From the NCBI RefSeq assembly GCF_964355755.1, contig NC_092678.1, positions 17,458,922 to 17,522,921 on the forward strand: 64,000 nucleotides of DNA, in the 5' to 3' direction. Below are positions 1 through 64,000 of the stretch, piece by piece. The position numbers and the translations under genes were made by a program. Each line of letters opens with the position of its first letter. The first letter of the stretch is position 1. The notes below the pieces were generated by a model. The model worked only from the letters and a program-made list of their open reading frames with translations. It searched no databases and was not told the origin of the DNA. Source of the DNA: Antedon mediterranea (taxonomy: Eukaryota > Echinodermata > Crinoidea > Comatulida > Antedonidae).

Positions 1-762
1 ATTATCCATATGGATATTAAAGTCTCCGCAGAAAACAATTTCAGACGAAAAGAGAATAAAGTCAAACAACATTTTTTCAAAATCATTTAGGAACTCTGTA
101 ACAGACAAGGTTGGTGGTCGATATATGTTAACTAAACGAAGAGATTTCGAGTTAGACGTAATATGCACATGTATAGCCTCAAATGATGCATATGTATGTA
201 CATCCATTTTCAAGTTAACAACTAAGCTTGACTTAGACAGAATTCCAACACCACCCCCAGTTTTGTCCACCCTAGGGACATGCACAAAGCGATATCCTAG
301 TGGAGTTAAATCTCCAATCACAAGATCATCGTCTGGTCCACAACTTCATCACACTTGCGTGCATTTAGAAATTAAGATGTGCTTTTTCTTTAGACCTATG
401 CTTTTCTGTGGATTTAGTACTCGTCTCACCATTTCCAGATACTTGCTCCACTCCTTTTCTTGAGGCTTTGCTTTGCGTTGCGTGGATCGAGCATTAAGTA
501 CACATAATTTTAATTTAGAAAAATGAGTACTTATGGCACTGTGTCCTTTTGCAGTCGGCGGACTGTGTCCAGGTACTGGCTCCACTCTTGGTGTATTTGG
601 TCTCTGTAGGGTTTTATTTGTAGAAATACCGCTGCGAAGATCGTACATCCTATATATCCTCGAGTACGATGATATTGACTGAGTCATTTTCGCGTCCCTG
701 TCATATGAAATTAATTTTCGTGTGGCAACACTCGCGTTTGGCGATAAATAAACAAAAGTCAT
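1..762 (-). pseudogene. 5' part of a non-LTR retrotransposon: ORF start and endonuclease domain, frameshifted
   Basis: Read on the minus strand from about 762 toward base 1, an open frame runs into the start of an AP-like (exonuclease-endonuclease-phosphatase) domain with the motif LKLCVLNARS. It stops near 349. The domain then continues in another frame (about 345 to 1) with the blocks VHVPRVDKTGGGVGIL, LRLVNIYRPP and VFCGDFNIHMD, and leaves the window at base 1. These blocks are diagnostic of the endonuclease of CR1/Jockey-group LINEs; the nick they make primes reverse transcription. The frame change near 345-350 shows a decayed copy. The rest of the element, including the reverse transcriptase, must lie outside the window. 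It lies in the 3' part of, or beyond, the minus-strand LRR exon array. Confidence 0.8.
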
Positions 763-838
763 CTACTGAGACTTGAACTCGCGATGATTAGTCCACACTA
801 TCACGAGACAACGTTTAACCCGCTAGCGCCACGCAACT
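762..838 (-). repeat. tRNA-like sequence with pol III A and B boxes
   Basis: On the minus strand TGGCGCTAGCGG (820-831) matches an A box, and GAGTTCAAGTCTC (768-780) is a fair B box, at tRNA-like spacing. It abuts the start of the LINE ORF. No convincing acceptor stem is seen, so it is a tRNA pseudogene or SINE head rather than a working tRNA. Confidence 0.45.
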
Positions 839-1246
839 TGCTTAAAGAAATTAATCAACTACACTATTTAAACTATGCATACATAACGCCCTAATTTATT
901 ATTAGCCCTCTCTAGACGTGATGAAAGACCGTTTGTGATTGGTCAATACTCACGGTAGTAACCTGGTACGCGCGGCGCGCTGAACATCTGGTGATTCGGC
1001 TCGAAGAAGACGAATTATTATTTATTCGGCCTAACTGATAATAATAATATTATTATTATTAATGTAGATTTATTGTTGGAAATTCTTCTGTTAATTTAAA
1101 CGACCTAGGCCTAAGTGAATATTTTATTGCCAAGGAATCATTAATTAGTAATTATCTGTATATTGCTCTTCGCAAGGTAACTAGGCAGGCTTATTACATA
1201 CATGTGGTCTAGCTACTCCCGACCCAGTAGATATTCTACTTGTTGT

Positions 1247-1421
1247 TGGCTATATAATATAACAGATATCGCCTTTTATATCGGCAAAATATAAGATTTG
1301 ACATTCCCTCGGGAATGATATTTTGTTCGAGGGAATATATTCCCGAGGGGATGTCATTCCCGAGGGATGTTAAATCTGTTATTTTTAACTAACCAGGCGA
1401 ATATCTGTATTATATATTATG
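1247..1421. mobile_element. small MITE-like foldback element
   Basis: Terminal inverted repeats of about 25 nt (ATATAACAGATATCGCC at the left, its near-complement at 1396-1421) enclose several copies of the palindrome TTCCCTCGGGAA. No coding content. The size and structure fit a non-autonomous DNA transposon. Confidence 0.5.
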
Positions 1422-1429
1422 TCGTTAGA

Positions 1430-1746
1430 CACATGTGGCCAAGGATTACCAATAGTAAAATGAATCACTGTCCTATCAGATAGGTGGTGATTCCACTAAT
1501 ACAGGGGCTATTTTGTGAACCAGTTCACCGGGATAACTCCATACTCGTCTCGAATGATGAACTGGATTCTTTAAAGTACACACGGGTTATAACTATGTAC
1601 ACTGGACCTACGGTTTGTAGTACTTATCCGAGAAGACTTGTTCAACCACCAGAACTAGGAGCGAGTCGGCCTCGAACCATTGTTGATATTGTTGGCTCTT
1701 TCGTCATGGTAAACAGCTCCTCTGCATTAACCGCTCGGTCATTTGA
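1430..1746 (-). mobile_element. tRNA-derived SINE, copy 1
   Basis: On the minus strand the copy begins with TGACCGAGCGGTTAA (A box of Ser/Leu type) and has the B box GGTTCGAGGCC. The body includes a stretch with GAACTGGTTCACAAAATAG. It matches the plus-strand copy at 4072-4421 over essentially its whole length, which defines a family. The 116-codon open frame across it on the plus strand is a chance frame. Confidence 0.75.
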
Positions 1747-1749
1747 ATA

Positions 1750-3504
1750 TGGGCCAATAGGTCCAACAAAATTTTATTTAACTACAACATCCTTGCTACA
1801 AACAATCTCGTTGTACATGTTAATCATAGAATAATGGTTTACACTTTTATTCGTGGTTCTTCTTCTGTTCTTCGCAATCAAGAACATGTGACGTATTTCA
1901 ATTAAAACATAATGGTGACGACTTACGATCGACATTTTTCCGACGAACTGTCATACTTCGTAGTCTTGAATAGTTAAACGTCATAATGTCTGAAAACACA
2001 TCGGTACCGGCTTTGACAAAATCTTCAAGCTATGTCTACACTTTCAAACTTTGTATGAAGAAAATGTGATGTGCCCATATTGATGTCATATCAGTAGCAT
2101 AATTTGGTCGTCAAACTAGTTTGATAGTGTAGACAGAGCTATATAAATAGCTAATAACAAGTGACGGTGTATCAAGAAAATAAACGTATACAAGCAGAAA
2201 AAAAAATTCCAAAAATGTTAGTAACCTTAAGCATACTATTCTCTCCCCTCCGAAGAAATGTATACTCAATAGTTATTTTGAATATTCTACATGTTGACTT
2301 ACATAATAAACTGTACGCACTTCCTCCTGAACTGATATCTACCAAATACATCTAAACATTTTACTGTGAACTTTCACACATTTGTGCTTATAATCATCTG
2401 GTTCGGTTTTATCAAAGATATGCTGTGAACATTCTAACAAATCTCGCCCTTTCTCCAAGTATTCTTTAATGTTAATTTTACTTTCACACAAAATCGATTA
2501 TAAAAGGCAACCGATGAACATTACTGTTTAGAGAACACTAAAAACTGCGGCGTTTCTCGATCATCTAGTCCGAGGTGTGTAAAGTTAGAATACACTGCTT
2601 CGGGAATACGCTACCTTAATCCACGTTAGGGCAATTGAGCACTGTCTGTAAGACTTTGTTAAGCAGAAAGGTATATCGAATGAAAACTAAAAGAAAAGTT
2701 AGGAGCTGTGACTAACCATCGATTTCAGCCAAACAAAAACATGGAACATACTCTATCGACTAAATACGGACCAAATCATGACCCATCAAGATCATATGTA
2801 TAACTTGACTGCTGATAAATGACGATCGTAAGCTCTTTACACTCCACCACTGTAAGGAGCTCGAAAGCAGAGATGAATAAATGAAATGAATAACTTTCAC
2901 TACTATATCCTAATTGATAATGAAATAAACATGAACTATATTAAAAACATTAAAATTGTTAACTGAAAGTACATGATGAACAAACACTATTTAGTTTAAG
3001 AACATCTGTAATATAAAGAAATTGAAACTACTTAATTTGTATTTTGTACATTACTTTATTGCATTGTCAATACCAACGTAATGAAATATCAGAATAGAGG
3101 CCTACAGCACCGAATATTTATGATAACGTGATCAAATGATTATTTGAATAGACACCACACCTATGAAATTGAATACAAACATTCTGTAGTAAAAATTAAG
3201 CTGGTTTCTTGTGGTAGCGTCAGCAAGCATTATTGACGTGAGTAGTGTACTTCATATTATTGTTATGATGTATTGTAATTTGTCAGGATATATTTTAAGT
3301 AAACAAAGCTAAATCAAATAAACTGGACTTAGTTTTCCCTTAGTAAATTGACACTTTATACTGCCTTAGTAGGTTACAATGAACCTAAGAATCAGGCAAA
3401 CCTTCAAATATCATATCTTATATCAATCATGTCTAATTTCATAATTAATATATGATTGCAGTCTTGACATTTTTTGGAAGCATAAAATTATAAATTACAC
3501 TTAC
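1750..3504. other. non-coding stretch, probably intronic or downstream of the LRR exon array
   Basis: AT-rich DNA without a convincing exon on either strand. The 64-codon frame at 2161-2355 has no recognisable content and no good start context. Confidence 0.5.
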
Positions 3505-3576
3505 AGTTTTTGCAAAGATGTTAAACCACCGAATACATTTGCAGGCAATGATTGTAAGCTGTTTTCGTATAAATAC
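3505..3576 (-). CDS. LRR exon A1: one 24-residue leucine-rich repeat
   Basis: This is a 72-nt minus-strand exon. The acceptor AG is at 3578-3577 and the donor GTAAGTG follows directly below 3505. The first base, G, completes a Leu codon whose CT would come from the previous exon, and the exon itself ends in CT, so identical exons can be joined in any number. The encoded repeat reads YLYENSLQSLPANVF then GGLTSLQKL. It matches the extracellular LxLxxNxLxxLPxxxF type found in Slit, Toll and lamprey VLR proteins. Such repeats form the curved ligand-binding face of secreted or surface receptors. It is the most 3' of the five repeat exons in the window; no C-terminal LRR cap exon was found beyond it. 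Confidence 0.85.
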
Positions 3577-4071
3577 CTTCAACAACAAAAAGAAACAACA
3601 GTTAGTAATTAAACATTCACGAGCTGTTTCGAAGGATGTCGTCTTTGTTTTTGAACAAAAAAGTTAATTAAAATATGTTGGCCGTATAGAATAGGTGTCT
3701 GTGGAAATTAAGATAAGGCTGATAACGTTACGAACGTTTGGTTATTACACAAATGAAAATGTAAATAAAGTGCATGGTCGAATAGTTTTAGGGTTCTAAG
3801 ATGGAGAAATAGACATCAAACTCGTCTGCTGTCATTCGTCTAAAAGTCAATATAAACGGTCAGGCCGTTATTATAAATGAGAAAACACGTAGTAAAAGTG
3901 TAGTAGTATACATAAACTTAATTTAAACTTTTCATAAAATGTCGATTGATGTTACGTATGAAGTGATATCCGGGAACATTGCGTCAAGTTTATCGAACAA
4001 TTTGGTACGAACTTTCAAAACCGCTTTACCATGCCATTAAGTAATTGTTCATATAAAGAATCGAGTCAAAT

Positions 4072-4421
4072 GGCCGAGCGGTTAAGGCACGGGCGCCGTT
4101 TACCGTACCTAAAGAGCCAACAACATCGACAAGGGTTCGAGGCCGACTCGCTCCTAGTTCTGGTGGTGGAACAAGTCTTCTCGGATAAGGACTATAAACC
4201 GTAGGTCCAGTGTACACAGTTATAACCTGTGTGCACTTTAAAGAACCCAGTTCATTATTCGAAAAGAGTAGGGGGTTACCCCGGTGAACTGGTTCACAAA
4301 ATAGCCCTGTATCAGGGGGATTACCACCTATCTGATAGGACAGTGATTAATTCAATATTGGTAATCCTTGGCCACATTGCCCAAAGACATAAAATAAAAA
4401 TAAAATAAATAAATAAAATAT
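4072..4421 (+). mobile_element. tRNA-derived SINE, copy 2
   Basis: The A box TGGCCGAGCGGTTAAGG and B box GGGTTCGAGGCC lie about 45-50 nt apart. A body shared with copy 1 follows, and the copy ends in an A-rich ATAAA tail (4388-4421). It is about 350 nt long and in the opposite orientation to copy 1. Four shared 15-20 nt blocks, including GGTAATCCTTGGCCACAT, tie the copies together. Confidence 0.8.
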
Positions 4422-5009
4422 CAATGTAAACGATTCTATGTGGTTTATGTTCTAAAAAAACTGCTATTGTTAGCCATATCCATTGAAAAAAAGAACCTAT
4501 TATACTTTTACGGACCATTTTCGCTGAACACGTCGTAGATGTTGGTACTTAGCGTTAGTTAGTTTTAAGTTGGACAAAAGCAGTTTATTAACTTTAAAAG
4601 GAGCATCCCAACCATTGCCTGGTCGGCTATCTGTGACTAAACGTCCTAAATGGAAGATACTAAAGCATTTTTTAAAACTAGAACACAATACTACTGTTGT
4701 AAGGTCTATGGCCCACAAGAGATTTGATGTTACTGTAATGATCAACAACTGTAACATTAACATTGGTCAAATCAAGTAAACATGTTCCTACCAAGAATAA
4801 CCTGTAATACAAAAAAAGTAAACATAATAATACAATTTTAATATAAATGTTATTGACAAAAAGAGAGATAGACGTTTCGGTACCATCATAGAACCATTTT
4901 CAAGATCAAGTGAATTCAAATCAATAATAATTATGTGCACTAAGCACCAAAGTTGGTGACATGAAATGCTACTGAGGGATTGAAATTATATAGTAAACGT
5001 CTTTTTATT

Positions 5010-5180
5010 CCTAGTAATACAACTTAAAACTATCATTTTAATTATTTTGCAAAAAAACAAAAAAACACCAACATATTTTATGTTTTATCCGCTTTGATTA
5101 AGAATAAATTGAATAATTTGTTATTGTTCAGAGTCATACCACAAGGCTTCAATTAAAAAAACATACTTTAACGTACTAAT
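5010..5180. repeat. duplicated intron segment, copy 1 (others near 18240-18430 and 19420-19570)
   Basis: The block containing TTTATCCGCTTTGA and GTTATTGTTCA...GTCATACCAC recurs at 18240-18430 and 19420-19570, always in the same orientation as the LRR exons. It is part of the duplicated intron DNA that accompanies the LRR cassettes. Confidence 0.7.
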
Positions 5181-5221
5181 GTTATAGGATCTAGTATGCC
5201 AACAAATTACACCAGGTATGT

Positions 5222-8098
5222 ATGCAACATTTTACTCCAGAAGATGTAAAAATACTCAAGAATAAACTAGCTAAGTGTGAAACTGATGGGGGTGACAGTG
5301 TCGTATTAAAACGTCGTCAAAAAGTCGAGAATAATATGACCGATATCTTATCATTTCTTATTAACAATAATGTTGAATTAAAGAATTCCGACATTTGCTG
5401 CTGTGAACTTATCTAAAATTGCAACTGTTCATATTGGGGCTGTAGATACTGCCTCGTTATATCGTGAGATAAACAAGATACCATTTGATTTGCAGCTTGT
5501 AAAAGGAGATGTTGAGCATGGTTTTACTGAAAGACAACACATCAAGAATAAGCTGAATGAGTGTTATTGAACAGTCAAAACTTCATTGAACTGCAATAAT
5601 GCTAGCAACGCCAAGTATTTTCCTAATGCTGTTTAAGTGATGCTTCTCGTCAAGGTACGTATAAGCAAAGGCCACAAAAAAGCAGACACATGCCTTCTTT
5701 GTGTCTATACCTTGGACATATGTCCGTTGATACCACCGTGGATGGAAATCAATGCAAAAGTGAGTGCTTTGACTGTTAAAAGTGATGAATATGTTTCTTT
5801 ATTGTTGAGCTGTGATGCTAAATATAAAGAGAATATACTTGGTCCGTCACTCTGGCCTGCTAATGCCATCATTCGTAAATATTATGAGCCTAGAATTGGT
5901 TTGATAGATAATCAATATGACTCCAGCTTTAACCATACTGGTTAGTCATGGCTGTACATCAAACTTGTGATGTCCGAGTAGTTTCATATAACTGTAAGAA
6001 ATTAAAGTCTAGACAGAAAAAGATTATTGACTTATGCGAGACGTATGATGTTATTTGTTTCCAAGATGAGCTTCACCTCTTGAAAACGCTGTATATTGAT
6101 TTTGACTGTTATGGCACGTCGTCTATTGATACCTCCGCATCTCTGGAGGTGTAGCTACATTGTTTAGAAAGAGTTTATATAGTTCTGTTAGGCACATTAA
6201 TCTAGCTGACAATAGCTTGTTGCCATTGAGCTAGGTGTAGATAACAATAAAACATTGCTTGTCAGTGTATACTTAACGTATGACTGCAACGAAAATTGTG
6301 TAAATTTGAAGATATGATTGAGAAGTATGATAACTGTAAAATAGTGCTTTTAGGAGATTTAATTAATTTCTGTACAGAATGAAATCTACATTTGTCTGAC
6401 TGTGAGAATCGGGGTTCACGTCTGACACGTTTACCTTCTATAGCACATAACATAACCAGTCGGTTGGACCATTTAGTTTCCACTCTGAGTTCTCATTATT
6501 GTTTAAGTAATTTTAATTGTAGTTTTGCGTCAGGGAGTTGAGTGATTAGATGTTTTGCCCTACTCTGAAGTAATTTGTACTTTATACTAAGTACATTTGA
6601 GAATACTTGCGAAAAATTTCGCAAGTAGTTCTCGGGTGGGACTCGAACCCACGACCTCCAGATCACTAGCCTGGCGTTCATACCTCTAGACCACTGAGCT
6701 TGCGCTGATGGCTAGTGGTTAGATTCGAGCTCAAGTAAGCAGCGGGTACTGCACCAACAGGATTGTAATTGTAGTTGTAGCTATTGTAATTTTAGCTACA
6801 TGATTTCATAGGGTCTGATCATTTTCCTATTGCATTTTGTATTAATGATGTTTTATGGGATAAGCCTATAACCCATGATTCAAGATAACGACAGACATAA
6901 CATTGCAACTATTGTTAACTGGAAGTCCGTTAGTAAACATGATATTGATAAGTACACTTATACCACATGTATTACTTAATAGTCTTTTAATTAAGTCCTA
7001 AGCTTTCAATTGACATAGTTGCTTTCTGGACGCACCAAAAGCATTCGATCGAGTCAAATCTTATTTAAAGTTTTAGTTGAAAGAGGTGTGCCTATCTTTG
7101 TAGTTATGATCTTACGACTGGTATGATAATCAAGAATGTGTAGTTAGATGGGGACATTGTGTCCCTTCACCTTTTTTCTGTTATTAACGGTGTGCGACAA
7201 GGGTGTGTAATGTCTCCACTGCTTTACAATGTAGCCTATTATATTGACGATCTTTATGTACAACTTAGAGAGTCCAATCATGGGTGTACTATTGGTGATA
7301 ACAAAGTTAATTGTCTTGGTTACGCTGATGACATGCTTCTCATGGCTCCTTTTTCTATTGGAGTACTGAATCTCATTAATGTTTTTGAACTTTATGCTAC
7401 GAATCGAGATATTGTGTACGGTACTATACAATCCAAGTGTATGTTTTTATGTGCTTGTGTACGTAAGTTACAAGGTTGACCTAGTGTTAAGCTAAACCAA
7501 ACTGACCTTGAATTTGTTGACTGTATAACATACTTGGGTCATGTGATTTGTAACTCTCTGAATGATGATAATGATATTAAGAAACAGTATCGAGCTCTGT
7601 GTATCAAAGCTAATGCATTATGCAGGACATTCTCCAAATGTTCCGTTGAAGTTAAATGTCAGTTATTTAAAATGTTTTGCGTTAATGTAAGCCAATACTG
7701 TATGACTCTATGGAGTAAATTCCGTGAAGGTACTGTAAACTAATTCAGAGTTTTCTTTAATAACGGGTTGCGTAAGCTACTGATAATTTTTAGTTATAGC
7801 ATGATGTTTTTAACGAATAACGATCCCTCATTCTATAATTTGATGGAACGCTATACATTATAGTTTTAAGAGCATAATTCATGACAGTTGCAATAGCCTG
7901 ATTCAAACCATAGTTAACGTCATTCCATAATCCAACCTACATCAGCGTTGGTACAAATTGGTATTTTTTTAGGATATTGTAAGTTGATTTGTGGAAGTTG
8001 CTTATTTTATTTCCTGGTTAAATTGTTTCTATTTCTGTTTTTATGATTTGTATATGGATGTACTATCCGAAATAAAGAAAATGAATGAATGAATGAAT
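5222..8098 (+). pseudogene. degraded full-length-type LINE: ORF1-like, endonuclease and reverse transcriptase remnants
   Basis: Frames at 5222-5416 and 5637-5945 look like an ORF1 (the latter has a CLLC pair). An endonuclease starts at 5948 (VVSYNCKKLKSRQKKI, then DVICFQDEL) and its late SDHFPI motif follows the SINE insertion. Reverse transcriptase motifs follow: FLDAPKAFDRV near 7025-7060, NGVRQGCVMSPLLYN at about 7189-7233 and GYADDMLLMAP near 7318-7350. The C-terminal part is open at 7534-7743. The copy ends at AAATAAAGAAAATGAATGAATG just before 8098, a tail shared with 16507-16604. Several frameshifts and stops plus a SINE inside the endonuclease make it inactive. The order of the domains fits an I/CR1-group element, but I cannot fix the clade. 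Confidence 0.8.
6535..6770 (-). mobile_element. tRNA-derived SINE inserted in the LINE endonuclease
   Basis: On the minus strand AAGCTCAGTGGTCTAGAGG is a strong A box and GGGTTCGAGTCCC (6638-6650) is a near-perfect B box. The anticodon arm is not tRNA-like. LINE endonuclease sequence resumes on both sides (ends near 6535, SDHFPI near 6815), so the SINE is a later insertion. Confidence 0.65.
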
Positions 8099-8149
8099 AG
8101 TGTATTGGCCTAGTACAACGTCATGCTATTTTTAAACAGTTAAACCTAC

Positions 8150-8500
8150 CCTTAAATGCATAATTTCACAATTAACCAGATTTACTTACAATTGTAAAGC
8201 TTGTTTCTACAAGTAAGGAAAAATGAGAATAAACACTTACAGTGTAACCAATGAAGTCAAACCACCAAATGCATATTCATACAATGTAGTAATGTCGTTA
8301 AATCTTAAATCCCTTCAAAATAAAAACATGAATACTTGGTAAAATAACAGTTCACGAGTTCAGGTTTTCTTCTTCGGGGAAAAATTGTTACAGTTTGGTG
8401 TGTATGTCAGCGGACAAAATTATGACCTTAAAATAATTTATCTGCATTGTACTGTTAGTGTGTATTACGTGTCAGTGAAAATTAAAGAGGGTCGATAATT
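8150..8500. repeat. LRR cassette flank, copy 1
   Basis: Sequence on both sides of the 8241-8312 exon, for example CAGTTTGGTGTGTATGTCAG and GTGTATTACGTGTCAGTGAA, recurs around the exons at 16755 and 19690. The duplicated unit is therefore exon plus several hundred bases of intron, not the exon alone. Confidence 0.8.
8241..8312 (-). CDS. LRR exon B1: one 24-residue leucine-rich repeat
   Basis: Minus-strand 72-nt exon, acceptor AG at 8314-8313, donor GTAAGTGT below 8241, same entry and exit phase as the other LRR exons. It reads DLRFNDITTLYEYAF then GGLTSLVTL. This B type starts with DL and lacks the LPANVF box of the A type (3505, 12790); it is nearly identical to the exons at 16755 and 19690. 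Role by family: one strand-turn of an extracellular LRR solenoid. Confidence 0.85.
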
Positions 8501-8574
8501 GTGCAAACATTAAAATATCAAAATTAAAATACAAAGTTTATCAATTGAGTACGTAGAACTAAAGATCCGAAGCC

Positions 8575-8940
8575 TAGTTGGTTGGAACTTGTTCCGCCAG
8601 AGATGGTTCCTGATCAAGTTAAAACTATTAAACACGTCACAGGTATGGCGTTGAAAAATGTGGAAGACGCGACAAACTTCCAAGGAAAAAATTCAACTCT
8701 CCAATGCCATCTGTTATTTTTGGTAAAGCTCATTCACTCAAAAACAAGTTTTTGGCTGCAAATGCCAGTATTCGAATACAGGGACAGTTGCCTTATGACG
8801 CTCACTGAAACTTGGCTAAATGAATCTGTTTCGGATCATGTATCAACAAATTATTCTTGTAATCTGGAATTATTAACAGTTGCTCTTCGTCCCTTTTACT
8901 TGCCAGGTTCTAGTCACCATTATCTAGGACTATGTAGTGC
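8575..8940 (+). pseudogene. LINE endonuclease fragment, copy 1
   Basis: The frame at 8582-8950 contains EYRDSCLMTLTETWLNES and LELLTVALRPFYLPG, typical of the mid endonuclease of CR1/L2/Rex1-group LINEs. It lacks both ends. A longer copy lies at 17090-17707 in the equivalent duplicated intron, so the insertion predates the duplication. Confidence 0.7.
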
Positions 8941-9131
8941 AATTAATTAAAGAATTACATGATTTTTAAATATTTTAGACAAAGTTCAACACAGTGTGAC
9001 GTATTGTCTGCTACAATATCTAATGATTACACATTTTTAATAATTATGTAATTTCTCATTTAATAAAACATACCAGTTATAATAACAAATTACCGTATTA
9101 AACGTACAAATCAAAGTATAAAAACAATAAG

Positions 9132-10380
9132 TATATACAGTACCAACGGAAATTACGATAAAAAAGTATCTATTTTATTAATTTCGAAATACAAAGAAAA
9201 AATAACAAAAAAATATCTATATTGTGCCAACAGAGGCCAACAAGGCTTAGGTCCAATTAGGCGTGTGACTCTGACAGTGAAACAATTACAAGGTATAATT
9301 GATATAATACTAATTTAATGTTACTTTATCTCGTATTATCATTATTTGCATGTTTTAGCTGTTTTTCATTAACTGTCTTTGCATGATTATAACAATGTTT
9401 TATCTAGATTGACTGTAATCATGTTGTACTTTCCATATCATATGATTTCTAGACATAGATCAATATCTACGATACAATACAACCGTTAAATGACGATGAT
9501 CCATGTATTCTGCTATATTTTTATTTTTCATTATGGCCGCCGATGGTGCTACAGTAACTGAATTAAAGAGTCTTGTTCGCAAACAATACCAAAATAGAAA
9601 AAATTAAAAAGAGTAAAAGAAAGATATTACGTTTGGACATATCACACATGAAACAGACATATTCCGTAGAAGTAGTAATTCCTAAAATAAAATAATTGTT
9701 TTTATGAGGCATAGAGTTAAACTGACGTTTTCATGAGAAGAAAATATATAATATTTGTTCTACGTGCACAATAAGCTTATTACAACAATATTGCAGATTA
9801 TACGTACGGTGAATCGGTGACGAGTCGGAGACGAACCGAACGGATCATCCAGGATTTCTGAAAAATCTGGCCTAGTGCGCACACTTGGCGCAGCATTGTA
9901 CGAAGGCGTGTCTATATTTGTTTTCGTATCTAATTTTGGCTTTCAAAAATGGTAGCGCAAAGCAATCGCTACTCCTGGATCCGCCCGCCGGAATATTTTG
10001 ACAAAAAATGATGTAGGTTCAGACGTTCTGTGGTACATTTAATTTGTATTATTTGTATGTTCCTTCTTTAAACTTCATCGTAATTTCAAATATAATAATA
10101 TCAATAAAGTAGTATTGTTAACTTAGAAGTGTGTAAGTTATCCAGCACTGAAGAAAACAAACTCAATTCAAACTTAATTATTAAAGCTAAGTGTGTTCAT
10201 TAATGAGATGTAAAGCTGATGAGCTGATTTTAGCATGAGGAAGTGAAAATATGGAGGGAGGGGAACATATAAAATGGAGAGACACAGACATCACCTAACA
10301 AGCAAGCTATTACTGACCCAATGTGAAGGCAGAAATCAAGAATTGTTTGATGGGATGTTCCTGCTTCCAAATTATTGTGG
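9132..10380. repeat. large intron duplication, copy 1 (copy 2 at 12894-14136)
   Basis: About 1.25 kb beginning near TATATACAGTACCAA and ending near TTCCTGCTTCCAAATTATTG matches 12894-14136 with scattered substitutions and indels. Each copy lies just upstream, in minus-strand terms, of an LRR exon. A third fragment, GCAGATTATACGTGAATG, is seen near 16040-16118. No coding content was seen. Confidence 0.8.
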
Positions 10381-10768
10381 TCCCTTTATTTATACAATTT
10401 GAAAAGCAGAACAAAGAGGAGAAGGTGTATTTTTGTTTGTTGCCAGATGCCTATAACTCTGGTTCAAATTTTAAGTTAAGTTTATATTACGGACGGATAA
10501 CGCTAATAATATACGTACCACCATATTCGGTAACCGATACGCCTCAATTATGACGTTAGTAGAGGAAGATACAAACCATTTGTTGGGCGTGCGAATATAG
10601 AACAAGTGATATTCCACCGTACGGAAGGAAAGATGACCAATGCCTCTCATAATAACATTATTTTTCATTTAATAACATTTACTATTAATGATAATAATAA
10701 TTTACTTTAAAACAAACGAATAACAAGTAGGCCTATCATTACACACAATACAACTACATACAGGAGCT

Positions 10769-11631
10769 TAGTCTGGGCTCCAGACGGAGTTTTGTCTTAA
10801 TATTAGTAAAAATATAAATATTTTTGCACATATGGCGTTTCATACGTGTATTACTTGAGTTTGGATACTCCGTCTGGGGAAACACGCACAAGTCACGTGG
10901 TTTGACACCAAGAATTCTTGGTGCATACGATTATCCGGTTGACTACTTTCAGCTGCATGCGATTGGCTACTCACTCGTACACTGTTTTAATATTCATATT
11001 TCAGAATTTCAAAGACTCAACATCTACGACGATGCGCATGCGCTATATTACGTTTAGACAATGTGTACTTGGGTACATTGATGAAAGTTTCTGAAAGCTA
11101 GAAATGATTTTATATGCCTAGTAGTCTGGTAAACATTTGATGGGATTTTTCCCAAGAACATGAAAACTCGTCTTGATATGATAGGCTAGCTTCTCCGCAA
11201 ATCAAACATTGAATGGATCATTTATTATGCGGAGATAATTTAATTTATTTCCCACCCATCCATACCCTGTCCTGTTCTTTGTGGTGGTGTAGCCCTGTTG
11301 TGTGCCGGTGTAGCCCTGTTATGTGCCGGTCGGTGGTGGTATGTACCTTATTGGCGTTCTATTTGGCAGGTCATACGTACGAGTTGAGTATCCCTACGAA
11401 GGAGGCCTAGGCCAGGACTAAACAAATAATAAACAAAACAACTTGGCAACACGATTTTATATTTCAACAGTTGTTCAGTCTCGATCGTACATTCAGCACT
11501 GTATGTACTCTATCTTTTTCATTTTGAAACAAAATGATCATTGGTTGATTCGAAATCCATATTTACATACCGCCCGCCCCATATAGCCAAATACGGTATG
11601 ATAACCTACGTCATTCTTATCGGATGTTTGC
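10769..11631. repeat. tandem duplication, unit 1 (863 bp)
   Basis: It starts at TAGTCTGGGCTCCAGACGGA and ends at TTATCGGATGTTTGC, then the same start recurs immediately at 11632. It contains an internal inverted motif (CTCCAGACGGAG and ACTCCGTCTGGGG) and a short minisatellite (TGTAGCCCTGTTGTGTGCCGG, about 11290-11330). The frames inside are not conserved between units, so they are not coding. Confidence 0.85.
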
Positions 11632-12474
11632 TAGTCTGGGCTCCAGACGGAGTTTTGTAAAAATATAAATATTTTTGCACATAATATGGCGTTTCATACG
11701 TGTATTACTTGAGTTTGGATACTCCGTCTGGGGAAACACGCATAAGTCACGTGGTTTGACACCAAGAATTCTTGGTGCATAAATTATCCAGTTGACTAGT
11801 TTCAGCCGCATGCCATTGGCTACTCACTCGTACGTCGTTTTAATATTCATATTTCAGAATTTCAAAGACTCAACGTCTAAGACGATGCGCATGCGCTATG
11901 TTACGTTTAGACAATGTGTACTTGGGGTACATTGATGAAAGTTTCTGAAGGCTAAAAATGATTTTATATGCCTAGTAGTCTGGTAAACATTTGATGAGAT
12001 TTTTCCCAAGAACATGAAAACTCGTCGTGATATGATAGGCTAGCTTCTCCGCCAAATCAAACATTGAATGGATCATTTATTATGCGGAGAAAATTTGATT
12101 TAATTCCCACCCAGACCCTGTCCTGTTCTGTGTGGTGGTGTAGCCCTGTTGTGTGCCGGTCGGTGGTGGTATGTACCTTATTGGCGTTTTATTTGGAAGT
12201 ACGTACGAGTTGAGTAGCCCTACGAACCCGCCTACGATCGAAGGAGGACTAGGCCAGAACAATTAATAAACAAAACAACTTGGCAACACGATTTTATATT
12301 TCAACAGTTGTTCGGTCTCGATCGTACATTCAGCACACTGTACGTACGTACTCGATCTTTTTCATTTTGAAACAAAATGATCATTGGTTGATTCGAAATC
12401 CATATTTACATACCGCCCGCCCCATATAGCCAAATACGGTATGATAACCTACGTCATTCTTATCGGATGTTTGC
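11632..12474. repeat. tandem duplication, unit 2 (843 bp)
   Basis: It is a head-to-tail copy of 10769-11631 with point changes and small indels. The minisatellite has one copy fewer here. No gene was seen. Confidence 0.85.
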
Positions 12475-12789
12475 GGTTTGCAAATCGATTTCTATACGTG
12501 TTTCACAAGTCTGTATTTTCAGACTAAAATTGCGGTCGAAATAAAAACAAATACATAAAAAAAAGACAATAAATACAGACTTGGGGCAAGTCTAACAGGA
12601 GCTTTGCGTTAAAATAAAGGTTTAGGGATCAATCATAATCAAACAAAAACCGGCCTGTTATATTATTTTATTTTTAGATAAATATTCTATCTTTGCAAAG
12701 AGTAAAACATGATGTGACAATAAGTGTGATTATATTACAACGAAAATATACTATTTTCAAAAGTATGATAAACAAGAGAAAGCACTCAC

Positions 12790-12861
12790 AGTTCTGTCAA
12801 TGATGTCAAGCCATGAAACACATTTGCTGGTAATGTAGTTATTTGGTTACTGTACAAATAC
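12790..12861 (-). CDS. LRR exon A2: one 24-residue leucine-rich repeat
   Basis: 72-nt minus-strand exon with acceptor AG at 12863-12862 and donor GTGAGTGC. It reads YLYSNQITTLPANVF then HGLTSLTEL, a textbook extracellular LRR. With the exon at 3505 it forms the A type carrying LPANVF. Entry and exit phases are the same as in all the others, so exons can be lost or gained without breaking the frame. Confidence 0.87.
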
Positions 12862-12893
12862 CTGAAAACCGTGAAAAAATGCAATCAATAATT

Positions 12894-14136
12894 ATATATA
12901 CAGTACCAAAGGATAGTACGATAAAAAAATATCTATTGTATTAATTTTTAAATACAAACAAAAAATAACAACATATATCAGCTATATTGTGCCAACAGAG
13001 GCCAAATAGGTTTCTGTCCGGTTAGGCGTGTCACTCTAGCAGTAAAACAATTACTTGTTTAATGTTACTTTAGCACGTATTATCTTTATTTGCATGTTTT
13101 ACATGTTTTTCATTAACTGATTCCCATGATATAACTATGTTTTTTTTCTGAATTTACTAATCATGTTGTAATTGCCATATCGTATGATTTCTGGATTTAG
13201 ATCAATATCTACGATACAATACAACCCTTAAATGACGTTAAATCCATGTAATCTTCTATATTTTTATTATTTTTCATTATGGTCGCCGGTGGTGCTACAT
13301 TAACTGAATTAAAGAGTCTTGTTCGCAAACATTACCAAAATAGAGAAACTCAAAAAGAGCAAAGAGAAAGATATTACATTTGAACGTATACACATGAAAT
13401 ATTCTGTAGAAGTATTAATTCCTAAAACAAAATGATTTTTTTATGAGGCATAGAGTTAAACTGAGAAGAAGCTATATAATATTTGTTCCACGTGCACAGT
13501 AAGCTTATTACAACACTATTGCAGATTATACGTGAATCAGTGCCGAGTCGGTGACAAACCAAACGGATCATCCAGGATTTCTGAAAAAATCTGACCAATT
13601 GCGCATCCTTTGCGCAGCATTGTACGGAGGCGTGTCTATTTTTGTTTTCGTATCTAATTTTGGCTTTAAAAACATGTCAGCCCAATGCAATCGCTACCCC
13701 TGGATCCGCTCCGTCGGAATATTGTCGATATAAAATGATAGAGGTTCAGACGTTCTGTGGTACATTTAAATTGTATTATTTGTATGTTCCCTCTTTAAAC
13801 TTCATCTTAATTTCAAATAGAATAACATCAATAAATTAATATTGTTTACTTAGAAGTGTGCCAGTTATTCAGCACTAAAGAAAACAAAATCAGAAAAAAA
13901 TTTAAACACATGCGACCACGTTTTTTGAACATTATTAAAGCTAAATGTGTTAATTAATGAGATTAATTAGTTAATTAATGCTGATTTTAGCATGAGGAAG
14001 TGAAAATATGGAGGGAGGGGAAAATATAAAATGTAGAGACACAGATATCAGCTAACAAGCAAGCTATTACTGACCCAATGTGAAGCAGAAATCAAGAATT
14101 GTTTGACGGGATGTTCCTGCTCCCAAATTATTGTGG
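12894..14136. repeat. large intron duplication, copy 2
   Basis: Partner of 9132-10380. It carries the same landmarks in the same order, such as GAGGGAGGGGAA and CTATTACTGACCCAATGTGAA. Confidence 0.8.
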
Positions 14137-14484
14137 CAAAAATAGAAAAACTAATAGAAGAGCAAAAAGGAAGATAGTACGCCTGAACGTAGTATACATG
14201 GAACAGACAGACACCGTACAAGTGTTCATTTATAAAGGGTCAAACTGTGCCTGGAAATAAACATAATTACTGAACCATGGCCGGTTGAATGACAACATTA
14301 TTTCCACCATATACAATTTTTATACGGAACAAACAAATTTGACAAAAACAAATATGACGAATATAAACACGAACAAAGGAAAACAAAATACATCAGATTT
14401 ATGAATAACGACGTTAATTTCCGATAATTATAATTAATTAAATCTCAATTTTATAGAAATCAAACAAGGCCATATAGATGCCTG

Positions 14485-15300
14485 CAGTCGCGTGCTCAAG
14501 TTAGTGTTTACCAACCGACCGCCCAACCGACCGACCGACCGACCAACCGACCAAAATTGCTGAACATGTTTAAAAATGTTGAAAATGTTTAAAAACATTT
14601 ATTTTTTTTAATTTACACGTGCGTTGCCTGTCACTTTTGACGTGCTCGTATAACGTAATTTCGAGTTAAAAAGTGAATAAAATATGATGATATTATTAAA
14701 AGAAAGGTTGTTGATGAACAACTCTAAAATGTATATAGGAAATGTTTTTTTTTTATTTTGTATCTATTATGTTGTGTTTATTGTTTTATGTAAAAGGGTC
14801 CTGCAAAAACAGAAGTGTAAACTTCTCTATGCAGGATACTTGCCATCATTTATGCTATGAAACTGTATTTATAAACGATGAGTAAATAAATGTGAATGTG
14901 AAAACAGAAATCGGACAAAAAGAGTGCATATTAACATTTAACGCGCAATGCGTGTGCAAAAATCTGCGCACTCATGGCAATTTTTTAAACGCTTAAAATT
15001 GCCTGAACGTACTCTTATATAATCGAAAATCAATTTTGACAATTTTGAACATGTTAAGCACGCGTACGCATGCGTTACATGCGCTACGCACGTAATTGTA
15101 TTGCCATGATGATTTATGCCCTGAAATTTATGAGTACCAACTTTTATTTAATTGTGATTCATGCTTGTAAAGGTATGATGACAAACGTGATTTCATTAAA
15201 TCGTGCGTAGACCGCGTAATTTTTGATTACGCACCGTGAAAACATAAAAACAAAGATTCCTGGCCATAAGGAAAATACTGTGAAAACTTGACTGTGTAAA
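14485..15300. mobile_element. AGTCGCGTG-type element with ACCG/GACC microsatellite, copy 1 (truncated)
   Basis: It starts at AGTCGCGTG (about 14487). A (CCGA)n run follows at 14510-14550, then a 700-bp body (for example TTTGACGTGCTCGTATAACG and CGCATGCGTTACATGCGCTA) shared with 35160-35690. It lacks the CACGCGACT terminus seen at 35822-35830. There is no coding capacity, so it is a non-autonomous element. Confidence 0.65.
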
Positions 15301-15342
15301 TAGGTTAACTGCACACTACAAAGTTGTGGATGAGAGTTTGGT

Positions 15343-15402
15343 GTAATGGATATGTATCCAGCCTCTCACAGTTGAAATCGCAGATTCAATTCCCGCATTG
15401 GA
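15343..15402 (+). repeat. tRNA-like fragment
   Basis: TTGGTGTAATGGATATG resembles an A box and GATTCAATTCCCGC a B box, about 35 nt apart. The arms are incomplete, so this is probably a tRNA pseudogene or SINE head. Confidence 0.4.
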
Positions 15403-15409
15403 TCTTACT

Positions 15410-16263
15410 TTTTTCATCATCCTTATTATAATTTTTTTAAATATTTTACTATTATTATTCATTATTATAATTAATAATATTTTATTTTAAATTTTACTTT
15501 TTTACTATGACGCTAACATTACGTTAAGTCTGCTCAGTACCAGATCGCCGGCGTTTGGAAATTGTCTCCTTTCTTTTAAGCCAGTATAATTCTTCTACAT
15601 AATTTTATATGATTTATTTGTGTGTGTTAGTGCTGTATTTGATTTGGCTAATTGCACTACAACTTTGTGAATGTGAGCATTATTTTACCCTGACCATTCA
15701 AAATGTAAACACAATTTTATGATGAGTCATTGATTTTGGTTAGAATATGATAAAAACTGTGGTCTCTAGGCAGTAAAATAGTTTTTTGTCAGATGTGACC
15801 TTGACCTACGACCTTTTCCCCTCAAAATCGAACTCGTCCGAGCTTTTGGGGAATATGTCATTGTGGCCAAATTTGGCCATATACGGATGAAAAATGTGGC
15901 CTCCAGGCTGTTCACATGATTTTCTCATTCATGCCGATGAAATAGATACGTCATAAGTTCACCTTACTACGGAAGGATACGTACCACACTACACTAGATA
16001 ACAGGTTCTTCTCATAATAAGGTGTTCATAAGAGGAAGATATGAACAAAATATTTAATAATATTGTTCCGCGTGCGTACAATAAGCTTTTTACAACATTA
16101 TTGCAGATTATACGTGAATGTCGAGCATTTCTTTCCGCGTAGACAAGTATGTAGAGAAACTTGAACATTCTTGAACATCGGATTGGATAATTGTAAGGAT
16201 GAGTTTCCAGAATCTGGTTAAAATCGCATTTTACAAAATGCAACGTTAGGCAAACGTTTTTAC
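15410..16263. other. non-coding stretch
   Basis: AT-rich DNA. Around 15790-15900 there is one unit of the TGACCTTGACC-type dispersed repeat also present at 45.6-48.6 kb. No exon could be supported. Confidence 0.5.
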
Positions 16264-16354
16264 CTTCGGATTGAGGAAAGAAAGCGAAATCAGTGTCTAC
16301 AAGAAATATCAGGGTCCAAAACAATATCAACACGGAAGCGACAGCAGTATTCAT
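16264..16354 (-). CDS. signal-peptide first exon of a secreted or membrane protein
   Basis: The minus-strand ATG at 16354-16352 opens a 91-nt coding exon. It encodes MNTAVASVLILFWTLIFLV followed by DTDFAFFPQSE, then a GAAG/GTAAAA donor at 16263-16262. A short N-region, a 16-residue hydrophobic core and small residues before a likely cleavage point (DFA/FF) make a good signal peptide. It exits in phase 1, as does the signal-peptide exon at 31448-31541. LRR exons lie on the same strand on both sides, so it may start a gene that includes the exons at 12790, 8241 and 3505, making 16755 and 19690 part of a neighbouring gene. I found no N-terminal LRR cap exon to join them, so the link is inference. 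Confidence 0.45.
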
Positions 16355-16506
16355 CGTATTCAAGCTAAGTACAGTACAACAAATAATCACTATAGGTCAG
16401 CAGTCACATTTGACAATTGCGGAAAACCTGACCACAAACAACATACACTGCAGAACAATATCGAGTACGAGTACCCGACCCAGTAGATATTCTATATATA
16501 ATACAT

Positions 16507-16604
16507 TGTTAATTTCCGGGTGAAATTGTTTCTTTTTTTTGTGTTTTTGTATGATTTGTATATAGATGTACTATCCGAAATAAAGAAAATGAATGAATGG
16601 GTGA
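16507..16604 (+). mobile_element. 3' end of the LINE family seen at 5222-8098
   Basis: GATTTGTATATAGATGTACT and CGAAATAAAGAAAATGAATG match the terminal 100 nt of the LINE ending at 8098. It is a severely 5'-truncated copy ending in GAATGAATGGGTGAATAG. Confidence 0.75.
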
Positions 16605-16689
16605 ATAGTGTACCGTAATTTTACAAGTTATATTATTGGCCTAATACAACATCATGGTATTTAGACACAGTTAAACAATTAACAATGAT

Positions 16690-17070
16690 TTACTTACAAT
16701 TGTAAAGCTTTTAAATGTTTACAAGTAAGGACAAAAATGAGAATAAACACTTACAGTGTAACCAATGACGTCAAACCAACAAATGCATTTTCATGCAATG
16801 TAGTAATTTTGTTACTTCTTAAATCCCTTAAAAATAAAAACATGAATACTTGGTAAAATAAGAGTTCACGAGTTGAGGTTTTCTTTTTTGGGAAAAAATA
16901 GGTACAGTTTGGTGTGTATGTCAGCGGACAAAATAGTGACCGTAAAATAATGTATCTGTATTGTAACTGTTAGTGTGTATTACGTGTCAGTGAAAATTAA
17001 AGAGGGTCGATAACGGTACAAACGTTAAAAATTAATATTATTAAAATTAATATACAAAGTTTATCGATCA
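16690..17070. repeat. LRR cassette flank, copy 2
   Basis: Flanks of exon 16755-16826 match those of 8241-8312 and 19690-19761, over at least 300 bp on the upstream (minus-strand) side. Confidence 0.8.
16755..16826 (-). CDS. LRR exon B2: one 24-residue leucine-rich repeat
   Basis: 72-nt minus-strand exon, acceptor AG at 16828-16827, donor GTAAGTGT. It reads DLRSNKITTLHENAF then VGLTSLVTL. Relative to B1 the changes cluster on the positions that vary in ligand-binding LRRs (S for F, K for D, H for Y, V for G). It is intact, with both splice sites present. Confidence 0.85.
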
Positions 17071-17089
17071 AGTACGTATCAAGTTCAAA

Positions 17090-17707
17090 CTATCAAACAC
17101 GTCACAGGAAGCGTGGACAAATATCGAAGACGTGTGAAACTTCGAAGGAAAAAAAATTAAACCTTCCTATGTCATCTGTTATTTTTGGTAATGCTCACTC
17201 ACTCAAAAACAAGTTTAGTGAATTTGCTGCAAATGCCAGTATTCGAATACAGAGACAGTTGCCTTATGGCGCTCATTGAAATTTGGCTAAATGAATCTGT
17301 TTCATATCATGGATCAAAAAATTGTTCTTGTAATCTGGAATTATTATCAGTTGCTCGTCGTCCCTTTTACTTGAAAAGGGAATTCTAGCAGGTTCTAGTC
17401 ATCATTATCTATATACACCCGAAAGCAGACTTCAAAGTAGCTTGCGCTAAAGTCGTTGAGATAGATAGACAACTAAGCTGCAAATCACCAGATTCAATAA
17501 AGCTGTTACTTTGTGACTTTAACAAAGGATCCTATGAAGAGCTTGCAAACGTAATTCCACACCTTCATCATGTAAATGTCGCTACGAGAGAAGGCACTAT
17601 ACTTGGTATGCGCTATGGAAATGTTAAAAATGCTTATACAGCAAAGATATGTCTAAGCACTGGGTGGTCAGATCACAACATGATCCCAAGCTATAATTTA
17701 CGAACAT
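17090..17707 (+). pseudogene. LINE endonuclease fragment, copy 2
   Basis: EYRDSCLMALIEIWLNES (17240-17300 area) is followed by RRPFYL. From about 17412 a clean frame carries HPKADFKVACAKVVEIDRQ, LLLCDFNKGSYEELANVIP, ILGMRYGNVKNAYTAKI and GWSDHNMIPSY. The GDFN-type and SDHN motifs are the catalytic blocks of CR1/L2/Rex1-group endonucleases; here GDFN has become CDFN. No reverse transcriptase follows. Confidence 0.8.
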
Positions 17708-17709
17708 AG

Positions 17710-18590
17710 GAAGCCTCAAAATTAATATGATACGCACATATCTTAGTGCCGTTAATTGTGATATTCATTAGGCCTACATTAGGCCTGGGTTAACCCACTG
17801 TGCAACTGTAGTGCTGTTTTTTTTTTGTTTATTCTTTAGTTCGATTCTTCCAGCATAGTATTGTTTTATTTATTTAATCTATAGAAGGTTCATTACAATA
17901 CGAACGTTAGATTATTGTAAAAAAAAAATGTTCGATAAAACTAAGTCATTGGATTTTTGTCTAGATTTGGTAGTTTTTTTTAGGTTTACGAATTAATTTT
18001 TCCTTTGGTTAAGGGGGATTGGTCGGCTGAATGTTAATAATTTGTATGATTTAGCTTTGTAATTTATTTGTCATAGGTATAATCTCTGGTCTATGAGCAA
18101 GTGCAAATATTCTACAATTCAGACTCGACTCAATGAAATTAAGCAAATTTTGTTTAGGAATTAATGTTAGATGGTGTGAGATAAAACGAGAAAATGTCAA
18201 GTTTATAACATGAAATGAAATTGAAGATGAGTACCACTTTTTGTTAATAATTATGTTAATACAACTTAAATTTATCGTTTGATTTCTTTTGCAAAATACA
18301 CTAAATTAGGAAAAACATATTTTATGTTGTATCCGCTTTAATAATAAAGAATAAATCAAAGAATTTGTTATTGTTCGCAGTCATACCACCATTATAACGC
18401 TTTAACAAATATTTTAACCTTTCCACGTATTAATGCTTTAGTGTACTAATATTACAAAATATTGTAAGACTTCAGCACGTTACCCTGAACGTCATGGTAT
18501 TTGGAAACAGTTAAACCTACCCTAAATGTATAATCACAATTAACATGATTTACTGACAATTGTAAACAGCAACCTGAAATCAAATCAAAT
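17710..18590. other. non-coding stretch with duplicated intron segment
   Basis: No exon. 18240-18430 is copy 2 of the 5010-5180 intron block. Confidence 0.55.
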
Positions 18591-18780
18591 CAAATCTATA
18601 TTCGTTTCATATATAAAAACGTAGCAAGTAAGTACTTGTCAACTGGTTTAACCAAAAATTTAACATTTATTTATTAAATAAAAAATGTACATTGTTTTCC
18701 TCGACAGAAAAATATGGTAAAACATTCACAATTACATCATACATAGAACACATTTACACTTTAAAAACATTAATTAAAAC
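18578..18780 (-). mobile_element. 3' tail of a LINE with (TTTGA)n end
   Basis: On the minus strand the sequence ends in repeated GATTTGATTTGATTT after an AT-rich 3' untranslated region, the tail style of CR1/RTE-like LINEs. No coding part is retained. Confidence 0.45.
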
Positions 18781-19120
18781 ATCCATCAACTGTAAAACTT
18801 TGAAATATATATATTGCATGTGCGTTATTATGATCTAACAATCTTTGAGTTAAAATATGCGTTGAATATGGTACAAAGGACAGTCGGTTTCTTGACGTAT
18901 CAGCTCTGAGAGCCTTTACATTTTTATAAGATGTATTTGCCGTCTAGCACGTGAAAGTATTCTTCCTTCTCTGTGCCTAAGGCAGAATTGGAAGGAAAAC
19001 ATCAGTATACATTTGCCAAAAAGTGACATAAAAGTATAAAGAATACTCGATAAAAATACTTTATAATAATCTCATATAGCGCCGCTACATACTCGCACAT
19101 TATTTGTTTAATAATTTAAG

Positions 19121-19131
19121 CAGATTCTGAA

Positions 19132-19205
<74 letters not shown>

Positions 19206-19216
19206 TTCAGAATCTG
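19121..19216. repeat. 96-nt perfect palindrome with (AT)n core
   Basis: CAGATTCTGAAAGATATA at the left is matched by its exact complement TATATCTTTCAGAATCTG at the right, with only (TA)n between. The sequence can form a long cruciform or hairpin. Confidence 0.9.
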
Positions 19217-19589
19217 ACTTTTTCTCATTCTCACAGATTTCTTCATCTTTATCGTTTCAAATTAATTAATTAAATTTCAGTATATCACCGGGCGGTTTAG
19301 AATTAATGTTCTTTGCCTCTTGTGTTTATATATATATATATATATATCAAAATACTACGTATGTAAAGATCAACGACTGTAACAATAACATCGGTGGATT
19401 TGAGGACAACCCTGAATACCTGTAATATAATAAATTACAAACAGTAATATAACTTAAAACTTAAAATCATCAGCTAACATACCATTTTATCCGCTTTGAC
19501 AATACAGAATAAATCAAAGAAGTTGTTATTGTTCACAGTCATACCACCATAATGCTTCACTTTGAATGTACCGTAATTTTACAAGTAAT

Positions 19590-19960
19590 ATTTAACAGTT
19601 AAACCTACCGTTAAATGTATAATTTCAGAAATAACATGATTTATTTGAATTTTTATAAGTAAGAAAACAAAATGAGAATAAACACTTACAGTATAACCAA
19701 TGATGTCAAACCACCAAATGCATTTTCATACAATGTAGTAATGCCGTTACTGCTTAAATCCCTTCAAAATAAAAACAGTTGGTAAATAACAGTTCACGAG
19801 TTGAGGTTTTCTTCTTTGGGGAAAATAGGTACAGTTTGGTGTGTATGTCAGTGGATAAAATAGTGACCCGTAAAATAATTTATCTGTATTGTACTATTAT
19901 TGTGTATTACTGTACGTGTTAGTGAAAATTAAAGAGAATCGATAACGGTATAACAAACGT
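19590..19960. repeat. LRR cassette flank, copy 3
   Basis: Third copy of the duplicated exon-plus-intron unit, sharing CAGTTTGGTGTGTATGTCAG and CACGAGTTGAGGTTTTCTTC with copy 2. Confidence 0.8.
19690..19761 (-). CDS. LRR exon B3: one 24-residue leucine-rich repeat
   Basis: 72-nt minus-strand exon, acceptor AG at 19763-19762, donor GTAAGTGT. It reads DLSSNGITTLYENAF then GGLTSLVIL. It is intact, of type B, and in the same phase as the others. It is the most 5' LRR exon seen; no LRR N-cap exon could be identified between it and the palindromic element starting at 21642. Confidence 0.85.
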
Positions 19961-19964
19961 TAAA

Positions 19965-21635
19965 ATATTATTCAAATTATAAATACAAAATAAATTGATT
20001 TAGTACGTACTGTAGTACGTCAGGAATAGGTTGTTCGTTTATATAATTACTAATCTAAGACGGAGAGATAACATTTTAATACATCTTAAAGGCAATTGAA
20101 AAATAATCAATCCCTTACTAAAAGCCGAAAAGTAGCAAGAGTGTGCAACTTATTTGTTATAGAATAGAGAAAAATAGTGCATGTTTAGACACAAACCAGC
20201 AAAGCTGATGTAATCTGAGGGTAGCCTACAATAATTAAAGTACACGTATAACTAAACGATAAAGAAAGAAATGTATACATAAATCAATGTCAAATAACTA
20301 CTGTAGCTCGATGATATCAAACGGCGCATCTACACACTCATGACATTGATTCAATCCGAAAAGTTTACATTGACAAGAAAAGTCAGCATTTTTTTAAAGT
20401 TATGTATAATCAACTACCAAAATAATAATAAACATTTTTAAAATACCGTTTGTTATCTAATTTACGGACGTAGGAAGTCTAAAATCAATATATATGTACA
20501 TATTTGTTATTTAGTGCCTTTGATTAACATTAACATCCGTTACTCTATTGTGTTAACCCACTGTGTAATAATAGTGCCTGTTTCTGTGGTTAATTGCGCG
20601 GTGCAATGCTGGTTTTTCAATTGAGGATTTTTCAATTCTGTTCTCGCACGATTTTATTATTCTATTTTATGAAAAGATGAGGGGCATTTTGGAAACACAT
20701 TTTTTATACAATTCGAATGAGTGTACGATGTATTAACCAATTTACAGAACTTACGTATCGAAAAAAAACACCATGGACTGAAATCGTGGTTTTGTGTGGA
20801 TGTGCTAATTGGAATGATTCGTTTACGCCAGTCCTGTACTTTTACAATTAACTAATATTAATTTTCCGTTGTATCATTTTCATTTCTATATTTTGTAATA
20901 AAAATAATATAATCATAATAACAATTTTTTTTTTTAATATAAGCTTTAGAATTAACGTAACTGCGATCAACGTTTCAATGTTACTACGCTTGTCTTATGA
21001 AAGCTTACAGTTTGCACAAAACAGGTTCTTTGATGATACTTACAAGAATGTTATTGGTTGATGATTATTGTAGTTCCTGACGGATTCTGCTGTTGTATTA
21101 ATATATTTCCGACAGCTTAAGTAGTTAAATATGCAATCGCATCCAGTTGGACATATCTGTTTTAGGAATAATAATTGTTCTGTAAAAAAAAAATGTTTGT
21201 GAAATTAGGTACTAGTTTTGAATTTACCTAAATGGACAGTAAAACAATAGCTATAAAAATGTAATAACTATGTTTGTCATTTAACTATTAATTGTATAGG
21301 ACTTGGCTCTTGAGTAGGACTAGACGTTGTGAAAAGGTAGATGTATCTTAAGTTTAGGTCATTCTTCAAAGATATCATAATCTAATATCATTTTGATACA
21401 TTACTGTTGTACATGTGCAATTTTGGATTTGTGGATTTGACGCACACTGGTTAAATATTGATCTCTTTTTTCTTCAAAGGTCTCTCAATTCCGTGTCCAA
21501 TTACGTCTGCCAGTGGAATTTGTATAGTCTCTAACAATGCACCATCGCCGAGTTAGCTCATTGGCCGCCTTCTCCAGAGTAGGGGTCAAAGAGCCAGTGT
21601 TGTGGTGGAATAATGTTTTATAATTCAGGTGATTC
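19965..21635. other. non-coding stretch left of the palindromic element
   Basis: AT-rich, no exon supported. A weak tRNA-like A box (TTAGCTCATTGG) sits near 21555, without a convincing B box. A decayed LRR-like splice-site pair near 21000-21090 is listed under rejected items. Confidence 0.45.
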
Positions 21636-22282
21636 ATTATTAGTAGTAATATATACCGTACAGTCCAATGAATAATTCATAAATTAATTAATGAATATTA
21701 ATATATTAATTATGAGTGTAGTATTTATGAATAATTAATATTTTAAAGGGTATTATTTATTAATAAATTAATAAATTAATTAATTATGAGGGGTAGTTTT
21801 TATGAATAATTAATATTTTAAAAGTAGTTTTTATGAATATTAATATTTTTAAGGGTATTATTTATGAATAAATGAATTAATTAATTTGTTTAGCGATCTC
21901 AGTCCAATGTATAAGTAATAAGTAATGAGATGTTTTTATATTCATGAATATTAATATATTTTTATTAATATGAGGGGTGTTTTAATGAATTATTAGTAAA
22001 TGAGTGATAGTTTTACGTATAATGTTTAAACGTAATACATGTATTACATAATGTTTAAATAAATATTTACATTTAAATATTAAAGACAATGTGCTTACCT
22101 TCATTGAGAAGTCTGATGTACAGTTTAATGAATAAAATCCACAAGTTTAATCAGCTTTGATTACTGTTTTTTATGCTTGTATAAGGAATCATAACATCAA
22201 TTCGCTGTCTTTCCATGGAATTAGTTTACATGTGAGGCGTGGACAGATCGTTTTTTGTAATTCTGTGATTTTAGCGGGTATG

Positions 22283-22320
22283 TGACGTCATCCGGCAATG
22301 AACCAATAAGATTCCTTATA
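22283..22320 (+). promoter_or_regulatory. promoter-like module 1 (CRE, CCAAT, TTATA), left arm
   Basis: TGACGTCA (22283-22290), CCAAT (22303-22307) and TTATAAGC (from 22316) occur in order. The same module recurs at 22685-22725, and both recur inverted in the right arm. Confidence 0.5.
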
Positions 22321-22684
22321 AGCATAATGCTAATGAAATTAGAATTCGTTGTCCTTGTTGAGATATTCAAAGATATTAAAAGTTATTTAATTATTTTACT
22401 AGTTTTTTATCCTTTTGTTTTTTTTCATTTAGTTACATAACCGCATTATTTTTTAAGGGTATTCCTTCAATATATAAAGATGGTAAAAAATAAATAAATA
22501 AATAAAAATTAAAAATAATGTGCTTACCTTCATTGAGAAGTCTGATATTATAGTATATTTTAATGAATAACATCTACAAGTTTAATCAGCTTTAATTACT
22601 GCTTTTTTTATGTTTGTATAAGAACAAAATCATAACATCAATCCGCTGTCTATTTTTTCAAATCCTGTGATTTTAGCGGGTATG

Positions 22685-22771
22685 TGACGTCATCAGGCAA
22701 TGAACCAATAAGATTCCTTATAAACATAGCGCTAATGAATTAATCTACCAATCATAATTCGTTGTTTTTGT
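22685..22771 (+). promoter_or_regulatory. promoter and first-exon donor for the left-arm gene
   Basis: The cAMP-response-type palindrome TGACGTCA (22685-22692), a CCAAT box (22705-22709) and TATAAA (22719-22724) lie at normal pol II spacing, so a start near 22750 is expected. A donor-like GTAAGC begins at 22770. A pyrimidine-rich acceptor ending CTATCAG lies at 23061-23067, directly before G-ATG. A short non-coding first exon with a ~298-nt intron is inferred. Confidence 0.55.
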
Positions 22772-23068
22772 AAGCGTAGCGATCTCAGTCCAATGAATAA
22801 GTAATGAGATGTTTTAATATTCGTGATATTAATATATTTTTATTATTAATATGAGAGTGTTTTAATGAATACTTAGTAATTGCGTTGGTATTTATTCTAA
22901 GAATTATTGAATTAAGTATGATATATTTAAATTATTTTATTTTTAACACGGTACCTGATTTACTATATATATATACACATTGTTAATTTGAAAACAGTAC
23001 AGTTTTCCTGCTTTAGATTTTTAACATTTAGTCATCTGTTCTTTATCCTGCTGTTATTATCTATCAGG

Positions 23069-23761
23069 ATGAATTCTACTCAAAATCAATCCGGTAGTAA
23101 GAGAGTTTTTTCTTCTTCAAAAGGACAGAGTGCTGTATCTAATCGAGTAAAGATACACAAAGTTTCACATCAACATGGCACAGCAGTACCTTCAAATTGT
23201 ATGACGTGTTTAATGGCGATTCAACCCCCACCTCCAATGAACGTTGATTTCAATAATGTATCTAATACTGAAGAAGACGAACATTATAGATCGAGAATAA
23301 TTTCTGAAGAGGAGAGGATTTTATACGACGACACGTCATCGGTAGTTGACTACCACCTATTTCTAGCAAGAAAAGCCGATGTAGAAGATGAGGTAGAAGA
23401 TGAGGTGTTTGCAGAAGAGTACCTGAACCCTGTGCTGGAGGCGGAGATTAAGAAAGAAACTACCGAACTTGAGTACAAAGAAATAATGAGAACAATTGAG
23501 AAGGTTTTCATAGAAGAATTTATATTCATTCTGAAGGACATGGTTGAACGTTATAACTTTCACGGCTCAAGATATGAACAACTCCTAACATTTTTTCGAC
23601 CAATTCTGGCATTGAAACTTGTGGACAATAGCGCTACCCATTTTGAATGGGCGCTAAACTACTTTCATTTACGTTGCATCAATGTTGATGCGTTCGATAA
23701 AGCCATAAAGTTGATTACAAATGATTCAGAACTTTTTAATAAGATTCTTTACCAATTGTAA
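23069..23761 (+). CDS. unrecognised 230-residue protein of the palindromic element, left-arm copy
   Basis: The ATG at 23069 follows a strong splice acceptor by one base, so I prefer it to the longer frame that begins without ATG at 22988. The N-terminal 60 residues are basic and Ser/Gln rich, with a CMTC pair (residues 44-47) and a run of four Pro. The middle is strongly acidic (DVEDEVEDEVFAEEY, 104-118). The C-terminal half is predicted helical (about 122-230) and hydrophobic at intervals, ending NKILYQL. No signal peptide or membrane span lies in this frame. AATAAA is at 23893-23898. The right-arm copy encodes the same protein, so it has either been under selection or duplicated very recently. 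I do not recognise the family. A regulatory or accessory role for the element is a guess. Confidence 0.7.
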   Translation: MNSTQNQSGSKRVFSSSKGQSAVSNRVKIHKVSHQHGTAVPSNCMTCLMAIQPPPPMNVDFNNVSNTEEDEHYRSRIISEEERILYDDTSSVVDYHLFLARKADVEDEVEDEVFAEEYLNPVLEAEIKKETTELEYKEIMRTIEKVFIEEFIFILKDMVERYNFHGSRYEQLLTFFRPILALKLVDNSATHFEWALNYFHLRCINVDAFDKAIKLITNDSELFNKILYQL

Positions 23762-23769
23762 TTTGTACA

Positions 23770-24800
23770 AATTTAAAATAATATCTTAACACTTTTTTAA
23801 TTAATGTTACATAATTTTATAATTCTTATTTCTTTTCGGTAAATTTATTATTATTATGGTTATAAATTATATTGAAATAGAATGTGTGTTAAAATAAAGG
23901 TTGTGTTTTTTTCTTTTAAAAGCAACAAGAACGAAAATGAAATTTGATCTTTGCGTGTTATTTAAGTATTTGATTTATTTTTTTTAAATTTTCATTTGGG
24001 TGAATGAGGGTAATGAATATGAATGAGTACTTAAGAAAAGTATATTAATATCCTAAGCATCCTGATAGTTTTGGTGGTATGGACCGACTTTATCAAAATG
24101 TAAAAGACGATTTAAATATTACCAAGAGACAAGTTCAAGACTGACTGAACAAGCAATACATTACACACATCCATTCAACGTAAATTCAAACAAAACTGGG
24201 TACTTGTAAGTGCTATTGATGAACAATGGGGAATGGATTTGGAAAAATAACGTGTATAAAATTTGATTCAGACAAACTGTTTGCAAAATCAAAGGTTTGA
24301 CTCTAGATTTCTAAAAATCAAAGGAAGTCAATTTTGAAATAGTTGGTAGCATGGTACGAGGAATCGGACTGGAAAAAATAACAACAACTAATCCTAACAA
24401 AATAAACCGTAAACCAAAATCTCACTTAATATTTATTTTTTATAAATTTGTAAAAGTAGTTACCCTATTTTAATTCATGGTAAATTTATTTTTCGAATTA
24501 ATTTAATTTGTTTTATTTTCTGTTGAATTTTTATTATTATTATGTTTGTAAAGTGTATTGCAATAGATTTGTTTAATAAAATAAATTATGTTTTGACTTA
24601 ATTTATGTCAGTGTAAATTTGTAAAAGTAGTTTTCCTATTATAATTCATGATAAGTTTATTTCTTGACTTTGCTTAATTTTTTCTTTTCTGTTAAAGTAG
24701 AATGTGTATTGAAATACATTTTGTTTTTAACATCAACAACAAAAATGAAATTTGATCTTTGCGTGTTGTTTAACTCGTGTATGAAGTTTTTGAATTTGTT
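23770..24800. repeat. three diverged copies of a gene 3'-flank (about 200 nt), left arm
   Basis: The pattern TTTATTATTATTATG...GAAATAGAATGTGT...GAAATTTGATCTTTGCGTGTT, seen after the 230-residue ORF (23820-23960), recurs near 24480-24600 in part and 24610-24780 nearly whole. The same series is mirrored at 25440-26470. Confidence 0.6.
24025..24250 (+). pseudogene. Polinton-type integrase N-terminal fragment, left arm
   Basis: In one frame: YPKHPDSFGGMDRLYQ, then ITKRQVQD and LNKQYITHIHST. After a frameshift: NWVLVSAIDEQWGMDLE. This order (PKHPxSxGGxD, a helix-turn region, then xxIDxQWxxDL) is that of the N-terminal part of the retroviral-like integrase of Polinton/Maverick elements. At least three stops or frameshifts are present and the catalytic DDE core is missing. 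It therefore cannot work, but it identifies the parent family. Confidence 0.7.
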
Positions 24801-25004
24801 AAATGTAATTGCAAACATACATATTAAATGATTGTGATTAAAAATATTCTGTTTACTTTTTATTTTTTATTTTAAACAGTAGTATTTTTAACAGTAGTTA
24901 TATTTTATATATAGGTAATATTACAAAAATAAACATACAAAATGTATAAAGCATAGACTTATTAAATTTAAATACAATTTCTTTATTTCAAAATGAATTT
25001 CATT

Positions 25005-25236
25005 CAATTTCATCTCTCTAATTAATTTTAGATGTGTTATCATTTATCTAAAATGTATATTTCTCAATAATAAGCATTTACTTTATAAATTTGGTAAAAA
25101 TACATTTATAATATTCCTTCTTATTGAAAGTGTCGTTACAAACCGTGCGTCTCAAATTTGTTTCCTTTTGTGTGCGTTTTTATATCAGTACGTATTGTGT
25201 CTTTCTTAAAAGATTTAAAATTGAAAACACGTATAA
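25005..25236. other. unique spacer of the palindrome
   Basis: This is the only non-inverted part of the element. It is AT-rich with no ORF. Arm sequence TTTCAAAATGAATTTCAT stops at about 25004 and resumes inverted at about 25237. Confidence 0.8.
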
Positions 25237-25990
25237 AATGAAATTCATTTTGAAATAAAGAAATTGTATTTAAATTTAATAAGTCTATGCTTTATACATT
25301 TTGTATGTTTATTTTTGTAATATTACCTATATATAAAATATAACTACTGTTAAAAATACTACTGTTTAAAATAAAAAATAAAAAGTAAACAGAATATTTT
25401 TAATCACAATCATTTAATATGTATGTTTGCAATTACATTTAACAAATTCAAAAACTTCATACACGAGTTAAACAACACGCAAAGATCAAATTTCATTTTT
25501 GTTGTTGATGTTAAAAACAAAATGTATTTCAATACACATTCTACTTTAACAGAAAAGAAAAAATTAAGCAAAGTCAAGAAATAAACTTATCATGAATTAT
25601 AATAGGAAAACTACTTTTACAAATTTACACTGACATAAATTAAGTCAAAACATAATTTATTTTATTAAACAAATCTATTGCAATACACTTTACAAACATA
25701 ATAATAATAAAAATTCAACAGAAAATAAAACAAATTAAATTAATTCGAAAAATAAATTTACCATGAATTAAAATAGGGTAACTACTTTTACAAATTTATA
25801 AAAAATAAATATTAAGTGAGATTTTGGTTTACGGTTTATTTTGTTAGGATTAGTTGTTGTTATTTTTTCCAGTCCGATTCCTCGTACCATGCTACCAACT
25901 ATTTCAAAATTGACTTCCTTTGATTTTTAGAAATCTAGAGTCAAACCTTTGATTTTGCAAACAGTTTGTCTGAATCAAATTTTATACACG

Positions 25991-26216
25991 TTATTTTTCC
26001 AAATCCATTCCCCATTGTTCATCAATAGCACTTACAAGTACCCAGTTTTGTTTGAATTTACGTTGAATGGATGTGTGTAATGTATTGCTTGTTCAGTCAG
26101 TCTTGAACTTGTCTCTTGGTAATATTTAAATCGTCTTTTACATTTTGATAAAGTCGGTCCACACCACCAAAACTATCAGGATGCTTAGGATCTTAATATA
26201 CTTTTCTTAAGTACTC
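25991..26216 (-). pseudogene. Polinton-type integrase N-terminal fragment, right arm
   Basis: Mirror copy of 24025-24250 with the same stops and frameshift, so decay preceded the arm duplication. One visible difference is GGTGTG for GGTATG near 26160. Confidence 0.7.
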
Positions 26217-26479
26217 ATTCATATTCATTACCCTCATTCACCCAAATGAAAATTAAAAAAAAATAAATCAAATACTTAAATAACACGCAAAGATCAAATT
26301 TCATTTTCGTTCTTGTTGCTTTTAAAAGAAAAAAACACAACCTTTATTTTAACACACATTCTATTTCAATATAATTTATAACCATAATAATAATAAATTT
26401 ACCGAAAAGAAATAAGAATTATAAAATTATGTAACATTAATTAAAAAAGTGTTAAGATATTATTTTAAATTTGTACAAA

Positions 26480-27172
26480 TTACAATTGGTAAAGAATCTT
26501 ATTAAAAAGTTCTGAATCATTTGTAATCAACTTTATGGCTTTATCGAACGCATCAACATTGATGCAACGTAAATGAAAGTAGTTTAGCGCCCATTCAAAA
26601 TGGGTAGCGCTATTGTCCACAAGTTTCAATGCCAGAATTGGTCGAAAAAATGTTAGGAGTTGTTCATATCTTGAGCCGTGAAAGTTATAACGTTCAACCA
26701 TGTCCTTCAGAATGAATATAAATTCTTCTATGAAAACCTTCTCAATTGTTCTCATTATTTCTTTGTACTCAAGTTCGGTAGTTTCTTTCTTAATCTCCGC
26801 CTCCAGCACAGGGTTCAGGTACTCTTCTGCAAACACCTCATCTTCTACCTCATCTTCTACATCGGCTTTTCTTGCTAGAAATAGGTGGTAGTCAACTACC
26901 GATGACGTGTCGTCGTATAAAATCCTCTCCTCTTCAGAAATTATTCTCGATCTATAATGTTCGTCTTCTTCAGTATTAGATACATTATTGAAATCAACGT
27001 TCATTGGAGGTGGGGGTTGAATCGCCATTAAACACGTCATACAATTTGAAGGTACTGCTGTGCCATGTTGATGTGAAACTTTGTGTATCTTTACTCGATT
27101 AGATACAGCACTCTGTCCTTTTGAAGAAGAAAAAACTCTCTTACTACCGGATTGATTTTGAGTAGAATTCAT
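26480..27172 (-). CDS. unrecognised 230-residue protein of the palindromic element, right-arm copy
   Basis: The predicted protein is identical, residue for residue, to the left-arm copy at 23069-23761, and both genes point toward the centre of the palindrome. The start ATG is at 27172-27170 behind the same acceptor. The promoter TATAAA is at 27523-27518 and TGACGTCA at 27557-27550. The integrase fragments nearby are dead in both arms while this ORF is open in both, so the gene is the only protein the element can make. Function unknown. Confidence 0.7.
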   Translation of the reverse strand: MNSTQNQSGSKRVFSSSKGQSAVSNRVKIHKVSHQHGTAVPSNCMTCLMAIQPPPPMNVDFNNVSNTEEDEHYRSRIISEEERILYDDTSSVVDYHLFLARKADVEDEVEDEVFAEEYLNPVLEAEIKKETTELEYKEIMRTIEKVFIEEFIFILKDMVERYNFHGSRYEQLLTFFRPILALKLVDNSATHFEWALNYFHLRCINVDAFDKAIKLITNDSELFNKILYQL

Positions 27173-27517
27173 CCTGATAGATAATAACAGCAGGATAAAG
27201 AACAGATGACTAAATGTTAAAAATCTAAAGCAGGAAAACTGTACTGTTTTCAAATTAACAATGTGTATATATATATAGTAAATCAGGTACCGTGTTAAAA
27301 ATAAAATAATTTAAATATATCATACTTAATTCAATAATTCTTAGAATAAATACCAACGCAATTACTAAGTATTCATTAAAACACTCTCATATTAATAATA
27401 AAAATATATTAATATTCACGAATATTAAAACATCTCATTACTTATTCATTGGACTGAGATCGCTACGCTTACAAAAACAACGAATTATGATTGGTAGATT
27501 AATTCATTAGCGCTATG

Positions 27518-27557
27518 TTTATAAGGAATCTTATTGGTTCATTGCCTGATGACGTCA
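27518..27557 (-). promoter_or_regulatory. promoter module of the right-arm gene
   Basis: Mirror image of 22685-22724, with CRE, CCAAT and TATAAA in the same order. Confidence 0.5.
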
Positions 27558-28606
27558 CATACCCGCTAAAATCACAGGATTTGAAAAAATAGACAGCGGA
27601 TTGATGTTATGATTTTGTTCTTATACAAACATAAAAAAAGCAGTAATTAAAGCTGATTAAACTTGTAGATGTTATTCATTAAAATATACTATAATATCAG
27701 ACTTCTCAATGAAGGTAAGCACATTATTTTTAATTTTTATTTATTTATTTATTTTTTACCATCTTTATATATTGAAGGAATACCCTTAAAAAATAATGCG
27801 GTTATGTAACTAAACGAAAAAAAACAAAAGGATAAAAAACTAGTAAAATAATTAAATAACTTTTAATATCTTTGAATATCTCAACAAGGACAACGAATTC
27901 TAATTTCATTAGCATTATGCTTATAAGGAATCTTATTGGTTCATTGCCGGATGACGTCACATACCCGCTAAAATCACAGAATTACAAAAAACGATCTGTC
28001 CACGCCTCACATGTAAACTAATTCCATGGAAAGACAGCGAATTGATGTTATGATTCCTTATACAAGCATAAAAAACAGTAATCAAAGCTGATTAAACTTG
28101 TGGATTTTATTCATTAAACTGTACATCAGACTTCTCAATGAAGGTAAGCACATTGTCTTTAATATTTAAATGTAAATATTTATTTAAACATTATGTAATA
28201 CATGTATTACGTTTAAACATTATACGTAAAACTATCACTCATTTACTAATTATTCATTAAAACACCCCTCATATTAATAAAAATATATTAATATTCATGA
28301 ATATTAAAACATCTCATTACTTATTACTTATACATTGGACTGAGATCGCTAAACAAATTAATTAATTCATTTATTCATAAATAATACCCTTAAAAATATT
28401 AATATTCATAAAAACTACTTTTAAAATATTAATTATTCATAAAAACTACCCCTCATAATTAATTAATTTATTAATTTATTAATAAATAATACCCTTTAAA
28501 ATATTAATTATTCATAAATACTACACTCATAATTAATATATTAATATTCATTAATTAATTTATGAATTATTCATTGGACTGTACGGTATATATTACTACT
28601 ATTATT

Positions 28607-29756
28607 GTCTCGTTTCTAACAATATCGGAATTTTTACCTGGATGAAGTCTCTTTTGCAAAAAGAAGCTTTGTGTTATGTTTGTTTAGAAACCTCTTACCA
28701 TTACGTTTGTGAATTTCTTCCAATTGATCAATTGTTTTTGCAGAGGTTTTTTAAAGATTTTAGGTTGTCCAGGGAGCGTTTGTTTGCCAAATTCTCTGCA
28801 ATCTAAGGTTGTGTCTAATTTTCAATCAAGTAAAGAGCTTAAACTAGAGTATGATTAATTACTGTAATTGAATATTTAATTAATGGCAGTAACATAGCGT
28901 AGATTATAGAGTATAGACAGCGATTCAGATTAATATTTGTTATAAAATCAAACAACAAACGTAAAAGACTTTAGTATATAATAGCGATCTTCCTTGTATT
29001 AGCTATAGTGTTTTATTTTAGAATTTTTGCAAGTAGTGTTTCTCTGTTTTAAAAGTATCTTCTATCAAATCGCCTAAAAAAAGCCTAATCAGGTTAATAC
29101 ATTATACTTTTTCAGTAACTTAGGGGTTATTAGTTTACAATACGTCGCGAAACGCGTTACACTTAGCGACTGACGCGTTTATTTTTTTTCAATATTTATA
29201 ATACAATTATGAATTATTAATTTTTAAAAAACATTAAAACCTAAATAACCTACTGAATACAAAATATATTCATTGTATCCTAATTTCAAAAGTAATATTA
29301 AACGCACCCATTTTTTCGAATTAGCATACTCAGGGATGTATTGTCCCACAAAAGCATGAAAAAAATACAGATTTTTTATTATTCTTCATTTATCAGACTT
29401 ATAATAGGCCTTTTTTTAGTTTTAATCAAGTTAATCAATTCCATAGAAAAGACCGAAATAATAATGGTCCTACTTATAAAAAGACAAAATAAACAGATTA
29501 ATTTCAACACAACCTCATTGAACTGCCAGCGCAGCAAATTTGACTATTTCCTTTTTCAAGTAAATATATTTCTTAAAATCCAATTAGTCAATGTGAATAA
29601 CTCTTATGTGAAATTAAAATGGCATATTCAACAAAAAATTCCAACAAATTATTTTTTCAAGGGATAATATATCTTCAATTCTCATTTTACTTATATTTTC
29701 AGGTTAGCCTAAAATAATTTCTTGCACCGTACCAATTAAATTTAAAAATAACTCAC
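28607..29756. other. non-coding stretch between palindromic element and CUB exon
   Basis: No supported exon. The 108-codon plus-strand frame at 29341-29667 is Lys/Asn/Ile-rich and looks like chance AT-rich sequence. A GTAAGAG donor-like site lies on the minus strand near 28697, without a convincing exon. Confidence 0.5.
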
Positions 29757-30098
29757 CCGGTGGAACAATTACTGCTGTAACTGTTGCATTAAATCCTCTC
29801 TTTGTTATAATAACATCAGTAGATAAAGAAATCCACATTGTGTTGTTGTTGGAAACTAGAGAATCAAATGTTGAACCTGTAAACCTGATTTTATTTTCAT
29901 TTTCTGCAAATGCTATATCCAAATAATCAAATTTGTTCTCCAGTTGAAAGTCGTTGAACTCAATACGAATAACCAACTCTGGAGAGGTTGTAACCATCCA
30001 TTCACACTTTAAATTGTTGTCGTAGTTCTTCGGATAATTAGGAGACCAAAATACATATGATGAGTTCTCAGATTCAAGATGAATATCCTTGTTACATT
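29757..30098 (-). CDS. CUB-domain exon
   Basis: 342-nt minus-strand exon. The acceptor is CTCTTGCAG ending at 30099 and the donor GTGAGT starts at 29756. It encodes a full CUB domain: first Cys in ECNKDI, then FWSPNYPKNYDNNLKCEW, LVIRIEFNDFQLE, FDYLDIAF, TMWISLSTD and GFNATVTAV. The first disulfide pair is present and the second Cys pair, normally after the FDYLxI strand, is absent, as in some CUB domains. CUB domains mediate protein or Ca-dependent ligand binding in secreted proteins. It enters in phase 1 (G|AA) and leaves in phase 1, and so joins directly to the signal-peptide exon at 31448-31541. Downstream exons were not found; whether they include the LRR exons beyond the palindromic element is open. 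Confidence 0.88.
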
Positions 30099-30129
30099 CT
30101 GCAAGAGAAATAAGATAATAATAATACAC

Positions 30130-30289
30130 GGAATGTAGGCCTATTGTTACTATTGTATTGATAGAAATATAGCGTGATTAATAATTTAGGTAATCACAAT
30201 ATTTGATATTTTCAAAATAACCTTAAAGGTAATATATCCGGCTAATCCTGCATATCTAATTGTTAATGATGGTTTTAATATGATAGGCC

Positions 30290-30320
<31 letters not shown>

Positions 30321-30480
30321 GGAAATAATAATAGTTCATTCTTATAGCGCATTATAAGCAAGCTCTCAATGCGCTGCACATTATTACCCCGGGAATTGTT
30401 TTGGATAATACACGTATGGAAACATACTCCCATATTACTAGTTATTTTTACCTATCCATGTGATTTTATATATAGTTTTA
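30130..30480. repeat. microsatellite (AATGAT)n and dispersed repeat
   Basis: AATGATAATGATAATGATAA at about 30293-30320 precedes a CTTATAGCGCATTATAAGC...AATGCGCTGCACATTATTAC segment. I recognise the latter as a dispersed repeat type of invertebrate genomes. Confidence 0.5.
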
Positions 30481-30904
30481 ACAACAATTATTGTCTTTTA
30501 ATCAGGCCGTGCTACAGTATAAAATAGGGTACACAAAATACATGAAATTACATTAGATTACAAATGTACAAATAGTAATTAATCAGTAATTGCCCCGGCC
30601 CAGTTATCCCATTTATAAAAGTGTGAATTTTATCAATTATTACCTATTGATGAAAAATATTTGATTTGTTTGTAAAATTTGGTAAATAAATCGAGTCCGT
30701 TTACTACCAGGTGTCCAGTTCTAACTGTACAAGGAAAGTTAGCACCTACTCTTAACCTAAATCTGCACATGCGCCAAAGCTTGGTGTTCACAAACATGTG
30801 TGTACCAGGTAAATACGATTTACCAATAACATTCTTAACTTAATGTAAAATTAAATAAACAACAATCGTCTGACTGACTTCATGTTATTGTTTAAACTCA
30901 TAGT

Positions 30905-31295
30905 CAGATAATTTTTAGTATGTTAGAGAAAGAGAATCACGATTGATAAAGAGAGATAAACACATTTGAGTAAAATTATGATTTCCAATGAATTCTTAAA
31001 TGTTGACAATTAGTTGGGCAATAGTTTTTTATAACTTTGTTTTACAGAATTGTAGTTTTCTGTAGAAAAGGAATCACGATTGCCCAAGATAGAAATGATT
31101 TTGTAAAATTGCGGGGAATTAAAATTTCAAATCCACACATTATAAGTTAATTTTTTTTTAAATCAGTCGGGCAATTGTTACTATGTTCTACAGTATTGAC
31201 CAGTTTTCTGTAGAAAGAGAATCACTATTGCTCAAGATAGAAACGATTGTGTTAAACTGTGGAGAATTACGACTTTCAATGAATTCTAAGATATT
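30905..31295. repeat. three diverged tandem units of about 140-160 bp
   Basis: Units share GTAGAAA(A/G)GAATCAC(G/T)ATTG, AAGATAGAAA(C/T)GATT and TTTC(A)AATGAATTC. They lie inside the intron between the signal-peptide and CUB exons. Confidence 0.6.
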
Positions 31296-31447
31296 TTTTT
31301 GATATTAAAAGTAAAACAAATTGAAGAATTGGAAACCATACTCACGAATAGAACAGCTTGAAAACGAGATATACAATAATGATAGCTACCAGCAGTATAA
31401 TTATTTCACAAATAATAATTATTAAAAAAAAAGTATAGTACCCATAC

Positions 31448-31541
31448 CAGGATCAAAATCACCACTAGAGTAATCTGATGATGATGAAGAGCTTGAAAAC
31501 GGTACAACAACCAACAGCATAATAACGCTAAAGATAAACAT
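31448..31541 (-). CDS. signal-peptide first coding exon of the CUB gene
   Basis: The minus-strand ATG at 31541-31539 encodes MFIFSVIMLLVVVPFSSSSS then a short SDYSSGDFDP linker, before the donor GTATGG at 31447. A hydrophobic core of about 12 residues and a Ser-rich cleavage region make a typical secretory signal. The exon leaves one base (G) that joins AA of the CUB exon at 30098 to give a Glu codon, so the splice is in frame. The 89-codon frame in the track of this region is a different frame and not coding. Confidence 0.75.
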
Positions 31542-32179
31542 CTTGTTACGTAATTTTGTACTGATTCGTTGACGATTTTTACGAAATTCCGTAAGTTCAC
31601 TGACTCGTATTCACGAATTAAACTTACCTCCGTGATTATTTCCAACTCATAATACTTGTTTTCGGTGGTCTTCATTAAATTATGATTTTGCTTTTAGACA
31701 ATTTACAAAATTGATTAGATAAATCGTTTCACCAGGCCTATACTTAATAAATTATGAGTTTGTTACTGATGTTGCTAGCATTATGTTATTCTACAATAAT
31801 TCTAAACTTTGTACGATATACGCTAACTAAGATCTGGTAGAAGCGTTGTAAATAAGATTTAGTTTATTTTCTTCTCCTTTTTTCAGACAAGAGATAAAAA
31901 TGGATGTGTGTCGATATATAGTTTTCGTTAACTGGTGACGTAGGTCTACACGTCATTGTATACACAGTTACAGTGGGATTTATTCATAATAATAAGAAGA
32001 GAAGATCAATACGAGTCCATCTGTTAAAGTCTTATTTTTTCCATTAGTTGTATACATAATGTATATATATATACATTAACGTATTTCATCGTAATAGTTA
32101 TTTTTCAAAGAAGTAATAATTATTAAATCTTCTTTTCTGCTTTTTTTCCAATTTAATGAGGTGAGTTGTAATTTTGACC

Positions 32180-32284
32180 TTAGAAAAAATCCTGACATGA
32201 CGGGAATTGAACCTAGGACCGTTTGAGTGGTAGTCAAGCATCATAACCACCAACCCACAACTCAACTCCAGATCTATGTTAAAC
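32180..32284 (-). mobile_element. tRNA-derived SINE
   Basis: Minus strand: GTTGGTGGTTATGATGC (A box region), then AGGTTCAATTCCC (B box), then a body running toward 32100. Secondary structure is incomplete for a tRNA. Confidence 0.55.
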
Positions 32285-32467
32285 CAAAAGTAGTATCTGT
32301 TTGTTGCTTTCATTATGTTCATGTCAAACACACACATAGTTATTCATTTTAGTGGAGTTGATGAATAAAATTATTTCAATACTAACAATTCACTCCTTTG
32401 CTAACGTACTTCTAGACAAATTGTTGATAAATAAATCATGATAACAACCTCATTGTTCTTCTCTCCT

Positions 32468-32770
32468 CTTATTATATAAAGTTTGGTTCCCAATTGGACG
32501 CAACGTAAGAACGTAGATGCAACGCAAGCGAGTTGACCAGTGACAAGCGACAGTTCGAATAATCCATTGCTTGTGATTGGTCAAATCCCTTTCGTCGTGT
32601 GTCTAGTGAGAACCAAGTTTAAAAGATAGCGTAAAGCTTGGTTCCCATGTAACGCAACGCGATTTGACCAATCTCAAGCGATGGATTATTCCAACAGTCG
32701 CGTGTGATTGGTCAACTCGCTTGCGTTGCGTCTACGTCCTTGCGCTACGTCCTAGTGGGAACCGAGGTTT
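32468..32770. mobile_element. two adjacent copies of a short inverted-repeat (MITE-like) element
   Basis: Unit 1 (about 32468-32623) and unit 2 (about 32637-32768) are each bounded by TTGGTTCCCA and TGGGAACC-type ends. They contain GACGCAACG and the (near-)palindromic GTTGACCAATCACAAGCGA block. A third copy, split by extra sequence, lies at 50625-50957. Confidence 0.65.
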
Positions 32771-33282
32771 AAGGCTGTGTTTCCCCCGCAGCGTAACACA
32801 ATTGATCGGTCAACCAAACAGATGATTAAAACAAAAATAAAGTGTGCATTCACAACGCAACAATGTATCTTTTATGTAAACAATTATCGCATTTATCCGA
32901 AATATCTGATTCTTCAGGAACTTTATCGGTTAATTTGTATCGATAAATATCTTATTTAATATAATTGTATCTTAATTATCTTATCCTATTTTTCTTATTT
33001 TGATATTTAAATGTAAATGTCATTGTACCTATTATTAACTGTAGTTTAGCGCATCTCGCTGACCTGGTTTAATGTTTTTAATATCAAAGCGTCAACAATT
33101 GCAGGGAAGATTAATGACCATTAGGTAAACCCGATTGTTTACATTTTATTTTCTGAATCACGTTATTATGTATAAATATGTTTTAAATAAATAAAATAAA
33201 CGTTTTAAATGTTTATTCAATATTGCCGCGCGCCAACAACAAGGTTTATTTTTTAAAAGTTTGTGCTTTCTTGTCGAAAAAT

Positions 33283-33461
33283 GTTTGAGCTTTGTATGAC
33301 TATCAAAGTAAAGATGGGAAGCCTATAAACTTTCAGAAAGGGCAACGGTTTACCTTGCTTGACAAAAGCAACGGTCATTGGTGGAAAGTTATGTCCGATC
33401 AGTCACAAAAGATGATAGTGAGGTTCCTCATGTATGAAAATAGGGGTTCCGTAGGATTTTA
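33283..33461 (+). pseudogene. SH3-domain fragment
   Basis: In frame from about 33288: ALYDYQSKDGKPINFQKGQR, then FTLLDKSNGHWWKVMSD. These carry the ALYDY, (I/L)xFxKG and WW signatures of an SH3 domain, a Pro-rich-peptide-binding module of signalling proteins. A stop lies just upstream in frame, and the C-terminal strand (expected G.VPxxYV) is only recovered by changing frame (DDSEVPHV, then back to YENRGSVGF). The bases before it end in AG, so it could be an exon, but the frame changes favour a pseudogene or processed fragment. I cannot name the parent gene with certainty; the DGKxxxFxKGxR...WW pattern recalls ARHGAP-type SH3s. Confidence 0.5.
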
Positions 33462-33985
33462 ATGCCCAAAGTTAGATTTCACTTGATTTTACGTTATTAT
33501 AGTGCTAGGATACCAAAAATGCTAGGTAAACCATTTTCACGATCTTGTAACCATGGTAACAGCCCCAAGTTCAAAATGGCGACCAAATGGCCATATCTCC
33601 ATAACCCTTTGGTCTATTGGCAAGATATTGGTATCAAAATACTCGGAATATATATATTTATTTTCGTTGTAATGGAACATTTTTACTAAATGCAACCGGA
33701 AATGCTATTTTCTGTACTATTGACCCTAACCTTGCCTCGTACTGTATCTTAAAAACGGCTCGTCATAAAAATTTAAAAATGGTCTCAAATTGCTCAGACC
33801 TTATATATTTATATTTATTGTAATGCAATATTTTGTTAAAAAATGTCCGGAAGCAAAGCTATTGAACTTTGACATAGATAATAGCTTAAAAACCGATTTT
33901 CATTCAGTAGTCTCTGATCATATCTCCATAACCCTTTTGTCTATTGACAAGATATGGGTAAAAAAAGGATTTTGAAAAGTTACTA
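33462..33985. repeat. dispersed repeat with degenerate internal units
   Basis: GGCCATATCTCCATAACCCT and its variant CATATCTCCATAACCCTTTT recur about 320 bp apart, together with AATGCAA and CCGGAA blocks. It is similar in style to, but distinct from, the 45.6-48.6 kb repeat. Short frames here are not coding. Confidence 0.5.
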
Positions 33986-34744
33986 TAAACAATAAAGTCG
34001 TTTCCAAATTTATGTAGGCCGCTTTGAAAAAAAAAATTTTCCATTTACCATCGTTTTTTCCTAGATATCGTTTAACCCAACAGGCTTTTAGAGCTTGACA
34101 GTAACTTTGAATATGTGGCATTTCAAACCTCCTTTTTCTCTTGTTCGTTGCACATGATTTTCCTTTTTATCTTATCGGGTTTTCCGTTCCATAACAAATT
34201 AAACATCTTACCTTGCATATTATTGAATAAAGTGATTTGGTGGGTCCGGTAAGATTGAAAAATGAAAAGTTAAATTTTGCAGAACCAGTGTTTTTATTAT
34301 AGTATTTTTTCCAAATAGGGTAATGGATCTTTGGCTCCACATGTTTAGTATTTTATCATATCTTTAGATTTTGGTCAAAAATTTTAATCAACTATATTAT
34401 CTAAATTACTTGAAACATTATACCAAGGTATCGTATGGGTTCGTTAGTCTGTAGTTTTGTTTGGTGGGAATTTTAAAATCCGAATTTCTTAATGAACCCA
34501 ATCTCATTATATTACTTTTTTCATAATTTATCTTAAGCCCTGAGGATAAAGCAAATAAGTTCAAAGTGTCCATGATGGGCTTTATTGAATTGGAATCGTT
34601 TATATAAAATACCGTGTCGTCAGCAAATTGACTTAATTTAATGTTTACGTTATTATAGGATATACCTTCTATTTTTTCTGTTTGACGGACTGCATTGCCT
34701 AGGATTTCCGCACATAGAATAAACAAGTATTGTGATAGAGGGCA

Positions 34745-35078
34745 TTGAATTGAATTGAATTGAATTTATTTGGAAAATCATCATAAAAAATACATACAAT
34801 GTGATAACATAAATTACGGACATTACAAATAATACATTTATAAAAGATTTTCCAGGATAGCCCAAAAAGCTTATCAGCTTATTTCCATTGGGATCCTTTT
34901 ACAATCTAAAATAAAAATATAAACATTACAAAGCATTAAACACGTAAATATAACAAAACAGTAATATAAAAAAAAAGTTAAATTAAAGACGATGATTGAC
35001 TTATAAAGTTATTTGGTTGAACAGAAATGTGAAATGTCGTAAACCACGACTAAGACTAAACAAGGCCAACAGCCATTA
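34745..35078 (-). mobile_element. 3' UTR tail of a CR1-like LINE inserted in the L1 reverse transcriptase
   Basis: Minus strand: a 3' untranslated region containing GCTTTTTGGGCTATCCTGGA and AATAAATTCAATTCAATTC, ending exactly where L1 coding resumes (34744). No coding part is retained. Confidence 0.65.
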
Positions 35079-35830
35079 AGTCGCGTGCTACAATGCATAG
35101 TGATACCGGACCGACAGACAGACCGACAGACCGACAGACAGACCGACCGACCGACATAGTGAACTATACTGACCAAAATTACTGAACATATTTAAAAATG
35201 TTGAAATGTTTAAAAACATTTATATTTTTTTAATTTAAGCGTGCGTAGCCTGTCACTTTTGACGTGCTTGTATAACGTAATTTCGAGTTGAAAAGTAAGT
35301 CAAGAAAACAGAACTCGTGCAAAAAGAGTGCGCAATAACAATTAACGCGCAGTGCGCGCGCAAAAATATGCGCATTTATGGCAATTTTGTAAACGCTTAT
35401 TAAAATTGCCTGAAACGTACTCTTATTTCATCGAAAATAAATTTTGAAAATTTTAAGCGCGCGTACGCATGCGTTACATGCGCTACGCACGTAATTGTAT
35501 TGACATATGATGATATATGCTCTGAAATTTATGAGTACCAAATTTTATTTAATTTTGATTCATAGTTGTGAAGATATGATTACAAACGTGATTTCGTTAA
35601 ATCGTGCGTAGACCGCTTACTTTTTTATTGCGCACCGTGAAAACATAACCACATCGATTCCTGGCCATAAGGAATATACTGTAAAAAATTGACCTAGCTA
35701 GATTAAACTGATATCAAGATAAGGTCAGAAAGCGATAAAATGCATAGTGATACCGGACCGACAGACCGTCAGACCGACAGACCGACCGACCGACCGACAT
35801 AGTGAACTATACAGTCGCTTCCACGCGACT
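35079..35830. mobile_element. AGTCGCGTG-type element with GACC/GACA microsatellites, near-complete copy
   Basis: Bounded by AGTCGCGTG (35079) and CACGCGACT (to 35830), a 9-bp inverted repeat. The motif GCATAGTGATACCGGACC followed by a (GACC/GACA)n run and ACATAGTGAACTATAC occurs twice (35093-35170 and 35742-35815), near each end, around a 570-bp body shared with 14550-15290. No ORF. Confidence 0.7.
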
Positions 35831-37516
35831 AAAAATTCAGAAGAAAATCCGTTATTAATAACACAACTAAAAATATCATTATAAGAAGTTTTATCAAATT
35901 TATAAATTTATTTTTAAATCCAAATTGTTCTAGTGCATAGTAAACAAAGTCCCATCTTATTTTATCGAATGCTTTTTCAAAGTCTTTTTTTGGAATCAAT
36001 GATATTACCCCACGCCTTTGTGAAATAGAAAGACCTCCTCTTTGAAAGGAGTATTTGAATGAATTTGTTAGGGTTTGGCTAATTTCAGTTGGGAGACCAT
36101 CGGTTCCTGGCGTTTTATTGTTATCCATTTCATTTAGGGCCTCAAAATAATCTTTTTTCGGAGAATGGGAGTTCACATTTTCTTTTATCTTCGTCACTAA
36201 TTTTTTTATTTTTAATTTGTTTAAGAAAGGCGTGTTGTAAGTCGTTTCTTCTGATTTGTACAGTGTTTGGTAAAAAAACTTTGTCTTCATTTAATATTAG
36301 TTTTGGATCGGTTATTTCACCGTTCTCAGTAATAAGTTTTATAATGTTTTTTTTATTATAATTTCCACGTTCTAAATTTAGGAAGTATTTCGTTTTTTTA
36401 TTTCACCATCTTCCACATATTTGGCTCTTGATCTAATCATAAAACCACTTGTTTTAAATTCATAAAGTTGTTCATTTTTTAAAATTTGAATTTGTTCGTT
36501 TACTGTTTGATCATTTTTATTGCAAAATTTCTCTTCTAAAATGTGTATTTCATTTTGTGATTTTTTAATGTTATGTTTATTTTACATTTTATTTTGTTTA
36601 CTAGCAAATTTGATTGTGTTTCTTCTTTTGTTACATTTTGTCATTTCCCAAATAGTGTTAGGGTTATTTTCTGCACATTCTATCTTGGTGATTTTTATTG
36701 TTTCTATAACATCCTTTACGTAGTTGGGATCCTGTTATAAACTAGTGTTCAGCTTCCAAGGCCTCTTTTGTGTATTAATTCATTTTATATTTTATTTCAT
36801 TTTATTCATTTTATTGAAAGTGTTATTAATGAATGGTCAGTTTTAAATCATGATATAATTGATTGCAGTGTCGTTTACGTGTGCCCATAGAGAATATGAG
36901 ATAAGAAAATAGTCAATTCTACAAAATATTAGTGTGGAGTCATGATTTGAGTGCCATGTAAATAATTGTTTCTTTGGGTTCTGTACTCTCCAAATATCAA
37001 TTAAATCTAATTTGTCTATAACTTTATTAATTTTCTCGGTGCATTTTGAATGCGTTTGTCCCTTGCCATGTTTTTTTTATCGACAGACGAATTCGAAATT
37101 GTATTAAAATCACCTCCAATGATAATAGGGTTTTTTCCGAATTCCTTAATTTTGTCACATAAAAGTTTAAAAAAGTTAATGTCATCATTATTGGGTCAGT
37201 AAATGTTTACAATGGTAAATGATTTTTCATTAATTGTTTGCAATGATTATTCTACCATTGTCATCCCGATAAACATTATCAAATTTGTATGTAGCATTTG
37301 GTTTAAAAAGTACACATACTCCGGCAGAATTGGATGTGCCATTACTGAATAATATGTTGTTTCCCCATTCTTTTTGCCATGTTGATTCTAATTCGCTTGT
37401 GCAGTGTGTTTCTTGTAGAAAATAAATGGAAAAGGGACGATCATGTAACCAATTAAAAACCGTCCGACGCTTAAACGAATTCCTTAGGCACCGTAAATCC
37501 AAACTACATATTTCTA

Positions 37517-39270
37517 CATTTGCCAGCCAGAAAAGTTAGCAGAGCTTTCGGGCAACACTAGCCCTTCATCAGTGCAAGTGATATATATAATACAATTCAT
37601 ACATTAAGGTAGTTATAAACATATATAATAAAGTACAAAAACATGGTATGGCTCTTGAAAAATAGGTAGCCAGGCCTACATGGCTCGTCCTATTACCGCT
37701 AAACAACAGCTCATCATGAGTAAGCATTGCTCCATAATAAGAAAAAAAATAAACATACATGCATAGCCTACATATTTCCGGTACTTCACAAGTGAGCTTC
37801 ATGTAATTATAATTAAGAAGGTCAATAATAATCTGTTTTGGTGTGGAATTTGAAATTAGATGCATCATTAATAACATTTACTGGATAAAGGAAAGATATT
37901 TGATTTTGATAGTTATTAACCAAAATAACCACGGTGTATTCTGCAATGCCTATCTGCCTGCCCTGCACGACGTTGAGTACCGGCATTATGTAGACAAGAT
38001 TATTGTTATTCATGAACGCTATTTTAATGGTTCCTATTGGTTGATTGGTAATTAGCAATACTAGAGGGTTCGCTCGCGCACCCTCTAGTGGGTGTACCCG
38101 AATGGTCCTCGAAAACATGGCCAAAGCCTCTGGCCTTCTCCAGTGTGTGTCAGGGTGACATAAATTTGTACTCAAAAGTGTCACAATCCAAGAATGAATT
38201 AAAGTAAAGGCCTTCAATAATAGTTAAATTACTAAAACACATTGTAGTTCACCTAAAGTAAATGCTTTTAATCAATATAATTGATCAGCTGAATATCTAA
38301 AACAAATTAATTGCTAGGCCTAGTTCACAATACGTTGAACCACTAAAAAATTTGTATTTATTATTGAATGTCGCCACCAACGGCCATTTTGCCTGAAGTG
38401 ACGGACCCGGAAGCCAGTTGAACAACAGCACGAGTGTGTGAAAATAATCCTGTGATATCCACAAATTTCGATAGGTAACGCTAAATGTTGTCGTAAAAAA
38501 AAAATGGAACAATAGCGTAGTACTGAAAACTAATGTTATCAAATCTACGTTTCGCGGTACATCTAAGATAGATAAGATAGGTATCCAAGGCGGAGATTTA
38601 TATCGAAGTTTTTCCATTGTGCTCGCCTATGTCGGAATTAACCATAATTTATATATAGATTATCCAAATATGGTATGTCATGGACATAGTGTTTTTGCCA
38701 TCGTTCACTGTGTAATCGTCCGTCTGCATTTCTAAGCATATAACAAATCATTACATTAATTTACAGTTAATAATCAATAATAACAATGTAAACATACATT
38801 TTTTAAGCAATGAATATCCCTTGAATGATGTTTCAAAGATAGGTTGGTTGACGTTAGCCATACAACTCATTGAGTATGGTATGTTGGCATGTACAGCATT
38901 GTTCCACTATTGTTCATGAGCATCGTTCCATTGGTTTCTATTGTGTGGTTACTTAGCATGTACAAAATATGGTAAACGTTGAGCTTGGCATTTCAGCCAT
39001 TGCTTTACTGTACTGTTCAAATGGCTACCTGTATTGCTATGATAAGTGACTGTTTTACTATTACGTACTACCTCTAGCCAATAAAAATAAAAAAACAAAC
39101 ATACACCATTTAACATACATTTGCAAAGTCATAGAATATCTGACTAATGCAATACAATTATTGTTTTATAAGGCTTAGCATAAAAATTACTTGTTTCTCC
39201 TATTTTAAATTATTGTTTATCTAACATATGTTTTTAAAAGTCCATCATGTGTCTTGTACTTGATTACTGG
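37517..39270. mobile_element. composite insertion between L1 ORF1 and ORF2
   Basis: L1 ORF1 ends near 39278 and the ORF2 endonuclease begins at 37517, so about 1.75 kb is foreign. It contains the hammerhead-like core at its left edge, a palindrome CTAGAGGGTTCGCTCGCGCA...CCTCTAG at 38069-38096, and otherwise unrecognised AT-rich DNA. Its open frames have no domain I recognise. Confidence 0.5.
37530..37580 (-). ncRNA. hammerhead-ribozyme-like core, probably from a Penelope-like element
   Basis: The minus strand reads CTGATGA, a stem-II hairpin GGGC-TAGTGTT-GCCC, GAAA, a minimal stem III GC-TCT-GC, then TAA. This is the conserved order of a type I hammerhead (CUGAUGA / stem II / GAAA / stem III / NUH), and minimal stem-III hammerheads are known from the terminal repeats of Penelope-like retroelements. 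Stem I is weak: CACTTGC (5' side) could pair with GCAAATG (3' side) across an internal loop. Activity is doubtful, but the core is intact. Confidence 0.6.
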
Positions 39271-39805
39271 TGGCACACTAAAAGGGATCAAGGCAAACTT
39301 TACGTCCGATCTTTGCCTCATTTTTTTTAAATGTTTTACTTTTAGTGTTTGTCTTAGAAGTCTTACGGGATACGTCATCGCTTATATAAATACTGTTATT
39401 GTTTAGTGGATTGCCCTTCAATGTTTTCGCTGCTTGGCATATATGCCTGCCCACGTAGCTCAACAGTTAATTAGTCTTTGTCTCCTCGATGATGAGCGCC
39501 TTATTGGGATTCTGTGGACTCGTTCCACTTCTATGTCGTCCCCATTCTCTAATTTCATGTGCGAAGTGAATAAAAATTCTACAAATTCCTTGCACGATAA
39601 ATTGCCTACCTTCTCGTAATCTTCTGGTACGTTATGAATGATTATATTATTCCTCCTCGATCTATTTTCGAGATCGTCTACTTTCTTTTCTAGATAGGTA
39701 ATAGTATCTAAAGTTTTATTAACTGACTTACATTTGTTTATATTGTCCTCCACTGATTTTTCCATGAATTCTAGCGATCGCGTTATCTTTGTGATGGCTC
39801 CGGTG

Positions 39806-40411
39806 TATTTTTATTATTATTATTATTATTATTTTTGTTATTATTATTATTATTATTTATTGCCAAAAACCGGTTACAAACATACAAAAACACAGAAACT
39901 AAGGGAGTAGGCAGGAACCTAAAAGTGAACATAATCACTATAACAAGAGTTCAGGTTCCGTACTCCCAAAGTAACAACAATGATATATAATAAACTATAT
40001 AAAAATATTTAAATAACAAATAGACGAATCAACAGCTTCAATATAAAATAAAAGGATAAAATACATTATAGTCGATTCAACAAAGTCAATAAAAAACATG
40101 TAATTTAAGTGAATTTAAAAATGTTGGAAAACTGTCTAAAATTAAAGAAATTTTAATCATTTCCGGTAATTCTTCCCACAACCTAGGGAATATGTTAATA
40201 GCGGAATGATGAAGACAATTGGTTCGAGTATAGTGATGAATGAACTTAAGTGTATCAAGGTGACGGCCATTAACAACTATAGATTGACGAATACTACTAC
40301 AATCAACCGTTCCAATAAGTGATTTACAAACAAAGGATAACAGAAGATAATTTCTTCGATTAGATAGTGTAGGCCAAGTTAGCTTAGTGAGACGTTCCTC
40401 GTATTCCATTT
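39806..40411 (-). mobile_element. 3' end of a CR1/Jockey-group LINE inserted in L1 ORF1
   Basis: The minus-strand frame 40409-40086 encodes the C-terminal RT tail (YEERLTKLTWPTLSNRRNYL, later FPRLWEELPEMIK and FPTFLNSLK). A 3' UTR and a (TAA)n tail at 39811-39856 follow. L1 ORF1 sequence resumes on both sides, which gives clean insertion edges. Confidence 0.75.
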
Positions 40412-40982
40412 TTCACGTTTTCCTCAATTTTGGTCACCATACCCTTCTAGCTTACTCGTTTATCCATCGACTCCAGTTTGTTGAGTATTAGGTCAAGTTT
40501 TGAAGAGCGTTATCGCATTTGACGGATGATGTTCTGGTTCAGTTGAGCCGCACCCATATTTTTTTGCTTCGAATCTGACCCTTGGCTGTCTTGGCCAGGG
40601 GTGGACCTCAGATGATAGGTTATTTTGTCCTTTTTAGATTTCGATTTTTCCATATTCAATAGAGAGTTTTACTTTCAGTGTACAAATTATGTAAATACGG
40701 CACTGATTTAGTTGTTTTTGAACGGAGCGCTAAAACAATGTGATGATTTGTGTATACATTTTAGGAGCTACAAGTATACAAGTCTTTACTGCATCGTAGC
40801 TTAGCGCCCTCTCAACCACTATTAAAAAAAAAATATTTTAATAATGTACAAAAAATGAAATGAATACCATCCCATTAATTACTGGTATGTACGGAGAAAG
40901 CTTGAGCGGAAATCGAGGGTTACTTTTGCCAACAAGACGAAGCGCGAAACAAATAAAAACGAAGCGTGAAACATCTGAAATG

Positions 40983-41064
40983 ATATACAATTTGCTACAA
41001 AATGAAAAGACAGAATATATTATATATAACTATAACTATAGCAGTAACCCGTGCTCCGCAAGGT
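40983..41064. repeat. 82-bp flanking direct repeat, left
   Basis: AAAATGAAAAGACAGAATAT through AGTAACCCGTGCTCCGCA recurs at 41666-41745 on the far side of the foldback element. Confidence 0.8.
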
Positions 41065-41660
41065 CATGAGGTAATTTCCCGATTGATCGTAATCAAAACG
41101 GTACTGGGTTTGGTCTACTAGCGTTCCTGCTCCCAACCAGTACATCCATTCATAGAAGCCTTAATGAAGTAAGCCTACATGGTGGTGGCCATAGAACGGT
41201 CCCGAGATAACGACTATACTTCGGCTTTAGTCGATAGAAGATTCTTCCTTATATCTATATTTTTTAATTTATACTAACAAATATCTTTTTTATTAATATA
41301 ATAATAATAATATATCAAAAATTTATTAAATAATATTCATCGCATAATATGCAATCTACGATAATTTAATTAATTGATATAACAAATGTATTAAATACAT
41401 AACATCATTGGAATAAAAAGAACAAATCACATATCTACACATAATCATAACATCGTATACTCTATCTCTAACAATTTATTCAATCTTCTATCGACTAAAG
41501 CCGAAGTATAGTCGTTATCTCGGGACCGTTCTATGGCCACCACCAGGTAGGCTTACTTCATTAAGGCTTCTATGCATGGATGTACTGGTTGGGAGCAGGA
41601 ACGCTAGTAGACCAAACCCAGTACCGTTTTGATTACGATCAATCGGGAAATTACCTCATG
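41065..41660. mobile_element. 596-bp foldback element with 179-bp inverted arms
   Basis: The arms at 41065-41243 and 41482-41660 are inverted copies with few mismatches (for example CCATTCATAG against CCATGCATAG). The AT-rich centre of 238 bp has no ORF. Direct repeats of about 80 bp flank it. A non-autonomous DNA element is the simplest reading. Confidence 0.75.
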
Positions 41661-41815
41661 AAATTATATACAAATTCCTACAAAATGAAAAGACAGAATA
41701 TATTATATATAACTATAACTAGCAGTAACCCGTGCTCCGCACGGTCTTTAAACAGCTTTGCATGGGCAAGTATAATAACAGCGCACTTTGATAAAGGTAC
41801 TTTGACAAATTATTA

Positions 41816-41860
41816 AAACTAGATGGAACGCTCGCTTCGCTCGCGTACCATCTAGGGGTG
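41816..41860. repeat. palindromic repeat CTAGATGGAACGCTCGC...
   Basis: A 40-nt imperfect palindrome, CTAGATGG(A/T)ACGC...GCGTACCATCTAG. It is related to the CTAGAGGG...CCCTCTAG palindrome at 38069-38096. Confidence 0.6.
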
Positions 41861-41879
41861 CTCACAGATGGTTCTCGAA

Positions 41880-42965
41880 TACAGTAGAATCCACGGACGG
41901 GGACTTTTTTGGGACACTAAACAAAAACGGAAGTGTCCCCCTAATTGGGGTATTCAGAAATAGAGACAACAAAACCAATACTGGATTCCATAAAGGACAA
42001 TTAATTTATGTGGATTAAATAAATTAGGGAGAAATGGAAATGTATGTACGGGAATTGGGCGACACGTGGTGGTGGTGATGGAACCGCAGTAATAAAGTTG
42101 ATTGTATTTATATATTATAAGAACCAAACTAAATAAATAGACCTAGACATTCTGCGAAATGGAAATCAGAAATGCAAGCTCCTATTCAGTGAAAAATTAA
42201 ACTGTAGTCTACCTAAATATTTAGGGCAAATCATCGGTTGTGGTGTTGAAATTCCTGTAAACATTTGTGTGAACCAAACTGGGTCGAATTTCTGTCATGA
42301 GTACTGATTTGTTGGCCTGTGATTTATGACGCCTAAGGGATCTATCTAGACTTATTTTTTAGAATAATGTACGTACCTGTCAGATACAATTGTCTTGTGT
42401 CGTATAATAAATAAGTACTGTAATAGTTACTGAAGTTACTATTACAATCTCGTCAATGAAAACACGAAAATGTATATGCACTTACTTATGAAAACGTATA
42501 CAGTATTATACTCAGTTATTGAAACAGTAGGTTTAAAAGTTTCGTTTGTCTGTAAAATGATGTAATCAAGCTGTTTACATGAGTCTTAATTTATAAGCAC
42601 ATCAATAATAAAATAGTTTATCTATCCTGTAATTGGCGAGATTTTGGTCGCTGTTGAATGAAATAAAGCCAATCGGTATCATATTTGTACAGAAACGTTT
42701 TCGCGGCCGAAGGGTGTAACCTAAATTCGTTGTATTATCGTCAAGAACTAACTGTAACTAAACTTACATAGGAAGTAGGGTATCATAAATTTGGCCTTAG
42801 CTCTCGGGGGAGTGGCTAAGATGAAGTCCGTGGGACTACTAAATATACATTGTAATGAACCTCGAGGGACATAAATAGGAATATTTCATGTTTCATTATC
42901 AATGTATAATAAATGGAAACTGTTTACCGATTCAAATAATAGAAATTGGTTTTTAACATTTTCCG
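41880..42965. other. non-coding stretch
   Basis: No coding exon, RNA gene or repeat structure could be supported. Confidence 0.5.
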
Positions 42966-42969
42966 AACC

Positions 42970-43345
42970 TATTGCAAGTTTATTCTCAAAGGGCCCATAT
43001 ATTTACCTACCGTATGTGTTAAACCAAGGGCTCATAAATTTACCTACAGTACTTGTGTTAAACCAAACTCTGGCAGACTGAGAGATTGGGATGTTCCATT
43101 CATCGCAAATCAATACATTTGTATAATCGTATATTAAATCTATCAAAATAGTATTTTTTAAAGAAAATCGGCCAGTCTTCAACATTATGATGGTGTACTC
43201 TAGCAATCTATCAAAATAGTATTTTTTAAAGAAAATCGGCCTGTCTTCAACATTATGATGGTGTACTCTAGCTGTTCAACCGGTTTTCAGCTATTAAAAA
43301 CAATTATCGTAGGAGGAGATAGGAAAATGCGAAGCCTCCTCGCTA
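42970..43345. repeat. segmental duplication, copy 1
   Basis: ATTGCAAGTTTATTCTCAAA through GGAAAATGCGAAGCCTCCTC matches 44393-44697. Within this copy a 66-bp block ending GTGTACTCTAGC is itself doubled in tandem (43138-43203, 43204-43271). No supported coding sequence. Confidence 0.85.
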
Positions 43346-43349
43346 TGTA

Positions 43350-44390
43350 ACATTAGGGTTGAGGGATGGGAAAGCGGATAGGTACAAAGAGGAACAATTT
43401 TCACGCTGCTGCTCTAGCCCGGTACGTCCCATTAGGACTACTCAATCAGAAGCTAAAGCAAGCAGCAGTTATAGTTCTAAGGACAGACAGTTTTGTGAAA
43501 ATGGAAACTCCACTATGATTTATTGATTCACAGTAGACCCAAAAAACGTCTGGGAAAGAGTCTATTAGGACATGTCATGCTAAAATTACAAATCCCTAAG
43601 CATTTCTGGTATATTCACTGTCAGATATTCATTGAATTATTATCGAAACAGTCCATTAAAGTTTGTGTTTGTAATAGGATACTTCACAATTGAAATATCT
43701 AGTGTGATGAAGTGACCCCAGATTTGACCTTAGCAATAAAATTAACTAAAGTGACAGAAATTGAGTATTCACTTCTGTAACAAAAATATAATATTTATTC
43801 ACATATAAAAAGAGAAAAGAAACCCAAAAACCATTGTCTGACAGACAATTTAAGTATTTGTTGCTTTAAATTACATTTTTTTTCAGGTAAAATAACTATT
43901 ATGTGACAATAAAATGAACACATTAAAAAACATTTGAAATAAAAAATATTTTTCAATAAGCGAGCAGCGTTTTTTGTAAGAAATATTTCTTGTTAAATAT
44001 ATTCTTTATCCACTGAGTAACGAAATATTTTGTTCATGTTTTATAGGCCTATAAATAATATACCTCTAAATACAGTAGGCCTAAAACATTTGCGATTTAA
44101 TACTTTGTTAAAACTGTCACTGTCATAATCGATTGAAATATTAAAGTACATGTCACGATACACCACTACGACGTTTATATTTTTGGTAATTATTAATTAA
44201 TACAAACGTTGAGAAGGAACTGTCAGTATAAATTTTATTTGTATATCTAACAGTAGAGCCTATCCACAGTCTCAGTAATAAAGTTTATTTGTATATATTT
44301 TTATATTACATCTAACAGTACGAACATTCACAGTAAGAAATGTTCGATTCAAATGAAAAATAGTTAATAGGTATTTACAGTATTGTCAAA
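43350..44390. other. non-coding stretch between the two duplicated segments
   Basis: AT-rich, no feature supported. Confidence 0.5.
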
Positions 44391-44392
44391 GT

Positions 44393-44697
44393 ATTGCAAG
44401 TTTATTCTCAAAGGGCCCATATATTTACCTACCGTATGTGTTCAAGGGCCCATAAATTTACCTACAGTACTTGTGTTAAACCAAACTCTGGCAGACTGAG
44501 AGATTGGGATGTTCCATTCATCGCAAATCAATACATTTGTATAATCGTATATTAAATCTATCAAAATAGTATTTTTTAAAGAAAATCGGCCTGTCTTCAA
44601 CATTATGATGGTGTACTCTAGCTGTTCAACCGGTTTTCAGCTATTAAAAACAATTATCGTAGGAGGAGATAGAAAAATGCGAAGCCTCCTCGCATTT
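44393..44697. repeat. segmental duplication, copy 2
   Basis: Copy of 42970-43345 without the internal 66-bp doubling and with a small deletion (AAACCAAGGG missing). It ends in a hairpin, AAAATGCGAAGCCTCCTCGCATTTT (44672-44698). Confidence 0.85.
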
Positions 44698-45589
44698 TTG
44701 TGGCGGGTATTTTTCAAGATGGACATCCATTAGACAGTGTATACCACGATCGGAAAACACCCCTATTTGGGGCAAATCATTTAACCTAAATTCGTTTTAA
44801 TCGTCAATAACTAATTATTTAACTCAATTTAATTAGTAAACAGGGTTACATCAGGCGGTTAAAATCAGTACCGAAAGTACGAACCAACTTTACATACCAT
44901 CGAGTGAAAATAAAAACAAATTGTATCAAGAATAAAATTCGGAACTACTGTATTTAAGGCCATTGGTTTGTAATACGCTATTCCTTCACTTCAATATATG
45001 TAGGCTAAACATTTAAGCAATAGTACAGTGGATATGGAACTTTGACTTTACTTTTGACTGTAAAATAAAAAACGCTTATAAAAAATTGTGCTGTGTAAAT
45101 TATTTTGGGTGTTTTTCGTGGTGTATTAATTATTTGATACGTAGAGATAAAAAAAGTGGATAAAAATCGAATGAAAAACACATTGCTGCGGAAACACGAA
45201 TTAAGTTTATTTATTTATATTTTATTTTTATTTCACTGGTTTTGATATTTTGCAATTTTTTTGTAAGGGAGATTTGTTACGTACTTGCTACTTTTGTAAT
45301 TAAAGTGTGGTCTACCAGAAACCAGTGCTCCTCACGGTTTGTCTACCTTAATAATTATTCGCATGGCATGATTATTAAGTATAATAAAAGCGTACTTTTC
45401 CCGGCCACAATATTTCTTTTTATACATAAGTTGGGGGACCCCTCAAAAAATAAACATGGATATTCATTAATAATGTTCATAAGCTACGTTAGAAATGAGC
45501 TAACAATTCGCTAAATACAAAGGTTTTCTGTCGAGCCGTCTGTATAGTCGAGTGGATTAGGCTATGGACTTTACATGTCGATGTAGGCC

Positions 45590-48500
45590 TATTACTCTAG
45601 TAGCTAGATCAACTTATTTCGTATGCACTTTGAGGTCCAGAGAATTTTACTTCAGAAATTGGTTTAGGGTGGTCAAACAATCATTTTTGGCTTGGTTACA
45701 TATTTTGAAAATGTGGCGAAAGGTCAAAAGGTCAGGTCAAAGGTTATAAGATCAAACACCATTATGTCCTTAAATCGCGACAACCACTGGTCACAGCGAA
45801 GTAATTTTGGTCTCAAATTGATCAGAAGGTAGACATTCATATTCAGTCTAATGAAACATTTTAGTCGAAAATGACCGAAAATGCCATTTTTGAACTTTGA
45901 CCCATAAACCAGGGCATGTCTGTATCTCCGTAACTATTGGCCGTAGAGACTTGAATTTTGGCTCAAATTGTTCGAAATATACATTTAGTTATTTGTTACA
46001 CATTTTGAACAATGTTACAAAAGGTCAAAAGGTAAAGGCCAGGGGTTATATGAATAAACACAAATAGGTATTTGTATCTCGGCAACCACTGGTCACAGCG
46101 AGTAAATTTTGGTCTCAAAATGTTCAGAAGCTATACATTAATATTCAGTCTAATGAAACATTTTAGTAAAAAATGACCGGAAATGACATTTCTGACCTTT
46201 GACGTACATACCAGGGCATCTTCTTATCTCTGTAAGTACAGGTCGTAGAAACTCAAATTTAGTATCAAATTGTTAGAAATACACATATTTACATTCATTC
46301 TAACAGAAAATTTGGATAAATTAAAAGATGATCATAAATACTATTAATTACTAATCTTTTAAATGAAAAACATATCTACCCAACTTATCATTAGACAGTA
46401 ATGTTATGCAATAATTGATGCCTAATGATTTCATTATACTGTAGGAATTAAAACAAATCCTTTGCTGTTTGTAATAATTGTAGGCCTACTTTTGCTTATA
46501 ATAATGCTAGAAATTATTGTTTACCCCCGAACATTTTGAGAATGCTAGAAGTAATTTACTGTAGTTACCCGTATAAAAGCCTCGGGCATTTATTTATTCA
46601 GGGAAGGCGTTTATTTTGTTGGGTGTAATAATGGTAACATGTATAATCAAATAAATACACCCCAGATATATATATATATATATATATAAAATATATATTA
46701 TATAATAAGAATAATAACGGGATTAAACCTCATTCTATTCTGGAGGAAGTACAATCATGTAATAAAAGGTATCGGAGACCACAATAATAGACCAAGTCAT
46801 TGTCATTATTACGTAACACTGTTGCATAATAGTTTTGAATGTCAACGACAAAACTTATACATATACACGTCTGTTCCCAGTGTAGATAAAAAAACAATAT
46901 ATATTTCTGGAGATTTATTATCAATACCACTAGAAACTTTGACATGTTTTAGGTACTGAATGCATTGACAATAAAAGCATCAGAAGTTTATCATGATAAA
47001 ATCATACTACAACACTGTACTACAGTACACAAGGGTGTTTTCAGGAAAGCTGGACATATTGTACAATAGTAATGAAACTATGTATTGGCATTTAAAACTA
47101 TGCAAAAGATTGTTGTCAAATTGTAGTTACAAACAAATAGATGATAGAATGAAGATCCATTATGAGTGCAATCGTGTTAGGATAATGATGTGTCATTGTT
47201 TTATATCATTATACTGCAGCTGGCACCTGGAGGTGAAGATCCATTTAATGGAATCTATCACTTTTATTTTAAAAGACAGAAACATTTCGTTAAAAAGCAT
47301 AAAGAGGAAAACGAATCATGTAAAGTACCTTTTATCAGTTGAGAAACGAAATACAATTATTAATATTAGAGTATTCCTTCAAATAAACGCCACCATTCCC
47401 TCAAATAGAACACCATGTGGAATAAACATGCCACATGCATTTACACAATAATTGTATCACGTCAACACATTTCATTAACTACCATAATCTACAATTTACC
47501 AAGCTTTTTGACATAATTTTATCACTTTTTGATATTAATTGTGCAGTATTTTTTCCCATCTAGGTGGTATTTATTTGATTATACATGTTACCATATTATA
47601 CCCCAAATAAAGATGCCTCCTTTCCCCCTAAAAACCATTTTGAACAATAAATGCCAGGGGCGTTTAATCGGATACATATGGCAAGTTACTTCTAGCATTC
47701 TGAAAAGAACTGTTGAGCTTAACGTTTCTATCAAAATGTCCTCGGGGACAGCAATAACTAGTACTTGAAATTAAAACAATTTAAAGTATCAGTTATTGCA
47801 TAACATTACTGTCTAAGGATAAGTTGTGTAGATATGTTTTTTGTTTGAGACATTAGTAAGAGTATTTCTGTTCATCTTTTAACCACATTTTCTATTACAA
47901 TGAATGTAAATATGTATATTTCGAACAATTTGATACCAACTTTAAGTTTCTACGACCTGTACTTTATGAGATATGAAGATGCCCTGGTATGTGAGTCAAA
48001 GGTCAGAAATGGCATTTCTTATCATTTTTGACTAAAATGCCCCATTAGATGGAATATAAATGCATGCCTTCTGAACATTTTGAGACCAAAATTGACTTGC
48101 TGCGACCAGTTGTTGCCGAGATAAAAGTACCTTTTTTATTTGTTCAAATAACCCTTGACCTTGATCCTTTGACCTTTTGTAACCTTTTTCAAAATGTGTA
48201 ACAAATAACAAAACATATATTTCGAACAATTTAAAACCAAATTCAAGTGTCTACGACCAGTAGTTACGGAGATACATACATGCCCTGGGTTGTGGGTCAA
48301 AGGTCATAAATGGCATTTCCGGTAATTTTTTACTATAATGTCCCATTAGACTGAATATAAATGTATACCTTCTGATTAATTTAAGACCAAAATTACCTCG
48401 TTGTGACAAGTGGTTGCTGAGATTTAAGGACATATTTATGTTTGATCTTATGACCTTTCACCTTGACCTTTTGACCTTTCGCCACATTTTCAAAATGTGT

Positions 48501-48606
48501 AACCAAGCCAAATATGATTGTTTAACCACCCTAAACCAATTTCTGAAGTCAAATTCTCTGGACCTCAAAGTGCATACGAAAGTTGATCTAGCTACTAGAG
48601 TATATG
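45590..48606. mobile_element. 3-kb element with ~1.07-kb diverged inverted arms
   Basis: The left arm is about 45590-46670 and the right about 47545-48606. The ends CTCTAGTAGCTAGATCAACT and its complement mirror each other, and so do inner blocks such as AGACAGTAATGTTATGCAAT. The arms are clearly diverged (tens of mismatches). Each contains two to three ~300-bp units of the GGTCAAAAGGTCA / ATCTCCGTAACTA(C/T)TGG repeat. The age and size fit an old non-autonomous DNA element. Confidence 0.7.
46993..47451 (+). CDS. possible 152-codon ORF in the centre of the inverted-arm element
   Basis: This is the longest ATG-started frame in an otherwise stop-rich region, at the centre of the 45590-48606 inverted repeat. 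The product is Cys/His/Lys-rich, with no domain or signal I recognise (MIKSYYNTVLQYTRVF at the start). It could be a remnant of a gene carried by the element or chance. Low confidence. Confidence 0.2.
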   Translation: MIKSYYNTVLQYTRVFSGKLDILYNSNETMYWHLKLCKRLLSNCSYKQIDDRMKIHYECNRVRIMMCHCFISLYCSWHLEVKIHLMESITFILKDRNISLKSIKRKTNHVKYLLSVEKRNTIINIRVFLQINATIPSNRTPCGINMPHAFTQ

Positions 48607-48609
48607 GGG

Positions 48610-50620
48610 TTCTTTTTACTTTATAGTGAGAGAGTGATTGTTTAGAGGGTTAGGTTTAGTTAAATTTAGGAACTTAAGTAGTTCGGCTATCTTTCACATA
48701 AGGGGCCCCAACCTTTGTACGAAATAAAAATTTGCTTCCCGGCACCTGACAAAATGTTTTTTTTTTTAAACGAACAAATTGTAAACAATTCAATTCGGAA
48801 CTACTTAAGATTTTTTTATACACGGAGTATTACTATTAATACTTTGAAATATCTGTAAGCTACAAAATGAAAGCAATACTGGATTTGGGATGCGCTTCAG
48901 AAAATGACAACGTGCATTAGCGAGCAGAGATTAAAACTTTTTAATGATAAAATATGAATTGGTAAGTTATCGAATTAAGATGTGAAGTATTGGAATAATA
49001 ACAGTGATTACGGACTCAACACAAAAAGTAGTCGAAATTAGATGATGCGCTCGGACACAAACATTTTGGGTGTATTTTTGTTGATATTTGATATTTAGCG
49101 GACTGGATTCCTTTTATTTGTGTGTGTGTGTTTTTATTTACATTTTTGAAACAATTACACAAAACTATACACCCAACGCTATTTATTTGTTTTGTGGAAA
49201 GACGACACCTAGGTTATTTGGATTCGTTTTATTTGTGTGGTTTTTTTTTTTTTTGTTCATTTACATTTTTTTCCATGTGTTTTTTTTTCTATTTTGTTGT
49301 GTGCATTTGTTCGTATCTTTTTTGCTAGTTTTATAATTACATTGTGGTTTAGTTTTGATTTTTAGCTTTAAACGGTGATACTTAATTAGTACACATGTCG
49401 CGGATTGAACTCGAACCTACTAAGCATTGATATCAATGGTCACGGCGATTTCCTCACTGAGCCAAACCGTGATTTACAAAATACATTCTGCTCCAAGGAT
49501 AATTCATTAAAATTTCAACGGCGCGATCATTCGATATCGGTTGACGAAAGACTGTTTATTTAACGGCCCGGAATGGTATTTGTAGATCCGGCCATGGCGG
49601 TACACAACATAGGAGGTTGCGTAGTTTATACAGTGACGTAACATGGTTGCTGAGACGTCAAATTACTGTTATTTTTTGCCTTTTTTTAGTGTTTATCCAT
49701 AAAATTCAGGAAAGTGACATAGCCTGTCGTGTGTGGCCCCTCAATAAACATCAGTGTGCCAAATGTGATCACGTACCCTTCAGTGGTTTTTTGAGGAGAT
49801 TAAAAAAAAATTATTAGCATTATTAATAGATAAGATAGAGATATTTCCAAAGGCTCGGACATGTAAGAAGGGCCTTAAAAACTGAATTGCTATATGTTAG
49901 ACCACATTTCCATAACTTTTCAAAACTCATCGAACCCTGCTAGTAGGCCTAATTAATAGGAACGTATCGCCTAATCATTATAAAAAAAATATAGCAAGAT
50001 GTAATTAATCAAACAACGGCCAAAGAATACCAATGATTTTAATTTAGTTAATTTAATTACTACGGTGGTGGACTATGCTTAGTTTGAAACTATAGTGACC
50101 ATTTATTTTAGAAAGAAAGATAGAAAAAGTTGTTTTCATCTCCATGTTAATACCAAGGCACAAAGTGTCAATCATTTGACCAGTGAACGATAGTCTTTGA
50201 ATCCATCCGTAAAACACATTAATCACGCACATCAGTCATTCCGCTAATGGTTGCGTCTAATCATGCATTCTATTCTATTCAGTTACAATTAGAAAGTTGA
50301 TCCCTTGACCTATATTATTCAATATCTCTGCCATATTCTGTAACCGGCTGTCTGTACCGTCGTACATCTCACCGCACGCAGTTTAGTATGTCTTCCCGAA
50401 AAGGGCATCAATATTATGTGTAGGCCTATTGGTCATTTGCCAATAATTAAATACGAAATATTATAATATAATATAATATTATTTACATCTGACCACAGAG
50501 CCTCGATAGCCAAACCAAACAATATTATAGGACTAAAAGTACAACAAAAAAACGTTAACGATTATATTTTCACAGCAATGATTTATTTAAATCAAATATT
50601 AATAAATGTTCACACAAAGT
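48610..50620. other. non-coding stretch with T-rich low-complexity DNA and one SINE
   Basis: 49085-49330 is T/GT-rich low complexity with a loose direct repeat (GATTC(C/G)TTTTATTTGTGTG, twice). No gene. Confidence 0.5.
49395..49478 (-). mobile_element. tRNA-derived SINE head
   Basis: Minus strand: TTTGGCTCAGTGAGGAAATC (A box) and TAGGTTCGAGTTCAATCC (B box), 35-40 nt apart. Confidence 0.5.
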
Positions 50621-50624
50621 AAAG

Positions 50625-50957
50625 CTTGTGGTTCCCACAAGAGACGCAATGCAAGGAGGATAGGCCTATAGGTAGAAGCAAAGCAAGTGAGTTGACCAAT
50701 CACACAAGTGACAGTAGAGTTCAAATAACCCATCGCTTGTAGGCTAATATTGGTTACATTGTTAACTTTTAATACTGATTTTATGTAAATGCAATACTTT
50801 CAGCTTCTGCTGCTTTTTGTATATGTGTTTTTTATACCGAAAAAAATAAAAGTACATAGGGTGGATGCAAGTAAGTTGACCAATCACAAAATACATCACT
50901 TGTGATTGGTCACTAACGTTGCGCTGTGTGCATTGCGTCTCTGTAGTGGAACCAAGC
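50625..50957. mobile_element. MITE-like element, copy 3 of the 32468-32770 family
   Basis: GTGGTTCCCAC...GACGCAATGC at the left and GCATTGCGTCTC...GTGGAACCAAGC at the right are inverted. GTTGACCAATCAC lies inside, and the centre holds extra AT-rich sequence. Confidence 0.65.
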
Positions 50958-50959
50958 AT

Positions 50960-52334
50960 AATGTACCAAAGCATGCAGTAATACTTTTTTTCACAGAATC
51001 TTCACCAGCCTATACATTGATACGGTTATAACAATTAATCACAACATGATAAAGCAAACAAAGTTACAGATCGGGGTTGATGAAATATGTCATTATACCG
51101 GTACGCGTTTAATTTGTCCATTATAATGTTGTTGTTGTGGACAGTAAAACACCAATATTTATTTACTTTTATTCAAAAAATTCCAACAGGAACGATGTTC
51201 CCACTTACAGGTGATGTTATATAAAAAATAAAATATAAAATAATATGTATATACTCAAAAGGCCATTACTCCCATGACGGTATAATAATAATGGACAGGT
51301 ACGTTCACCAACCCTATGGAAATTACATCATTACATTAAATCAAAAAATCTTGTATGGTATAATAATTGTAACAATAAAATTCACAACAATTACATTGAT
51401 ATTTTTTAAAAGGCCAAATAAAATAAGTATTTAAGTTTTTTTCTTTTTTTTTTCTAAGGAAATAATTAGATGAGAATAAAGGCGGCTTCTCTCATATAGT
51501 GGACCGACCACAGTGTACACGGCAAGTAAGTAGCCTATACTACCGTAATGTTTGTCTATTCGTCAGTATTGGTCATATCCGATATATTTTGGTACCAAAA
51601 ACGTTAAATGAACGATAGAGGTCATAGGTCAATTATCACTAAATTACTGAATTTCCACTATAATAATATATATCTCGTCAGCCAAACAAATCTTGAAGCA
51701 GATTCATGTTTATGTTCATGTTAACACATTCGTTATATGCATACAGTATTATCAACTAAGGTATTAACATTAACACTTATTTAGCGATATACAATAGATG
51801 ATAAGCACATAATCAGCGACGCTTCACAAACTGTAATAATATTATTTGAAATAAAAAGGTTTTAATTGATTTTTAAATTGTTAATTTATATAGATTATAG
51901 TAATCCACATTGTTAATGTTACTTGGCAAATTGCAACGGAAAACGAGCGGTCAGCAAATATTTTCGCATAACATCCGTTGCACTGCCAAACCGACCCTCT
52001 AGAAAAAGAAGCCTACACTATTTTAAAAATAAGCCAGATAATCACAGGGGGCTTTAAATCCATGGTGCCGGGCCTCTTTTCAAGATTACCTTTTCAAAAT
52101 AAAGAGTGGCTTCTTTTTGATTTGTTATTTTTTGGAGGTGGGCTTCAATCTTTACGAGGTCGGCTAGCCCACATCAGCTCTTGAAATTTGTTTTTCTTTA
52201 AAAAGGAATTTCATCAGTGGGGATCGAGATACAAACAAATAGTATTTGTTTTATATGGCCTATGAAATATTCATAATAATAACTTACATTTTAATGCAAA
52301 GCGAGTATTAATTATAATAATATAGTATACTTTA
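50960..52334. other. non-coding stretch
   Basis: No coding exon supported. TTTTCAAGATTACCTTTTC with GGGCTTC near 52070-52150 resembles a segment at 53255-53320 on the other side of the satellite. Confidence 0.5.
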
Positions 52335-53225
52335 TCTATCAAATATTACTTATAACTAATACAATATAACAACACTACAATTCACCAAACAACATCCATG
52401 TATAGGTATAATGAAATAAGCCAACATCAATTGAAATATAACACATCGTATCTGCCAAATGTTACATAAAACTAATACAATCCACCAAACTACATCAATA
52501 AATGTATAGATTATAAAATTAATGAAATAAGCCAACATCAATTGGAATAAATACTACATTTTATCTACCAAATCTTACAAAAAAAATACAATCCACCAAA
52601 CTACATCGATACATGTAAAAATGTTATATTAATGAAAAAGCCAACATCAATTGAAATAAAACACAACCTTATCTACCAAATCTTACATAAAACTAATACA
52701 ATCCACCAAACAACATCGATAAATGTATAGGTTATATTAATGAAATAAGCCAACATCAATTGAAATAAATACTACATTTTATCTACTAAATCTTACATAA
52801 AACTAATACAATCCACCAAACTACATCGATAAATGTATAGGTATATTAATGAAATAAGCCAACATCAATTCTTACATAAAACTAATACAATTCACCAAAC
52901 TACATCGATAAATGTATATGTTATATTAATGAAATAAGCCAACATCAATTGAAATATAACTACATTCTATCTACCAAATCTTACAAAACTAATACAATCC
53001 ACCAAACTACATCCATAAATGTATAGGTATATTAATGAAATAAGCCAACATCATTTGAAATAAATACTACATTTTATCTACCAAATCTTACATAAAACTA
53101 ATCCACCAAAGTACTGTAAATCGATAAATGTAAATGTTTAATATTAATGAAAAAGCCAACATTATATACACTGAAATAAAACAACAACTTATCTACCAAA
53201 TCCACCAAACTACAATGTACATCAA
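52335..53225. repeat. tandem satellite, eight or so units of about 109 bp
   Basis: Each unit carries TAATGAAATAAGCCAACATC, TACCAAATCTTACATAAAAC and AATCCACCAAACTACATC. The spacing is about 109 bp, with one shorter unit near 52870-52940. Divergence between neighbours is modest. Confidence 0.9.
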
Positions 53226-53319
53226 TAAGTTTAACCGTAAAACTTTAAAAAGAAGCTCATGGGCTTCTTCTTTATTAGGGCTCTTGGCTGGGCTTCTTTT
53301 CGAGATTACTTTTACAAAT

Positions 53320-54985
53320 GAGAGGGACTTCGAAATGAATTAGCATGCTGTAATTGTTGTCAATTGCCACTACTGTACAACAATACGTATTTTTTTACAT
53401 TTTAAATATTTGCAGACAAGAAGAAGATACAATGAAAGTGTCAATCCTATCTTTATTGTGTGTTGTGCCTGTGTTTGTATATACTTAACTAACCGTCACA
53501 CTTCAGTGATTCTATTGTGATGGGTATCAACACAAGCACAGCACAACCATATGGTTTATGCAAATTAGACCTAAATATTATGTATACTTGTGCAGTGTTC
53601 TTTTGTAATATGTACTTGTTGAGTAGATACAATTACAGCTTAGCCTGAAGTGGACTGAGGTTTAGAGGCTTAAAGAAGCCTAGAGTTAGAGTGAGGGCTG
53701 GATTAAAGGGTTTATTTAGAAGCATGAAGATGCTGAATGACCTACAGTAGTAGTATAAGTCTTATGTAGCCCACAGCTCAGCTAGAAAAAGCACGTGTTT
53801 GTATTATACTCACTTTATAGGCATATCATTATATCGTTGTAATTATGGTATAACCAATGGTTAAGTATTTCTCAAAATAAAGTTTGTTATTTATTTGTAG
53901 TAAATCGGATCGATGTATGGATTTACGGATAGAAACAGAAATATGGAATTAAAGTCTGCAGTATTGAATATTGTTTTGTGCAGAATTACATGAAGTACGG
54001 TAGCATTTGGAAAAAACAATCATTGTACAATAAATATATGATGCTTGATTGTTGTGATAACGAAGTGTTGTAAGGTCATTAATGCAAAATCGAAAATGCA
54101 ATAACAAAAACATTTAGAAATCAATAAACTGTAAAAATGATTGATATAAACACGATTAAATTATTAGTCTTCGTCTGGAAATTTCAGAGGAAACCTTGTT
54201 TTTAAGTTTTACGAGTTGTACACAAAGCGTTATCGACAAACAGTTTATTTCCGCAACACTTACTTTGGAATTAACGGAATATGCTTTATCGCATTCTCAG
54301 TTCAGAAATCAGGAGCCATCGTCTGCAGAAGAAAAAAAACCGTAAAAACAATTATTAAAAATGGAAAGAAAATGAGTTGTTGTTTCCGATAATCATAATG
54401 CGTTTCTTTTCAAACGGGGTAGTGGGATATTCCTGAGGAAATGATCGGCCTCGTTTGGGATTGTTACAATTGCCTACATGTTCACATGCAAACTAGGTAG
54501 GCCTTAGTGCCAAGCCGGTTTACACTGAGCATTTACACGTCACGCGAAAAGATTCGCCAGAAGGTAGACAAAGTTCTATCGATTTTGCGAGTTGCAAATT
54601 CACCACTTTAAATTAAAATCCACTGGCGTTCAACACAGGCATGGGAACGGTGAGACGGAGGGCAATTGACCTCCCAAAACTTAAATCATGGGATGGCAAA
54701 TAAAAATAGCATTTTAAAGAGATTTCTTTTCAACAACATATTCTTATAACTCCTTTCGCTCAGCAATACAAACATGATAATATAATAATAACAGCCAGAC
54801 CGAAACAATGCGCTTGTCGCGAGAAAGAGATTTCTGTAAAATGCTTCTGAATTTGTAAAACTTAATGGAATTGGTATGAATGTTTTTTTACCGGTCACAT
54901 TATTGTAACTGCTTAAATATAAAAACTGAAAAAAAACAAACAATGTTTGTCTATAATATACAGAGAATATATAGAGAGAGTAGTA
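53320..54985. other. non-coding stretch
   Basis: No exon supported. The 114-codon minus-strand frame at 54686-55030 is Phe/Tyr/Leu-rich, without a domain. Confidence 0.5.
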
Positions 54986-54989
54986 GATG

Positions 54990-55195
54990 TAGGACTTCAG
55001 GCCGTAATGTACCCCCAGGGCATATTTCATATTTCTATTGTTTAATTTCTAGGTATTGTAATGATAATTAGTGAAAGGTCATTCTTTGTACCAGACCGGA
55101 AAGGAATGTCATATCCCCAGGGTATATATTATATTTTCTATTGTTTAATTTCCTGTTATTGTAATATTAATTAGCGAAAGGTCATTCTTTGTTAG
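54990..55195. repeat. two tandem units of about 100 bp
   Basis: CCCCCAGGGCATAT...CTATTGTTTAATTTC...GAAAGGTCATTCTTTG occurs twice head to tail. Confidence 0.75.
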
Positions 55196-55527
55196 AGAAG
55201 GGGGTTTGTTATTTTGGCGGGGTTTTCGTTTTGGCCTGGGGTTATAATTGTAGTTGGTGATGAATTTGTATTTTAAATATATTAGTGAAGGTAGTTCTTT
55301 GTTTGAGGATTGCTATTGTTATTTTTAGGCGGTTTTACCATTGCATAGGTTGCCTTTGTTTAGTATATCCTAATTTCTTTTGTTCATTGTTCTTTTTGTT
55401 TGGTACAATAGTTTTGTTTTTGATATTTTAGAGCCGTTTCTTTTTAGACATTGTAAGAAGAGGGACTGTTTTTTGTGACCTTTCCAGTTGTTTCGTCTAT
55501 TTTTACGTGGAGTTACAGTATTTCGCT

Positions 55528-56079
55528 ATGTCTGGAAGTATAGATTTTTCGTTAGGTAGCTGTGTAGATACAGTTATAATTATTAGCGATGATGAGGAGA
55601 CTGTTGTTACAGGTAACGATATCGGTGATCGGTACATGCGGACCAATGAGGGTGTACCCGCCGGTGTTGATGAAGGAGTTGAGAGGGGTAGCCGGGCTGC
55701 AAGTTGTATATTTACGTACGTAGATGAGGTGGAGAGAGAATTTTTATTGAAATTGGAATATTTAGCCAGAGAAGTGTTTGTTTCTCAAGTGTTAAACATG
55801 TGTTGGATGTTAAGTAAAGCGGCTTGTTATGGTTGCGAATTTGATAGGCCTGGTCAAAAAGATCATGACTTCTGCTGTATAAAATCTCCAGAAGAACAGA
55901 TTGATTATTTTTATCGGGAGGTTCTGGATAAAGAGTATGTTACAGACGATACCGTGTATAGTGAGTTGAATAAGTACGAGGAATATTCATTACCACGGTA
56001 TAGACATTTTGTTTACTTTCTCGTAAATACCTTGACTAATTCAGAGAACCTGTATAAGTTATTGTGTGAGGATATCTAA
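55528..56079 (+). CDS. unrecognised 183-residue Cys/His protein with a SUMO-interacting-like motif
   Basis: The ATG at 55528 lies downstream of a good acceptor (GACCTTTCCAG, to about 55489), so at least one 5' non-coding exon is likely. Residues 16-24 (VIIISDDEE) match a SUMO-interacting motif: four hydrophobics followed by acids. Residues 100-117 hold CYGCEFDRPGQKDHDFCC, a plausible zinc-binding C-x2-C...H-x2-CC cluster. A basic/aromatic C-terminal region (EYSLPRYRHFVYFLVNTL) follows. I recall related CxC...P(S/G)Q..H..C hypothetical proteins from invertebrates and mobile elements, but cannot name the family. It is intact, on the same strand as the ALKBH2-like gene 200 bp downstream, and lacks a clear polyadenylation signal before it. 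Confidence 0.65.
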   Translation: MSGSIDFSLGSCVDTVIIISDDEETVVTGNDIGDRYMRTNEGVPAGVDEGVERGSRAASCIFTYVDEVEREFLLKLEYLAREVFVSQVLNMCWMLSKAACYGCEFDRPGQKDHDFCCIKSPEEQIDYFYREVLDKEYVTDDTVYSELNKYEEYSLPRYRHFVYFLVNTLTNSENLYKLLCEDI

Positions 56080-56285
56080 AACGTGTTTCGTACGTGCCAC
56101 GGAAAAACGATTGACCGGAAAACAAACAATTAACAATGCTTTAATCCGCACGCGTTGTAGGGAGACAATTGACAGGAAAAACAATTAATATCGCTTTAGG
56201 CTAATTACTGTTAAAAAGCTACTTCCGTACTGAGATGTTACATATATATCGGACCTGGTTCAATCGCAGTTTTAAAGTACCAACG

Positions 56286-57160
56286 ATGACTACCTCCTCG
56301 AAGTTATTGGATCCTAGAAAATTTTTCAACGGTCAAACAAACGATTTGAGTAAAGCAGCGAAGCCGTCAACAAGTAAAAAATCATTTCACTCTGCCTCAG
56401 GAATTAGCGCCATGGATTATGCAGAAATGACCGGTGGTGAACCAAAGATTCCAATAACTTCAACGAATCGGATTTTTCTGTCTGAAAAACGCCATGTAGT
56501 GGCCCAGCGCTGGGGTGAAGTTGTTTATGTATGCCTTAGAGAATTTTATCAAAGGGAAGAAAATGGTGCCTTCAAACCTGGACCTCTAGGTATTAATTTC
56601 TGCTGTGGCAAAAACTTTTTACCAATATTGATTTAATTCTTCAAGCCCTAGCCGACTTGCAAAGAGACATTAACTTGGTGGAGGCAGTAAGAATCCCACT
56701 TTCGGACATACTACATGTGGTAGTTAGTAGCTGGAAAGAAGAGCAGTTTGTATGTATTCGCCATTGTTACCAGGCCGAAGAAGGAGGCGAGTTTAAACCC
56801 GGCAAAAAAGGTATAAACCTTCCAAAGAGACAGTGGTACAAGTTAATTGAACAACACGGTGAAATTCAAAAGATGATTGAAGAGGTTGATAATGATAATG
56901 CGGTTACCGTCGATGGTGGTGGTGACGAAAACGATAACGGAGGACGTTTATTCAATTCAGAGCAACAATTGCTATCCCCTGATGGGTTATCTGTGCAAAA
57001 GATAACAGGGGAAAATTTAGATTGTGATTACCTTCAACTTCTTGATAAAGGAACAGCCGATACATTGTTTAAAAAATGTGAGGAAGAGATTGACTATTTT
57101 ACCGGTGATCTTGCAAAGGTGAAAGTGTACGGAAAGTGGTTTAATATTCCTAGAAAACAG
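56286..57160 (+). CDS. ALKBH2: ALKBH2-like gene, coding exon 1: two PC4-like domains and start of the dioxygenase
   Basis: I chose the ATG at 56286 (MTTSSKLLDP); an in-frame ATG lies at 56235. Domain 1 (residues ~62-125) reads FLSEKRHVVAQRWGEVVYVC, EFYQREENGAFKPGPLGINF and, in another frame, LFTNIDLILQALADLQRD. Domain 2 (~135-205) reads EEQFVCIRHCYQ, GGEFKPGKKGINL and QWYKLIEQ. Both match the PC4 (Sub1/p15) fold, a single-stranded DNA binder. An acidic linker follows, then the first AlkB block (EIDYFTGDLAKVKVYGKWFN, IPRKQ). The exon ends with a GTTAGT donor at 57161. There is one apparent 1-nt deletion near 56600-56606; the three exons sum to 1316 nt and one extra base would give 438 codons plus stop. 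Human ALKBH2 lacks the PC4 domains. Confidence 0.85.
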
Positions 57161-57379
57161 GTTAGTTCCATTATTATTTTATCCGTGGTTTTGTATTAAT
57201 GACTTGTTAATTACTTGTAGGCCTATATCGTTTCCTTTGTTTTTCTTTATTTACCGCTGGGTAGCTATATGTTTAATTTACTCTTTTACTGTAAATGATT
57301 TTATTTGGGCGTGTTCATTTACATCTTGCCAAATAAGATTCTTAAATTACTATGTAATGTATGGTTTTCCCCTCTGTAG

Positions 57380-57522
57380 GTTTCGTTTGGCGATTCGGGC
57401 TTAACTTACAAATATTCAGGCATTACAGTACCAGCTTTACCGTGGCCACCATTCCTGAAAGATCTCCGCGATCTTTTAAAAATGGTTACTGGACATTACT
57501 TCAATTTTGTCTTGGTCAATCG
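57380..57522 (+). CDS. ALKBH2: ALKBH2-like gene, coding exon 2
   Basis: The acceptor is TTTTCCCCTCTGTAG, ending at 57379. The exon encodes VSFGDSGLTYKYSGITVPAL, PWPPFLKDLRDLLKMVTG and HYFNFVLVN, and ends in CG before GTAAAT (57523). It aligns block by block with vertebrate ALKBH2 (YGDAGLTYxFSG, TGQxFNFVLIN). It contains the nucleotide-recognition-lid and substrate-pocket strands. The intron before it is phase 0 and the one after it phase 2. Confidence 0.9.
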
Positions 57523-57683
57523 GTAAATATTCTTGTTTATTATTTTGTTTGTTTTAATTCTATTATGCAAGTGTTATTTTACTTACATACATCCTCCCTC
57601 CCCCAATGGATAATTGGGTGGGTTTTTTTTAATCTCATGTTAAAATACTTTATTTTCTATTGTATTTTGTCGTTACTCTATAG

Positions 57684-57981
57684 ATATGCTACTGGCAGTG
57701 ATTACATTGGCGAACACAAAGATGATGAAAAAGACATGAATCACTTTAGTCCAATCGCCTCTGTATCATTGGGGCAAACACGTATGTTTAGATTTCGACA
57801 TGGTGATGCGCGAGGTAAGAGTTCCAAAAGAATAATTGAACCAGTAACTGTTGATCTTAAACACGGTACATTATTAATGATGAATTATCCCACTAATGAG
57901 TACTGGTACCATTCACTGCCTAAAAATCAATCCATCAAGCTACCAAGAATAAATCTTACGTTTAGAGATATTAAAAGATGA
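57684..57981 (+). CDS. ALKBH2: ALKBH2-like gene, coding exon 3: catalytic core and C-terminus
   Basis: The acceptor is CTCTATAG, ending at 57683. The first base completes the Arg codon of NR-YATGSDYIGEHKDDE. It carries the iron-binding HxD (EHKDD), SPIASVSLGQTRMFRFRH, HGTLLMMNYPTNEYWYHSLP (distal iron His) and PRINLTFR (2-oxoglutarate-binding Arg residues), then stops at TGA 57979-57981. All catalytic residues of Fe(II)/2-oxoglutarate DNA dealkylases are present. By family it reverses 1-methyladenine and 3-methylcytosine lesions in nuclear DNA by oxidative demethylation. Confidence 0.93.
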
Positions 57982-58104
57982 GAGAAATTTTACGCAAACA
58001 TTAGGCCTAACAGTCTTTAATAGTGATTGCAGATCTCAAGAACATCAACTGTTCATGATCTGTTCTCATATAGTGTAGTAGTACCAGTTAAATTACTTTT
58101 GTGA

Positions 58105-58335
58105 TGATATTTCTACAAATGGTTGTATTATTGTATTGAAGTTAATTCACTTAGATATAGGGCTAATTCCATTGATCGTTAATAATAATATGATTGTTTG
58201 TCATTGTGTGGATAATTATTAACTTTACGAAACAAATAGCTGTATTATTGTATTGAAATTCACTTAGATCTATACCTAATTCCATTGATCGTTAATATTC
58301 ATGTGATTGTTTCCCATTGTGTGGATAAAAATTAA
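58105..58335. repeat. two tandem units of about 115 bp downstream of the ALKBH2-like gene
   Basis: GTATTATTGTATTGAA...CTAATTCCATTGATCGTTAA...TCCCATTGTGTGGATAA-type unit, twice in a row. Confidence 0.75.
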
Positions 58336-58339
58336 ATAA

Positions 58340-59657
58340 TCTCTTAAAAGTAAATTGTATTGTATTTCTAATTGTTATAAATACATGTAACAGTTTCTTA
58401 TGTTTTTAACAAGTGTGCAAGTTTTTCTTTAAAGCGTTTTAACCGTTTAGTTAGTAATTTCAAGAGAAACAGGTACTTGAAACGGATAAATGATGTCGTA
58501 ACGTAGGAAACGGACTGGTAGATTAAAAGAAACGTTATAGGCCTAATAACACTAATAATAACAAACATATATTTCGTACATGTATCGATAAGTTATCTAA
58601 ATATGTGTGATTAATATTATTACAATAAAGACCATGTAGATCTACAGTAGTTTTACTGTAAGTGGTATTGTAAATAAATTTTGAATTCAATGGTGAAAAA
58701 TAACAGATGTCTGCGTATTATTTAATATTACTTTTATCATAATTGCAAACACAGGTCGATCATAATTTGAAGGCAGAAAGACGTTTTGGTTGCCAATTGT
58801 ATTTTTTTTACACTTAACACATTTTAACAGAAAAACAGAAAAGCTAGACATTCAACCGGACCCCAAACATTGAAATTTGTTTACAAACAGGTTATTTCCA
58901 TTAGTTATTCTAAGGCCTACTTTTTTTTCTACATGTTTATCTTTCGACTATTTTTTAAAAACTTTTTTTATGAATCTTCCGCTGTTTCGTTAGCAATTTT
59001 ACAGGCCTGTGTCTTCGCTCTGTAGCCTTTTAACGGTTCTTTGTAAATGTTCTCTTATTGATGGTTACCTATAGCTCTCTCACATCCCTTAATCTAGCAC
59101 CATTTTATGAAAGATTCCTCAGTAAGGGGTTTATTACTGACGCTAGGTATCATCGACAGGGAATATTAGACAAAACATGATGTCACTATTTTTAAAAGGT
59201 TTTCTCATTCAAGAACAGCTGACGTCAATGAAGAATACGTTACAACACGATAACTATCGGACAGCAGCAACAAACATCAACCAATCACAAATCTGAGCTA
59301 CTAGTTAAATAATAAATAAACGAAACAAAGACATCATTTTCGTCTCGAAGTTATATTAACGTAAATTTTTCCTTCACAAAATCACAGGAGACGCGTTTAA
59401 CGTTTCCAATTGTAAAGCAGTTTCAAATTACGTCGCATCATACTGCTAGTACCTTACTGTAAAATATCTACCGATATATATATTTTGCTAGTCACTCATC
59501 ATTTTATTACATCACATTATTCAACTCATCAGGTGTAATATCTTTACACAAATCCTTTATATCTTTACTTTTTTTTCTTACCAGCTCATAACAAACACGA
59601 ATATTACTCTAAAGGATTTATACTCAATGTACCATAAACCCCCCCCCCCCCCTTTTT
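58340..59657. other. non-coding stretch
   Basis: No exon supported. It ends in a C12T8 homopolymer block at 59641-59660, where assembly errors are likely. Confidence 0.5.
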
Positions 59658-61284
59658 TTTTAAAGTCTGCATAGCGGCACGAGAAAACAATTAATAATGG
59701 GGATAAAAAGTTTGTCTTACATTGTTATACAGTAACCTGTGTTTTTCTCGGTTTACACCAACTCATTGTTTATAATTATGTATGTTAATGTCAATATAGT
59801 GTTTCTCTAGTACAGTGTATTACCTGTTTATACCCGTAAAGTTTGCAGGCCTCCATGTAGTTGGTATATTTTGTAAAAATTGTATTTATGTTTACTTTTT
59901 AAAAATCGTTTTATTTGCATTTTATCTCCTCCTGGTTAAAATGAGTGTGATGTTGCTTAAAAAGTTAACAAGTATAACCACTAAAACGGTTCATTACCTG
60001 TAGGAAATCATCAATATTGTAACATGCGGTAAACAATACAAATTAGTTTCACAAATCATTTAAACAATAACACTAACAAATTATTGGAATTTAAGAAAAT
60101 AAAGGTGTACAGATTTTATTTCGATAAAAAAAGTGTACAAAAATAACTTTACAAAAAATTTACAGAATAAATTAACAAAAAAAAAATAATTAATTCTTAT
60201 AAAGGTGTACAGTGTACATTGGCCAGACATTCTTAAAACGAGGTGTACAGCTTTTATTTAAAAAAAAGTATACAGAAATAATTTTACAAAAAGTGTATAG
60301 AATAAATTTACAAAAAAAAGTTCACACATTAAACTCATGCTTATAAAAGTGTACATGTCGATGTGTACATGTGACGTGGCATTACCATTAAGAAACAAAT
60401 ACAAACCAAACACTTAACAACTAAAACAGCATAGCGATCGTTTTCGTACGAAAAACAATACCTCCAGCAGGTATATCAACTTTAGTATTTTAAGTATAGG
60501 GCCTACACGTTACAAACACACACACCCTCTTGAATTGTAGGTACAGGCCTTTTGCCGTTCGTAATTCAAACTGTTCGGAAAATTGAAGTTAATATTCTGA
60601 GATTTATGTCTATGATTGCATTCTGCCTTCCCTCTCAGGAGCTTAGACTTGTCAACGGTCTAAAAGAGCTGTAATGCAGGATGCGAAACATAAAAGTTTA
60701 TTAATAAACCGTATATTATAACGATAAAGAAACGAATGTACGATACACCAATATAACAGTACAATAACTGATTAACTGAAGACTTGAAGTCTACTGTATT
60801 CCTACAATCATTCAAGTAGACATTGTTTGCTGAGTGTATGATACTTTCTCCAAAGAGAATTCGAACGATGTGTTTTTTTTTTCCGGACGTGTTTCTACGG
60901 TTATCAGAACGGGTCAATAATAATTTAAACAAAAAAAAAAAAAAAAAAACAAAAAAAAAAAAAACAAAAAAAAAAAAAAAAAAAAAACGAACAGCCTACT
61001 AACTTCCAAACAATCAATACCTAAATAAGCTGAACCTAACCCACTAATTAATAATCTCTTCCATACATCAAAATCGGCCGAAAATGATCTGAACATTGAA
61101 AAGTGGACACGGTCGTCTGTTCTTCTTATCTGTTGCCACGGCTTGTGACATCCTCGTTGGTGATAAAGCCATGCGGTCTACACATTTATGATGACCACAT
61201 CGCATAAAATGTTCAGGGAACTTATTTTTCAACTCTCTGATACAATGTTTAAATACAAGTGGACTGGAAACCATTTAGGAATAG

Positions 61285-61925
61285 GGTTTTCTAATAATAA
61301 AAGTTGTGTAAAACTTTAGTTATGGCCAAGGGGAATTGGTCAAGACTTGGAGTAAATGGTCAAAACCGGTGGCAAATGGTCAAGACCGAGAGAAAAATTA
61401 ATGTACACCATTTTATAAGTTTATCGTCAATTATTGTGTTAACATTCATTTATGAATAAACCTGTATACGTATTCAATAATAAAAAAAAAGAATAACTTT
61501 CTTATGCTTAATATCATGAATAACATATCTTTAGTGGTTAAGGTAATATATTATTTCTCTGTATACTGACGTCACACATATAGATAAAGAGAGACTGTCT
61601 ATTAATAAAAGTTGTGTAAAACTTTAGTTATGGTCAAGGGGATTGGTCAAGACTTGAAGTAAATTGTCGAGACTTGGAGTAAATGGTCGAGACCGGGGGA
61701 AAGTGGTCAAGACAGGGAGAAAAATTAATGTACACAATTTTATAAGTTTATAGTCACTTATTGTGTTAAATTTCATTTATGATTAAACCTGTATACGTAT
61801 TCAATAATAAAAAATTAATATTCCTTCACTTAATATCATGAATAACATATCTTTAGTGGTTAAGGTATTATATTATTTCTCTGTATACTGACCTCACAAA
61901 TATAGATAAAGAGAGACTGTAACTA
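61285..61925. repeat. two direct repeats of about 315 bp in the loop of the right inverted repeat
   Basis: AATAAAAGTTGTGTAAAACT...GGTCAAGAC...TATAGATAAAGAGAGACTGT occurs twice (about 61293-61596 and 61602-61920). A GGTCAAGAC(C/T)-type short motif is iterated inside each. Confidence 0.8.
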
Positions 61926-62100
61926 AATGTTTATTAATTATTAGGGTTACAGTGAGAGTTCTATGCAAACATTAAAAGGCCAATTAACGAGCCACCCAAC
62001 TTAATTAAGTACCGGTACCTAACTAACAAATGCGCTCAAACTCTATACAGGTTACAACTCTACAAAAGAGGACATTTTATTTTTAAACTAGGGTTAAACA

Positions 62101-62407
62101 TGAAAAAGGTCAATTACTTGAACTCTGAACATTGGAAAAAGGGGTTGTGTCAATGGACACTTGAACTTTACCTCTATACAAGGACGAATGGACAGTGACA
62201 ATTTACCATTAAACTCTGGTCAACCGTTTTATTGGGGGGCTCTCAAATTTCGACGAAGTCGAAAATTGAAACTCTCATGTTTTTGTGACCAGAGTTTAAT
62301 GGTAAATTGTCACTGTCCATTCGTCCTTGTATAGAGGTAAAGTTCTAGTGTCCATTGACACAACCCCTTTTTCCAATGTTCAGAGTTCAAGTAATTGACC
62401 TTTTTCA
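62101..62407. repeat. nested inverted repeat: 122-bp arms around a 63-nt loop
   Basis: 62101-62222 is mirrored by 62286-62407 (TGAAAAAGGTCAATTACTTG and its complement at the ends). The loop contains TTTCGACGAAGTCGAAA. The outer edge of the right copy abuts the start of the right large arm. Confidence 0.9.
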
Positions 62408-64000
62408 TTGTATCAGAGAGTTGAAAAATAAGTTCCCTGAACATTTTATGCGATGTGGTCATCATAAATGTGTAGACCGCATGGCTTTATCACCAACGAG
62501 GATGTCACAAGCCGTGGCAACAGATAAGAAGAACAGACGACCGTGTCCACTTTTCAATGTTCAGATCATTTTCGGCCGATTTTGATGTATGGAAGAGATT
62601 ATTAATTAGTGGGTTAGGTTCAGCTTATTTAGGTATTGATTGTTTGGAAGTTAGTAGGCTGTTCGTTTTTTTTTTTTTGTTTTTTTTGTTTTTTTTTTTT
62701 TTTTTTTTTTTTTTTTTGGTTTTTTTTTTTAAAATTATTATTGACCCGTTCTGATAACCGTAGAAACACGTCCGGAAAAAAAAAAACACATCGTTCGAAT
62801 TCTCTTTGGAGAAAGTATCATACACTCAGCAAACAATGTCTACTTGAATGATTGTAGGAGTACAGTAGACTTCAAGTCTTCAGTTAATCAGTTATTGTAC
62901 TGTTATATTGGTGTATCGTACATTCGTTTCTTTATCGTTATAATATACGGTTTATTAATAAACTTTTATGTTTCGCATCCTGCATTACAGCTCTTTTAGA
63001 CCGTTGACAAGTCTAAGCTCCTGAGAGGGAAGGCAGAATGCAATCATAGACATAAATCTCAGAATATTAACTTCAATTTTCCGAACAGTTTGAATTACGA
63101 ACGGCAAAAGGCCTGTACCTACAATTCAAGAGGGTGTGTGTGTTTGTAACGTGTAGGCCCTATACTTAAAATACTAAAGTTGATATACCTGCTGGAGGTA
63201 TTGTTTTTCGTACGAAAACGATCGCTATGCTGTTTTAGTTGTTAAGTGTTTGGTTTGTATTTGTTTCTTAATGGTAATGCCACGTCACATGTACACATCG
63301 ACATGTACACTTTTATAAGCATGAGTTTAATGTGTGAACTTTTTTTTGTAAATTTATTCTATACACTTTTTGTAAAATTATTTCTGTATACTTTTTTTTA
63401 AATAAAAGCTGTACACCTCGTTTTAAGAATGTCTGGCCAATGTACACTGTACACCTTTATAAGAATTAATTATTTTTTTTTTGTTAATTTATTCTGTAAA
63501 TTTTTTGTAAAGTTATTTTTGTACACTTTTTTTATCGAAATAAAATCTGTACACCTTTATTTTCTTAAATTCCAATAATTTGTTAGTGTTATTGTTTAAA
63601 TGATTTGTGAAACTAATTTGTATTGTTTACCGCATGTTACAATATTGATGATTTCCTACAGGTAATGAACCGTTTTAGTGGTTATACTTGTTAACTTTTT
63701 AAGCAACATCACACTCATTTTAACCAGGAGGAGATAAAATGCAAATAAACGATTTTTAAAAAGTAAACATAAATACAATTTTTACAAAATATACCAACTA
63801 CATGGAGGCCTGCAAACTTTACGGGTATAAACAGGTAATAAACTGTACTAGAGAAACACTATATCGACATTAACATACATAATTATAAACAATGAGTTGG
63901 TGTAAACCGAGAAAAACACAGGTTACTGTATAACAATGTAAGACAAACTTTTTATCCCCATTATTAATTGTTTTCTCGTGCCGCTATGCAGACTTTAAAA

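Follow-up and report, generated by a model that had tools for sequence, protein, structure and literature searches.

The element in the window (the whole analysed stretch of 64,000 nucleotides from the crinoid Antedon mediterranea) is a 6959-bp near-perfect palindrome with Polinton-type termini and a duplicated target site; together with sister palindromes elsewhere in the genome it probably represents a set of non-autonomous Polintons that arose when a terminus folded back during replication, were copied in self-complementary form and were mobilised by intact relatives. Alignment of one arm with the reverse complement of the other (3363 and 3364 nt) gave 6 substitutions and one 1-nt indel, in agreement with the initial annotation, which had described almost identical inverted arms of ~3.36 kb separated by ~230 nt (232 nt by alignment). 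The number of 30-mers that reappear in the element's own reverse complement is 6252, versus 0 in each of five letter shuffles, and the long inverted repeats also contain internal sub-repeats. The terminal six bases are AGTAGT at each end and ATTATT abuts the element on either side, the outer limits proposed earlier (21636 and 28606) being exact to the base. The features of the window are collected in Table 1.

Table 1. Features of the two palindromes in the window (positions refer to the whole stretch)
Feature	Positions	Strand	Basis
Left target-site duplication, ATTATT	21636..21641	.	letters read at edge
Left arm, 3363 nt, begins AGTAGTAATATATACCG	21642..25004	+	inverted-repeat search and alignment
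230-aa ORF, left arm	23069..23761	+	ORF list and protein comparison
Decayed N-terminal part of Polinton integrase, left arm	24010..24241	+	tblastn 2e-18, two frames, stops
Central spacer, 232 nt	25005..25236	.	arm alignment
Right arm, 3364 nt, left arm inverted	25237..28600	-	alignment
Decayed integrase remnant, right arm	26000..26231	-	tblastn 8e-20, two frames, stops
230-aa ORF, right arm	26480..27172	-	ORF list
Right target-site duplication, ATTATT	28601..28606	.	letters read at edge
Left target-site duplication, AGAGAG, second palindrome	54973..54978	.	partner copy after L049:4678
Second palindrome, left arm, 6.27 kb, begins AGTAGTAGATGTAGG	54979..61247	+	arm alignment
190-aa ORF, 98% identical to ORF of full-length-type Polinton (L050)	55507..56079	+	
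PC4-like ORF	56235..56636	+	PF02229, 1.1e-5
PC4-like ORF	56657..57199	+	PF02229, 1.4e-13
AlkB-type 2OG-Fe(II) oxygenase ORF	57361..57981	+	PF13532, 1.3e-19
Decayed relative of Bcl-2-like gene	59312..59617	-	sequence comparison
Centre, second palindrome	61248..62405	.	arm alignment
Second palindrome, right arm, continues to 68678 outside the window	62406..64000	-	

Each arm contains a single ORF longer than 66 codons (257 codons from TTG, 230 from the first ATG). The first ~43 residues of its 230-aa product resemble a 155-aa ORF of a full-length Polinton (84% identity over 44 residues) and the last 186 are common to other palindromes (97-98% identity); the protein gave no Pfam match and no relative at E<=0.001 in the protein database search. 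The decayed integrase fragment previously noticed in each arm is real and interrupted by stops, as found by a tblastn search whose query was the integrase ORF from a full-length Polinton of the same genome. An intact rve integrase is absent from the window copy, which has just this broken N-terminal remnant per arm, and capsid, protease and packaging ATPase genes are likewise missing from the element, which holds only two ORFs above 66 codons. Since its ORF list includes no PolB ORF, which is present in full-length relatives, we refer to a non-autonomous derivative and not to a Polinton proper. Overall, the Polinton-type ends, the palindromic build and the presence of one gene per arm are supported.

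Related Polinton termini turned out to be numerous in the genome, full-length Polintons included. Two full-length elements have the same termini as the window element: one at C3:24.15 Mb (14.6 kb), with an open PolB frame of 1567 codons (DNA_pol_B_2, 1.2e-44), an open integrase frame (rve, 6.5e-13, and Chromo) and a weak match to Peptidase_C5, and one at C1:30.56 Mb (17.8 kb), in which the PolB and integrase frames are interrupted and the matches to Pox_A32 and Peptidase_C5 are weak. The window terminus matches a full-length Polinton at 93% over 199 nt, and the first 60 nt of the C3:24.15 element are identical to those of the palindrome at C6:14.68. The capsid-like ORF has no relative in IMG/VR.

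The arm gene occurs in 13 inverted pairs in the host genome, and the arms could be aligned to each other in all 13. AGTAGT ends with a matching 6-bp duplication were found in 10 of the 11 two-ended elements examined, at ten different sites; this tally leaves out a 235-bp palindromic remnant present in three copies (L025-L027) and the ends of the L030, C7:11.05, C1:34.46, C3:23.76, C8:7.70, C4:18.0 and C5:16.96 palindromes. In the control, mismatched flank pairs of nine scripted elements agreed in 0 of 72 cases. The sole miss, L029, lacks both AGTAGT and a duplication where its inverted repeat stops, and the ~235-bp remnants (C5:3.28-3.32 Mb) carry AGTAGT at a single end and are not flanked by a duplication; they are counted as three copies of one place because their flanks are near-identical. 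That the whole palindrome moved as one unit, as initially proposed, is borne out by the duplications that flank several palindromes inserted at sites unrelated to one another, the window copy alone being insufficient for this conclusion. Another palindrome corresponds to the PolB end (98.8% over 6759 nt, with the ends and a TAAAAG duplication); therefore, palindromes of either Polinton end exist. The sorting of 34 segments into two groups omits seven (the C7 pair, the C1:34.46 pair, C5:7.44, C1:5.66 and C6:14.51). The same genome houses a family of such palindromes, which resemble satellites of full-size Polintons.

Comparison of the family members revealed how their arms change. The hairpin centre is common to the C3:21.24 and C6:14.68 palindromes, and C8:7.70 has the same centre (92% over 137 nt), yet an outer arm unmatched to that of the window copy. 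Between C3:21.24 and C6:14.68, 82 of 97 differences are present on both arms, whereas in the closest pair (C3:18.06 vs C3:21.24) this applies to just 4 of 17. Palindromes of the window type and of the L029/L030 type have different outer arm sequences, approximately the first 43 codons included, and this difference is carried by both arms. The window arm is itself a mosaic, with its outer 0.8 kb similar to the PolB end of a full-length Polinton, followed by a part similar to the integrase end, and with a core common to palindromes that have other outer sequence; since it mixes both Polinton ends, its history would include more than one fold-back, although both ends of the element carry the same parental end sequence.

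To our knowledge, the replication mode of Polintons is mostly inferred from their polymerase. We propose that, as protein-primed strand displacement copies a Polinton end, the strand may fold back or switch to its complement, which would produce a linear molecule bounded left and right by the same Polinton end. Both ends would be valid for origin and integration, so that the PolB of intact Polintons could copy the molecule and their integrase could insert it in trans, generating the 6-bp duplication. Every round of copying would yield a self-complementary strand and, because one arm can template both, the arms would stay alike while separate copies diverge. The small share of paired changes in the closest pair, the edge of L029 and the remnants without a duplication, the mosaic arm, and the lack of a match to the Bcl-2-like gene in the two full-length elements speak against this model. 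Paired changes and near-identical arms within elements would likewise be expected of a chromosomal palindrome, formed by inverted duplication and deletion and equalised by gene conversion, as the arms of Y-chromosome palindromes are, which would make hairpin replication unnecessary. We regard this explanation as unlikely, albeit worth serious consideration: in several palindromes the two arms differ clearly (C6:14.51, 94.6%; C1:34.46, 97.7%; C7:11.05, 98.4% identity), which shows that arms can diverge after insertion, and the palindromes possess three different terminal sequences, with duplications that enclose them entirely.

As judged from the arm comparisons, the window copy evidently derives from an older palindrome, about 12 kb long, by deletion of the centre. 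Its inner arm is ~99% identical to the arm of the C6:14.68 palindrome, decayed integrase included, and 228 nt of the 232-nt spacer continue the arm sequence as it runs on in the longer palindromes; the spacer is therefore a deletion junction. Thus, of the initial suggestion that a Polinton had collapsed into two arms, the Polinton origin and the gene-bearing arms stand, but the direct collapse does not, since the ~12-kb palindrome precedes the window copy and a loss of about 5 kb from its middle would have followed. A new fold-back, taken directly from a full-length Polinton, could account for the 228-nt loop, which fits a single strand switch, and for a short, duplicated-looking insert at the centre junction. 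Nonetheless, we find it improbable in view of the same inner-arm identity and spacer continuation, and because the arm order of the window copy is found in neither full-length element with these termini.

The inner gene of the longer palindromes has Pfam PF00452 (Bcl-2) as its top match in the three single copies tested (E-values 7e-5 to 5e-4; 21-24 bits versus the curated cut-off of 31.4). The Bcl-2-like protein has no sequence match in PDB and no relative at E<=0.001 in the protein database search, and the genome search found no match to its gene inside either full-length element with the same termini. For the 189-aa protein, no relative was found in IMG/VR. Homology between the 230-aa and 189-aa proteins was unsupported when they were compared, and their single-sequence structure predictions were uninformative (mean pLDDT 40.7 and 36.4, respectively). 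A second, distinct palindrome spans positions 54979-68678, with its right arm running past the end of the window. The view that it is unrelated to the first was dropped, given a Bcl-2-like stretch common to the inner parts of both (68% over 313 nt).

An assembly fold-back artefact is very hard to reconcile with these data: amplified or chimeric reads are known to create perfect long inverted repeats, which the near-perfect repeat resembles, but it ends exactly at AGTAGT with differing flanks and a duplication, a pattern found in 10 of 11 elements, each arm has private differences, and sister palindromes elsewhere have a common centre. Just as implausible is the acquisition of Polinton bits by a Foldback/MITE-type element from a different superfamily: inverted repeats that are very long and contain sub-repeats are also a feature of Foldback (FB) and Galileo elements, which have other transposases, but the terminal match to a full-length Polinton, the Polinton-type ends and 6-bp duplications, and the Polinton-type integrase remnant speak against this reading.

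Protein-primed linear plasmids, such as kalilo and pGKL1 of yeast (the latter with hairpin derivatives), resemble the reported system in their self-complementary deletion derivatives and in a PolB of the protein-primed kind; those derivatives are extrachromosomal plasmids, unlike the palindromes described here, which lie integrated in the genome between target duplications and have dispersed and diversified. The palindromic defective genomes of adenovirus, a protein-primed virus, are inverted duplications of one genome end that arise anew in infected cells, whereas the palindromes reported here are inherited and amplified in a genome. Published sources refer to the kalilo derivatives of Neurospora (Vierula & Bertrand 1992, by its title, cited in PMC11071308), to an association of adenovirus incomplete particles with the left end (PMC12090768) and to the very long inverted repeats of Galileo (PMC3573991). 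Polinton/Maverick elements (polintoviruses; adintoviruses in animals) share the AGTAGT ends, the inverted terminal repeats and the 6-bp duplication, and relatives with PolB, an rve integrase and the same ends reside in the same genome; their size range is given as 15-20 kb in PMC4028283, while the window element measures 7 kb, consists almost entirely of inverted repeat, bears one gene per arm, and is devoid of PolB, capsid, protease, ATPase and intact integrase. According to a 2024 preprint (PMC11071296), anti-apoptotic homologues, candidate oncogenes or both appear to be present in the majority of mammal-associated adintoviruses, with which the Bcl-2-like gene of the longer palindromes is consistent.

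We speculate, at slightly less than even confidence, that palindromic Polintons constitute a standing satellite class, which would consist of self-complementary linear elements, replicate through hairpins, form its own lineages, evolve both arms in lock-step, swap outer sequence on the two arms at once, carry small genes with a regulatory or anti-apoptotic role, borrow the polymerase, the integrase and perhaps capsids from intact Polintons, and be born recurrently from either parental end. Palindromes of either end with co-evolving arms are the expected residue of terminal fold-back on a strand-displacement replicator; the palindromes match this residue and so may serve as a genomic record of that process and as a test system for it. 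If true, this would identify a gene-bearing satellite of animal Polintons and account for large near-perfect palindromes that repeatedly arise in an animal genome.

The window copy proved to be the palindrome described in the initial annotation, and alignment of its inverted arms and reading of its ends and flanks confirmed the coordinates exactly. The arms differ by 6 substitutions and one 1-nt indel, AGTAGT terminates both sides, and ATTATT is found just outside each end. Each arm contains a single ORF of more than 66 codons (230 codons counted from the first ATG), followed downstream by the broken remnant of an integrase. The decayed integrase had likewise been proposed for each arm, and its alignment covers residues 13-92 in the integrase ORF that a full-length Polinton from the same genome carries (2e-18 and 8e-20, in two frames, with stops present). 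Other inverted repeats in the window are 45593-46419/47788-48602 (87% over 828 nt) and 41064-41243/41482-41661 (99% over 180 nt).

Palindromic elements, arm pairs and target-site duplications (plain coordinates, window positions; C, contig number with position in Mb; L, extracted stretches of the host genome)
Feature	Position	Size	Arm identity	Duplication	Remark
Window copy, left arm	21642-25004	3363 nt			arm alignment
Window copy, right arm	25237-28600	3364 nt			arm alignment
Window copy, spacer	25005-25236				
Window copy, pair			99.7%	ATTATT	identity by BLAST; duplication by script
Second palindrome	54979-68678 (window 54979-64000 + L049:1-4678)	arms 6.27 kb	99.1-99.7%	AGAGAG	duplication by script
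Third type, PolB on both arms	C3:21.742-21.757 Mb (L054/L055; 21742824 to ~21757458)		98.8% over 6759 nt	TAAAAG	duplication by eye
Inverted pair	C3:23.76		100% over 1220 nt		among closest two
Inverted pair	C3:21.24		99.95% over 6154 nt		among closest two
Inverted pair	C8:20.17		99.93% over 2724 nt		
Inverted pair	C4:18.0		99.9%		
Inverted pair	C8:7.70		99.8%		
Inverted pair	C5:16.96		99.8%		
Inverted pair	C6:14.68		99.75% over 5979 nt		
Inverted pair	C3:18.06		99.74% over 4552 nt		
Inverted pair	C10:17.60		98.7%		looser
Inverted pair	C7:11.05		98.4%		looser
Inverted pair	C1:34.46		97.7%		looser
Inverted pair	C6:14.51		94.6%		looser
Element	L009			GTTCAA	script
Element	L010/11			TGTGTT	script
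Element	L012/13			AAACAT	script
Element	L014/15			TTTATT	script
Element	L016/17			ACTCTC	script
Element	L018/19			GAAACA	script
Element	L020/21			TACACA	script

Both ends could be read in 11 elements (nine scripted, the flanks of the PolB-end palindrome judged by eye), and 10 of them exhibit AGTAGT ends and identical 6-bp flanks on either side. The sole exception, L029, a palindrome with another outer arm sequence, shows neither AGTAGT ends nor matching 6-bp flanks. When flanks of the nine scripted elements were deliberately mismatched, 0 of 72 pairs agreed. Outside these 11, no target duplication was found at the ~235-bp palindromic remnants L025-L027 (C5:3.28-3.32 Mb), which are three copies of one locus and have the same terminal sequence.

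Searches of the host genome (354 Mb, 18 contigs) reported, among the best candidates, at least 49 matches to the outer 1001 nt of the window arm and at least 101 to its inner 2105 nt. Among the inner-arm matches listed, the arm gene occurs in at least 13 inverted pairs and at least 14 unpaired places, fragments counted; all 13 pairs were aligned arm against arm, across long arms or a shared gene segment. One arm alone was found at each of the loci L022, L023 and L024. L024 is 99.6% identical to almost the entire arm of the C3:21.24 palindrome, the match ending near the centre of the latter, and may be either one half of a palindrome or the product of assembly collapse. By eye, the long ORFs of 215, 421 and 727 codons in L023:1350-5427 suggest that a non-LTR retrotransposon interrupts an arm there.

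Two ordinary Polintons, at C3:24.15 Mb (14.6 kb) and C1:30.56 Mb (17.8 kb), carry the terminal sequence of the window copy, with terminal repeats of ~400-490 nt that are 92% alike inside each element. The former exhibits a DNA_pol_B_2 match (1.2e-44) in one single frame of 1567 codons, a single frame matching rve and Chromo, and a weak protease match; the latter has interrupted frames for PolB and integrase, and its matches to ATPase and protease are weak. PF03175 has 88 matches genome-wide, with 14 places in frames of more than 1300 codons. The outer 0.8 kb of the window arm matches the PolB-side end of the full-length elements and the region from ~1136 to 1554 their integrase-side end; the arm is a mosaic.

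The 230-aa ORF is a fusion. Its first ~43 residues correspond to the beginning of the 155-aa ORF in a full-length element, L014 (84% identity over 44), and its final 186 to the ORF found in L029/L030-type palindromes (97-98% identity). Of 34 segments, 25 keep all 186 of these codons open in the frame used by the window copy. A comparison of two palindrome groups, comprising 11 and 16 of these segments, gave 0 non-synonymous and 2 synonymous fixed differences in the ORF (559 coding columns) and 12 fixed differences downstream of it (668 columns). Pairwise omega is 0.13-0.32 for the window copy versus the other group. Inside the L029-type group, which shows few changes, it ranges from 0 to 2.05, and comparison with C7, the frame of which is shifted, gives 0.51-0.94. 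Judged from these comparisons, the ORF is likely to be under selection.

The arms of the longer palindromes C6:14.68 and C3:21.24 extend beyond position 3363, and the window spacer, read off the right arm, corresponds to the next 228 nt of the longer arm. Thus, the left arm was truncated at 3363 and fused to the right arm at ~3591, and the window copy is a centre-deleted form of the longer palindrome. Its centre junction contains a few inserted bases similar to the adjacent sequence; an inter-arm jump and a single-arm fold-back would yield the same product there. The ORF missing along with the centre has Bcl-2 (PF00452) as its top Pfam match (E-value 7e-5 to 5e-4, under the curated cut-off, three single copies tested), and its profile found no match among PDB sequences. 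It has 113 genome matches, fragments counted, with inverted pairs among them. The ORF is located on the minus strand at L016:4564-5163 and L050:12-536, followed in L050 by a candidate splice donor (GTAAGT) and acceptor, judged by eye.

C3:21.24 and C6:14.68 have a common hairpin centre, so their ancestor was already palindromic. In a comparison of the four arms (5817 gap-free columns), they exhibit 82 differences on both arms and 3 and 12 on one arm only. The window copy shows 31 both-arm differences from C6:14.68 (5 and 8 one-arm) and 55 from C3:18.06 (5 and 10 one-arm). C3:18.06 and C3:21.24, which are very close to each other, reveal the opposite trend (4 both-arm; 10 and 3 one-arm), which fits if one-arm changes accumulate after insertion. 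No starred fork in the 34-segment tree divides any of the 12 element pairs; 6 pairs group as direct sisters, and the remaining 6 sit within the same small clade, which is unresolved. For C8:7.70, the window matches listed start only within the ORF, and its outer arm is absent among the listed matches to the window's outer 1001 nt. The core that it shares with the window type is 95% alike, and it is a near-perfect palindrome (98.9% over 2988 nt) with the same centre (92% over 137 nt versus C3:21.24). Its kin L029 and L030 carry the alternative outer part on both arms, which indicates that outer sequence was exchanged within palindromes, on both arms, consistent with one arm serving as template for its partner.

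The second palindrome has a terminal sequence unlike that of the first and encodes a 190-aa ORF, two PC4-like ORFs, an AlkB-type oxygenase and a decayed Bcl-2-like relative. The Bcl-2-like stretches of the two types match (68% over 313 nt) in the same outward direction, which suggests that the types may share a distant ancestry. The 190-aa gene forms 10 inverted pairs, 10.5-13.0 kb apart, with arms aligned for the window pair only; a further Polinton type (L050, first 9.9 kb read) possesses a 206-aa ORF 98% identical to the 189-aa ORF of the second palindrome. In the PolB-end palindrome one arm has a PolB frame of 1347 codons and the opposite arm a broken one; the first bases of this palindrome are, by eye, similar to those of the second type. 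Two further inverted PolB pairs (C9:16692182+/16697611- and C3:21947807+/21953751-) are possible PolB-end palindromes.

Palindromic derivatives exist in adenovirus and pGKL1. Among the titles and opening parts of abstracts listed from open PubMed Central we found no paper on palindromic Polintons; the closest precedent in the literature covered, known from a title cited in PMC11071308, is a deletion derivative of the kalilo plasmid forming hairpin and duplex DNA. The main rival explanation, a palindrome of chromosomal origin with gene conversion between the arms, is made less probable by the copies with diverged arms and by the existence of several palindrome types. The best reading is that the palindromes would originate by terminal fold-back while protein-primed replication runs, would be copied via self-complementary strands, and would be integrated by intact relatives.
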